In this document: in pieces, positions 1 through 64,000 of the stretch
Layout of the letters: the number at the start of each line of letters is the position of its first letter
Numbering within the stretch: the stretch's first letter is position 1
NCBI GenBank assembly: GCA_025677835.1
Contig: JAIXMR010000037.1
Location: 1 to 64,000 of the forward strand
DNA: 64,000 nt
Reading direction: 5' to 3'
Origin: Sporodiniella umbellata
Taxonomy: Eukaryota > Mucoromycota > Mucoromycetes > Mucorales > Rhizopodaceae
Position numbers and translations under genes: made by a program
Notes under the pieces: generated by a model
What the model was told of the DNA's origin: nothing
Seen by the model: the letters and a program-made list of their open reading frames with translations, nothing else
Database searches by the model: none

Positions 1-2697
1 GCGGACTCTCCGATAGATTGCAAAGGAAAGGAAAGTCTGCAATCACCCGCATTTTGGTAAGCGCCATTTTCAATATATTCACCACAGACGAACCATGCTA
101 ATGTATTGTAGAATGCTGACGAAATGGACCGGCTTATATCTTTTTTTTTCGTAACAATTAAACTATTGGAAGTCCTGACTTTTAAAAAAAGCTTCGGCCA
201 CTTGTGAGATGATAGGCTGTGCTGAAGATGATGGGTTACTGCGATATATATATATATATATGTTGTTGGTCAGTTGACGAGTAAGTTTTAGTTGCAAGCT
301 ATAGCTTTCTCTTTTTATGTATATATATGTGAATATTACCTTTATATATACTTTTTACGCTTAAAGCAGCTTTTAGTCTGAAACTCGAAAATATTATCAA
401 GACAATTTTTTTTTCTTAAAAGGAAAACGAATATTTTGAAATTTCTCTGTTCAAAATTTTTTTATTGCTGTTGACTTTCTCTTTTTGGTATCTATTGAAG
501 ATTTATTCTTTCTTAACTGATCAGTCGATCAGGTAAAACTGTACTAGGCTGAACTTCAAAGTTTTATATTGTTTTAAGCAGTCATTTGTAAATCATATTG
601 ATATTTGTAAAGCAAACGTAGTAGGAAAGAAAAAAACAACTGCATAAAAAATACAGCTATGTAAAAACATTTTTAACGCCCTAACCTTATTCATACGCTT
701 CTGCCAAAAAAGACCAACCAATGATATTCGAACGCAAAGTTTTTTAGAGCACAATTTTTTTGACTAGTCTGTGCCTTTTGTGGGGCCTGGTATAAGATCT
801 GGAATATAGAGGTAGCCAGGAGAAAAGATTTTGGAAGGATTTATAAGACTAGATGAACTGTTGGATCATTCAACATGAAGTAAGGTCTGGCAAAAACAAT
901 CTGTGTATCCTAGCTTATACCCTAGCCCATAACGATACTGGAGTAAAGGCCTGAGTGGACAAAGGATCCTTGATATTGTAAATAAATCACGGGAATATAT
1001 GTCTAAAAAGAGGGCAAAGTGAGGTAATGTCGTTCACAAAAAGGGGATTGATGGTATTGAACAAGAAGAATCTTCTGTTCATCTCAGAAAACACCCCATG
1101 GCTCTTTAGACTGCTCGGTATAGTTTAGTCTGATCAGCATTTACTTTGTTGTTTTTTTTTTTTTTTAAAAAAAAGAAGAAACATGCGTCCCAGCGTATCT
1201 AATTAATAAATGCAATTATTTATTTTTTCAGAAAAAGCAAGCTATGACCTATGAACTGGTCTTTTTTTCTTCCGTATTGTTGATCGAATGGCGGCTATTT
1301 TTAACAGTAACATGTTTTTTTTGTGGATTTACGTACTTGTGCTGCCGACAAACTGAAAACGTCTAAAGTTTTTTCTTCAGCTTTCAAACAGTGCTTTATC
1401 AAATCTACATTAGAGCTAAACATAGGCTATAAAATGAGCTATTCAAACTCATGGATGGATTTTGAGCGTAGTATCGTCAAGAAAAAAGAAAGATACAACC
1501 AGCCATTTTGAATTATGTAGAGAAAGGCTGAGATTTTTTGTATTTATTGTTTAAAGTAGCCTTATATTGGACTTGAAAGCTTAATCTGATTGTTTTTTAA
1601 GCTGCAATCCGATTATTGAATCAAAGCCACTGCGTTTTAGTTGTTCACAAAAACAAACGAATAAACATAAAAGTATTTTTAGATAACAGACAATAAGAGA
1701 TATTTATGGCTTTGCCCTTTTTTTTTACATTGATAATTTAGACCAATTAGCTTTTTATGATTTTAGGAAACCATATTAAATGCAATTGATTTATTCAAGG
1801 AGTTTACTCGTTTTTTTTTTTTTTCGTTGAAAGAAAAACAGGGGGGTAAGTACACGTGCATATGATTTGCAACATTTAGGTACAACATTCTTATGGGGCT
1901 TTTTTATATCAATTCCTGAAAAATATTCTGTACAAACCGGTAAAATCAATACAGACCTAGCCAATGCAGATATATTCATTAGACTGTGTGAAGCATGGAT
2001 TGGCTCTACGTCAAAACAAAAAAAAAAGCCAATTCTGTTCTGCAGAATTCTTTTCTCTGAGCTCACATAATTAAATAAAGTCAAATCAGGTCCTTGAAGA
2101 TAAAACAATCAAAAAGGCGCTTTGCTTTTTTAAGAGTTTCTCTTAGTCTATGTGATGAGATCAATTTAGTGCACGGTCAGACCATATATTCGTTAGTACA
2201 GTTGGGTAGCAATTCAAGGGGGGGGGGTGCGTGACAAAAAGAGAAAATAGTTAGCTTGGCTTTAGATTTTGGTTGTAATGGAAGTAAACTTTTAGCTTAT
2301 TCTTTTTTTGTAACACACTTCCTTTTGTAAACCAGAAAGAGCTTGTTTGTCAAAGATGAAGGTTTGAAGTCAAACTTTGCAAAAGTAAAGAAAAGAACAC
2401 ACCGAGTGTTTTGCACAATGCGGCTGTGACCAAGTTGGGTACAAAATCGAACAAGATTAGGCCAAGCAACGATCAAACATTCAGATGGGCATTTAACTTT
2501 CTTTTTTTTTTTTTTTTGCCTAAAAAGCAGTTCTGAGATATGGAAACAAAACGCGACCAGGCGCGACTTTTTTTTTTTTTTTGTGCTTGGTTTCATATGC
2601 AAAAAAAAATAAAAATAAAATAAAAGAGAAAATGTGACTCCCACCCCTTTATTTACCTTTTTTTTTCACTAAAAATAAAAAAAATAAAAAAAAAAGA
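1..2697. other. AT-rich stretch with no supported gene
   Basis: Only short open frames occur here (for example 1323-1511 plus, 1791-2108 minus, 2297-2644 minus). None shows a recognisable domain or a convincing splice pattern. The stretch holds a TA microsatellite near 244-260, a G run near 2220-2227 and several A/T homopolymers (1147-1168, 1811-1824, 2501-2516, 2568-2582). The part nearest 2698 presumably holds the promoter of the next gene. Confidence 0.5.
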
Positions 2698-3766
2698 ATG
2701 TTGAGACGATCAGAGAGGACGAGGAGGACAAATGAAAACGATATTGAAAACAGAGATTTGGTTGGAGAAAAAGGCAAAAGAGAACTTGGACTTTCCAACA
2801 AAGTAAACACACCTGTTTTGAGCCGTTCAGATTCCTGGTTGAAAATCAAAGATAAAAACGCATCAGAAAAAAGTAAATAAAACAATGGCAGGCAATCTTA
2901 GTGTACTTAATTATTGTAAGCATAGAATCGCAATTATCCCACGAAAAGCCTTCACTTACACCTACTAAGAGAGAGCAATTACAACAAGGTGAGAAAACAC
3001 TATATAGCTAACAACTTCGTAAAAAATAACAATTATTGTAGCTGGACCAGAAACCAGAAAAAAGATAATCGCTACCGATCGTACAGTACGCCGCCGGGAG
3101 AAAGGTATTTTTTTTTTGTTTTCAAAAGCAAACAGTTACTCATAAATGTACAGAGGTAGAAGCAGCATGGACACCCGAGGATTTGGACTTGGACTTCAGC
3201 GCCTTTGAACCTGTCAGTGAATTGAAAGCAACAGAGCCTAGTATTGAAGGTGTTGATTTTGAAGAATGGAGCGTTGAGGAGCTGCTTGGAACCAGCGGGA
3301 ATACGGAAAGCGCTTATCCTGACACTGTCGAATACGGGCCACCCAAAGAAAAAGGTAAAAACTGATTGGCGTAGTTTCTTTTCTGTTTTTTTTTTTTAAC
3401 CAAAACAATCTAGAACTATTCACCCCCGAAGTGGCATTAGATATCGGTGCTTTTGACAAGTGGGCCGATTTGGATGCGTATGAATTATGTCACTCGGTCA
3501 ACGAAGATGAGGATTTCTTTTCTTTTGATAGCATCGGCGATTCCTCTATTGCCACTATTGACGATGCTTATTTGGACAGCGAAAGAATCAAAACAGAATT
3601 TGGCCGCAAAATGCCTTCAATCCATGCATTTGATATGACCGAAGACAGCCTAAAGATATCTGACGACGAATATTACTTTTTTCAAGACGCAGGAATAACT
3701 GAAGAGGAATACCTCTTATCTTTAAATCATGGTAGCGGTGCCCAAAACACTGTTGAAAGCATTTAA
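2698..3766 (+). CDS. Unrecognised acidic protein, five exons, 284 aa
   Basis: Exons are read as 2698-2872, 2926-2988, 3042-3104, 3154-3354 and 3414-3766. All junctions are GT-AG and the spliced length is 855 nt, an exact multiple of three. The N-terminal third is basic and polar (RRSERTRR near the start, TDRTVRRREKEVEAAW around residue 90). The C-terminal two thirds are strongly acidic, with many D/E and aromatic residues, and the protein ends in NTVESI. No catalytic motif, signal peptide or membrane segment is visible. A basic head with an acidic tail suits a nuclear or chromatin-associated protein, but that is only an inference and I do not recognise the family. It is followed 174 bp downstream by SRP54 on the same strand. 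Gene model good, function unknown. Confidence 0.7.
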
Positions 3767-3940
3767 TTTTTTTTCTTATTCATCCATACTTCTTTTGACT
3801 ACCATTTAAAATTAAAAAAAAAAAAACAATAAAAGCGCCCTTCAAGCGTGTGTGTGTGTGTATGTGTGACTGCGCCAATTTTTACCATCAACCCCAATTT
3901 TTTGAGTGCCTTTTCTTCTTCTAAAGGAATAAAATAAAAT

Positions 3941-5844
<1,904 letters not shown>

Positions 5845-6707
5845 TAAAGTATCTTTTTGTTTTACCCTTTAACATTTTGGTCTTTCTGCTACCAATTGTA
5901 TTTGGTTCTACATGAAACATTCATCAATTTTGCGGCTTGTACAGCGTTTAGGCCCTTATAAACGTACAAAAAAAAAAAACGTATCCTTGGCATCATTTCC
6001 ATGATGTATATTCTTAACATTCTGTTTACAAGCAGCTTTATGACTTTTTTTTTCAAGTGGTTTCAGGTCTATATAAACCATCATTCGTTATATCCTCCAG
6101 AGAATATACTTAATCGTTCATTTCCGTTTGTACAAGCTCCAAATCGTCTTCAAAATAAACTTCAAAAGAAAAAGATGTGCCAAAAATTCCACAATAATGT
6201 ATCATAATCTCAATTTGGATTAGTGTGCTATACGTAATTCTAAGTGTACCCTTTACTTTCACAGGGTGTATCTGTTTCCGAAGATAACAAGAATATAATA
6301 CCTCAAGTACAAAAGCAAGAGTAATATTTTAAATACTTTTTTTTTTTTTGCTGCCTCAACATGAAAGTAGCTCTCCAAAAAAAGAAAAACTTGGGTTGTC
6401 CGCAACCTGCGGAAATAAGCAGCGCTTTCAAAAAAAGAACACATTTGTTCGAAATTATAACAAGCGATATTAGATTCTATATTAAGCAGCCTTTGTTTTG
6501 AAGAAAGATTCAATCTAATTACGATATTGCACGACATTGAGGCGTGACCCTAATATAAAGTAGTCTTGCTCTTTTTTAGAACCCTAAAACAGAAATTGAA
6601 CTGATAACAACAATATCTTATCGGTTTCCAAAATACCAAGTCTATCTCTCCTAAGAAACTCAAAATACAAACTTTCTTTTCTTCTTGTTAAGATTAATAT
6701 ATACATT
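5845..6707. other. Intergenic region between SRP54 and the GATA factor
   Basis: No supported gene. Short frames at 6001-6207 (plus) and 6259-6537 (minus) have no recognisable features. An AATAAA-like signal lies just after the SRP54 stop (TAATAAAG at 5842). The ~130 bp before 6708 presumably hold the promoter and leader of the GATA gene. Confidence 0.5.
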
Positions 6708-7433
6708 ATGAAAATCCAACATGACTGCTCAGGCTGTATTAAATGTAGAAGCTGGCAGCCAAATATCACCAAATGCTATAACTGCGAAGCTGTGAATACA
6801 CCTCTTTGGCGAAGAGACGATTACGGGAATATCATCTGTAACGCTTGTGGATTATACTATAAACTTCACCATGTTCAGAGGCCAATTGCAATGAAAAAGA
6901 ATGTTATAAAGAGGCGTAAAAGATTCCATAGTATACCACACCAAATGATGTTTACAGAAAAGAAAACCTATAAACCAGCTACCCCAGAACCAAAGACACA
7001 GAAAGTGACAGGACTGAGCAGTAGCAACTTCGACCTGTCTTCTGCAATTCGATCCTTATTAACATATTCTCCTACAGAGGAACCATACGTTACCTCATCT
7101 ATTTCCTCACTCATTTCTCAGATTTTAGCCGATCGAACTGAGTTTCATAGAATCTTGGAGATAAGGAAAAATGAACTTCGGAGCGAGCTAGATAGCATAT
7201 CTCGCCTACTATCCGGCATTGGAGAAAAAACACAAATTGTCTCTTCTCAACAAAAAGAGCTTGAAAAAGAAAAAAACACGCTACCAACACTTTTGAGACC
7301 TGATGCTTTCCCAAAAGGCAATAAGAAAATCCCATCTTTAGTAGAAGTCGCCCCGGCGCTTTACTCGTCGCGTCTTCCTAGAGGACACGCAACAAATCAA
7401 ACACTTTCTAGTTTTTTCCAAACGAGCCGTTAG
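6708..7433 (+). CDS. Single-finger GATA transcription factor with coiled coil (Dal80/Gzf3-like)
   Basis: A single open exon encodes 241 aa. Residues ~23-75 form one GATA zinc finger, CYNC-x17-CNAC, with the usual LWRRD and CGLYYKLH segments and the basic tail [10 protein letters not shown]. The x17 loop is typical of fungal GATA regulators. After a serine/proline-rich linker, residues ~140-190 are rich in E, K, L and R and read as a coiled coil ([18 protein letters not shown]). One GATA finger followed by a coiled coil is the layout of yeast Dal80/Gzf3 nitrogen-catabolite repressors, so a role in nitrogen or nutrient regulation is possible. Siderophore- or development-type GATA factors remain alternatives. 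The chosen start is the first ATG of the frame, 15 residues before the finger. A C(S)GC-type pair upstream (CSGCIKC) is too close to be a second finger. Confidence 0.85.
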
Positions 7434-9338
7434 TCTTGCCTATAATTCTTTTTTTTTTATTAACAATAAAGCCATGTTGTTAGCTGATCTATTGGGATCT
7501 CGAAAACTGCTTTGTGCATCTTTTTTTTTGTATACAAATCAAAACAAGGTATAGACTGATGATGATTTAATTTTCACGTTCATTTATCTTTGCTCAGATC
7601 AAATAGTTTTTCGTACTCAGTTACTCAACTTTGACTACAAAGGCCTAAAGTTTCTTTACGTATTAATTATTTAGTAAAGCTTGGGGTATTTTTGTTCCCT
7701 AATATTCTATATTACTTCAAGTAGACACATTTACTTTCTGCATTCACTTGCTTCTAGTCTGTACCTGCTTTAATAAACAGTAAGATATTTATCTATTTTT
7801 ATGATTCATACATTAGTGAGCAGTATACTGCTCTTGCAAAGTTTCAAAACGGTACACAATTGGCTCCATATCAAGCTTATAGAAACCAAACTCAACATAC
7901 AGATTCTTTTCAGTTTAGTAGGTGTGTTTATTTTTAGCCTTGATATAGCGACACAAACTTCAAGCACTAGCAGCCTTGATCCATTGAAATACCCAAACGC
8001 TCACTCCATGTTGCTTTTCAACAAATAGTCAAGGCCGTACTACAGTATTTAAATAAACATTCCAATTTTTTTTTCCATCGCTCAATCAATATTACAAGCT
8101 TGAATAAAATAACACAAAATTACTCAAATAAAGTACTTGTTTATAAATCTTGAATCAAAGAGGTTTACTAAATGATAACATTCGCCGTCTAGACAGAGAA
8201 AGCTCAATTGAGTATAGAATAACGTTTAAAAAAGGTTATACTTTGACGCTATAAAATAAATTTAGGCTATTTATTTACTGATTTCTATACAGCCTGGTAA
8301 TTCCAAAAACGTGAAGAAACAAAATACACACCTACCTATTATAGAGCAAGACATAAATTAAATAGATGCAAAGGTGGCATTTTTTTTATTATCATTCCAT
8401 GTGAGCTATATACGACTAGCTTGATAATTAATACTGTTTTAGAAATAGACAGTTTCTCTTTTCTAGAGTTTAAAAAAATTTTCCTGAGGAGGGGCAAAGT
8501 CTGAAGGCTCCCAACAACCAAAAATTCAAAACCAAAGAAAAAGTTTGCTATAAGAAAAAGATCAACGACCAATCAAAAAACTGAGAAACGAGTGTTTCAA
8601 CGCCAAAAGCTTAAATACATAAGAAAACAGTATAGTTCATTTTGTGTAGCTTACGAGTGAACTGATGAATGTAGATGAAAGTTTATTTCTTGACGGACAA
8701 CCAAGCTAATCATGAATTACATCCTAAAGTGAGGACATAGCACACAGTTTCAAGTTTTTATTTCCAGAATGTACCGCAATCAAAAACTCTTGTAAAAACA
8801 TGAACCATAGAAACTTGATAGCCTAAAAGCCTTGTATCTGATTTTATTGAATACTTGGTATTGTAGGCTGTGTGACCACTTTAGGTGTATACTAGCTATC
8901 CGTGAGACAAAATATATGTTCGAAATGCCACAGCAGCTTTTAATTGAGTCAATAAAAAACTAAAAACAACCAATCATTTTTAAACAGACCCTCAATTTTG
9001 TTTTTCGTTTTTTTAGGATCATCATCTAAAGTAACTACCACTCTCTAGATTTATATCAAAACATCTCTACCCTGAAGACACTGATCAGGTCAAAACACAT
9101 TACGAATACAATTTACGGAACTCAGTTCTGAGTTCTTTTGATATAATTTTTTATACGATTTATAAATGCTTTATATCTCAGCGAACACAAACCTCGTTAT
9201 CGCCAAGGTTGATCAAGCTTATATGCGACGACAAAAGCCCAAACAAAGGTTAATATGAACTATATATTTTATTCCAAAAAGAAGAGACTTTTTTTTTTCA
9301 AAGAAAACTAAATACAAAAAATAAAGAAATGAAATCAT
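7434..9338. other. Intergenic region between the GATA factor and adenylate kinase
   Basis: No supported gene. A 75-codon frame at 7801-8028 (plus) contains a hydrophobic stretch but has no recognisable domain and a composition typical of chance frames in AT-rich DNA. A minus frame at 8339-8572 is similar. Polyadenylation-like AATAAA occurs near 7464. Confidence 0.5.
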
Positions 9339-12457
<3,119 letters not shown>

Positions 12458-15400
12458 TTATTCGTTTTTTGGGCGCTTTGTTTGTCTTTTATCGCTGTTA
12501 GCCAACTCTTCTTCTCTTTCCATTTGTCTTAGCCACTGCTTATCTGTCATGTTATCATTGTATGTTATAGACTCCTTCACTCTCTGTCCTCTACCAAAGA
12601 CTGTATCTAAGGCGTCCGATTGGTAAGCATCGAGCATTGCATCGTTTTGATAAATATCCGGTAACTCCCATTCTTGAATAAGGCGTTCTGGTTTTTTGTT
12701 AGTATCCCCATATTTCCGCTTCCACTCTTCTGTGTCAGCTCGATGTCTTTCGAGATCCATTTTTGTAAAAGTAGCATATTCTTGATCTGAGCGCTTCAGT
12801 ATGACGTTTAATTCTTCATCATCTAAATCGTCGCTTTGCTCTTCGTCTCTAGCGTTGCTTTTATCTTCTAGTAACGACCTTAAAAATGCCTCTCGGTCTT
12901 CCTCCGTACTGCGGTGGTCAAATTTACCAGCCTGAATTACCTTTCCATCAATGTCCAGTTTGTATTGAGCTCTCGCCAATATATTCTCTTCGATGGAGTC
13001 TTCTGTGATGAGCCTAAAGATTCGCACTTCTTTTGTTTGGCCAATACGATGAGCACGATCTTGGGCCTGTAAATCTTGATGTGGGTTCCAGTCAGAGTCA
13101 AAGATAATAACTGTATCAGCAGTTTGCAGATTCAGACCAAGACCACCGGCACGAGTTGAAAGTAAAAATACAAAGTAAGGTGAATTGGGGGCATTGAACT
13201 CTTTTAATAAATTAGATCTATCGTCTGACTTGGTTGAGCCGTCTAGACGCATGTGTCGAAACCCTCGGTATATACAAAAGTCTTCCATAATATCCATGAT
13301 TTGAGTCATTTGAAAAAAAATAAGCACCTAAAAAATAAACTATTCAGTATCGACTCACGGTTTCTGCCACTTACTCTATGACCAGTTTCTCTCAGTTTCG
13401 GCAATATGCGGTCTAGTAAATCGAACTTTCCAGATACACGGTAAAGCAGTTCATTGCTGATTTTGTAAGGGTTGATCACTCTCTCAACTTCTTCAAAAAC
13501 AAACGGGTGGTTACATATTTTACGCAATTGCATAATTGTGTTGTTCAACCCCTTAATACTTGTTTTTCTTTGAAAAGTTTAGCAACATTAATGGGGCTCA
13601 AACCAACTTACCCATTGCTAGAATTAGATCCAAACAGAATACCATACTTCTTCATTTGGTAATATAATTTGAGTTGGAGAGCCGACAGCTTGCATTTGAT
13701 TACAGTTTCTACTTTATCAGGCAGTTCTGATTCAACATCTTTCTTTAATCTTCTTAGTAAAAATGGACGCAATACCTATAAAAATATTGATTTATAACTG
13801 TGACTCATAAAACAAATAGATATATATCTGTATATAATAACCTTATGAAGCCGCTTGATAATCAATAGCTGTTCTTCCTCATTCAGCTCGACTTTGTCCT
13901 GTACACCTTGATTGTTAAAAGGGGTATTGAACCATTCCTCAAAGCTTTTGACCGAATTAAAAATCTTGGGTAGAATAAAATTCAACAAAGCCCAAAGTTC
14001 AGGAAGGTTGTTTTGTAATGGCGTACCAGTCAAGATGAGACGATACCTGGCAGAATAGTATTGTCTGAGAACTAGCGTCAATTTGGACTGTGTGTTTTTC
14101 ATACGGTGTCCTTCATCGATAATCATATATTGCCATTTGATTTTACATAGCACAGGTCTGTCTTTGATGACATAGTCAAACGTAGTAATTATTACTTGAA
14201 AGTCTCTATGCTTGATTTGTCTTTTTTGAATATCTTTACGAACGTCAGGAGGACCCTTGTAAACAACAGTGGTTACAGAAGGCGCCCATTTTTCAAATTC
14301 AAGTGCCCAATTGGTAAGTGTCCTATACAGAAAAAAGTTATTTCAGTACACTTACTAAATATCCATTTGCTTTAAACTTACGACAATGGGACAATGATAA
14401 GAAATGGTCCATTTTGTTGCTTTCTTTCAATAAGGTATGTAACCAGACTGATAGTTTGAATCGTTTTTCCCAACCCCATTTCGTCAGCTAAAATACCATT
14501 AAGCCTGTTATTATACAACGACACCATCCATTGAAGACCTTTAATCTATTGAAACACTCTGAATTTACCGTGCATACTAGGTTTTTGTTTTATGGGTAAA
14601 GCCTTACTTGGTACTCTTTTAGTTTTCCGCCAACCATGATGTCTGGTTGTGATACATTCTCATGAACTCGGTGAGCCATTTTGTAATAATCCACTTTTTT
14701 CCCATTTTTGTCCTGTCAATAAAGCATGAGCGTTTTTTTTTTTCAAAAATATAAACAAAATTTTACGGTAAGCAACATTTCTTCGTCAACTTCTTCATCG
14801 CTTTCAATGCTGTCGTCAAGGCTCATATTTTCGTTTTGTTGGTCCACTACTGCTTTTGTTAAAGATTCTAAATAGGTGCCGGTTTGTTTCAACAGCAGAG
14901 TTAGACGTGTGTCTTTAGCTTCATCGATTAATTTAAGATAAGCCTCTTCATCGTCATTACGAAGGGCTCGAATACGATCTTTTGATCTTTTATCTGCTCT
15001 TCTCTGCTCCTCTTTATCAATATGTGCATGATATTGTAAAATAGCTTTCCCCAGCTTCCCCATTTTAGCTTGATGTGATTTATGCCAAGTAATCAAATCT
15101 CGACCCTGATTGCAAACAGTTTGAAGATAGTCCAAGTGACGCTGCTTCTCTTTCTTTTCTCTGTCTATACGTTGCTGACGTTCTAGTTTTTCTGTAAGTT
15201 TGGCGTCTCGCATTGTCCTCTTCATAATTTTGCGATAGGATGTGCGGTCTACAGAATTGGCTAATCGACTAGCTTCCTCCATATTTTGTACAATTTCTTC
15301 TCGAAGCTATGAAATATAGAATGAAATCAGCATTCTATCTAATTGTAGTAACAATATACATATGCATTTATACCTTTTGTTGCTTATCTCTTAGCTGTAA

Positions 15401-16827
15401 AGAGCGCAACTGAACAATAGATCTCAGTTTTTCGGGAGAAGCCGACTTCACAGTTTCGTCGTAATATTCGCTAAGCAAGTAGCCCAGTGGAAGCTTTTCA
15501 TTCTCAGTCAAAGTTTCCAACTCTTTTAATCGTGCTGCAGCTCTTTTTTCAATCCGTTTCTCTCTCTCAGATAGAACCATTAACGGATCAATACCAACAG
15601 GTAATCTTTCTGGTAAAAGTAGTCTTTGCTGCCGTGAAGAGTGAGCATGTGATCGATCATGACCAGATAAAAGATCCAGTGCAGTTACGGCATTAGGTTC
15701 GTCAACCCCATTCTCTTTTTTGTCCTGTTTTATACGGTCATATTCTGCTGCTTGTAAATAAATGACATCTACAAGCCTCTCGGCCATTGTCTTGGGCACT
15801 TCTACTGGCTGTTCAGGGATTTCCGCGTTTGGAGTCTCCTCAAGTTCTGTAGTAGGAATGAACGAATTTGGTTCCTCACTTATTGCCGGAGAATTATTGT
15901 TAGCTATATTTTGAGATAGGAGATTGTATGCAAGCATTTGGTATTGTAGAGTGTTATTGATCGATGCATCGTTGTTGGTAGCTTTTTTTTTTGTTGAAAA
16001 AGAAAAGTTGGGGTGAGATTAAAAGCATCAAATAAAATTTAGTAATTTACAAGGAACGTTATTTGCCAATTGCTGTTGCTGAAGCAAGTGCTGTTGCAGT
16101 AAATGGATTTGCATTTGTTGCATTTGGAGCTGAGTGAGACCAGTTTGCGCATTTCCCGTAGGCACAAAAGGATTGTGTGGCGCTGCTTGAGGTTTTTGAG
16201 GCAGGTCTTGTTGTTGAGGTAAAACATGTTGGGGAAGGGTTTGCTGCTGAGGCATCATTTGCTGTTGTTGTTGAAGCACTATAGATTGTTGCTGAGGCAT
16301 TGTAGACTGCTGTTGAGGCATTGTGGATTGTTGCTGAGATATTGCAGATTGTTGCTGAGGAATTGAAGGTAACTGTTGAGGCATAATGTGCTGTTGTTGC
16401 TGTTGCTGATGAAGCATTGCCTGCTGCTGTTGGAGCATCGTGTGTTGCTGTTGTTGAACAGCTTGCGGTTGCTGAGACATTATTGATTGAGGGGTTGGCT
16501 GAGGAATTGTTTGTTGGAGGTGCTGAAACGCGATACTTTGTTGCCTGTGAAGGGATCTCAAAAAATTCATCAGTTGAGAAAACTCATTTTGCCCATCTTC
16601 TTTTTCTCCAGCCGCTTGGAGCTGTTTTGCTCTCTGTAAAAGGCATAATCAGTTTTTTAGAACAAAAAGTGAAAAAAAAAGCGAAAACAAATTTCAAAAA
16701 AAAAAACTGTTTTTTCTGTATTTACTTGAAGGGCAAAGTTCAACTTTTCTTTTGTTAAAGTAGCTAAATCCAGTTCCAGATTGGCATTGGCGGCAGTAGA
16801 AGTTGACGGTGAGTTATTGTTGTTCAT
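12458..16827 (-). CDS. STH1: SNF2/STH1-type chromatin-remodelling ATPase, no bromodomain
   Basis: Ten exons on the minus strand: 16827-16726, 16633-16051, 15981-15374, 15306-14767, 14712-14608, 14545-14382, 14322-13842, 13775-13612, 13558-13375 and 13327-12458; 3801 nt, 1266 aa. In order: a short QLQ-like region, a long glutamine-rich segment (residues ~75-215), an HSA-type helical region (~470-560, basic), then the two-lobed ATPase. The ATPase starts at GKLKEYQIKGLQWM and shows Walker [12 protein letters not shown], the DEGH box, [19 protein letters not shown] and [12 protein letters not shown] SnAC-like segment follows ([11 protein letters not shown]...). These are the hallmarks of the catalytic subunit of SWI/SNF or RSC, which slides nucleosomes using ATP. 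The protein stops at [10 protein letters not shown], ~60 residues after SnAC, without the C-terminal bromodomain usual in Snf2/Sth1. Whether it is the Snf2 or Sth1 lineage cannot be settled by eye. Confidence 0.93.
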
Positions 16828-17879
16828 AATCGGAAAATAAACTTAGGAGGTTTGAGAATTCAAGACTTTGCTAAAGGTTAAATTTACATGATTATTGAAG
16901 AAAAAAAGAAAAAGAAGCTTTTTTATTCACTTTTCTTTGTGTTTTTTACCCGCTTTATTTTTATCCTTTCAATTTTTTTTTTTTTTAATTTTAGTTGTGC
17001 GGTTATTCCACTTTTTTTGCAACAAACGAAAAAAAGTGAAAACAAAAATGAGTCTGAAATTAGTATGTGACGTATCTAAATCGGTGGCTGAAACTACTTT
17101 AGTTCACTAGGTGGGCAGTGTGCTGTAAGAATATTGGCAGCAATGCACTTACCCTCAAATCACCTATTGTTTGAAGGCCTTACACCTGGTTGATCTATCC
17201 TGCGTGAAATGAAACTCTTTAAAAATGAAAATGCTTTTTTGTGGCTTCCAATTGTCGATCTATTCTTTTTTAACAGCCATCTTCTAGATCAATCCATAGT
17301 GTTTTATACATCAAGCTTAAAAATAAAAATAAGGTTCAATCATTCAACTAAACTAACATTGTTTCCAAGATTACACTTATTTCAGTTTGCAGGAAAAACA
17401 CAAGAAAAAACCGAGCTGTGTGATCGTCATAATAAACTGTATAGCAATGCTTATTGCATTTCACCATATAAACATCCCTATTGCTCTTCTCATCAGCAAT
17501 AGCAAACATTGCAGGATTATGAGGTTTCTCAGAGGTTTATTCACTTAGAATTGAGTATAAGAACTTATTATTTCGACAGCAAATAACTCTTCGCCAACAA
17601 CAAGATCTACAAAACTTACTTCCAGTTTTTCTAACATGATCTTGTCGATTTTTATAAAAGAATTGCATATCCATCTTCCTTGTCTAAAAGAAACCGTAGA
17701 CAGGAAGAAGAGAGTACAGAAAATCGTTCCTTTTTTTTATGATCCTAAGAAATTTTATTGGGCAACCGACGAAGCGATGTTCGGCATTAGTGTTGAACAC
17801 GCAATTTTTTTGCACGACATCAAACTCAAAATCAGAGACTTTACTTTCTGAAATGACTGTAAGGAGTGGATTCAAGTTA
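16828..17879. other. Intergenic region left of the mobile element
   Basis: No supported gene. It contains the divergent upstream region of the SNF2-type gene (T-rich 16,895-17,000) and then ~800 bp that, before the element inserted, would have been continuous with the sequence now starting at 26,295. The right end therefore is probably part of the original upstream region of the PAS/GATA gene. Short frames at 17209-17502 and 17636-17851 show no domain. Confidence 0.5.
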
Positions 17880-18664
17880 CAGTGCCTCCGGTGCCAATTG
17901 ACGCTTTTGAAAATCCCAATTGGCGCTTATCTCAAGCCTCAATTCGCGCATTCTAACATCCCAATTCGCGCTTTTGAGTAACCCAAATAGCGCTTCCAAA
18001 TATCCCATTTAGCGCTTTTAGCTATCCCAAATGACGTACTCAATAAAACGCTTTTTGCATCAGTACTCCTTCTTTCAATACTGTATTCAACTTAAACGAG
18101 CGTTAGATTTTTCAGAGAGGATGGACAAGGAGGAATGTTCAATGAGGATGGCTCTGAGGCCATGGACTGGGAGGAGGAAGCAGACAATCCCCTTAGGACG
18201 CAGACACTTACTTCCTTACACGAATGGCGATTACACCAAATGATCATTGAGCCAGCAGCTCATGATTTACAGAGAGTGGATGTTGTTATGACAGAACTAG
18301 AGGCTAAGATTTCTAGCTCAAGAAAAGTCTACAACAATTATTCTGACGAACAAAAGGCACTCTTCTTGTACCTGCTTAAGTTTAGATTTTTGAAGGCAAA
18401 GCCTGCTGCTGAGCGAGCATTAATCAATGTTAGAACTGCCCAGGGTTGGGCGAAGCGAATGAAGGAAGACCCAGAGTGGGATATTTACGAAAAACTTACA
18501 AACAAAGTCAACCGTGCTGGATCGCAACTGCAGGTAGAGCACAAACACTTCCTGATGAATCTTTTCGATGAGGAACCTCAAGCAACTAGGCAGGATGTTG
18601 TTGATGCTCTTACTGCAGCCTTTGAAGGGTTCAGCCTAAAGGCATCCCAGGTGGGCACATTTAT
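17880..18664 (+). repeat. Left terminal inverted repeat (785 bp)
   Basis: This repeat matches the reverse complement of 25510-26294 from the terminal CAGTG to the shared GGGCACATTTAT, after which the two arms diverge (CAAAG on the left, ATACA on the right). The outer ~160 bp are non-coding and contain the spaced GCGCTT-type motifs; the rest holds the promoter-like leader and transposase codons. Tc1-type inverted repeats are normally tens to a few hundred bases, so this arm is exceptionally long. Confidence 0.9.
17894..18038 (+). repeat. Seven subterminal motifs at 22-23 bp spacing
   Basis: Variants of CCAAWTNGCGCTT start at 17894, 17916, 17939, 17961, 17983, 18005 and 18027. The third (TCAATTCGCGCAT) and the last (CCAAATGACGTAC) are the most diverged. 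The spacing of about two helical turns puts all copies on one face of the helix, which suits repeated binding of a transposase or another DNA-binding protein. The same series is present in mirror image in the right arm, approximately 26136-26280. Confidence 0.8.
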
Positions 18665-18815
18665 CAAAGATGATTGCAACTTGACGGTGAAGCGAATCAC
18701 TCGTCGACCAGCTGCGAGAAACTCGCCTGAATCGCTTCTCAGGAGGAAGGAGTGGGTTGAAAAATGGTCTCAGACGGACCATGTCTCCCAACAATTATGT
18801 ATAAATTATGTATAG
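18135..18815 (+). pseudogene. Truncated Tc1/mariner-like transposase (left copy, DNA-binding half)
   Basis: An open frame of 226 aa starting MFNEDGSEAMDWEEE. The frame stays open upstream (EDGQGG) to a CAG that looks like an intron acceptor near 18114, so an upstream exon is possible. Residues ~70-125 (YSDEQKALFLYLL, NVRTAQGWAKRM) look like a helix-turn-helix domain as in IS630/Tc1-type transposases, and residues ~150-190 like a second one, followed by a basic RRPAARNSPESL linker. Full transposases continue with a DDE/D catalytic domain beginning soon after the EKWSQTD segment. Here the frame runs into HVSQQLCINYV and stops, with no DDE motif in the following kilobase. The product could at most bind the element ends. 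It lies mostly within the inverted repeat; the last ~50 codons are unique to the left arm. Confidence 0.75.
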
Positions 18816-19151
18816 TTTGAATATATGACAAAGTATAATTTTAGGTTTTTGTATCTCAGGGGCGAATTCAAGACATTCCTATTAGCACAACTCGTCTTGA
18901 CGTCTCTACTTCATTTAGTCGATAACTGGCCCGGACGATATACATTGTTGCATATTCAATGCTATAAAGGCATCAGAGATTACATGTAAATGGCTTCATG
19001 TGCCAAGAACGTTAATCAAATCAATCGAAAGTTGGTCTTGATCAAGCAATCCTTATCCCAACCCCACTCGCAATTCAGATCCCATACAAATACATTAAAA
19101 AACGCTACACGAAGGCTTTACTCATTCGGCTTTAAAATAAACATAAATTAT

Positions 19152-21267
19152 TTATCGCTTCTGTCTCTTTGTAGGTGAAACATATGGTGATGAGAGGTTG
19201 CTTAAAGGGGTCTCGGTACCGTCAGATGTGCTAGAGAGAGAGAGATAGTTGGCGATGCTTTGGTGGCTTTCAAGAATAAGATTCTACCAGTCAAAGTGGG
19301 ATAAACAAAATATTAGCTAACCATCATTAAAGAAAAAGGAGGATGTAACGCGTTACCTTGAGCTTCCACATGTTCGAAATAAAATCTGGCAATTGATCTT
19401 TGTAGGTGGCAGGGAGATTAGGGATGGAGAAATTATCAGCTTCCATGAAAACATATAAGCCTTGAACATACATCATTCGATAAACTATTACTTTTAACTC
19501 TGAAAAGAGAGGCTATTGTGTTATGATGGATATGATAAACAATGTCGACAAAAGAGACTTACCATAGATTTGAATACCGTATATTTGAATATTTTGGACA
19601 TGACTTTCAATGATGTGCTTTTTCAGATTGATTATGGATTTAATCATCGTCTTCAAATTTTTAGCAATTTTTTTTCTGTCATCCACAAAATGAGTCTGAT
19701 TTTGCATTAATGGGGCACCCGAGACCTCACCAACTGCGAACTCAACATTGTTGTAAATCATGCTTCTAAATGTGAAATCGACGTTTGGTCCTGGGCTTCT
19801 TCTGTCATCGTCATCGAGTGCATGATGTTCTTCTTTCTTTTTTGAAATCAGTTCCGCCTCGCCCCTAACGAAATAAGCGTTTTCAGTGAGAATTTTACGC
19901 GTCGTTATTAAGGTATCACCATCTGATTACTATATTTCGCTTGGAATACTTCAACAAATTATAAAAAAGAGGATACATGAAGCACATCGTGAATTCGTTT
20001 TCATTAATATTATCCTCAAATAATGACCTTTTTGTTGACAAGTTGTTGCTAATTTTAACAGGCTGTATTAGTATTGAGCATGTTGCTGGCAATGCATGGT
20101 TCATCTTACTATGTGGAGAGGACCCGAAGACAATACTTTTCGTATTTGGGCTTAGTCTGTGAGCGTCTTCTTTGCATCTTTGCTCTCTTCAATGATTTGC
20201 GTAAACTCTTCCTCTGATAAATTAAAAATCATGTTTTTGTACAATTTATCAAGAACCATACCTTATGTTTAAAAATTGACGTGGCATAATTTTTCACATC
20301 TGCACAATTGTCTTTTGCTTCAGAATCAATGTCGTTTTGATAGCTTTGGTAGTGGTGCTTGGCTAGCGAATACTTGTCTTTAAATATTGTATACACACCA
20401 GCGGAACCAGTGCGAGCGGTAAAATCCAATATATTGTAGTATAGGAGACTGTATCGTTTAAGTTGGATTTGAGCATATAACATAATCATTGAAGATGATT
20501 TAATAAACTTACTCTTGCTTATGTATCTTAACAATGTGGTGTACTGTTGCCAACCAGTTCAACATCTTCTCTTTGATACCTTGCGGATTAAACATATCGT
20601 CAGTTCCTAAGAAGAGTCGATCTATTTTATCATTTGGTTTTACAGTGGTCGACTACACAACAAAATTTGTGGCAATTAATATATATTTATCACAAAATAT
20701 TTGATAAACTCACAGTAATCAACTCCTTCACCGCGTTATCTTCTTGTATATGCAGGTTGACATGGAATTGTCGTCTTTTGTACGACAAATTCATCAGTTT
20801 CTCCTACAATTTACATAATCTATGTGTAAGGCACGTCTGATATCAGTATGAGAATCACGCAATACCTCCTGAACAAGATTTGCCAAATCTTCCCAATCGA
20901 CATTGTTGTAATCACCAATCAACTATTTGAAGAAAAAAACAAACCATCAGCAGCCTTCACTAACAAAGTTCCAACTGTATTACCTTAAACTTCTCTTCTC
21001 TTTTCTTTACAGAACCAAACAAGCTCGACCAATAAGTTCGAAACTGATTAGATAGTCCTTCTTGCTTATCAGGCAGATTGGCAGAATGCTTCACAATAAT
21101 GTCCTTCTTCGCCGCAAAGAACAAGCTGAAGTTAGTCTCATTGACATCACCCAAGTCTTGCAAGTATGTAAGTAAAATGTCCATTTTGTATTTATAATCA
21201 AGAGTGAAAGAAAGCTTGCTGCACACTTTTTGAAATGGAATCTTAAAGACGAGTTTGGGTGACTGTC
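19152..21267 (-). pseudogene. Multi-exon cargo gene of unknown function, with frame breaks
   Basis: Minus-strand exons splice in frame with good GT-AG borders: 21267-20984 (start uncertain; perhaps ATG at 21184, MDILLTYLQDLGDV), 20922-20866, 20803-20714, 20652-20513, 20448-20262 and from 20211. After KKTLTD an in-frame TAA (20154-20152) interrupts, while a neighbouring frame continues open (LSPNTKSIVFGSS). A second shift is needed at ~19,918 (RW to GDT). The next exon carries VEFAVGEVSGAPLMQ at ~19,700, followed by a GTAAGT intron and two further exons. The gene ends SSPYVSPTKRQKR at 19152. The GEVSG segment after an aspartate-rich stretch is loosely reminiscent of a nuclease-fold core, but that is a guess. 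I recall similar unnamed proteins as common in Mucoromycota, which I cannot check here. Unrecognised function; probably decayed, unless introns at the two breaks were misread. Confidence 0.5.
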
Positions 21268-21859
21268 ACACTTGAGAGACATCTCACATATTTTAAATAA
21301 TTATATCTTAATAATGCTGAGTCGTTTTAAATAAATACAAAATCTAGGAGATCATGTCTATTTGAAAGGTTTTTTCTATATTATAAGGCAGTTTTATTTA
21401 AAAAGAAACAAAAGACCAAAGGGATTGCAGTGACTGGATACATTGTTTTATTTGAAGGAAGAAAAGAAGCTAAAATTGTTATATATTTCATTAGATTTGG
21501 GATGTCTCTCCTTCTTTTTCTTTTTTGTAGGAAGGAGAACTGTCCAGGGACAGTGAAACTCCTTGGTTTATTTAAAGGCATGTAGACTGAATTTAAAAAA
21601 ATATAATGACTGTCACACTTCCAGAAGGATGACGCGTTTTTTTTTTCATGAATTTGCCTAGTACAGCCAATCTTGGCTATTGTGTCAACTTATTTCCTTC
21701 AACTATAAATGCTATGATCATAATGGTCGATGTGCGATAATACTGCGTAAAGACTGAACTTTTAAGGCCTTACTTAAAATGTGTCGATAGCCCTGACGAT
21801 AATTATGTACAATCACATCAGCTTCGAACGTGCAGCAAATGTTTCTCAGCCTTTTCTCC

Positions 21860-24670
21860 CTAAAAATGTTTTGCTTACTCATTCTATGTAAAAAAGGTAC
21901 ATCTTCCACACAAATATACAGAGTTATCATGAATTAGGTCAACTAAAATTTCTAGTAGCAACATTACCTGAACCAAATACTTGGATTGGACTCTCAGGAT
22001 AACTCTCAGTTGCAAAACTCCAGTTATCTTCCACCCAATCCTTGTATTCGGATTTCAGGCCAACGCTAGATCACTTGGATTGGACTCTCAGGATAACTCT
22101 CAGTTGCAAAACTCCAGTTATCTTCCACCCAATCCTTGTATTTGGATTTCAGGCCAACGCCAGATCACTTGGATTGGACTCTCAGGATAACTCTCAGTTG
22201 CAAAACTCCAGTTATCTTCCACCCAATCCTTGTATTTGGATTTCAGGTTATCGTCAAATCACTTGGATTGGACTCTCAGGATAACCCTCAGTTGCAAAAC
22301 TCCAGTTATCTTCCACCCAATCCTTGTATTTGGATTTCAGGCCAACGCCAGATCACTTGGATTGGACTCTCAGGATAACCCTCAGTTGCAAAACTCCAGT
22401 TATCTTCCACCCAGTCCTTGTATTCTGATCTCAGGCCAACGCCAGCGCCTAAAAATGTTTTGCTTACTCATTTCATGTAAAAAAGGTACAGTTTCCACAA
22501 AAATATATAGAGTTATCATGAATTAGGTCAACTAAAATTTCTAGTAGCAACATTACCTGAACCAAATACTTGGATTGGACTCTCAGGATAACCCTCAGTC
22601 GTAAAACTCCAGTTATCTTCCACCCAATCCTTGTATTTGGATTTCAGGCCAACGCTAGATCACTTGGATTGGACTCTCAGGATAACTCTCAGTTGCAAAA
22701 CTCCAGTTATCTTCCACCCAATCCTTGTATTTGGATTTCAGGCCAACGCCAGATCACTTGGATTGGACTCTCAGGATAACCCTCAGTTGCAAAACTCCAG
22801 TTATCTTCCACCCAGTCCTTGTATTCTGATCTCAGGCCAACGCCAGCGCCTAAAAATGTTTTGCTTACTCATTTCATGTAAAAAAGGTACAGTTTCCACA
22901 AAAATATATAGAGTTATCATGAATTAGGTCAACTAAAATTTCTAGTAGCAACATTACCTGAACCAAATACTTGGATTGGACTCTCAGGATAACTCTCAGT
23001 TGCAAAACTCCAGTTATCTTCCACCCAATCCTTGTATTTGGATTTCAGGCCAACGCCAGATCACTTGGATTGGACTCTCAGGATAACCCTCAGTTGCAAA
23101 ACTCCAGTTATCTTCCACCCAGTCCTTGTATTCTGATCTCAGGCCAACGCCAGCGCCTAAAAATGTTTTGCTTACTCATTTCATGTAAAAAAGGTACAGT
23201 TTCCACAAAAATATATAGAGTTATCATGAATTAGGTCAACTAAAATTTCTAGTAGCAACATTACCTGAACCAAATACTTGGATTGGACTCTCAGGATAAC
23301 CCTCAGTCGTAAAACTCCAGTTATCTTCCACCCAATCCTTGTATTTGGATTTCAGGCCAACGCCAGATCACTTGGATTGGACTCTCAGGATAACTCTCAG
23401 TTGCAAAACTCCAGTTATCTTCCACCCAATCCTTGTATTTGGATTTCAGGCCAACGCCAGATCACTTGGATTGGACTCTCAGGATAACCCTCAGTTGCAA
23501 AACTCCAGTTATCTTCCACCCAGTCCTTGTATTCTGATCTCAGGCCAACGCCAGCGCCTAAAAATGTTTTGCTTACTCATTTCATGTAAAAAAGGTACAG
23601 TTTCCACAAAAATATATAGAGTTATCATGAATTAGGTCAACTAAAATTTCTAGTAGCAACATTACCTGAACCAAATACTTGGATTGGACTCTCAGGATAA
23701 CCCTCAGTCGTAAAACTCCAGTTATCTTCCACCCAATCCTTGTATTTGGATTTCAGGCCAACGCCAGATCACTTGGATTGGACTCTCAGGATAACTCTCA
23801 GTTGCAAAACTCCAGTTATCTTCCACCCAATCCTTGTATTTGGATTTCAGGCCAACGCCAGATCACTTGGATTGGACTCTCAGGATAACCCTCAGTTGCA
23901 AAACTCCAGTTATCTTCCACCCAGTCCTTGTATTCTGATCTCAGGCCAACGCCAGCGCCTAAAAATGTTTTGCTTACTCATTTCATGTAAAAAAGGTACA
24001 GTTTCCACAAAAATATATAGAGTTATCATGAATTAGGTCAACTAAAATTTCTAGTAGCAACATTACCTGAACCAAATACTTGGATTGGACTCTCAGGATA
24101 ACCCTCAGTCGTAAAACTCCAGTTATCTTCCACCCAATCCTTGTATTCGGATTTCAGGACGACGCCAGATCACTTGGATTGGATTCTCAGGATAACTCTC
24201 AGTTGCAAAACTCCAGTTATCTTCCACCCAATCCTTGTATTTGGATTTCAGGCCAACGCTAGATCACTTGGATTGGACTCTCAGGATAACCCTCAGTTGC
24301 AAAACTCCAGTTATCTTCCACCCAATCCTTGTATTTGGATTTCAGGCCAACGCCAGATCACTTGGATTGGACTCTCAGGATAACCCTCAGTTGCAAAACT
24401 CCAGTTATCTTCCACCCAATCCTTGTATTTGGATTTCAGGCCAACGCCAGATCACTTGGATTGGACTCTCAGGATAACCCTCAGTTGCAAAACTCCAGTT
24501 ATCTTCCACCCAATCCTTGTATTTGGATTTCAGGCCAACGCCAGATCACTTGGATTGGACTCTCAGGATAACCCTCAGTTGCAAAACTCCAGTTATCTTC
24601 CACCCAATCCTTGTATTTGGATTTCAGGCCAACGCTAGATCACTTGGATTGGACTCTCAGGATAGCCCTC
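21860..24670. repeat. Two-tier tandem array: 94-bp monomers with ~119-bp spacers
   Basis: Monomers begin CTTGGATTGGACTCTCAGGA and recur every 94 bp. Six groups start at 21980 (5 monomers), 22569 (3), 22970 (2), 23277 (3), 23678 (3) and 24079 (6 plus a ~27-bp remnant at 24643). Between groups lies a ~119-bp spacer (for example 22450-22568); a diverged spacer copy also precedes the first group (21,860-21,979). The larger repeats are therefore 401 bp (three monomers plus spacer) or 307 bp (two plus spacer). Near-identical copies suggest recent expansion by unequal exchange or slippage. The open frames in the array are shadows of the repeat; 94 is not a multiple of three. Confidence 0.93.
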
Positions 24671-25119
24671 GTTGTAATATGCGCGGAAACCATACCGTTG
24701 AGTAACGTTGTAACTTACCATATCAATTTCATATATTATAATTTATGTTGGTTTTGACATTTTTTTTTTGTATTTTCAATTATTTTTTAGATATAATTGT
24801 ATTCTTTACCTATTAGTTTTGTTAATTTATAAAATATTCTTATAATTATCTTTTTTTTTATTATCTTAACTAATTCTATTTATTTTATATCTCCACTTAT
24901 TTTAAAACCCAAGCATTAAAAAAAATTACTGCGTGCTTTTTTTATTAATGTTTTTAGAAGAAAAAAATATTATCGGAATACACATCCACCTTTGAAAAGT
25001 AATGGAATGAGATATTTCGAAACAAAAATAAACTAATTTAATATAAAAAATTAAGAAAAGAAAAATATCTAAGATGTTTGCATCGTTTCTCGTTTGAAAG
25101 GTAATGTTTCCAAAAAAAA
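24671..25119. other. AT-rich filler inside the element
   Basis: Very AT-rich sequence between the array and the exon-like fragments, with T runs at 24760 and 24852. Short minus frames at 24926-25229 show no domain. Nothing further seen. Confidence 0.5.
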
Positions 25120-25498
25120 TCACTCCTCGTGTATGGAACTAAATAAGATTGTTGGTAGCAAATTACCTGAATCAAATTTTGCGGATATGCCTCTATTGAT
25201 TTCAGATATCCGGCATTAAAAATTTCCACGCACAGCCTAATTGCTCAACTATGCATTTTATGTTGGTCGTACGCTTTACACCCAAAGTGGAGGAACAAGA
25301 GGTTTAGCATACCAGATTAGCTTTGTCATTAGCTCTGTGTAATTGATGTCATTTTGATTATAGTTCTGATTATTACTCATAAACTCTCGAGATTGTATTG
25401 ATTTGAAGAGAAGTTTTTAATCCGAAATAGTTCATGAGACAGGTATCAACGTATTCAATGTCTTGTGCTGTTTCACCAGCCAACTATTCAAAGAGTCT
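25120..25498 (-). pseudogene. Exon-like fragments upstream of the array (unrecognised)
   Basis: On the minus strand, after an acceptor TAG near 25486, a frame reads LAGETAQDIEYVDTCLMNYF. With two short putative introns it continues through KLIWYAKPLVPPLW and VEIFNAGYLKSIEAYPQ to a GTAATT donor near 25166. The last donor, GTAATTTGCTAC, resembles the GTAATGTTGCTAC at the start of each array spacer. These may be the 5' exons of the cargo gene whose 3' exons lie at 19152-21267, separated by the array. Reconstructed by eye only; the very short introns make it uncertain. Confidence 0.3.
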
Positions 25499-25499
25499 G

Positions 25500-26039
25500 T
25501 CAGTTGTATATAAATGTGCCCACCTGGGATGCCTTTAGGCTGAACCCTTCAAAGGCTGCAGTAAGAGCATCAACAACATCCTGCCTGGTTGCTTGAGGTT
25601 CCTCATCGAAAAGATTCATCAGGAAGTGTTTGTGCTCTACCTGCAGTTGCGATCCAGCACGGTTGACTTTGTTTGTAAGTTTTTCGTAAATATCCCACTC
25701 TGGGTCTTCCTTCATTCGCTTCGCCCAACCCTGGGCAGTTCTAACATTGATTAATGCTCGCTCAGCAGCAGGCTTTGCCTTCAAAAATCTAAACTTAAGC
25801 AGGTACAAGAAGAGTGCCTTTTGTTCGTCAGAATAATTGTTGTAGACTTTTCTTGAGCTAGAAATCTTAGCCTCTAGTTCTGTCATAACAACATCCACTC
25901 TCTGTAAATCATGAGCTGCTGGCTCAATGATCATTTGGTGTAATCGCCATTCGTGTAAGGAAGTAAGTGTCTGCGTCCTAAGGGGATTGTCTGCTTCCTC
26001 CTCCCAGTCCATGGCCTCAGAGCCATCCTCATTGAACAT
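25500..26039 (-). pseudogene. Truncated Tc1/mariner-like transposase (right copy, DNA-binding half)
   Basis: The same protein as the left copy through residue ~176 (ending ...SQVGTFI), then two unrelated codons and a stop. It is shorter than the left copy because the inverted repeat ends at 25510. It is transcribed towards the interior of the element, facing the left copy. It carries only the DNA-binding part, with no catalytic residues. Confidence 0.75.
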
Positions 26040-26294
26040 TCCTCCTTGTCCATCCTCTCTGAAAAATCTAACGCTCGTTTAAGTTGAATACAGTATTGAA
26101 AGAAGGAGTACTGATGCAAAAAGCGTTTTATTGAGTACGTCATTTGGGATAGCTAAAAGCGCTAAATGGGATATTTGGAAGCGCTATTTGGGTTACTCAA
26201 AAGCGCGAATTGGGATGTTAGAATGCGCGAATTGAGGCTTGAGATAAGCGCCAATTGGGATTTTCAAAAGCGTCAATTGGCACCGGAGGCACTG
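25510..26294 (-). repeat. Right terminal inverted repeat (785 bp)
   Basis: Reverse-complement copy of the left arm, ending in CACTG at 26294 followed by TA. Apparent complete identity of both arms implies either recent formation or gene conversion between them. Confidence 0.9.
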
Positions 26295-26392
26295 TACTTT
26301 GACCGGGCTTATCTTGCGGAAACGTGTGTAACACTGCTCTCCTCAATTTCGGTTTATATCAACGCCAAAACTGTTTAGACACTTTCTCCTCT
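26295..26392 (+). promoter_or_regulatory. Remaining upstream region of the PAS/GATA gene
   Basis: Only 98 bp separate the right end of the element from the ATG at 26393. The original longer upstream region is now on the other side of the element (left of 17880). Any distal control sequences have been moved ~8.4 kb away and replaced by the element's right inverted repeat. Confidence 0.5.
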
Positions 26393-27541
26393 ATGCAACC
26401 ACCTATTTTTTTTGATTATTTATCAGAAAGCAGCTCTGCTCAACAACAAAACTTAGCTGAACCTATGGAAACTTTTTATCGTGCTTCGTCAGCGTCCTTT
26501 TCACACCCTGATGAAGATGAGGCAATGCAAATAAACGGTTCTACACAAAAGACTGGTATAGATTTTAAACGAAAAAAGAATTGGCCGGAAAAGATTCTTG
26601 TAGAAATTACCGGATTACTTCACATTCTTTCACCCTATGGCAGCATTTTGTATTGCTCAGAATCTTCTTTTCAACTTACAGGTTATAGGCCTCATGAGCT
26701 TGTAGGCCAAAGATTAGTGGAATTCCTGCATGTTGATGACATGGATATATTCATTAGAGATTTTCAAATGTCTTTTCACAGCCAATCGCAAATTACAACC
26801 TACTACCGCTTTCGTAAAAAGGACGAAACCTATACTCTTTTCGAAGTTGTTGGTCGTCCACGCTCTCGAATAGCCGGTAAACGCCCGGATGCTTTTTATG
26901 GTATGGCACAGCCAATACCTAGTAAGAATGGATCTTCGCTGGACACCTTTCTTGAAGTAAAAGCAGAAAACGAATGGCTAAAGTCTAGAATTGATGAGCT
27001 CTCTGAAAAATATGGCAAGCCTGCTATCAATCATACAGAAAACGATATTCAACAACAGTTGGAAATAACCTCAATAAGTGAACCATATACCAACAACGGC
27101 TATTTGACAGGTAGTAGTCAAAAGCACTCTAGAGATGCAACTGAAGAATCAAAAGCATGGCTTGATTATCACAAGTCAGAAATAGACGATATGATGGAAG
27201 ATGTAAAGGAAATTCACCCAAATGAAGAGTTAATGGACAAAAAAGACAGATGTAAACGAAGGGTAAGCCTAGATCAGTGGGAATACTGCATTATTGCAGC
27301 TTATAAATTTATATATATAACACAACTATAGAAAAAAAACAAAGAAGCAGACGAGTTTGTCTGCAAAGATTGTGGCACGACATCATCTCCAGAGTGGCGC
27401 AAGGGTCCTCAGGGACCAAAGACGTGAGGAAGAAACTTTTTTTATTTTTGGAAAAAACTGAGTTTTCTTTGTAGTTTATGTAATGCCTGCGGGCTTCGCT
27501 GGGCAAAAAGAAACCGAAAAAATGGAACAGTTGACAACTAA
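26393..27541 (+). CDS. White Collar-2-like PAS and GATA-finger protein
   Basis: Three exons, 26393-27262, 27332-27423 and 27475-27541; 1029 nt, 342 aa. Residues ~70-165 form a PAS domain ([18 protein letters not shown], then [19 protein letters not shown]). A short coiled-coil-like segment follows ([15 protein letters not shown]). The C-terminus has a GATA finger CKDC-x18-CNAC with [20 protein letters not shown]. One PAS plus one terminal GATA finger is the layout of WC-2, the partner of the blue-light receptor WC-1. The C-x2-C-x18-C-x2-C finger is the WC type. Expected role: light-regulated transcription in the nucleus as a heterodimer. Mucorales carry several WC-2 paralogues; I cannot tell which. 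A frame without ATG continues upstream to 26324, but the first ATG (26393) is preferred. The mobile element ends 98 bp upstream of it. Confidence 0.9.
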
Positions 27542-28706
27542 GCGATACACTCTTTTGAGGCACCAAAATGTAGGAACATATATCTCAACACTGTCCTTTA
27601 TATTGTACATACAAAAATAAGCCTTTATGTGAAAATAAAATTAATGTCATCATAAGTACACTTACTTTGGGTATAAAGACGGTTTGAATCAGTGTAGATC
27701 ATAGTCGATTTTTACATAGCATATGTTTTCTATTGTTTTTTCTATCGCAATTACAAAACTTCAGTTATTTAGTCCTTGAGATTCCAATAAGCACCTATTG
27801 AATTATGCAAGAGAGAAACAAGTATACCAAACTGTCCTTGTTTTTTTTTTTTTTTTTTTTTGGTAGTCGAAATATATTAAAATGTATTGTATTACATATG
27901 ATGATGAGTAAAATACCCTACTTGAGCTTTTAGAGTAATATAACAAAAAACATATAAAACTTTAAGGACATTGAAAGCTTTACTTCCAAAATTCTTTCTC
28001 AAAAAAGAAGTGATTGTCTCCTGTCAAATAAATATATCACGACGCTGAAATATTTACAAGGTGAACCTTTAACTTTCCACATATAGTACTTTCTTATATC
28101 GAGATCCTAGTTTTAATAAAGCCATTATAAATGAAGAGACAAGCGTCTGTGTAATCATGTGACATTTAAAATCCTGTCACCGTATTGCATGGCTATAAAC
28201 CCATTTGAAAAAAACCCAAAAAAAAACCAAAGAGCTCTTGAAGCTGCAGAAGATATAAATAAATCTGTAGTCAAAAATACCGCTCGCTTTCCCATGTTTT
28301 CTATAATGACAGGATCTTGAGTGACTGTGACGAAAATACGAAAGTATGATCAAAAGCAACTTTGCCCTCATTTAAAGGTGTCAAAAACACTTTGAGAGCT
28401 CATTCTCGACGAATATATCTTTTGAAAGATCGGATGTAAGAGAACAAACAGATGTGTGGAATCACTATTTTATTTTCAAATACTGTTAGTGTGGCCTTTA
28501 ACTTGGTATACACACGGAATGTTGTCTCATTATTCGCGGATGAAGTGTGAATAGCTAGAACAATTGTTAAATCGAGAGGTTAAACAAAAAAAACCTTAAA
28601 TAAATAGCAACACCAAAACTTTTGTTTTGTCAGCATATGAAAGGCGTTTGCACAAGGAAAGTGAAAATTGTATATTGAGGAATCGTTTTGTTTTTTTATT
28701 CTTTAG
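27542..28706. other. Intergenic region right of the PAS/GATA gene
   Basis: No supported gene. It contains a T22 tract at 27841-27862. Short frames such as 28177-28371 (minus) are not convincing. Confidence 0.5.
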
Positions 28707-28937
28707 TTACCAACCATTGTTTGGACTTTGGTTATTTAATCCCCATCCTGCATCTTGTGCTTCCGAGGCATCGCCCCATCCTGATGCATCTTGAACTAAA
28801 TTGAATCTTTTAAACTGCTCTTGCATCGTCTCCTGTTCAGATTTTATCACTTTTATATTTGATGGCTCTCTTTCTTTTTTCCAATCAGTAAATGTTTGCC
28901 ATTTTGGGTTTCCTGGATGTTCGGGCGAAGGTTTCAT
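28707..28937 (-). CDS. Small hypothetical protein (76 aa)
   Basis: Starts MKPSPEHPGNPKWQTFTDWK and ends GWGLNNQSPNNGW. The polar, low-AT-bias composition and repeated GWGD/GWGL tryptophan-glycine pairs make it look like real coding sequence rather than a chance frame. The C-terminal W-containing tail after an acidic linker resembles short interaction motifs. No known domain recognised. It may be the last exon of a longer gene, but no convincing upstream exon was found. Confidence 0.4.
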   Translation of the reverse strand: MKPSPEHPGNPKWQTFTDWKKEREPSNIKVIKSEQETMQEQFKRFNLVQDASGWGDASEAQDAGWGLNNQSPNNGW

Positions 28938-29973
28938 ATAACGTCAATAGCGGAAAAGAAAAAGAGAGGAGGAAGAGCAAGGGTAAGAAAAGCCCCATTT
29001 TTATGCTATCCACCAAAACGAAATAACGCTTACCTTTCACAAAAAACGCGAAAGTTATATCGGACGACGGCTACTATAAATCAATCTAAATCAAGCTAAA
29101 ATAAGACAGTGAGACAGGCTTCTTTCAAGTTCAAATTTATCAGTACGTTATATCTGGTTTACTTGCACCTCAGTTTTTTTTTTAGTTTGTTTGTTTTGTT
29201 TCTGTTTTTATATTTCAAAAGATGGTGTAGCCTACCAATTAAAAATGTATTTCTGTTTGTTTGTACAGATTGTGTTGTAATCTTTTTACTTGCCTCTGTT
29301 TTAGGTGTTGATTCCGGGCTATCCTTTTCTTTACAAATCACCAAAGCAAAATTCAAGCTGAAAGGTCATAATCCTTTTCTCAGGATCATTGTTTTTATTT
29401 TTCTTTACTGTGAAGTAAATACGATGGCCTATATGTTTGCTGTCGCGGCCAACATATCTTTGTGCCAGCAAGCTATAATATGGACCTTAGCAAAGTCGTC
29501 ACGCCAAATTAAATATGTTGTTAGAAACAACAGAAGTCGATCAGTAAAAATATAGCTAGCTTTAGCAGTAAACATTGTTCTGTCTCCAGCTGAAGTACCA
29601 AGTTTTAAAGACTGAGCTCACTTCAGCAAGGTTTTTCATGCTATTGTTACAAAGAGGATGAAAAGAAAATTTAGACGTTGAAGTATGTTTTTTTCTAAAA
29701 AAAAAAAAAAAAAAGCTCAAACAATGACTAAGCATCTACATTAGACTAAACTTTATTTACTTTTGTCCTAATATTATATGCAAATCGCCAAAAATTATAA
29801 TTGTACCCAAGTTTACTCAGGAAATATAAAAAAGAGATTGCTCCAAATTAAATTACCGCTTAAAGTCACAGAACACGTTTGTTCAAGTTTCTTACATCTA
29901 CAAACTCAATCTAGATTTCTTTTTTTTTTTTATATACAAAACTGCAAAAAGAAAAACAAGATCTTTTTGTTAA
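28938..29973. other. Intergenic region upstream of poly(A) polymerase
   Basis: A 148-codon plus frame at 29109-29555 has hydrophobic stretches, but it starts at GTG and has the composition expected of chance frames in T-rich DNA, so it is not called. An A-run lies at 29699-29714. Confidence 0.45.
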
Positions 29974-32046
<2,073 letters not shown>

Positions 32047-32513
32047 ATTCACCCTCAACCGAATATTAATTAATTAATTGAATATGTAAATCTCATAGAC
32101 AGTGAAAAAAAAAACTAAGGTAGAGAGTGAGAGCAGGATATCCCCCTCTAAAGAAGAAAAATCATCTATCTGTAAATAAAACATAAAAAACGAACTATGT
32201 TCAATAGAAAAAAAAGCCCGCAAAACTCGGCTTAGTTTGCATAGTTGTAACAATATATATATTGGTATAACACTTGTTCAGGAACACTCATCTCGATTAT
32301 CAACTTCCGATAAAAACAACCTCCTTGACGGGCCTATCCAATCATGTGTAAAAAATTAATACTACGCTCTAAACCAGAACAAACACAGCATTGTCAAAAT
32401 CTTTACACACGTGGTTCTATTTGTGTATATTTTTGTTTCAATTTTTATTTTATTTGTGTTTTTGTTTGTTTTCATTTAGCCTTTCTTTTTAATAATAATA
32501 AAAAAATAGAGAA
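32047..32513. other. Intergenic region between PAP1 and the Sel1-repeat gene
   Basis: Contains TTAATTAATTAATTG at ~32,069 and a T/G-rich leader (32,420-32,490) just before the next ATG. No gene seen. Confidence 0.5.
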
Positions 32514-34028
32514 ATGGATATTGTTGAACTAGAAGGTGCTTTATTTTCTGGGCTTCCGGCTGAACTCTACTTGTTGACTGGTAATCTTTTCTCGTCCAGA
32601 TGATTGAATGCCAAAACAAAACTCACCTTTTATAGCCGTCCAATTCATTAACGAGGCAACAAATGAAAATGAAGACTCTCAAAAGATGGCAAAACAGGCG
32701 TTAAGATATTTAAGAATAAAAGCCGCAAAAGTATAAATGTAGAATTGTAGAGAATTTGATTTGATTTTTACTCATACTGTCTGTAGGGAGATGTGGAAGC
32801 CAAAATAAAACTAAGCACAACTCTTGAAAAACAACCTGACGAGGCCAATTTGTGGGCCAGGAGTATCTTTGACAGAAAGCTCTCAAGTGCTATTGGACAC
32901 TGTGCCTCTTACCTTATCAGTGTCACCGAAGAAGAAGGAATAGACGGCAGCTTACTGGAAAGAATAATACAAAAGACCGAAGAAGAGTTTGCTGAGGACG
33001 ATAAGAAAGGAAAAAAAGCTGCAAGAAACCTGTGCTATTTAGTTGGTATTTTATTTGTTGAGAGTATGGGAGTAAAACAAGATGTGCCTCGCGGTTTGGA
33101 ATACCTGACTAAGGCATCCGAAATGAAGCACGAAGTTGCTGGGCTAGAGCTTGCCAAAATACTGAGTGACCCATTCAAATATCCAAATCAATACAATATG
33201 GAAAAAAGCTTGGCTCTATATGAGGGCGCCATAGATCAACGGCGAAATCAACACAACGACCGAGCGCTAATTGATCTTGCGAGAGTCTATTATGAAGGAA
33301 GTGAAACCGTTCCTAGAGACATTGAAAAGTCGTATAAATATGCCCATAGAGTAGCGGAAAAAGTAGGAGAGCAATACTGTCAGTTTATTGTAGGCGACGT
33401 GTTATTGAACTCACAAACACAGCCTGTAAAAGGGGATGTAAGGAAAGCTGTTTTTTGGCTGACACAATCTGCCGAGCAAGGATTCCCGCTTGCTATTGAA
33501 ACTCTTTCCAAGATATTTTTTGAAGGAAAAGTAAGAGGCATTAAACAAGACTATGAAAAAGCCTACTTTTGGTGCTTAAAAGGCGACGACTTGTGGCCAT
33601 CTGGTTTAGGATACTGCCAAACATGCTTAGGAGATATATACCGAGAAGGCTTAGGCGTACCAAAAGACATCATACGGTCTTTTGAATACTACCAAAAAGC
33701 TGCAACACAACAGGATGCACCCCAAAACTACGCAAGATATATGTTAGGTGAAATGTACGTTATCGGACAGATCTTTTTTTTTTCTTATGACTTAACCTGT
33801 ATACATTCACTTTATAGGTTTTTTGGAGCAAGTGGATGGAAGCGCGATCTAGATCTTGCTGAAGAGTATTACAAAATGGCTGCAAATGAACATTATCAGC
33901 CTGCATGCGACCGGTTAGAAGAGATACGCTCTCTTCGAGAAGAAAAACAGAAAGAAAGATACGCAGAAAAAAGAAATACATGGAGAATTTGGTCTTTTTT
34001 TGGTAGCAGAAAAAAACAAATCGCCTAA
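32514..34028 (+). CDS. Sel1-like repeat protein
   Basis: Four exons: 32514-32580, 32636-32730, 32787-33754 and 33818-34028; 1341 nt, 446 aa. The last intron (33755-33817, GTACGT...TATAG) is 63 nt and stop-free, so it could be mistaken for coding sequence. From residue ~110 the protein is built of Sel1/TPR-like helical repeats (ALYEGAIDQ, LIDLARVYYEGSETVPRD, AVFWLTQSAEQG, CQTCLGDIYREGLGVPKD, RYMLGEM, LAEEYYKMAANEHYQPA). Such proteins act as scaffolds, for example in chitin synthase activation (Chs4/Skt5) or ER-associated degradation. No CAAX box, signal peptide or membrane anchor is visible, so I would not assign either role. The C-terminal 35 residues are highly basic (EEKQKERYAEKR). Confidence 0.85.
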
Positions 34029-36045
34029 GGCTATAATTTATCAACACACAAAAAAAAAAAAAAAAAGGACAAAAAAATTATACCATTAGAAGATGCTTGC
34101 ATACATTAATTCTTTTTTCTCTACTAATGACAACCAGCACTTGAGAAAAAGAAGCATACCTTATCATAACATTAGGATGAACATTAATAGCAAGAGTCTT
34201 GTCTTATACTGTTTCAAATATTACTAATAAACCCACTGGGTCTACCTAACCCAAAACAAACACTCTTGTCTGCTCTTGATCCAGAATGATTTACAGTGTA
34301 TTTTAGACAGCGCTTTTAGTAACTCCATTTTACTTTTTCTTATCTACAATGCTGTATAATATAATTCATCGAATACGCTTTGAGATAGTGACATTATTTA
34401 ACGTATTGTCAGGACCGTTTTAGCTTTACTCTTTTTCAATAGCTAAGGAGCGAATATTGAATTTAAGAAATATAAAGCAATCTTTTTTTCTTTTAACCAG
34501 GTATTTTTGCACACTAGAATTGCAGAGGTGTATACCCTTTACAAATATAGACTTTACTTTGATAATATGCACTGTTTATTTTTCAATTTGTTTCGTTACC
34601 ATCGCTTGAACTTCAACGCCGTTAATTATGCTTTATGCAAAAAAAAAAAAAAAAAAAAAAAAAAAGAGAGAGATGTCACGCAATTCTACGAGTAACAACG
34701 AAAAAACTAAAAGGGGACCAAGTAGTCATAGTATATACAAAAGAATATAGGCGGATGTATATACTTTGAAAACTTTCCAAATTAAAAACAATTGGATAAT
34801 CTTGAAGAAAAAACGTCTGATAAAATTACCACTGACATAGAATGCTGCTTTTGCTTAAATTTTACCTGGGTTTGCCAATTGCTTTAAATTGTAAATCGTT
34901 CCTACACTAAAATTCTATCTACAAAGTCTAGAAGCTAAAAACATATGTTTTTGGTTGAATTTGCTTTGACTTGTAACATTTTCTTATCTCAAAAACACAA
35001 AGCATCTGAACACAAAAAAAAAACGGCCCTGATTTAGTATAACTTTTTTTTTTAAAAAAAAAGAAAAGAAATAGGAATGTTCACAGAAATTCAAAGTCAT
35101 AAAAGCCAATGTTCTTGCGGTACTCATTTTCATTTTTAAACCATAGCCATTTGCTTTACCTGGGAAAAAAAATTCCAATTGGGCCTGAAGCTAGGAGTCC
35201 GAAGAGAAATAAAACTGTGACACGTACAGATGAACAGCTGATAACACACTAAACGGAACCCGCGAAAATACATTCGATAGATGACCGTGATCTATAACTT
35301 TGGCTGAATTTAGATACATCTTGCTTATAAGGCTATGCGCATGGCGAATAGAAAATGCAATTGAAAAAAACCCAAGTTTACCAGTCAAGACGCTATTTTA
35401 TTTGCACAGAAAAGTAAAATTGTAATGCTTTTCTCTCTGCTCCTGTATTATAGAAACAAAGGCGTCTTTTTCATTATACGTACAAAAGGCTATTTTTGAC
35501 CCTTTTTATACATCGACCCAATTAATTTTGTGTATCTTTAGAAGCATGGGCATCAAACCGCCATATGATTTAAATCATGTGCTTGGTCTACGATTGTTAT
35601 TGGCCTAGAGTTGGGAAAGCTTTCTCTGTTCGCTAAAAACGAAGCAAAGCGATGCTATGAAACAAAGAAAATTTATTCTTGAACCTAGACTTTTCTTGGA
35701 GAGCCCAAGATATAAGGGGCGCCTCTTTTTCTTTTATACGGCCCATCCTGTTTCCAGACTAGGACAAACAATAGACGATTTTACTGCTTTCAAAAGTCTA
35801 AAACCTCATTTAAACATAATGCAGTTGGAAAAAAACGAAAAGAAAGAGAAAAAAAAAATCCAATCTTTGAACAAACGTTCAAGATACTTGCTTATCAAGT
35901 AAAGTAGCTACAATGAAAAATGTGATTGTCGCATAGAAAACTTAAGCATTGATATAGATAGACGCATCGTTCGATCATGTTTGTATATTCAGCAAAACAT
36001 ATTGCTTCTATTTGCCTGTGCACTCTATTGTCTGAAAAGGTCGCT

Positions 36046-36077
<32 letters not shown>

Positions 36078-37724
36078 CGGCTAAACGCGATACTATCTCA
36101 TCGCAGTAAAGCCAAAACTTGTGAAAAACACCCTAGTCTCTCAGACGTCAGTTGCTCAAACATTACAAGCTACATGATTGTGGAGAGCAGTTTTTTGCTT
36201 CACATAATGGTATCAAATAACAGTGCATTGGCTTTCCTAAACCATTGTAATTCAGACCCTCACAGCCATTTGCGGAATTGAGGGGTACGGACTTAAGGCC
36301 GAGTGAATGCTGCCTTATATTTTACGCATGTAAGATGACTTGAACATCATTATCCATTCGATCATCATAATTGAGTGCGATCCCGAATTAAGCAATGTCT
36401 TGAGAAGAATAAATAAAGTTGGTGTAAAGATTGTCTCAACAAGATAGTAACCAATAGAAGTGTACAACCTGGCAAAGTGGGTCCTGTTTTTGGATATTAA
36501 CCGTCAAGGATAGGTTTTTGGCTTGTAAGTCAAAGTTTTCTCTGGTAAGCTCATATTTTTTTTTTTTTTTTTTTGTAGTCGAAGCTGATAAATGATTAGT
36601 AGTTGTTTATTTTGAGTGTTAGCTCTATCCGTCTCTTGAAGTTCTTCTGATACCTTTGCTCTATTTCATTATAACACAGCTAAGCAATGAGTTCTAAAGG
36701 CTTGATGTTCAACAGTCGATGCAGAGTATGACAAGTTATCGCGTGTTTGTATAAAGAGAGTTGAGATGCAATTACATTGTTTGGATGTATCTGTACTTTT
36801 TTATTGGGGTTTTGCTGTGATTACCAGGGCTTTGCATAGGAACGGCGGCTAGGTAGGGTTGAAGAACTGCATTATTTCCACTTGATTTTGAACAGGTTCC
36901 CAGACGTCTCTTTTGACACAACTGTTATTTTTTGGGGCAAGTGTAATTCCAACCTCTGGTTTTTATTACAGATGCCTACGAGATAGCGCCTACTATTGGA
37001 GGGTGATGCACGAAATATTGGCTCGATTCTTTTTTTGTTTTGTTTTTTTTGTAGTTTTTTTCCTTTTTGAGTTCGGTAAGTCCTTTAGACAATCAGCTCA
37101 AAAAAAAAAAAAAAGAGAAAGTGTGTACTGCAGCGAGTAAGGTTTGGGCTGTTTTGTTTTAGTACACAGACGATTGTTTGTATTGGAATAGCAATAAAAA
37201 TAACCTTGTGGATAAAGTGCGGGCATTTAAACAGCCTAAGCGTTTTGTATTTTGTTTCTTGGGTGTGTATTTTACCAGTTGCTTTGATGTTTTATCAGTC
37301 GCTTTGATATTTTATCACTCGCTTTGAGTGTGTATGTTTAATTTTAGTAGCGTAGAAAGAATATGAGTGTACGTTTTCTTTACTTGTATTTATGAAAACA
37401 TTTGCATACACCGACGCATTTTTCCATTTTACGTCATTGTAGCAGCAGGCTGCTCTCTGTTTCTTTCACACGGTGTAGCCAAAGCGTTCTATTGTACGAC
37501 GCACTTGCCTGAAGATCTTTTTATAAAATAAAGGTAACAAGCCGCTGTTTTGGTTCGGTTTTACACGTTTGGGGTGGGACACATGAAACAAGCAACGGTG
37601 ACGAATCTTGCGTAGTCATGCGTTATCATATTTGAGTATAAAAAAGTCCAGGCAAGTCCCGCTCGCAAAATGTTTCTATAGTTTTCTTTTCTTAGTTTTT
37701 TCATCTTCAACAGAAAAACTTGCC
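34029..37724. other. Long intergenic region with no supported gene
   Basis: About 3.7 kb without a convincing gene. It contains A24 (34640-34663), A28 (36050-36077) and T ~22 (36552-36574) tracts. Short frames (35657-35902, 36913-37140) are not supported. Near 37270-37330 the phrase GCTTTGATRTTTTATCAGTC is repeated in variant form about three times. Confidence 0.45.
37637..37646 (+). promoter_or_regulatory. TATA-like box upstream of EGT1
   Basis: TATAAAAAAG 88 bp before the EGT1 ATG at 37725, a plausible core promoter distance. Inferred from sequence only. Confidence 0.4.
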
Positions 37725-40391
37725 ATGTCTTCCCGTGCGCCTTCTTCTCCTTCAACTGGATATAGTATAGTTGATATTCGTACCCCTTCCGTATCTGACC
37801 TCAAGTGCAAAATCAAGACTGATGTGGCACGTCCCCCTTCCCCACCTCACTCTTCTGAAACCTCAGAAGATGCTTTCAATGCCTCGGACCTGTCTGAAAC
37901 CATCATTGATTCCCTTGACAAGCCTCTGAACCAAAAGTCCATCCCAACATACATTTTGTATGATAAAAAAGGTTTGCAGCTCTTTGATCAGATTACCTAC
38001 CTTGATGAATACTATCTTACCAATGCTGAGCTGGACATTCTGAAGAGAAAATCGGATGAATTTGCCCAGCGCCTTCAGCATGGCAGTGTGATTTTTGAAC
38101 TTGGTGCAGGGTAAGTGAAAAGCAATTGTTTTGCAGTAACTGACGGTCTATTTAGTGCTCTGCGCAAAACCGAGGTTGTCCTGAATGCTATTGAAAAAAG
38201 AGGTATCCATGTTAGCTACTACGCGTTGGATCTTGACCAACACGAGCTTGAGAAATCTTTGGCTTCCCTGGGCGAGTTCGAGTATGTTCGGCTCTATGGC
38301 CTTTTGGGGACTTACGATCAAGGGATTCCTTGGATCAGCCAAGAGTTTGCCTTGAAAGGTATCCAAAAGAACTTTATGTGGCTCGGAAGTTCGATTGGAA
38401 ACATGGACCGCCTTCAGTCTGCGGTTTTTCTTGCTAAACTGCAAAGGATGTGTGTCGAACCAGGCGATTTGTGTCTTGTTGGGTTTGACAAACGCAACGA
38501 TCCTGAAAAGATAAGGAAAGCCTACGACGACTCTCAAGGTGTGACCCGTGAGTTTATTATGAGCGGTTTGGATCATGTCAACTTGATAATGGGCCAGGAA
38601 GACTTTATAGACCGGCGCCAGTTCGCCTACGATTCTGTTTATCAGGAAAAACAGGGACGCCATATTGCCCATTATCGCGCCTTGGTTGATACTCAGATTT
38701 CGTACCAGGATCGTAACATAAAGATCCAGAAAGACGAGCTTATCCATGTTGAGCATTCTTACAAGTACTCCTTGGAAGAAACCGACAGTATTTTATCTGC
38801 TGCTGGCTTGACGATGGTTGAGCGCTGGACAGATACCCAAGATTTGTACAGTCTCGTTTTAGCAGAGTCTCGTCCATTCCAGTTTGAACGCAACATGGTG
38901 GATGTTCTCAAGACCTTATTCCCGTCCGAGGAAGTGAACAGATCAGAGTCGGTCAATTGCGACTACTGTACCGTTTACAGTAACGTGTCTTCTAGCGACC
39001 TCGAAGCCGAGCGTTTCGACTTTGCTCAGCAAAGAGGCCTTGGGTGGCCTACAGAATCGCTTCCTACTACCCAGGAATGGAGGGAGCTTTGGAGCTGCTG
39101 GGATCTTGTCACTCAGCATATGATTCACCACCCTACCATGCTGTTTGAAAGACCGATTGCTTTACGCCATCCCTTCATTTTCTACCTTGGGCATATACCC
39201 GGATTCTTGGACATTCAACTTTCACGTCATCAGGTGGATAAGGAAATTGGCTGCACAAAGCTGACTGAGCCTGCTTACTTTTCAGAGATGTTTGAGCGCG
39301 GCATTGACCCTGATATGGAGGACCCATCTAAATGCCATGCCCATTCAGAAGTCCCCGCTCAAGACTGTGACTGGCCAAGTATCGAGTCTATGATGCTATA
39401 CCAAAAGAACATCCGTGAAAGACTGATGCGTCTTTTGAATTTTTGGGAGTCAGAAGCACTTGCTGTCCAGAATACATCTTGGATTGACTCAAACCCTGAA
39501 AGAAAAAGACAGGCTCGCATCGTTTGGATGTGTTTTGAGCATGAAGCAATGCACCTTGAAACCTTGCTCTACATGCTGATGCAAAGCCCCAATATACGCG
39601 CTCCCAAAGTGTCCCCTCCTTCATGGAAACTCAATTCCTCTCCAGAAGAAGTGAGACCTCTGTCGGACGCTCCTATTCTGAATGTCCCTGCTGCTGGTAC
39701 GGTGATTTTGGGTTGTGACGATAGTGAAGCGTCTGATTTTGATACCTCATCAAAGAAAATCCAACCCTTTGGCTGGGACAATGAAAGCCCTCCTCGAGTG
39801 ATAAAAGACGTTCAATCATTTAAAATTCAGGCTCGAACGGTTACCAATGGCGAATACCTGGCTTATATCCAAAACTCCAACTTGGCCACAATGCCCGTCT
39901 CTTGGTTAAAGGAAAATGGCTTAATCTACGTCAGGACAGTATTTGGACTCTGCCCAATGCAGGCTGCTCAACATTGGCCGGTTCAAGTGTCTTACAATGA
40001 AGCCAGTGCTTATGCTCAAGCCAAAGGGGGCCGACTGCCTACTGAAGTAGAATTGGTTCAATTCCGCGAGTTTGTATCCAACAGTAATCTACCCAAGAAA
40101 CTGCCCAACATCGGTTTTAAAGATTGGACGCCCACCGCTGTCAACAATAAAGAAATCCAATACCTTGGCGATCATTGGGAATGGACAGATTCCTTATGGG
40201 ATACATACGCTGGCTTCAAAACCTCAACTATCTATCCAGGCTACTCTGTTGATTTCTTTGATCAGAAGCACCGCGTTGTCCTAGGCGGAAGTTGGGCTAC
40301 ACACCCCCGTATAGCCGAAAGAAAGACCTTCAGAAACTGGTACCAATCCGGATACCCTTATGTTTTTAGTGGATTTAGACTTTGCTTTTGA
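37725..40391 (+). CDS. EGT1: Ergothioneine biosynthesis protein 1 (methyltransferase-sulfoxide synthase fusion)
   Basis: Two exons, 37725-38110 and 38156-40391; 2622 nt, 873 aa, the normal size for fungal Egt1. The N-terminal half is the histidine-specific SAM methyltransferase (EgtD type): IPTYILYDKKGLQLFDQIT, FELGAGALRKT, WLGSSIGNMDR. It makes hercynine. The C-terminal half is EgtB-like: a DinB/iron-binding region (HMIHHPTMLFERP, FYLGHIPGFLDIQL, FEHEAMHLETLLYML, which supply the likely iron-ligand histidines) and a formylglycine-enzyme-type fold (RTVTNGEYLAYI, GGRLPTEVEL, VLGGSWATHPRIAERKTFRN, SGFRLCF). It joins hercynine to cysteine as the sulfoxide. The product protects fungi from oxidative stress. 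The first ATG of the frame is chosen, behind a TATA-like box. Confidence 0.96.
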
Positions 40392-40941
40392 TTTTCTTTG
40401 AACAATAAATTTTCTAAAGCTTTACTCTTACAGAAAAAAATTAAACTCCGGGAACAGTCAAACGGGGAAAGGTGTGATTTCTCTCGTTTTCATAATGCAA
40501 ACTTGTTGTAACCACAAGCACTTGCGGCACACGAACTTTAATAATAACAGAAAAAAAGGTCTGTGGTTTGCTTCTCAAGCTTAGTGTTACTAAAGCCGCT
40601 ACAATCCCAGCTAAGCCGATCGTGGGCTTAACCCGTGTTTTGCTCAATGAGGGATAATAAAAGAACTGCGGGTAGCCAGGGTGTTTACAAACAAGTGGTT
40701 TTAGCAATCCCATTCGGCCAATGAAATTACAAAGTCTAAAACAAGTGTGTTGTTTTTGAAAGATAACCAAATAAGGCAAATGAAGCTCCCTTCTTTACTA
40801 TTCACTTGTACATACATAAAAGCCGGCTCTTTATCTCTACTTGATATTCTTTTCGTTTCATCTGCTGTTATTTTTTTTTTTTTTTTTTAAAAAAAGAAAA
40901 AAAAAAAAAGAAGAAAAATTAAATAAATAAATCAAATCAAA
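40392..40941. other. Intergenic region between EGT1 and the GBD/FH3 gene
   Basis: Contains the EGT1 polyadenylation-like AATAAA (40405) and a T20/A-rich block just before the next ATG (40871-40920). A minus frame at 40441-40779 is discussed under rejected items. Confidence 0.5.
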
Positions 40942-43217
40942 ATGCAATCATCACCTATTGTCTCAGTTGATATAAAACCACCTTCCCCTGGCCCTTCATC
41001 TCCGCCTCAACATAGATTGTTAAACCGAGTATCCACTCTGTTTGGTGCCAAGAAGAAAACCACAGCTTCAACAGACTTATTGCAAGAGCCGCTTGGCTCA
41101 CAGATCGACTCTTTGTACGATATGGACGATGCTGCGTCTAGAGTTGATTCAATGTACTCCTCAATCCACTCTCGTCGCTCAAGCCATCGTCCTCCAGCAG
41201 CCAATCCTAGCACACCTGCACCGCTTCGGACGGTTCAGCTTGAAAATCCCATTGTACATTTGACTACTCCACCTACACCGCCACCCAACGAGGCGCTGTC
41301 GAAAAAACCACCCACACCACCGAATTGTTCTCAGAAAGAAACAGAGATAGATGAGCAGTTTCAGCTTTTGCTGGTAAGTGCAGTGCGTTGTATGATGTTT
41401 GTTGACAGTATGAGATAGAAAGAGTATGCCCCCTCTGCAGACCATATGAGTTCTGTTAATAATCTGACCTCTGAACAAAAGGAAATCCTCCTGCGTTCTT
41501 CCCGGTCACCTGCCCTCCTAAAGAAAAACTCCACCTTCTCATCGTTTTCTATTAAAGCCACCCTAGGCCTTAAAAACAAATCTTTGAAACAAAGCCATCA
41601 TCACTCGACTTTGGATGGCGACCTTCCTAGCATCTTCCATTCAGACGGCTCGCAGATGGGTAAAGCCAAGACCACGCCCGGCCGTTACAGTCGTACAAGA
41701 ACCCCCCTCTACAGCTCTGGGTCAAGCTCGAACGAACAGAGCACTTGTAGACGAAGCAAAGTCAAGTCAACCCCGGAATATTTTGTTCATCTATTGCAGA
41801 TGACGCATGTTCGTGATTTGGAGGATGCAGAGGTGCTTGATCTTCGGGTATTTCTTAGGAGTGTGGTTGTCAGCTGGACAAGCGAGTTCTTATCCCTGGG
41901 TGGATATGAAGCCATGACTCAACTCTTTCAGCAGATGAAGGAAGCCCCCAAGCGACGCTCGAATGACGACCGGATACTACAGCATCTCGGTAAATGTCTC
42001 AAAGCGATCATGACACACCAACCGATGGGTACACAGCTGGTACTTCTCAATCCTGCTGCATTGTTGCATGTGCGAGACATCCTTTTTGGCCCGGCCAACA
42101 AAAAGCAAAAGCAAGTCTATGGTCTGGAGATCACCACTCGTAGTCTTCTCTTGAACTTGCTCTGTACGCTAGCCACGCTTCAGACCCATTGCTCTGCCAA
42201 TGTGGAGTATATCCATGGCTACGATGTTCTCCGTCGACTATTGTTGGATAGACCGACCGATCGTCTGTTGGATAAAAAGAATCAGGCAAAACAGAGCCCG
42301 CCTTTTCCTATGACACTCAAGACAGATCCACAGGAAATCCTTCAGATGATTATGGAAAACGATCCAAACGGACAGGCTATCGGGAAAGAGTATGAATGGA
42401 GTCTAGGCGAGCTCAAGCCGAGGTACACAGCCTGGATGAGAGAATTACAGTACACAGTCGAACAGCACATTGAGACCATCACCTTCTTATCGCAAGTATT
42501 AAACTATGATTTCAAAAGTGCCTATCGTCAGCTCAAGTCAAGAAACAATGGCACTGAAGATGAGTCTACCGAAGAGGCCTCTGGTTCCGTCATGACAGAT
42601 GAAGGTGTGGTTGATTATATCGTAAGTCATACATTCTTTTATTTTTGAAAGGTAAAACACTCAAAGTGTCAAAGGTGACACATCTTCGCCTAATCCGAAC
42701 TGTGGTGACCACGCCTCCTACAAGTTACGTTGGCTGTTATGATGAGCGTGAACAAGAAAAGATTCGGCTGGAGCTCATGATGTCTGGCTTTGACAAGATT
42801 TCTAAAGTAAGTACCCGAGCAAAAACATATATATATATATATCAAGTCTGACTGGCGTCTCTCTAGATATTGATCCAATGCCCACACCCGACAGTACGGG
42901 AATCCTATATCAACTACCTAAGGCCTCTCATGAGCCCATGTGCAGACCTGACCAAAGAATCTTCATCAAGAACACCGCCGCCATTGCCTGACAGAAGCAA
43001 ACAATACAAAGACTTGGACCAACTCAACCCTCACGACGAAGACGATGACTTTGAAGTTTACGTTTATGCGGATGACGCGCCTGCAGAAGATCTAGACCAC
43101 GAGCCTACAACAATAGTGAACAGGCAATGGAGATATGACGATGAGCCTTACGATGATATATTCTATAGCGAGGAATCCTTTGAGGAGGACGATGAAGAAG
43201 AGGAGCATCTATCCTAA
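40942..43217 (+). CDS. Formin-type GBD/FH3 domain protein lacking FH1 and FH2
   Basis: Four exons: 40942-41373, 41419-42621, 42675-42806 and 42867-43217; 2118 nt, 705 aa. The first ~130 residues are Ser/Pro-rich with PPTPPPNEAL and TPPNC, SH3- or profilin-like motifs. From residue ~265 the sequence matches the GTPase-binding/FH3 armadillo region of diaphanous formins (STPEYFVHLLQM, FLRSVVVSWTSEFLSLGGYE, ILQHLGKCLKAIM, LLLNLLCTLATL, HGYDVLRRLLLD, ELQYTVEQHIETITFLSQVLNYD). The C-terminus is not an actin-nucleating FH2 domain but a ~110-residue acidic tail (EDDEEEEHLS). It may bind Rho-type GTPases and link to polarity, without polymerising actin. The next gene is on the opposite strand, so the FH2 domain has not simply been missed downstream. 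The acceptor of exon 2 could be 41418 or 41424. Confidence 0.8.
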
Positions 43218-43327
43218 CTTGTCAACTAGTGCTCTTTTATTCTTGTTTCAATCAAACACTTTATTCATTTATAGTTATTTACAAGTTTACTTTTTCAAAA
43301 GAAAAAAAAGAAAAGAAAAGCAAATAA

Positions 43328-43330
<3 letters not shown>

Positions 43331-43363
<33 letters not shown>
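43331..43363. repeat. (TA)n microsatellite
   Basis: A run of TA dinucleotides followed by TATC repeats, between the convergent 3' ends of the GBD/FH3 and sorting-nexin genes. Confidence 0.9.
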
Positions 43364-43365
<2 letters not shown>

Positions 43366-43404
43366 ATCTATCTATCTCTAAATATAGATATATCTATATA
43401 TGTT

Positions 43405-44772
43405 TTACACAACTGTTTCGCTGTCCCCTTTCACACTATCCATGTTTTCCAGCGTAGGCAGTATCTTTTCCCAAATAGATATTCCCTAAATGTCAAATCT
43501 AAGTCCCTATGCCTTTCTCTCTCTCTTTTTTTTTTTTTTTTTTTTTTGGGAAATTGCTTACTTTTTGATAAAAACAAACATGACAGTCGGCATAAGCCAA
43601 CAGTCCTTGTTTTAACTCGACTATTTTGGTTCTCTGAAAGAACCCAAACTCTTTCACCACTTGTACGGAAAAATCTTGCGATTCATCGTTGGCTTTGGCT
43701 ACCTCTTCTTGGAGCTAAAGGTTGTGTTAGGTCTTTTTGTCGAATGGAGCCTGCTTACTTCTTTGATTTTTATCTCTAACCGTGCTAGTTTTTCGCGTCT
43801 GGCTTGTTGCATGCTGATTCCTCTTACTTCGTTGATTTTATCAGTAACGTACTCTGCAATGTTGGTACGGTCGTTGAACTTTGGGTGCAAGATTCTTTCT
43901 TTTTCCATCGCCGCCTGATCTAAATAGCGAGATAGTTCTTCAAAATCAAGTTGTTTCTGATCCCTCGCTTTCAAGACATCCTATTTTGTTTTTTGTTAAA
44001 ACGATGGATGGCAGCAAACCATAGCCACAGAATACACTACCTTGGCCGCATAACAGTAAGCGAGTAACTCGTGAATCTCATTCAGAAAGAGGAGCTCTTC
44101 TGTTTCAGACATCTCTTTCATTGCCTTGGAGTAAACCTTACAGGTCTCTGAAAACTGATGCAATGTCTTTTTGATGTTGGTTTCCAATGCAGACAGACCC
44201 TGAACACTGTTTGCAAAACTAATATAATCCTTCTGTAGATCTATGCGACGGTTAAACGTGTGTGTGTGTTGAAGATAGCTACTGTATTACCTCTTTGTCG
44301 CTTGTTAATTCTCATGTACAGTCTTTCAACCGTATTCAGGTTCTCTTCCAGTTGGTTGACCCTATCCTTCATTTCCTCAAACCTCTCCTCTGGTTTTTTT
44401 AATCGGGTAAATACATTGACCAAGGTATCTCCAATAGACCCCATGAGTGTATTGGGTGGTGGTATATGGGTCAATTGAGCGCGTTTATCGCTTCTCTGTT
44501 GACTGAGTTAGTCTTTTGTTTGTTTGTTCAACCAACACTTTACGAAATCGTTGGATTCAAGGAATACTCGGACACTTTGGGATCGTTGTAATATCGAATG
44601 TTTTGATATTCTGTCCAGGAACCATTGCAAACTAGATAGAATGGGTCAGCTTTTCTTTTTCAGGTCCGATTCTACATGCCTTAGCTTTCTTTTGGATATA
44701 AATTCGTTGCTAAACCTATCCCCTTTAATATATTCTACCAACACAACTGCTCTTTAGTAAAAGCTCTGTAGC

Positions 44773-44804
<32 letters not shown>

Positions 44805-45374
44805 CCGTACCCAATCGATGCTTGTCTGGTAAAGGGGGAACAATACAAGCTGGGTATTCTAACGTCAATGCAGTGTGCAACCAAACAAAATCTTGAAATC
44901 TGCGTCGCACATGACTTGATTTGGCTGGATTTTTAAAAAGCTCAGTGGCCTAGTTGAATCGCTTTAGCTATTCCTCAAACGATGAAAACGCATACCTGAG
45001 TGGTCACTAGATAAGTAACATAGGTGCCTTGGGTTGGGTCATTATGTTTTTTGGGTTCCTCCACTGTGATGGCCATGGGTAAAACAGCTTCTTGCTCATC
45101 GGAGGCCACTGCTTGTGGCTCGACCTGGCTTGTACTGGCTACTGGTGTAGGTACCGGAACTTCTGCCACATCTTTATTATCCCCATTCAAGGAGGATACA
45201 GAAGTCGGCGAAGATGGCTGCAGCTAACAAAACAAATTACAAACCATAACACACAGGCTTTATCTTTACTCTTTCTTCGCTAAATTGTGACAAGGGATCC
45301 TTGATGTCCAAAGGAGGTGTTTGCGTATCTGTGTGTACATCCCACTGAATGATGTTTTCAAAATCATCGCTCAT
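43405..45374 (-). CDS. SNX4: Sorting nexin with PX and BAR regions (SNX4/Atg24-like)
   Basis: Ten minus-strand exons: 45374-45270, 45223-44996, 44949-44811, 44734-44680, 44631-44544, 44495-44291, 44240-44041, 43980-43759, 43714-43562 and 43485-43405; 1476 nt, 491 aa. An unstructured N-terminus precedes a PX domain (GTYVTYLVTTQ, RRRFQDFVWLHTAL, IVPPLPDKHRLEYIKGDRFS, FISKRKLSLQWFLDRISKH) that binds PI3P. The C-terminal two thirds are helical and BAR-like (RVNQLEENLNTVERL, LAYADCHVCFYQK, IWEKILPTLENM). Such proteins recycle cargo from endosomes and act in selective autophagy. One intron (44679-44632) has GC-AG borders (GCATGT...TCTAG). With it the conserved PX helix reads through cleanly; with a GT donor the frame is lost. 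Intron 3 contains a T30 tract (plus strand). Confidence 0.9.
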
Positions 45375-45883
45375 TTTATCGAAAAAGAAATACAAAAAAA
45401 AAAAATAAAAACAATTCACTGAACAAAGAAAAAAAAATCAAGTTATTGCGTCATTCAAATAGGCACGTGTTTTGTAAACATCTCCTTAGTTGATAAAAGT
45501 ATAGCCATCAAAGCTTTGCACAACCCAAAGATGTTTGTTTGAAAAAATAAAAAACGACAGAGCATTGATTCAACTTTTTTAGGATTTTTTTTTTTTTGAA
45601 GTGCGATCTATGCACCACCACAGACTTTTGCGGGCTATACTTCTATGAGAAAAACAAAACACTACGTTGTTGACTCTACGACTTGTTTGCTTTTCACATA
45701 TAAAAAATGCCCACACACACACACACACACATACGATTGGATGCAGTAGTTATCAATAAAAAAAAAAAAAAAAAAAGAAGAAAACTCCAAGTGGCTTTCA
45801 AGGTCAATCTGTAAACAGAAATCGTAGTTTATCTGTTTAAAAAGTTATTTTATAATGTAAATAGAGTACAGAAGAATGACACT
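45375..45883. other. Intergenic region between SNX4-like and ILV3
   Basis: Holds the upstream region of the sorting-nexin gene and the 3' flank of ILV3. It contains an (AC)n run at 45713-45730 and an A18 tract at 45759-45776. No gene seen. Confidence 0.5.
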
Positions 45884-47959
45884 TTAGATTTCATCTGTCA
45901 CAGCGCCCTCGCTTGCACTTTTGACGGTCATGATATAGCGAGCCAATGTACCCTTGGTATATTTTGGAGGGGGAGGGACAAAGTTTTTTCTACGCTCAGC
46001 AAATTCGGCTTCAGAGATTTCTACGTTCATTTCTCGTGTCTCAGCATTGATAGTGATGATATCGTTATCTTTGACTAAACCTATCGGGCCACCTACTTGG
46101 GCTTCAGGGCAGACGTGTCCGATGATGAAACCGTGCGATCCACCCGAGAAACGACCGTCGGTTAAGAGGGCTACATCGTTACCTAAACCAGCACCCATGA
46201 TAGCTGAAGAAGGCTTCAACATCTCCCGCATACCAGGACCGCCCTTAGGGCCCTCATTCTTAATGACCACCACAATCTTTTCGCCCTTCTTGAATTCGTT
46301 TTTCTCGAGTGCTGTAATAAAACCTTCTTCACCATCGTACACTCGGGCTTTACCAGTAAACTGAAGGCCTTCCTTCCCGGTAATTTTGCCAACGGATCCT
46401 TCAGGAGCCAGATTACCACGAAGTATTTGCAGATGGCCACTGGGTTTGATAGGGTTGGAAAGAGGGCGAATGATATCTTGACCGTGAGGAAGACCAGGAA
46501 GTGAATGAAGATTTTCTTCGAGAGACTTGCCGGTCACAGTCAATACGCTACCGTCAATCATTTTTTCTTGCATCAGGTACTTGAGAATAGCAGGAACACC
46601 TCCAATCGCATGAATATCTTCCATCACATACTTTCCACTTGGTTTCAAATCAGCCAAGAAAGGTGTTTTGTCACTCGCTGCTTGAAAGTCGTCCAAGGTC
46701 AATTTGACACCCACACTTTTGGCAATCGCAATCAAATGAAGGACAACGTTCGTCGATCCACCCAATGCCATCGTAAGCACCATAGCGTTTTCAAACGATG
46801 CCCGTGTCATAATATCTCTAGGTTTGATGTCGTCTTCCAAAAGTCGACGGATGGCTTTGCCAGCTTCATGGCATTCTTGAATTTTTTCTGGGTAGGAGGC
46901 AGGGATGGAAGATGAATAAGGCAAGGTCATACCCATGGCTTCTGCAGCGGAAGCCATCGTGTTTGCAGTGTACACTATAGAAACAGGCTTCATTAACCAA
47001 AAAGCTTAGGTAGATCCCCCCCTTTTTTTTTTTTTTTTTTCACTTACTGCCACCACAGGCACCGGGACCAGGGCAAGCATGTCGAATGATATCATAACGT
47101 CTGTCTTCGTCAATAGAGCCTGTGACATATTCACCGTAAGCTTGAAAAGCAGAAACAATATCCAGCTTTTCTCCGCCGCAACTTTTGCCTGGTTTGATGG
47201 TACCACCATAGACCATTAACGAAGGTCGGTTCGTACGTCCCATCGCCATCAATACACCTGGCATGTTTTTGTCACATCCAGGTACCGATATATTGGCATC
47301 ATACCATTGTCCGCCCATGACCTAAGAAACAACGTATGAAAAGGGGTTGCGTTCACTAGAAAAACCTCAATACACTTACGGTCTCAATACTATCTGCAAT
47401 CAAGTCTCTTGACTGTAGAGAATAACTCATACCACGCGTACCCATCGACATACCATCACTCACACCCACCGTGTTAAATCGGTAGCCAATCAGACCCGCC
47501 TTTTGAACCCCTTTTTTAATTTCGCCCGCCAAATCCAAAAGATGCATATTACAAGGATTTCCTTCATACCATCTATCGAACGCGTTAGACCCATTCATTG
47601 GCTAGCAAGAGTCACTTACACACTCGATATTCCCACCTGTGCTTTGGACATGTCTTCATCTGTCAAACCAGTGGCATATACTACAACCGTATCAACCTCT
47701 CTGTCTCTCTTTCGTATCTTATCAACACTTACACATAGCTTGCGATGCACCTTGGCTTTTGGGTTGTGTGATGTTGGCACTATATTTGTTTAGCTTTTTT
47801 GAGTCAGAAGCGTAATAGCGAAGACCAAGAGGCATCGCTTGGCTCGCCGTTGGGTGCCTAGGTATAGCGTGAGTCGTCGATCTTTTCTCCCAACGTTCTT
47901 TATTCTTACATGTTGATACAAGAAGCCTTGTTTATTCTTGAAAGAATTTTAGATGACAT
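45884..47959 (-). CDS. ILV3: Dihydroxy-acid dehydratase, mitochondrial
   Basis: Six minus-strand exons: 47959-47910, 47857-47733, 47680-47620, 47572-47380, 47321-47048 and 46974-45884; 1794 nt, 597 aa. It catalyses the third common step of valine and isoleucine synthesis, using an Fe-S cluster. The N-terminus, [17 protein letters not shown]..., is arginine/serine-rich without acidic residues, fitting a mitochondrial targeting signal. Conserved segments include [19 protein letters not shown]-like [20 protein letters not shown] and GPGACGG (cluster cysteines), YTANTMA, and near the end [26 protein letters not shown] and GHVCPEA. The exon joins restore all of these motifs. The start is the ATG that gives the targeting peptide. 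The 5' exons are small (50 and 61 nt). Confidence 0.96.
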
Positions 47960-48428
47960 GACGTTGAGAGAGTAGGGAGAACTGTTGAAAAAGAAATAAA
48001 TAAAAAAAGAAAAAGAAAAAGAAATAAAACAGAATTCATCCTTTTAAGACCACATCATCATCATCATCATCATCTAAATACGCTTTACCCATTCTGACAT
48101 ATTGAAATAGGCTGAAATGATTGGATAGACTGAAATTGAAATTAAAAGTCCGGAAGACTGTCAAGTGCATATGAAAAATAAAAAGCATCACTGTACTTTC
48201 ACGTCTATCTTAAACAAAATTGCCTACCTTGAATAAAACTGTATATCCGAATTCACTTGAGGTTTCTATACTTGGCTTTTTATAAGACTAAGCGATCTTT
48301 CCTGTTTTGTTTTTTTTTATTATTTATTTATCCACACGTCTGCGGCGTTTGTATTACTATGTTTAAATAACTACGTTGGCCCTCTTACACAAAAAAAAAA
48401 AAAATCTGGGCTTTTATTTACGGGTAAC
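47960..48428. other. Intergenic region between ILV3 and FAT1
   Basis: Includes a (CAT)n microsatellite at about 48053-48074, an AAATAA-rich stretch and an A14 tract just before the FAT1 stop. No gene seen. Confidence 0.5.
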
Positions 48429-51009
48429 TTAAAGTCTTATTTTTCCCAGTTTAATAGTATTCAGATCCTCCTCAGTAAAAAGAACATAGGTATTTCCGCG
48501 GAGCCAATAGATAGAGTCAGATTCAGGTAGTTGCTCGAGGTTGATACCTTGATTACGTACTTCTATCTTTTGCTGCTTGAAGGTGCCAGTCATTTCCATC
48601 GATCTCTGGATTCTTAAGAACAGTGGAACAGCATACTTTGGCAGTTTCCGGTCGAGAAATTCGTACAGATTTCGATAGTCTATCGTGTCCCCCTCCTTAA
48701 TGATCAGGGATGCCATACCTGCGCGACCGTCGTATCCAGGAATAAGAACCCCAAACACATTGGATCCTTCAATGGCTGGGTAAGTATTCAGTACCTCTTC
48801 TACTTCTGTAGTCGCTACATTTTCAGATTTCCATCGGAAGGTGTCTCCTAGTCGATCTGCAAAATAGAAAAAGCCGTCACTGTCTTGTCTGAGCAAATCT
48901 CCACTTCGAAAATAAACATCACCCTTCTTGAAGACGTTTTCTATCACTTTTTTTCTAGAGGCTTTGTTGTTGTTGTGATAGCCAGAATACTTGATAGAAA
49001 AAGCGCCACCCAACTTTACCAAAAGCTCACCATTTTCATTGTAATTGCACTAACGAAAGGATTTAAAACGTTGCTTTACTTTTTTTTTTTTTTTTTTTTT
49101 GGTACCGGAATACATAAACCACTTTTGTCTCGAATCGGTTCTTGGGTGGTGGGATCAACCTTGACTATTTGAATATAATTCATCACTAACCGCTTCAAAA
49201 TTCCGTATCGGCCCACGGCACCAGCTCCAAAATCACCCGTGTTAGTGTTATGCACAAGAATCGGATCTAATGATTTGTGAGTTTCTAATTTTAATTTTAA
49301 TTCAACTTACTTTCCGAACCGCCATAGAATTCAACCATGGTCTTGATATTAAATCTTTCTCGAAACTCATGCCAAATGTCGGGTCTCAAACCATTACCAA
49401 GCATTGTCTTGACCCTGTGTTTTTTTTCGTTTGGATTATAAGGCTGGGATAAAAGATATCTGCAAAATTCTCCAATATACTATAGACTACAGTTAGCCGT
49501 ATTATGTTCAACTTTTTTTTTTCTACTATTTACCATAAAAGTATCCACTTTGTACTTTGTACAATCTTCCCAAAAACGACTAGCTGAAAACTTTCGGGCT
49601 AAAACCACCGTTGCATCTTTAGAAATAGCAGGGATACTACCTATGACGGCTAATTTGATTGAGTGTTAATAGCTACACGTTGTTGGCCTTGTATATTAAA
49701 TTACACCCAGATGAATGATATAGTGGAAGAGCACAGTAAATTCGCATGCCTTTTTTGATACCAATATACCACCCTATCGTAAATGCGCTACCTAAAAAAA
49801 TGTTTGTACACACACTCATACTATTTTTTACATTACCTTTGAGGCGTAGGTTTGAAATACGTGCTGCCTTTTTTTTTTTTTTTTTTTTAGTTTTGTTAGT
49901 TTTGTGCAATTCTATTTACCTTAGGCAACCCAGTCGTACCGCTAAAGACAATACGTTTAACTTTTTCTTTATCTCTAAAGACTCAGAAAGCTTACCTGGT
50001 ATATATAAGTATAGCGGTGTCACTCAAACGCATACCTCTGATATAGGCTTCGTCTATAGCACTATCAGAATTTCTGTTCAAGATGTCTTGTGTGATGGTC
50101 TTTGCAAAACGAGTAGACTCTAAATCATAATTTTCAAAGGATTCGCCATATCCAAAAACTGTTATGCCAAAATTAAGAAGATCTTCTGATATTGTAGAAA
50201 CGTTTTTTGCGTAAAGAGGATCAAACAAAAACAGTTTACCACCAGCAGTTTTGATGCAGTGTAACAAAGAATTTTCTGATAAATTGGTATTAATGAACGC
50301 AGGCAATGCGCCTATTTTTCCTATAGCAAATAGCGCAATATAAAATGTGGGATGATTCTGAAGCATGATGGTCACAATATCTATGCAATAGACTGTCAAT
50401 TTCTATGGATAACAAGAATAAGCCTTACCTCCTTTCTTAACGTCTTGAGTCAATAAGTAACGTGCCTAAAAACAATTGAATCAAATCTGAAACTATTAGA
50501 GCTGTACAAAACTTACCAATCTATTCGATTCTGTTGTATTTGTTTAAAATGAATCGAGTTGATTGAAGGCGATTTAGGTTTCGCTTTTTTTTTTTTTTTT
50601 TTTTTTTTTGGGACAACTAAATCACTTGCCTTGTTCTATTTGTAATACTGTATACTCTTTTCCTTCAAAAACCAGCAAGATGCTGTTTGGATCTTTTTTT
50701 AATCTTCTCTTGAGCAAAAAACACCAGTGACCATTCCCGCGGAACTCACGCACCCTTTCTCTTTATAAAAAGAGGCCAAAAAGTTAATAAGCCCATTTTG
50801 TTTTGCTATCATAGAAGCACATACACTATCATACTACTTCCAGCTTCCCAAATTTCAGCCGTCTCATAGAAAAAGTTGTATCTATTGTTGGCATGGATTA
50901 TCCCCAATACTATGCTTACTCCGAGCACAGCAAATAGCAAAATTCCTGACACTAAAAAAAAAAAAGGTTATTGTTGAAACGCAAAGACACAACTATTACC
51001 TATAGCCAT
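48429..51009 (-). CDS. FAT1: Very-long-chain acyl-CoA synthetase / fatty acid transport protein
   Basis: Thirteen minus-strand exons: 51009-51000, 50951-50827, 50744-50630, 50530-50517, 50465-50429, 50380-49996, 49941-49920, 49867-49837, 49791-49707, 49636-49534, 49479-49311, 49266-49106 and 49049-48429; 1878 nt, 625 aa. The first three exon borders are less certain. The N-terminus has one membrane segment (GILLFAVLGVSIVLGIIHA). The AMP-binding signature TSGTTGLPK is spread over two exons. FATP/VLACS-type motifs follow: PLYHSSG, MYIGEFCRYLL, VEFYGGSE, FRSGDLLRQDSDGFFYFADR, GDTFRWKSENVATTEVEE. The protein activates imported and very-long-chain fatty acids at ER or peroxisome membranes. Five exons are 10-37 nt long, and the intron 50629-50531 has a GC donor (GCAAGT...CAACAG). 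In every case the reading frame and family motifs are restored by these joins. Confidence 0.88.
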
Positions 51010-52231
51010 TTTTCTTTTTTTTTTAAAAAAAAAAAAAAAACAAACAAACAAAAATCTAGTTTTAAAAGGTAGCAGGAAAGTATGTTTTAAATCCATTGTG
51101 CATAGAGTAAAAATGTCCATATTTGACAGTGATTGGTAAGAAGAAAACAAAATCAAAAGGCAACAGTATATTGACATCACTCAATCTACCCTTTCTTATT
51201 TTTTTTTAATATAACATAAAGAGTAATTCACAAACCTTAGACTAGTTTGCAAAGATATACAAAGATTTCAAAACAGTTGAAAGTAGAAAAAAAATAAAGC
51301 CAAAATTGTAGATTCAGACGTAATAAAGCACAACATCTTTCTATACGTCCAACGAGGTTATGTATATACAACTGTAATTACTAATACATTAATGCGTTTG
51401 TAGATATAGCAGCTAAAAATATAATCAGAATCGAAAAGGGCAGCTGATAAGCAGTTCAATTATAAACGCCTTATGGATAGTATAAAGACTCACGTCTCCA
51501 AGTTCTTCTACAATGCAGAATTTTTTTTTATTATTGTTCTCGAGTAGCAAAAGCGTTGAAGGAAACTGCGTCAGTAGTATTTATCTATCGTTTACTTTGG
51601 CTTTGTATTGATTGATCGCATCTTTGTTGCTTTATTTGGGTTTAAAAACTTGAAAGAGCTGAGCATACTTGAATTCTAACAGCCATTTGTATTTCCTTTA
51701 AAATAATACTGCAAATAGTTTATACCTGTGGCTAATAATTAAAACTTGTATTTGGTCATCTTTTCTAGTAGCTACTAGACTCTATCAAAAGCAAGGATAA
51801 ACAAAAGACAGCAACATTAGAAACCGAGTATTTTTCAACAATAAGTATCCCAAAGTCGAAAAATTGAATCGCTTTTTATGAAAATGAATAGATACCTGGT
51901 TAGAAAGCCCCCCCCCTTTTTTTTTTTGGTCTCAAAATAGCTTTTTTTCTATAAAAAAAAAAAAGAAAAAAAAAAAAAAGAGGGGTTATACTAAGTGCTA
52001 AAACCAGTAATCTGTAGCTCATGTTAGATTTATATCGTATATGTTTCATTATTTAAAGAAAAGATAGTGAAAGTTAAGGTACACTCTGGTCATGTCTGTA
52101 CTTTCTATTTCTCACATAACAACAGTGTGTATACTATAAACTGAGATTCCAGGTCTTTGCTTTTTTTTTTAGAAATTGAATAAAAAACAATGACATGATG
52201 TTCATAATCCCTTCTTTTTAAAGAGTAGACT
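51010..52231. other. Intergenic region between FAT1 and the taspase gene
   Basis: No gene seen. Rich in A/T tracts (51014-51040, 51,916-51,984). The minus frame at 50968-51180 is a chance frame. A C run followed by a T run lies near 51911-51927. Confidence 0.5.
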
Positions 52232-53972
52232 TTATCGAATTAAAAAGCCAGAGGAAGTAAACTTGTCTTCAGAAGATGCTTTTCTAGAGACAAAACACTA
52301 AAATTTGCAAGGGCAATGTCAGTTGCTACTTTTTTTTTTTTTTTTTTTTTTTTGGTAAAAACAAGCAAATAGCTTACCTTCGGTTGACTAAAAGTGTTTG
52401 ACATGTATCCAATACCCTATCACGGGGGGTTTCGTTTTAGTTTTATTTATCTTTTTTTTTTTTTTTTTTTTTACCATATCGTCAGTTGTATGACCAAACC
52501 AAAACTCCAAAATTTCTTCTTGTCTCATTAGTAAATCATAACTAATGAAAATAAAACTCACGTTTTTTATCTTCTCTGGTATGTACCTTCAATGTTATGA
52601 TACCTACAGATTTGCTGTCATAAATATCTAAAAACGGAGAATCTTTTTTTTTTTTAAAGAAAAAAAAAGAAAAATGGTTTGGTCAATACAGAATTCTCAT
52701 ACCAAGACCTCACCCAAGAAGTCTTTCTTTAGCGTTTCAGCAATGGCTGACTGAACATCTTCTTCATTCTTTAAACGCTCTGCACATTTGTATGTTAGCA
52801 TTGTTTTCATGATTTGTTCACCGGTTCCTGGAATACAAATCTCAGCTTAGTATTATTATATAAAAGACCTATGTCAATGTACCTGTTGTACTGCATGCTA
52901 TGCCTGGTGAGTCGTATGTCTCGTTTTGTGCCCAGCATCCACACCCGTATACTGCTGCCTTTGATTAAAACAAAAAAAAAAAAAAAAGGTTTTAATAGTT
53001 GAAATCTCTCTAAAAAAAAAAAAAAAAAAAAAGATGCATTGTATAGTCTATACCTCTCCAACTCTTCCTGGAAATTTTAAGGAGATACCTCCACTGCTAA
53101 CCCCTGATGCTATGTTTCCGTATTGATCTATACATATCGCACCAACTGTATCATGACCCAAGTCCACTTTTTTTTGTTGTTCTTGATAATCTATTACCCG
53201 GTTTATATGATCCACGTAGGTTGCAAATGAGTGTTCTAAATAAGAAAACTTTAGCTTTTCTAAAATAGAGTAAAAAGAATCGTTTTACGCTCTATTAAGG
53301 AATTCTCTTCTACTATAGTGTAGCCTCGAGATTTTGTCCATTCTTTTGCGCCTGGTCCTACCAGCAGCCTAATTATCAAAGCAAAGTTAGTTTACAGATT
53401 CAAAACACAACCCTAACTTACATAGGCGGAACCCTTCCCATAGATAGTAAACCGTTCATGCTTTCCTGTACCATATGTTTTGCAGTCATGATGGGATTTT
53501 TGACTCCACTTACTGCACCGACAGCCCCAAAAGTACCTGCTTTCCCTTCCATTAAACTTGCATCGCACTCAACTGTTCCTTTTAATGTTAAACTTGATCC
53601 ATATCCAGCATTAGTCAAAGGATCATCCTATGATATTGTTTGTTTTGTGTACACAAGCCAAAAAAGTTCTTTGGTTAATTCACTTGCTTTTTATTCTACA
53701 TTATTTATATAAAGATATCTCCTTTACCTCCAAAGCTTTGATGGCTCTAGCAACTGCATCAATACAAGTGCCTTTGTTACTTTGAAGTATCTCCATTCCA
53801 ATTTTGCAAGCACTAAACAATAAAAAAAAAAAAAAAAAAAAAAATGCCATAAAAACAACAAAGATTTGAATGTAACTCGTTTTTCTTTATTAAACATACT
53901 TTGCGCAAATTTTTTTATACTTTGATTCTTTAGATCTCGAAAGGATTCCTTGGTCGAATGACGTCCATTAGC

Positions 53973-54003
<31 letters not shown>

Positions 54004-54081
54004 TATTGCTTATATGTGTGTTCTATAAGTAACGCTATTACCTGCCCCAATGTGAACCGCAATAAATACTGGAGCTGTCAT
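52232..54081 (-). CDS. TASP1: Taspase-type threonine aspartase (asparaginase-2 family), possible frame break near the end
   Basis: Minus-strand exons 54081-54042, 53948-53900, 53812-53728, 53627-53422, 53368-53289, 53235-53054, 52958-52883 and 52827-52714, then shorter exons near 52632, 52,545-52,485, ~52,410 and the last ending at 52232. Conserved parts: FIAVHIGAG at the N-terminus, [51 protein letters not shown]. The GHDTVGAI motif (residue ~180) holds the threonine expected to become the N-terminal nucleophile after self-cleavage. [26 protein letters not shown] follows. Taspases cut proteins after aspartate; the animal enzyme cuts MLL and TFIIA, whereas fungal targets are unknown. Between the exon ending TLK (~52,586) and the conserved [11 protein letters not shown] (~52,520) I could not find a join that keeps frame, so a frameshift, a missed exon or a sequence error is possible. 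It is not a classic asparaginase because of the longer spacing. Confidence 0.8.
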
Positions 54082-54354
54082 AGATTCAGGTTTGAATGGA
54101 ACCAAAGTTAGAAGCGTCTTTTTTTTTTTTTTTTCTAGTCTTTTTTTGGTTTTTGATGTTGTGGCGGCTTTCGAATTGCCAACCTTTGGAACATAAAATA
54201 TGTGACTTTGGTTGATGAATCTAGCTTTGAGTCAGCGTATAAAAGGAAATACTTTTTTTTTTTTTTTTTTTTGAAAGAGTTTTGTTGTTTATTATTAAAG
54301 AGAAGCATATTTACAAACTACAAAAGATGTAGGAAGGGGAGGGGTGAAAGTATT
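54082..54354. other. Short spacer between the taspase and hexose transporter genes
   Basis: Upstream region of the taspase gene and 3' flank of the transporter. Contains two T tracts (54120-54134 and 54254-54272). Confidence 0.5.
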
Positions 54355-55939
54355 TTACTTTTTGTGGAAACTAGCCACAATTTCTTCGATAGCCCTACCT
54401 TTAGTTTCAGGCAAGAAAAAGAAGGTAAAGAGAAAGGCAATTGCACAGATAGCAGCAAATATCAAGAAAGACCAACCTTGAATGGCAGCAAAGATAACAG
54501 GGAATACCAAACCGATCAAGAAGTTCATGGCCCAGTTCATGGCGGTACAAGCCGAACCGACAGCCGAGGAGGCATAGATGGGTGTCAATTCCGATGTGAT
54601 CATCCAGGGAACAGGGCCGATACCGATAGCAAAACTGGCTACATAAAGGAAGACGGAGGCCACCAAGAGGTTATTGATTTGGAATTTGTAACCAATGACC
54701 AAAAGCAAAGAGAAAAGGAAGGTACCAAACTCAGCCGACAAAAGAAGCATACGACGACCAGATTTATCGACAAAGCACATGGCAACAATGGACATACCAA
54801 AGTTGACGACGGTAGTGTAGATGGCGTAATATTGAGCCTCTTGGGGGCTTACGGCAGATTCGAAAATAGTAGTAGAGTAGTACATGACAGCGTTCATTCC
54901 CGACAGCTGTTGATACATATGATGGAAAAGAACGATACCAAAGATCTTGCGGATTACAGGGTCCTTGATGATTTCAATCATGCCCATCGGGGGACGTCTT
55001 TCGTCATCGTCGTCAGCTTCGATATCCACCGGTGCTTTAACAGCACTATCGTTGGCCGCATCGTTATTGTCAAACCCTTCGTCTACAGGTGCCATCTTGG
55101 CCTTCTCATGCGAGTTTTCTTTCAGGATCCGGGTAGCCTTCTTCTTACCGAGCTGGCCGGCTACAATTTCAAAGAACTCTTCAGTGACATCTGCTTTTCC
55201 ACGAAGTTTTTGAAGAGCAATCAAAGCGTCTTCAATACGACCGATCGAGACAAGATAACGAGGGGATTCGACACAAGTAGCCATGGTAAAGATTTGGAAA
55301 ATAGCAGGGATAGCCACGATAGCATAGTTCAAACGCCAGAGAGGTACATTTGCAGTAGGTAGGCCGATGATAGAAGACAAAAGAATACCAGTCACCACAA
55401 AGAATTGGTTAAGAGAGCCCATCAGACCTCTTCCTCTACGCGTAGAGATCTCGCCCAGGTAGGTAGGAATAGCAAGGGAGCCCATACCACATGAGAAACC
55501 ACAGAACAAACGACCGATGATAAACATAGCTGTATGAGCAGAACATCCAATCAGGATAGCACCGATAATCCATCCAGCATTATTGACAATAATAGTCTTT
55601 TTACGGCCCAGCTTGGTCTGGATAGCACCGCCTACCAAACTACCCAGCAGACCACCAATACAGAAAGAAGAAACAGAAAACCCCCTATCGTGAAAAAAAA
55701 AAAAAAAAATGAGTGGACTATGGACAGTGAGGATCTCTATACCATAGAGTAGTATCCATTGGCAAACAATCAGGAAAAGCAGGGTTATTGAGATGTGCGC
55801 TGCCTGTTGAACAAGCATGCGTGACTGTACCAGGCACATTTGTCGATCCAATGGTCCAGCCGTTAGAGAAAGCGCCAATAGAAGCAATAATACCACAATA
55901 CACCATGTACTTTGGCATAAACAAGTCGCGTGAATCCAT
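54355..55939 (-). CDS. MFS hexose transporter
   Basis: Two minus-strand exons, 55939-55743 and 55684-54355; 1527 nt, 508 aa, with 12 predicted membrane segments by eye. Sugar-porter signatures are present: GRKKTIIVNNAGWIIGA, GRLFCGFSCGMGSLAIPTYL followed by GEIS, CVESPRYLVSIGR, QQLSGMNAVMYYSTTIF, DKSGRRMLLL, GPVPWMITSEL and PETKGR at the C-terminus. This is the SP family (glucose/hexose uptake, plasma membrane). The central cytoplasmic loop is long and acidic (VDIEADDDDERRPP), and the first extracellular loop is long with three cysteines. The intron is T-rich. A continuous frame without the splice also runs upstream of 55684, but it lacks the conserved first helix, so the spliced model is preferred. 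Confidence 0.95.
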
Positions 55940-56428
55940 TGTTAAATGACTCTTGTGTTGGCTGTTGTATATATTTAGATGGTTGGGTTAAAAAAAAAAG
56001 TCAAAGAACTAATCGAATTTCTTTTGTAAATGCTGATAGAAATTGAAAGAAAAAAAAAAAAAAATTGCAGGTGCTTTGGAATAACAAGAAAAAAGGTCTC
56101 TTTATTTATACTCGTTTTGATTCTAGTTAATTTTGGGGTTCCTCTATAAAAGAGAAAGTACCGACAGTCAAATCCGATGGGTCAAGTAATTAGATATCCG
56201 CCCTGGATAGAAAAATCATCACACTTCTATCTCTAGACCAATCAAAAAAAAGAAAATAAACGTACAGCAAATTATCTAACTAAAACTATTCGTGAATGGC
56301 CTTACTCAAGGCCAAGTCTGAGCTAGAATTCCTGATGAACCTCGTTTTGGAGGAGATGATATCATGTATTAAAATAGGTGAGAAGAAGTCCACTCATGTA
56401 GGTGAATCGATCTAAAATTAGTTTGTTT
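55940..56428. other. Intergenic region upstream of the hexose transporter
   Basis: Putative promoter region of the transporter (TATATTTA at 55968 region) and 3' flank of the next minus-strand gene. An A15 tract lies at 56051-56064. No gene seen. Confidence 0.5.
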
Positions 56429-59011
56429 TTATTTGCCTTTTGCTGACTTTTTTTTCTGCTGATTTGATATACCAGAGTTTTCAGTGATCGAAGAAAACAG
56501 TCTGTAGTATTCTGCAAACTAAAAACATTCAGTTTCTTTCATTTGTTTACTTTTGGGACAAACTGGAAGATAGGCCACTTTTCCCCTTTTTTTCCCTTAG
56601 GCATGACAACATCCAAGGTATGTGTAACGGTGGGAAAAACTGGGGAAAGGCCGTAGGAATAGGAAAATAAATTAAGTCCCACGTTATTTTTTGGTTTGGC
56701 AGGGACCTGCCCCGCTTTTTCCTTTCTGTTGTTTTTCCGGGGCCCCAAAGCGAAACAAAGTTTAGCGCGCCATCCTTTTATTTTCAGCAAAATACCACGA
56801 TATTCAAAACTGAAAAAAAAAAAACACACGTTATAAATTAAGCGGACTTACTTGCTCGTTCCTGAGAGGGTTCCGTATCCGATACACTACTTTAAACATC
56901 GTTCCTCTTTTTCAAGATGAGAAAACTCTTTTTAGATGCATAGCCAGGAAAAGGATATCCCAAAAAAAAAAAAAAAAAAAAAACGAGAATGTAAGTTTGA
57001 ATGAAGCCAACCTGATCAGCCTTTCTATTTGTTCGCTGATCTTGCGTGGAGTAATACCATCTTTTTTTTTTTTTGCTGTGCCAGGCATACGCTGATAAAG
57101 AAGCCCATAAAACAGAAAATAACCTTTTTTATTGTGCCTATCGTTCTCTTTGTACGTCTAGAAACAATTTACCGCTCAAGGGAGATCACTCGAAAGACGA
57201 GTGCTATCTTGTGTTACTTCTTTAGGACAATAGAGTAGAAAGCAAACATCATTAGATCATAATGACCTTTTCTCACTTTGAAATATACAGAAAATAGAGT
57301 CTCTCTTTGTGTGTGAAAATTTGGGCAGTAAGCAGGATGGCTGAGATTGATTGTACGATAAGTTTTTTTTTTTTTTTTTTTTTTTTGGGTTTCCATCTAT
57401 CCTCGGCTGTTAGATTTAGATAGCTTAGGTAGGAAAAGAAACGAAAGAAGCGGGTAGCTTTTTTTTTTTTTATTCAGCCAAATCACCCTACTTAACATGC
57501 TATCATTGGGAACTTTTTTTTTCTTTCAGATAACATTTCAAAATGATCTGACGATCAAGATAAGTAATGATAGACACTTTGTGTCCAAAGAAAAAGAAAA
57601 AAAAGACAGAGAAAAAACAAGTTTTTTTTTTTTTTATAATTGGAAAACATCTCTACTTTTTCCAACTATAACATAAAAGGAGTAAAATTCTGTTTCATAA
57701 CAAAACATAGTCACTGAACTCACAAAGAAAATCATTTGTTTTATGAATAAGGTACATGGCATTGCAAATTAAAAGAATGAATTAAAATCAGCGAAAACAG
57801 CGCATACCGACGTCTTTTGTTTTTGCCCGGGATTTGATCGATAGAAAAGAGCCTTCTTTATTTGATACAGGCCTTGTTTTATAAAAGTGATCTTTGCCTT
57901 GTTTAGCAGGCGGACTCTTTAACGACCTGACCTGTCTATCAGAAATAGGCGTAATAGAGCAAATGGTTAACTTGATGCTGTTTCTTTTTTTTTAAAAAAA
58001 AAAAAAAAAAAAATAACCGTAATGAGAGATGTTTAAAGGTGAAAAATGGTATCTAAATAAATAAATAAAAAAACTGCTCATAAGAAAAATGCTGCGCAAG
58101 TATAGAATGCAAAAGCCCCCTCGTACTTTTTATTTTCTATTTGAATGCAAGACATTTTGGTCTAGAACAGCTTCCAACATATAATTCTGTTATTATAAAA
58201 CAACTCTGTTGCTTGATATATCTCTTTCTTTTTTGAGACGTACTTGGTTTATAGAATCCCTTTTTTTTTTTTTTTTTTTTTGGAGGGGAAGGATATGCCT
58301 AAGATTGTATAGGGCTACCTGGTTACTCACATTTACAAAGTAACTGTCATTTCTTTTAGAGGCCCACAACTTGTTAAACAGCTTAAGACTAACACATACA
58401 CACACATATACAAAGAAGGGGAAGGTGCAATTTAGTGAGATACGCACCACCTCAAAGTTTGTCTTTTAATTGAAAAAGATCGAACTAGAATAACAACATC
58501 AACACTCATCAAAGCCGATATAATTGCTATGTACCGCAGTTTTCTATATTAGTAGATACGTGCGTTCTACAAGAAAAGAAGTTACTATGGCGATTTACTA
58601 TCGTTTGAGAAGAATCTTACCAACACATTGTCGCACGGTTTATTTTGGCTTTGATATTATACTTGATCGATCCAGGCTTTTTTTTTTTTTTTTTTTTTTT
58701 TTTTGGTGATTGCGATATTTGGTTTTGATGACTATGAAAAAGGGCACCACAAGAAAGGCAACGGTACCGTTTTTTCCGGTTTTCTTACCAATGGTTATCT
58801 TCTATAGAGCCTGTAAATGTTGGTACGACCTGTAAAGTAGGTGAGTGCAAATTTTATAATAAAGTATAAAGGATTACACACAGGGGAACAATGTGTTCTA
58901 TTACGGTAACAAGGACTACAAAACATAGAATGAAAACAAACTGTATACACGCTTTACGTAATAAAGGCTTGTGTTGACAGTGATAGTGTCCACACCCGAT
59001 GTGACTGTCAT
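56429..59011 (-). CDS. Probable alpha-arrestin, multi-exon (model tentative)
   Basis: Pieces on the minus strand splice into an arrestin-like protein. The best part reads DGITPRKISEQIERLIRSVS, ERAILNIVVPAKPKN, FSYSYGLSPVFPTVTHTLDV, KWPIFQFVPKFAEYYR and ends QQKKKSAKGK at 56429, with introns 56983ish-56,905, a GTATTT...GGCAG intron at ~56,790-56,705 and one at ~56,553-56,520, all in phase. The SP-x-F-x-VTHTL segment resembles the last strands of the arrestin C domain. Further upstream, GSIKYNIKAKI (~58,660) resembles the end of an arrestin N domain, and THVSTNIENCVRSFS and LKLFNKLWASKRND follow. A likely start is ATG at 59011 (MTVTSGVDTITV). Several 5' joins are unresolved. Fungal alpha-arrestins are ubiquitin-ligase adaptors that drive transporter endocytosis; the neighbour is a hexose transporter, but a link is speculation. 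Confidence 0.4.
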
Positions 59012-59277
59012 TTTTGATAAGACATGCTTTCATTCTATGTGCATGTTGAAAAGGTTTTTTTTTTGTAGAATAGGGTAATTATGAGTGTGTGGGAAAAATG
59101 ACAAGAGGAGGTTTTGATGTAAAAGACGAACGGATCAGTCCGCAACTAATTCAGAGCGAATCTAAACTCCTCACACTATGACGCTATACTCAATCCAAGT
59201 AGATATAAGCCAATAGGAAAATAATAATCAAACTCCTTCTATTTTAACGTAGATTCTTCAAAAAAAAAAAAAAAAAA

Positions 59278-59278
<1 letters not shown>

Positions 59279-59319
<41 letters not shown>
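59279..59319. repeat. (ACT)n microsatellite
   Basis: About 13-14 ACT triplets directly after an A18 tract. No coding context seen. Confidence 0.95.
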
Positions 59320-60757
59320 GGGTTAAGACTGGAAATATAAACTTTTTCTCTCGTGATTGTACAATGTCAACGCTTTCTTTGAAAAAGTCAGTGCATAGCA
59401 TCGTTTCTCAGGTTGTACAATACAAAAAAGCTGTATGTTTTTAAAAATCAGCGAAAAAAGCAAACAGATTTTCTGTAATTTTATTCGATTCTGTTTCTTA
59501 TCGTCCGATGTATCCCTCCTTTATTTAGAAGAATGTATAGCCAATTCCCCTCAACTTATAGTCTATAGAGCTTATTGAGAAAAAACAACGGGTTGTATTC
59601 CTATTTAGGTTTATTTTTCCTCGATAATAAACAATACTCCTTATAGGAACTGTTGATTCTAACAGACACATGAATCTTATTGGCAAAAATAATAAAGAAA
59701 ATATCCAAATAAAAAAAAATAAGGGAAACAACAAAATGGACTCCTAGCCAATATAGAGACAAAAAAAAAAAAAGTAATGCTGTGCCCCTGAGTACGATTG
59801 ATGGATTGAAAGTAATTGCATGTATTGTGGTAGTAGTAAAGAGGGTAAGACCAACGGTAGATCAAAATAGATACTTTTAGATAGAGACAAAAAAGTAAAG
59901 CTGTTAAGGCTATCTCATGCTCGCGTGTCTTTGATATGGTAAGTCAGGCCATTCGCCGTGCCAATTCAATGACCGACCTGTTGGTTATTTGTGTATCTCT
60001 CTATCCTCCTTTATTTTGTAAATATTCCGAGATTCAAAAAACAAATAAAATAAGGCCTGTCAGTTTACATGTCTGTGTTAGCGTCTAGATTGCACAAAAT
60101 AGCGCCAATGTTTTATCTCCTTTAAATCTAATTAAATTTACAAATGAATACTCTTTGACTCACGTGTCAGCATTGATGTTTTTGTTCTTTTCTTCTACGC
60201 GTCACGGATCCTGTAGGTAGCTTTCCCTGCGCCACTTTTTTGTCAGTAAGTTTTATTTATTGATGATTTTTTCTTTTGACTGCCAAACCGAGTAAGATTC
60301 GATCATTCTGGACAGCCATTATTAATTTTTTAATTTCTAATGTCGCCTGCTGCTGTTCTAAAAAGTATTTTCTAGAATAATTCTTTTATTTCTGGGTGGT
60401 GAATAAACCGGTATTTAGCAATAAGTCAAAACCCGCTTCTTGAGCAACGTTAGCCAGCCAAAGGTGTACAAGCGATGGATGGTTACGCGCATGAATTTTG
60501 CGTTTGTGTGCAAAAGTTGAAATCGATCAGGAAAAAGAATCATAATAACAATAACAATCCTAATTATCATCCAGCCGTAGAAAGCGGACGCCCTCCTCTC
60601 TTTTAGGTAATTTTTTGTTGATTAAGTCGCACAGAGCAATTCAGGAGTATTTTCTGCCCCTTGGTCTATTTTTAACACCGTAGATCGCCTTTGGGTATAT
60701 CTTGGTGGTCTACCCTTTACACGCACTTCATGGTGACGTATCTAGGGAGTCTTCTAC

Positions 60758-60760
<3 letters not shown>

Positions 60761-60797
<37 letters not shown>

Positions 60798-60956
60798 TAT
60801 ATGTACTCTCTTTGCTCTCTTTTATCTCTTCCCCCCCCTTTTTTTTTTCTTTCTACGTTTTGATGTATTGCCATCTGTATTTTCACACTTATTGGCACAC
60901 ACTTTAATTTGCTCGATTTTGTGTATATATAAAAGCTCTCTCTCTCTCTCTCTCTC
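60761..60956 (+). repeat. Pair of CT/TC microsatellites in the kinase leader region
   Basis: A (TC)n run at 60761-60789 and a (CT)n run at 60937-60956, both on the sense strand upstream of the kinase ATG. Pyrimidine-rich tracts are common near fungal transcription starts. Confidence 0.85.
60924..60935 (+). promoter_or_regulatory. TATA box of the kinase gene
   Basis: TATATATAAAAG lies ~140 bp before the ATG at 61076 and is immediately followed by a CT tract, a typical fungal core-promoter arrangement. Confidence 0.5.
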
Positions 60957-61075
60957 TTTATTTTTATTTTTTTCTTTCTTTCTCTCTTTCTTTGCTATTT
61001 CTCTTTCAGTCTTTACTTTCCTTCAACTGATTACCAAAAAAAAAAAAAAGTACAGACTAAACAAAACACTTCTTG

Positions 61076-62071
61076 ATGAAGCAAACGATGAGCCAACCTA
61101 AAACAGCATTACAGAAAGGATCGTGGATTGACAATCTTTGTATTATCGATACGCTAGGCAAAGGAGCGTACGGTGAGGTCTATCTGGCCGAAGCGGATCA
61201 TTCGCTTTATGCGGTCAAGTCATTGAACCACACAAAACAGCAACGCATGGAGATCGGGCTTCATGCTCGTCTTTCCGGCCACCCGAATATCATTGAACTG
61301 AAACGGGTAATACGCCATCAGATGGACTCGACCCATCTGGTGATGGAATACAGCTCAGAAGGTGATCTCTTTACTGCAATTACCCTACGCGATATCTACA
61401 GCGGAAACGACCGTCTGATCCAATCTGTCTTTTTACAGCTCTTGGACGCTGTCAGTTACTGTCACGAGAATGGCGTCTACCATCGGGACCTGAAACCTGA
61501 GAATATCCTTGTATTTGACCAAGGCGGGCGTGTCAAACTGGCAGACTTTGGACTGGCGAGTACGAGTAAAATCTCACATGATTACCGTTGCGGCAGCACC
61601 TTTTACTACTCTCCAGGTAAGGCATAGAAAAAAAAAAACAAACAAAAAGATGTGGTACTTATGATTTGAATAGAATGTCAAGGTGATCTCCGCAAGGGAA
61701 AAGGCTATGCTACAGCACCAAACGATGTGTGGGCGCTGGGTGTGATTCTGATCAATCTCTGTACGGGGCGTAATCCATGGAAAGATGCGTCGTTAAAAGA
61801 CGAAACGTTTTGCGCTTATCTGGGCAACCCTGACTTTTTATTCCAAACGTTACCGATCTCTAAAGAGCTCAACAAGATCATCAAGCGCATCTTCTGTATC
61901 GACCCCAGCCATCGTATCGCGCTCTCTGAACTCAGCATTCTGATCCGTCAATGCAAGACTTTCACACAACATACCGAGCCTAAAGAGGTCCTGCCTCCCT
62001 CTCCGCCCACCACTCCCTATGGCTCCCGCTCTCCCTCTCCTGCTCTCTGTCAACAGAGAATAGGCAAATAA
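61076..62071 (+). CDS. Serine/threonine protein kinase (RAN1/PAT1-KSP1-like)
   Basis: Two exons, 61076-61616 and 61674-62071; 939 nt, 312 aa. A complete kinase fold: glycine loop LGKGAYGEVY (27-36), lysine in YAVKSL (K48), HRDLKPENIL, DFGLAS, then YYSPECQGDLRKGKGYATAPNDVWALGV and NPWKDASLKDETFCAYL. The YxxPECQG signature, the W-x-LGVILINL segment and the short C-terminal lobe resemble the fungal Ran1/Pat1, Ksp1 and Sks1 group, which link nutrient state to growth or meiosis. The C-terminal ~30 residues are Ser/Pro-rich (SPPTTPYGSRSPSPAL), possible phosphorylation sites. Two in-frame ATGs lie close together (61076 and 61088); the first is chosen. The leader is CT-rich with a TATA box. Substrate unknown. 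Confidence 0.92.
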
Positions 62072-62257
62072 GAAAATCATTTTATGCCCTCATGACCCTA
62101 TGCCTCCCTTATGTCCCCTTATATCTCTATTATTATTATTTTCTAGGCCTCATAGTTTCATATGAAAATCGTACGACTCCGCTAATAAATAAAAAATATA
62201 TTTTATTGGATCGTTTTTTTTTTTTTTTTTCTTTTCTCTTTTGATTATTTATTTTCA

Positions 62258-63116
62258 ATGACCACTCATGGTATTATCATCCGGCATGGAGAAAGACTAG
62301 GTACAGCCATAAACAGAGCCATAGAAAAGAAAAAAAAAAAAAAAGAAAAGGGCTTACTTTTTCCAGAACAGACCATGTACAGAAATCATGGCAGCCAGAG
62401 CCTTCTATCGGTTTATGGGATCCACCATTAACACAGCAAGTAAATAAAGACAGAAAGAAGCCTGGAGGTGAGGTTTGATGAAAGAGTACTTGTAGGGATT
62501 TGAACAGGCGATCAGGACAGGGCAGCATTTGACAGAGTTGATGAACCAATACAGTATCGATCCAGGAAGAGTGGTGTTGTACACCTCCCCTTTCCGGCGT
62601 TGCGTCGAGACCTCGATGGGGATCGTTCAGGCCATGCCTGTGAAGCCAGTGTTGAGAGTAGAGATCGGCCTGGGCGAATGGATGTGTGAGCGCTTTTTTG
62701 ATGCGGTGTGTGAAGCCGACGAGCTGGTGTCACAGGCACACCAACGGTTAGCAAGAGAACAAGCCAATGCTTACGCCAGACACCAGACGCCACTCAAGGT
62801 GGATTACGCTTATCAGAGCTGCCGCCGTGGGTTTGATTTCCCAGAGAGCTATGTGGATATGGTCCGTCGTTTTGAAGAAACGCGGCTGGCCTGCCTTAAG
62901 GATCAGGCGAGGCTCGTTCTCTTTGTAACACATGCTGTGGGCGTGAATGCCTTGTTGGACGGCTTTAGGCATCACCTGACACGCCCCCTCCAGTCTAACT
63001 ATTGCAGTGTTTCTATCGTCTCCAGACAGAACAAACAGGGTAACGATGAATACGCTGACCCTCACAGCCCTTGGTCTGTAGACATGGCCATGTCCGATAC
63101 CCATTTACTTGTTTAA
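62258..63116 (+). CDS. Histidine phosphatase superfamily protein (phosphoglycerate-mutase-like)
   Basis: Three exons, 62258-62300, 62372-62439 and 62496-63116; 732 nt, 243 aa. The first exon holds the RHG motif (IIIRHGERL, catalytic His10). The second reads DHVQKSWQPEPSIGLWDPPL, and the third YTSPFRRCVETSMGI, GEWMCERFF and VLFVTHAVGVN (second catalytic histidine). The DHV...W...WDPPLT layout is that of the UBASH3/STS-like and yeast YOR-type branch-1 histidine phosphatases rather than glycolytic mutase. Exact substrate unknown. The intron donors are GTACAG and GTAAAT, and the acceptor after AGAACAG restores the motif where nearer acceptors do not. The gene follows the kinase on the same strand with ~190 bp between, probably independently transcribed. 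Confidence 0.9.
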
Positions 63117-63469
63117 ACCACCTGATGAATAAACCTTTTCTTTTCAATCGTAACCTAAAACATGAGAAAGCCCTCTTTTTTTCCACACCTTTTTTTTTTT
63201 TTTTTTTTTGTATTCCCCACTTTTTGTACACATCTTACATACACAAGAAATACTGATCCCTACTGGTTGATGTCTCTGTTCAAAGTCTTTTTTTTTTTTT
63301 TCACTCTCGAATTGAGGATATGTCCTTTGCCTGATAACTTGGTTGTTTTAGAACATTTGACTCTATGCATCATCGAATGCCTTCTATCATCCTTTGAAAA
63401 CAAATAGGAGGGGGAAACAATCAACCCATCAATAATTCAAACTACAAAATCTTTATAGCCATGTCTAAA
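63117..63469. other. Convergent 3' spacer
   Basis: Between the histidine phosphatase and the minus-strand synthase. T tracts at 63191-63209 and 63289-63301. The plus frames here are low-complexity. No gene seen. Confidence 0.5.
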
Positions 63470-64000
63470 TTAGTCCTTTTTCTTTATTTCTTCTATTTCA
63501 GTCTGTGGTTGGACTGGATTGATAACAAAGCGCCACAAGGGAAAGATAACAAACAGAACCGAGAAGACAATAGACCAGCCTACTTTGACTACCCACGGTG
63601 CAGATTCATGAAACTCGTTTTCAGAAAACTTGAGACAAATCAACGTTTCTGTCATGATATTGAAGATCAACAACCAAGCATGGGCGCCGAGTCTTTTGGC
63701 GCTATTGTCTGATACGTATTGGTACACTTCTCTTGCTCCAGGAAGAGCAAAGAAGAAGAGCAAGATCAATCGATAGGTGTTTACAGGATGCTCAGGAGAG
63801 ATCCACAACAATGATTTTAGGTAAAAGCAGTTGAGCTCACACTGAAGAAAGACGATCAAAAGCAAGACGGTACCAAAGTAATTCTTGGGTGAGCTTGTAG
63901 TCTTCCATTCGTACCGTGTCCATTCTTTGGGTGTGAATTGTTGTACTGCCCGTTTGGCTTTTCCACGTAAGGATTTGATGTGTCGGAAACCTACCCATGA
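63470..64000 (-). CDS. Phosphatidylserine synthase, base-exchange type (3' part, cut by window end)
   Basis: Open frame of 176 codons plus stop running off the window edge, so the N-terminal part is missing. The visible part reads WVGFRHIKSLRGKAKRAVQQ, FTPKEWTRYEW, then membrane helices around YFGTVLLLIVFLQCELNCFY, LKSLLWISPEHPVNTYRLIL, HAWLLIFNIMTETLICLKF and VGWSIVFSVLFVIFPLW, with a lysine-rich end (EIEEIKKKD). The FTPxxWxRYxW block and the ELNxFxLK...SPEHPxNxYR block resemble the animal PTDSS1/2 family, which swaps serine for the head group of PC or PE in ER membranes. Ascomycete yeasts instead use the CDP-DAG-dependent Cho1 type, which is unrelated. The KKxx-like tail would fit ER retention. 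Confidence 0.85.
   Translation of the reverse strand, partial: SWVGFRHIKSLRGKAKRAVQQFTPKEWTRYEWKTTSSPKNYFGTVLLLIVFLQCELNCFYLKSLLWISPEHPVNTYRLILLFFFALPGAREVYQYVSDNSAKRLGAHAWLLIFNIMTETLICLKFSENEFHESAPWVVKVGWSIVFSVLFVIFPLWRFVINPVQPQTEIEEIKKKD

Follow-up and report, generated by a model that had tools for sequence, protein, structure and literature searches.

A probable non-autonomous Tc1/mariner element carrying a cargo gene between long inverted arms in Sporodiniella umbellata

We found, in a 64,000-nucleotide window of the Sporodiniella umbellata genome (assembly GCA_025677835.1, contig JAIXMR010000037.1, positions 1 to 64,000), an 8,415-bp palindromic element that we read, with a probability of roughly 70%, as a non-autonomous, trans-mobilised and cargo-carrying member of Tc1/mariner (IS630-Tc1-mariner) with expanded terminal repeats. 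Its features, in window coordinates, are as follows.

17878..17879, no strand: left TA, target-site duplication
17880..18664, plus: left arm, 785 bp, comprising the terminal CAGTGCCTCC, the subterminal repeats, the 5′ region and codons for the N-terminal part of the transposase
17893..18039, plus: about seven degenerate repeats with the core CCCAATTNGCGCTT at a spacing of about 22 bp, also present in mirror image in the right arm
18096..18815, plus: left N-terminal transposase remnant, 239 codons
18665..18812, plus: the part of this remnant past the arm boundary, left side only
19155..20794, minus: cargo gene with eight exons (20794-20714, 20652-20513, 20448-20262, 20207-20110, 20048-19920, 19864-19563, 19499-19357 and 19283-19155), an exact GT-AG model of the predicted protein BY458DRAFT_191770 (NCBI), then TAA
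20868..21184, minus: probable upstream cargo exons starting MDILLTYLQ..., supported by Parasitella protein P0080
21979..24674, no strand: 94-bp satellite array lying 5′ of the cargo gene and containing a higher-order 119-bp insert
24700..25074, no strand: AT-rich repeat with relatives elsewhere in the genome, several of them near contig ends
25500..26078, minus: right N-terminal transposase remnant, 192 codons
25510..26294, minus: right arm, 785 bp
26295..26296, no strand: right TA, target-site duplication

Upon alignment of the left arm (17880-18664) with the reverse complement of the right (25510-26294), 784 of 785 bases were identical, including the 707 bases counted inward from both ends. 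The two 785-bp inverted arms described in a first-pass annotation are thus real, its impression that they were identical being off by a single base. The terminal repeats started with CAGT directly inside a TA on both sides (TA-CAGTG here), also as first described, and this was the one inverted pair returned by a repeat search of positions 16000-28500 (seed 14, minimum 20). The arms are indeed inverted terminal repeats (TIRs), but they are also more than that, since each includes the 5′ half of a Tc1-type transposase gene (18096-18815 on the plus strand, 26078-25500 on the minus strand). The subterminal repeats, of which the last two are weak, are likely transposase-binding sites.

The open reading frame of the arms was 75–78% identical to transposases of Mucor circinelloides (P0004, 75%) and Parasitella (P0005). 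As P0004, a protein of 396 residues, scored over the cut-offs of the DDE_3 and IS630 models, it is through this likeness that the element has a coding sequence related to DD34E/D transposases; the arm remnant by itself gave no significant Pfam match. Transposase homology in the left remnant stops near position 18779 and is followed by an aberrant tail (...DHVSQQLCINYV), and neither remnant reaches the DDE domain, so that the catalytic part is absent. None of the 101 DDE_3 matches in the genome lay on the contig of the element, the next-nearest transposase within the Sporodiniella umbellata genome was 47% identical, and a search of that genome found no full-length transposase of the family of the window element, a result that counts against our reading. 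Tc1/mariner elements typically measure 1–3 kb and have short TIRs and one gene, a profile that is typical but not defining and from which this element departs with its 8,415 bp, 785-bp arms and cargo gene. In summary of the assignment, the ends, the TA and the ancestry fit Tc1/mariner, but the element has neither an intact transposase nor the usual size; the original placement in this superfamily is upheld by the TA-CAGT ends, the TA target and the transposase-related reading frame. Pfam scans of seven interior open reading frames gave no match to a tyrosine-recombinase captain (Starship).

The interior, earlier put at almost 7 kb and measured here at 6845 bp, holds both the multi-exon gene and the satellite-like array that had been proposed. 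The eight-exon GT-AG model fits 20794-19155 of the minus strand exactly, with a C-terminal basic run (KRQKR) in the encoded protein, and the array consists of 94-bp units that keep register in 22 places with a 119-bp block interrupting. An Rfam search gave no match at gathering thresholds.

Judged by motif only, the cargo protein may be PD-(D/E)XK-like. Its motif reads D...EVS, also in Parasitella and Geosiphon where it is conserved, and therefore lacks the K of the D...ExK core, whereas PD...GEVK was read in other cargo. An AlphaFold2 model of the Parasitella protein P0081, which covers the second half of the cargo, had a strand-strand-helix-strand order at a mean pLDDT of 38.5. Scans of the cargo proteins with Pfam, NCBIfam and PADLOC gave nothing over cut-off save a Merlin-type transposase inside C114, and two cargo profiles found no match by sequence among solved structures. 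Using hhalign, the comparison of the window cargo with other cargo was not significant (E 0.15; best P 0.0046, with C117, in 10 comparisons), strong results being obtained only for the C185-type cargo with C57 and for C194 with C112. The C14 and C125a cargo genes differed by a dN of 0.021 and a dS of 0.037, an uninformative pair of values. Fanzor is a TnpB-like RNA-guided nuclease carried as a passenger by eukaryotic DNA transposons; those transposons likewise have a nuclease passenger, but the cargo here is only nuclease-like by motif, and the Pfam and NCBIfam scans gave no Fanzor-type match to it. Any nuclease activity of the cargo is putative.

Seven palindromic elements of the Sporodiniella umbellata genome, including that of the window, were limited by TA-CAGT on both sides, with one of the 14 ends reading TAGT; the other six measured 2.5–7.9 kb with arms of 873–2821 bp. 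This agrees with the initial suggestion of a class of large cargo-carrying TA-target elements, and related ends were found to enclose different interiors, as had also been envisaged. No other copy with the same ends was found for the family of the window element in this genome, where it amounts to the two ends of the element and two degenerate solo ends, but a relative occurs in another species. The genome also has copies that are decayed, inverted duplications of larger size, and short-armed elements that are related but enclose other interiors. Three elements of one family, C14, C125a and C125b, had common ends and centres that were 95.4–98.8% identical over alignable parts, in different flanks, so that the palindrome was moved or copied as one unit. 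Over 1.6 kb, their arms showed 0–1 substitutions within an element versus 12–29 between elements, so the arms of one element evolve in concert. C120 was read as DD34E by our own count. The 111 gene-like groups of this survey were drawn from 69 of the 92 rows of the transposase search that gave the 47% relative and from 94 of the 101 DDE_3 rows, most rows outside these groups being either weak or a second piece of a gene already listed. Loci of three cargo families lay within 5 kb of a Tc1 match in 16 of 44 cases, versus 1.66 expected and with seed elements excluded, or in 15 of 44 without C170, which rests on a weak Tc1 row although other weak rows were excluded. In a control with Merlin, another transposon family with nine matches, our own count was 3 of 9; clustering of mobile DNA thus explains much of the association, which carries no weight here.

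It had also been proposed that two inverted copies had trapped host DNA, and a composite of that kind, made of two separate truncated Tc1 copies around unrelated DNA in the manner of an IS-flanked composite and with an accidental cargo, would agree with the left copy extending to about 18779-18812 and the right one only to 25510, a difference that two independent truncations would give. It would also agree with three observations made elsewhere: a two-ended Tc1-like element of about 1.8 kb at C131, with TIRs of about 150 bp not starting with CAGT; facing TACAGT/ACTGTA ends 1.8 kb apart at L029; and, in C2, a 19-bp inverted match to subterminal sequence that lies close to the inner end of both arms and is possibly an inner-end remnant. 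We nonetheless consider it unlikely, since the terminal end was not found inside any of eight elements save for six weak matches with 6 substitutions (in C14, C125a, C2 and C57), and since separate insertions would need later conversion to explain 14 convergent gene pairs with arm identities of 97–100%. Moreover, the one other match to the cargo gene in the host genome was a poor one (21%), and the gene recurs together with the same transposase remnant in Parasitella, which speaks against trapped host DNA as the present state, although two inverted copies may have been the origin. An artefact of assembly or sequencing such as a fold-back chimera, or an inverted duplication that arose at random and independently of transposon ends, is highly improbable. 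Inverted duplication in this genome is admittedly not confined to Tc1 ends, because C160a, C160b and C185 are larger inverted duplications around Tc1 genes that include non-Tc1 DNA, and the repeat of C189, for that matter left out of the count of end-limited elements, continues for 80 bp or more beyond its end motifs. In the window, however, both arms stop at TA-CAGTG beside different flanks and with one mismatch, the left remnant continues alone past its arm, and six other elements have such limits, all of which speaks against the palindromic-duplication artefact that had been raised as a concern.

The element probably crossed between species, since nearly the same transposase remnant and passenger are found in a mould of another family. 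Parasitella parasitica is a mycoparasite that parasitises related moulds and belongs to Mucoraceae, whereas Sporodiniella belongs to Rhizopodaceae, and the Parasitella protein P0001 was identical to the transposase remnant of the window at 215 of 218 residues (98.6%), aberrant tail included. The Parasitella proteins P0080 and P0081 differed from the window cargo protein at 13 of 177 and 16 of 211 aligned residues (about 92% identity), and all three records are from contigs of one identical length, 211,316 bp; this comparison covers protein records. Beyond P0080 and P0081, the cargo query matched nothing but the protein of the window itself and one of Geosiphon (36%), in a word-based search with proteins of about 170–539 residues. 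A neighbouring host gene, which served as sole host control, was 45–56% identical to Mucor homologues, a Parasitella homologue not being among those listed. Horizontal transfer between Sporodiniella and Parasitella is thus likely, though with one host gene as control. The unequal divergence of remnant (98.6%) and cargo (about 92%) counts against our reading, a single recent transfer being no simple explanation for it; the Parasitella cargo may be broken or misannotated, being annotated there as two separate genes. Different constraints over a long time could also give such inequality if an old element had been kept vertically in Rhizopodaceae and Mucoraceae and lost elsewhere, and the cargo here is still modelled as a multi-exon gene. 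That history appears improbable, however, because the 12-residue non-transposase tail of the truncated frame is unchanged while the adjacent host gene is only 45–56% identical (Mucor), and because, as far as the search reached, the cargo has matches only in these two species and in the distant Geosiphon. Parasitella fuses with other moulds, and gene transfer from it to Absidia glauca has been reported (PMC4807231).

Several known systems share some of these traits. Tc1-MP1 of Mucor piriformis, a DD34E Tc1 element of 1,688 bp with one 434-aa transposase gene between its TIRs and no cargo, shares with the window element the Tc1 transposase group found in Rhizopodaceae and Mucoraceae and is DD34E like C120, but has TIRs of 141 bp in place of 785-bp arms with half a transposase, and lacks the 8,415-bp size and cargo gene seen here (PMC9977792). 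Tc1-OP1 of Ogataea, with 5,659 bp called the largest Tc1/mariner element to date by its authors, is likewise an oversized fungal Tc1 with extra coding material, but there a single open reading frame unites the extra part with the transposase, the TIRs are 169 bp and it is smaller than the window element (PMC9977792). Galileo of Drosophila has TIRs of variable length, reaching about 1.26 kb, whose growth is due in part to the recruitment of internal sequence, but it is of the P-element superfamily, its longest-TIR copies are without transposase ORF and no cargo gene is described in the text available (PMC3573991). Sardine and Thon of Paramecium and Tec1/Tec2 of Euplotes are Tc1/mariner-related with TA at their ends, the TIRs of Sardine and Thon being likewise long at 500–700 bp, but these are ciliate germline elements whose transposase is not placed inside the TIRs in the portion available (PMC3408717). 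Mucorales genomes are reported to have more than 200 Tc1/Mariner copies each (PMC7928374); among the matches listed from titles and abstract openings, none described a Tc1/mariner element in Mucorales with transposase in its arms or with such a cargo.

In the reading that we prefer, both outer ends would have been copied from one and the same 5′ end, that of a single Tc1 family, each having the TIR, the subterminal repeats and the DNA-binding half of the transposase gene of that family. A related full-length transposase would bind the two ends in trans, excise the 8.4-kb unit and paste it at a TA, moving the interior gene along. The long arms may have arisen through one end spreading onto the other, by gene conversion or break-induced copying and perhaps starting from two inverted copies, and conversion would keep the arms alike within each element. 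The family would have reached Sporodiniella horizontally, the most likely donor being a member of Mucoraceae such as Parasitella, a fusion parasite.

More tentatively, there may be a Mucorales class of Tc1/mariner elements in which TIRs have swallowed the transposase, arms evolve in concert, dissimilar PD-(D/E)XK-like nuclease genes are the usual helpful passenger, and passage between species occurs by mycoparasitic fusion; as part of that same possible picture, the passengers might act as weapons, as homing-like drivers or as accessory nucleases. Elements of the Tc1/mariner kind are regarded as small transposons with a single gene. A genome with repeated Tc1 palindromes of 2.5–8.4 kb, having transposase in their arms and often a passenger, would show a route by which the superfamily comes to carry cargo, and the match in Parasitella, a parasite fusing with other moulds, provides a natural setting in which to ask whether such a parasite spreads transposons as well.

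Base-by-base comparison of the two arms of the window element, C130, gave one mismatch over 785 bp, and TA stands immediately outside both ends. A repeat search returned a single inverted pair in 16000-28500, and an inverted match of such length is far beyond chance. The parts of the element are as follows.

17880-18664, left arm
21979-24674, satellite array of 94-bp units with a recurring 119-bp block
25510-26294, right arm, inverted relative to the left

The first-pass annotation had the anatomy right, including the inverted arms beside TA, the satellite-like array and the multi-exon interior gene, and was one base out in taking the arms to appear identical; it missed the transposase nature of the arms, the recurrence of such palindromes and the near-twin in another family. 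The interior (cargo) gene is P0079, an NCBI prediction of 403 aa reproduced exactly by an 8-exon GT-AG model, its lack of stops being partly by construction because the gene was predicted on the same DNA. Both arms open with CAGTGCCTCC, carry about seven degenerate subterminal repeats each and enter an ORF (239 codons left, 192 right), for which a protein search found relatives of 75–78% identity in Mucor circinelloides (P0004, with a DDE domain and the IS630 model both over cut-offs) and Parasitella (P0005); the arms therefore encode the DNA-binding half of a transposase of Tc1 type. The left remnant extends about 150 bp beyond the arm boundary and ends in an aberrant tail, and a catalytic transposase cannot be made by this copy.

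The genome yielded 92 matches to the remnant, many of them paired in inverted orientation on one contig, and 101 to DDE_3; 69 and 94 rows, respectively, were assembled into 111 gene-like groups, among which neighbours within 12 kb formed 17 convergent, 8 divergent and 4 tandem pairs. Fifteen of the 17 convergent pairs were read, the other two being combinations at C2 that were not treated as elements, and 14 of the 15 have arms of 785 bp to >6 kb with 97–100% identity. The claim of a class of cargo-carrying TA elements was supported by seven elements limited on both sides by TA/CAGT (one of the 14 ends being TAGT), and by related ends enclosing other interiors.

Elements of S. umbellata limited by TA/CAGT on both sides
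C130 (window element), 8415 bp
C120, 3511 bp
C14, 5464 bp
C125a, 6899 bp
C125b, 6677 bp
C2, 7898 bp
C171, 2504 bp

The arms of C120 (1682 bp, 100% identity, 151 bp between) each contain a 401-codon stop-free frame with a DDE_3 domain. C171 (L058 885-3388), the one divergent pair read, is a 2.5-kb palindrome with 873-bp arms and transposase fragments facing outward, as if from the gene's other end. The fifteenth convergent pair, C57 (L059, 305499-310107), has 145-bp TIRs and AT, not TA, as its left flank. Inside, a cargo-like ORF separates two different, facing transposase remnants; C57 could be a precursor stage. Five palindromes without clear TA/CAGT at both limits (C112, C114, C117, C122 and C132) look decayed. 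C160a, C160b (L065, L056, L066; L067, L057, L068) and C185 (L069, L064, L053, L070) are larger inverted duplications, of >3 to 6 kb, taking in other DNA of cargo-like and retroelement-like kind; one extends to the contig start, and the C185 arms exceed 6.4 kb, with a retroelement-like stretch seen by eye. These count against every palindrome here being set by transposon ends. Fragments of an ISXO2/Merlin-type transposase lie within two palindromic regions, L054 6083-6592 and L050 (C112). Among ten transposase loci inspected that had no convergent partner, C131 is two-ended (1.8 kb, TIRs of about 150 bp not starting CAGT), and at L029 TACAGT/ACTGTA ends face each other 1.8 kb apart.

Allowing up to 3 mismatches, the outermost 26 bp of C14-family elements were found 24 times in the genome (reversed control, 0), 16 of these forming eight facing pairs: C14, C125a, C125b, C194, C195, C128, C189 and C34. 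Of the five new pairs, three were read whole, C195 partly, and C34 was unread. In C194 a different gene lies between TIRs about 407 bp long (97.5%), with no transposase ORF seen in the whole element; the TIRs of C128 are short and patchy, and the ORF there is again another. The inverted repeat of C189 (L072, 74650-77200), 311 bp or more in length (100%), overruns the transposon-like end motifs by at least 80 bp on both sides, and is thus not limited by them. The expectation of other copies with different interiors was accordingly borne out for this sister family; it failed for the window family, whose ends were found in the S. umbellata genome only as its own two and two degenerate solo ends.

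That C130-type elements are two complete Tc1 copies in inverted orientation, trapping host DNA, seems unlikely. Across eight elements, the terminal 20 bp recovered only the two outer ends and six weak matches of 6 substitutions (in C14, C125a, C2 and C57), by estimate about the chance expectation, and the terminal 150 bp revealed no inner end, aside from C2, where each arm has, close to its inner end, 19 bp that match subterminal sequence in inverted orientation, as a lost inner end could leave; this was counted in favour of such a composite. C14, C125a and C125b have common ends and a centre of 95.4–98.8% identity over the aligning parts, so that the palindrome is older than their separation; over 1.6 kb their arms differ by 0–1 substitutions within an element versus 12–29 between elements, which implies conversion between arms, and the one mismatch in C130 is hence not usable as a clock. 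In C14 (L046 2652-3875) and C125a (L047 3266-4703), two convergent cargo genes share their N-terminal codons (YAYYIIGTDIPADSYAVASNEWA) before diverging; since the common codons lie inside the arms, the arm boundary falls within the gene pair. Both C125a arms also hold a long simple-repeat-type array, open in several frames (L047 2265-3006 and 4963-5716).

Many element interiors show, by eye, a D...E-x-K/S pattern, which is typical of PD-(D/E)XK proteins: PD...GEVK or GEAK in C132, C185 and C160, EFKK in C194, EWKK in C112, ESSG or EASSG in C189 and C117, and EVSG in the window cargo; no such ORF was seen in C120 or C171. Profile comparison showed two cargo families recurring across elements, one linking C185-type cargo to C57 and the other C194 to C112, with a C185-type match also inside C195; comparison of the window cargo with other cargo was not significant. 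The cargo structure model, made on the Parasitella protein P0081, is poor (mean pLDDT 38.5), though a strand-strand-helix-strand order in it would fit PD-(D/E)XK. By motif, the window cargo is a candidate PD-(D/E)XK-like protein. Its C-terminal basic run, KRQKR, is compatible with a nuclear protein, and the Parasitella model suggests further 5' exons. Cargo families lie near Tc1 genes at 16 of 44 loci (15 without one later-added row), an enrichment not used because it is matched by a Merlin control (3/9, own count).

The window cargo is single-copy in S. umbellata, except for one 21% match, and a word-based, length-limited protein search found, beyond its own protein and the Parasitella models, only a Geosiphon protein at 36%. 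In Parasitella parasitica, three of 218 residues separate P0001 from the left remnant, whose 12-residue aberrant tail it retains; a 21-residue gap looks like a predicted intron. P0080 agrees with the cargo at 164/177 aligned residues and P0081 at 195/211; as these are two separate gene models, the cargo gene is maybe broken or misannotated there. All three records give a contig of 211,316 bp and were taken to be on one contig. The residue differences speak against simple cross-contamination. A single simple transfer would sit poorly with the gap in identity, 98.6% for the remnant against about 92% for the cargo. The two hosts belong to different families, Sporodiniella to Rhizopodaceae and Parasitella to Mucoraceae. 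Parasitella undergoes fusion with other Mucorales, and Absidia glauca is reported to have received genes by transfer (PMC4807231). Transposase relatives with more of the gene occur in Mucoraceae versus a nearest relative at 47% in Sporodiniella, which favours a Mucoraceae source. For the transfer itself one host gene gave a thin control, and the Parasitella side was compared at the protein level.

C130 sits in an ordinary gene-bearing chromosome. To its right, from 26303, lies a PAS-domain, white-collar-2-like gene, 99% identical to a Sporodiniella umbellata protein over 78% of the query and 45–56% to the Mucor homologues listed; to its left, the minus strand carries a gene whose domains are helicase and SnAC (SNF2-type). 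C130 ends about 100–170 bp ahead of the white-collar-2-like start (interval 26295-26470; from the ORF and P0031), and may affect that promoter. The AT-rich segments 21272-21513 and 24832-25074 have relatives at many other places, several no more than a few kb from contig ends, and are possibly subtelomeric or miniature elements. The ORF at 38115-40391 has Methyltransf_33, DinB_2 and FGE-sulfatase domains, a layout which we take to be ergothioneine-synthase-like.

We favour, with a probability of about 0.7, C130 as a horizontally acquired, non-autonomous Tc1 element that is mobilised in trans and whose terminal repeats have expanded. A transposase acting in trans would move it, its terminal repeats would have expanded into the long arms, and it would have entered Sporodiniella horizontally, probably from a Mucoraceae source.
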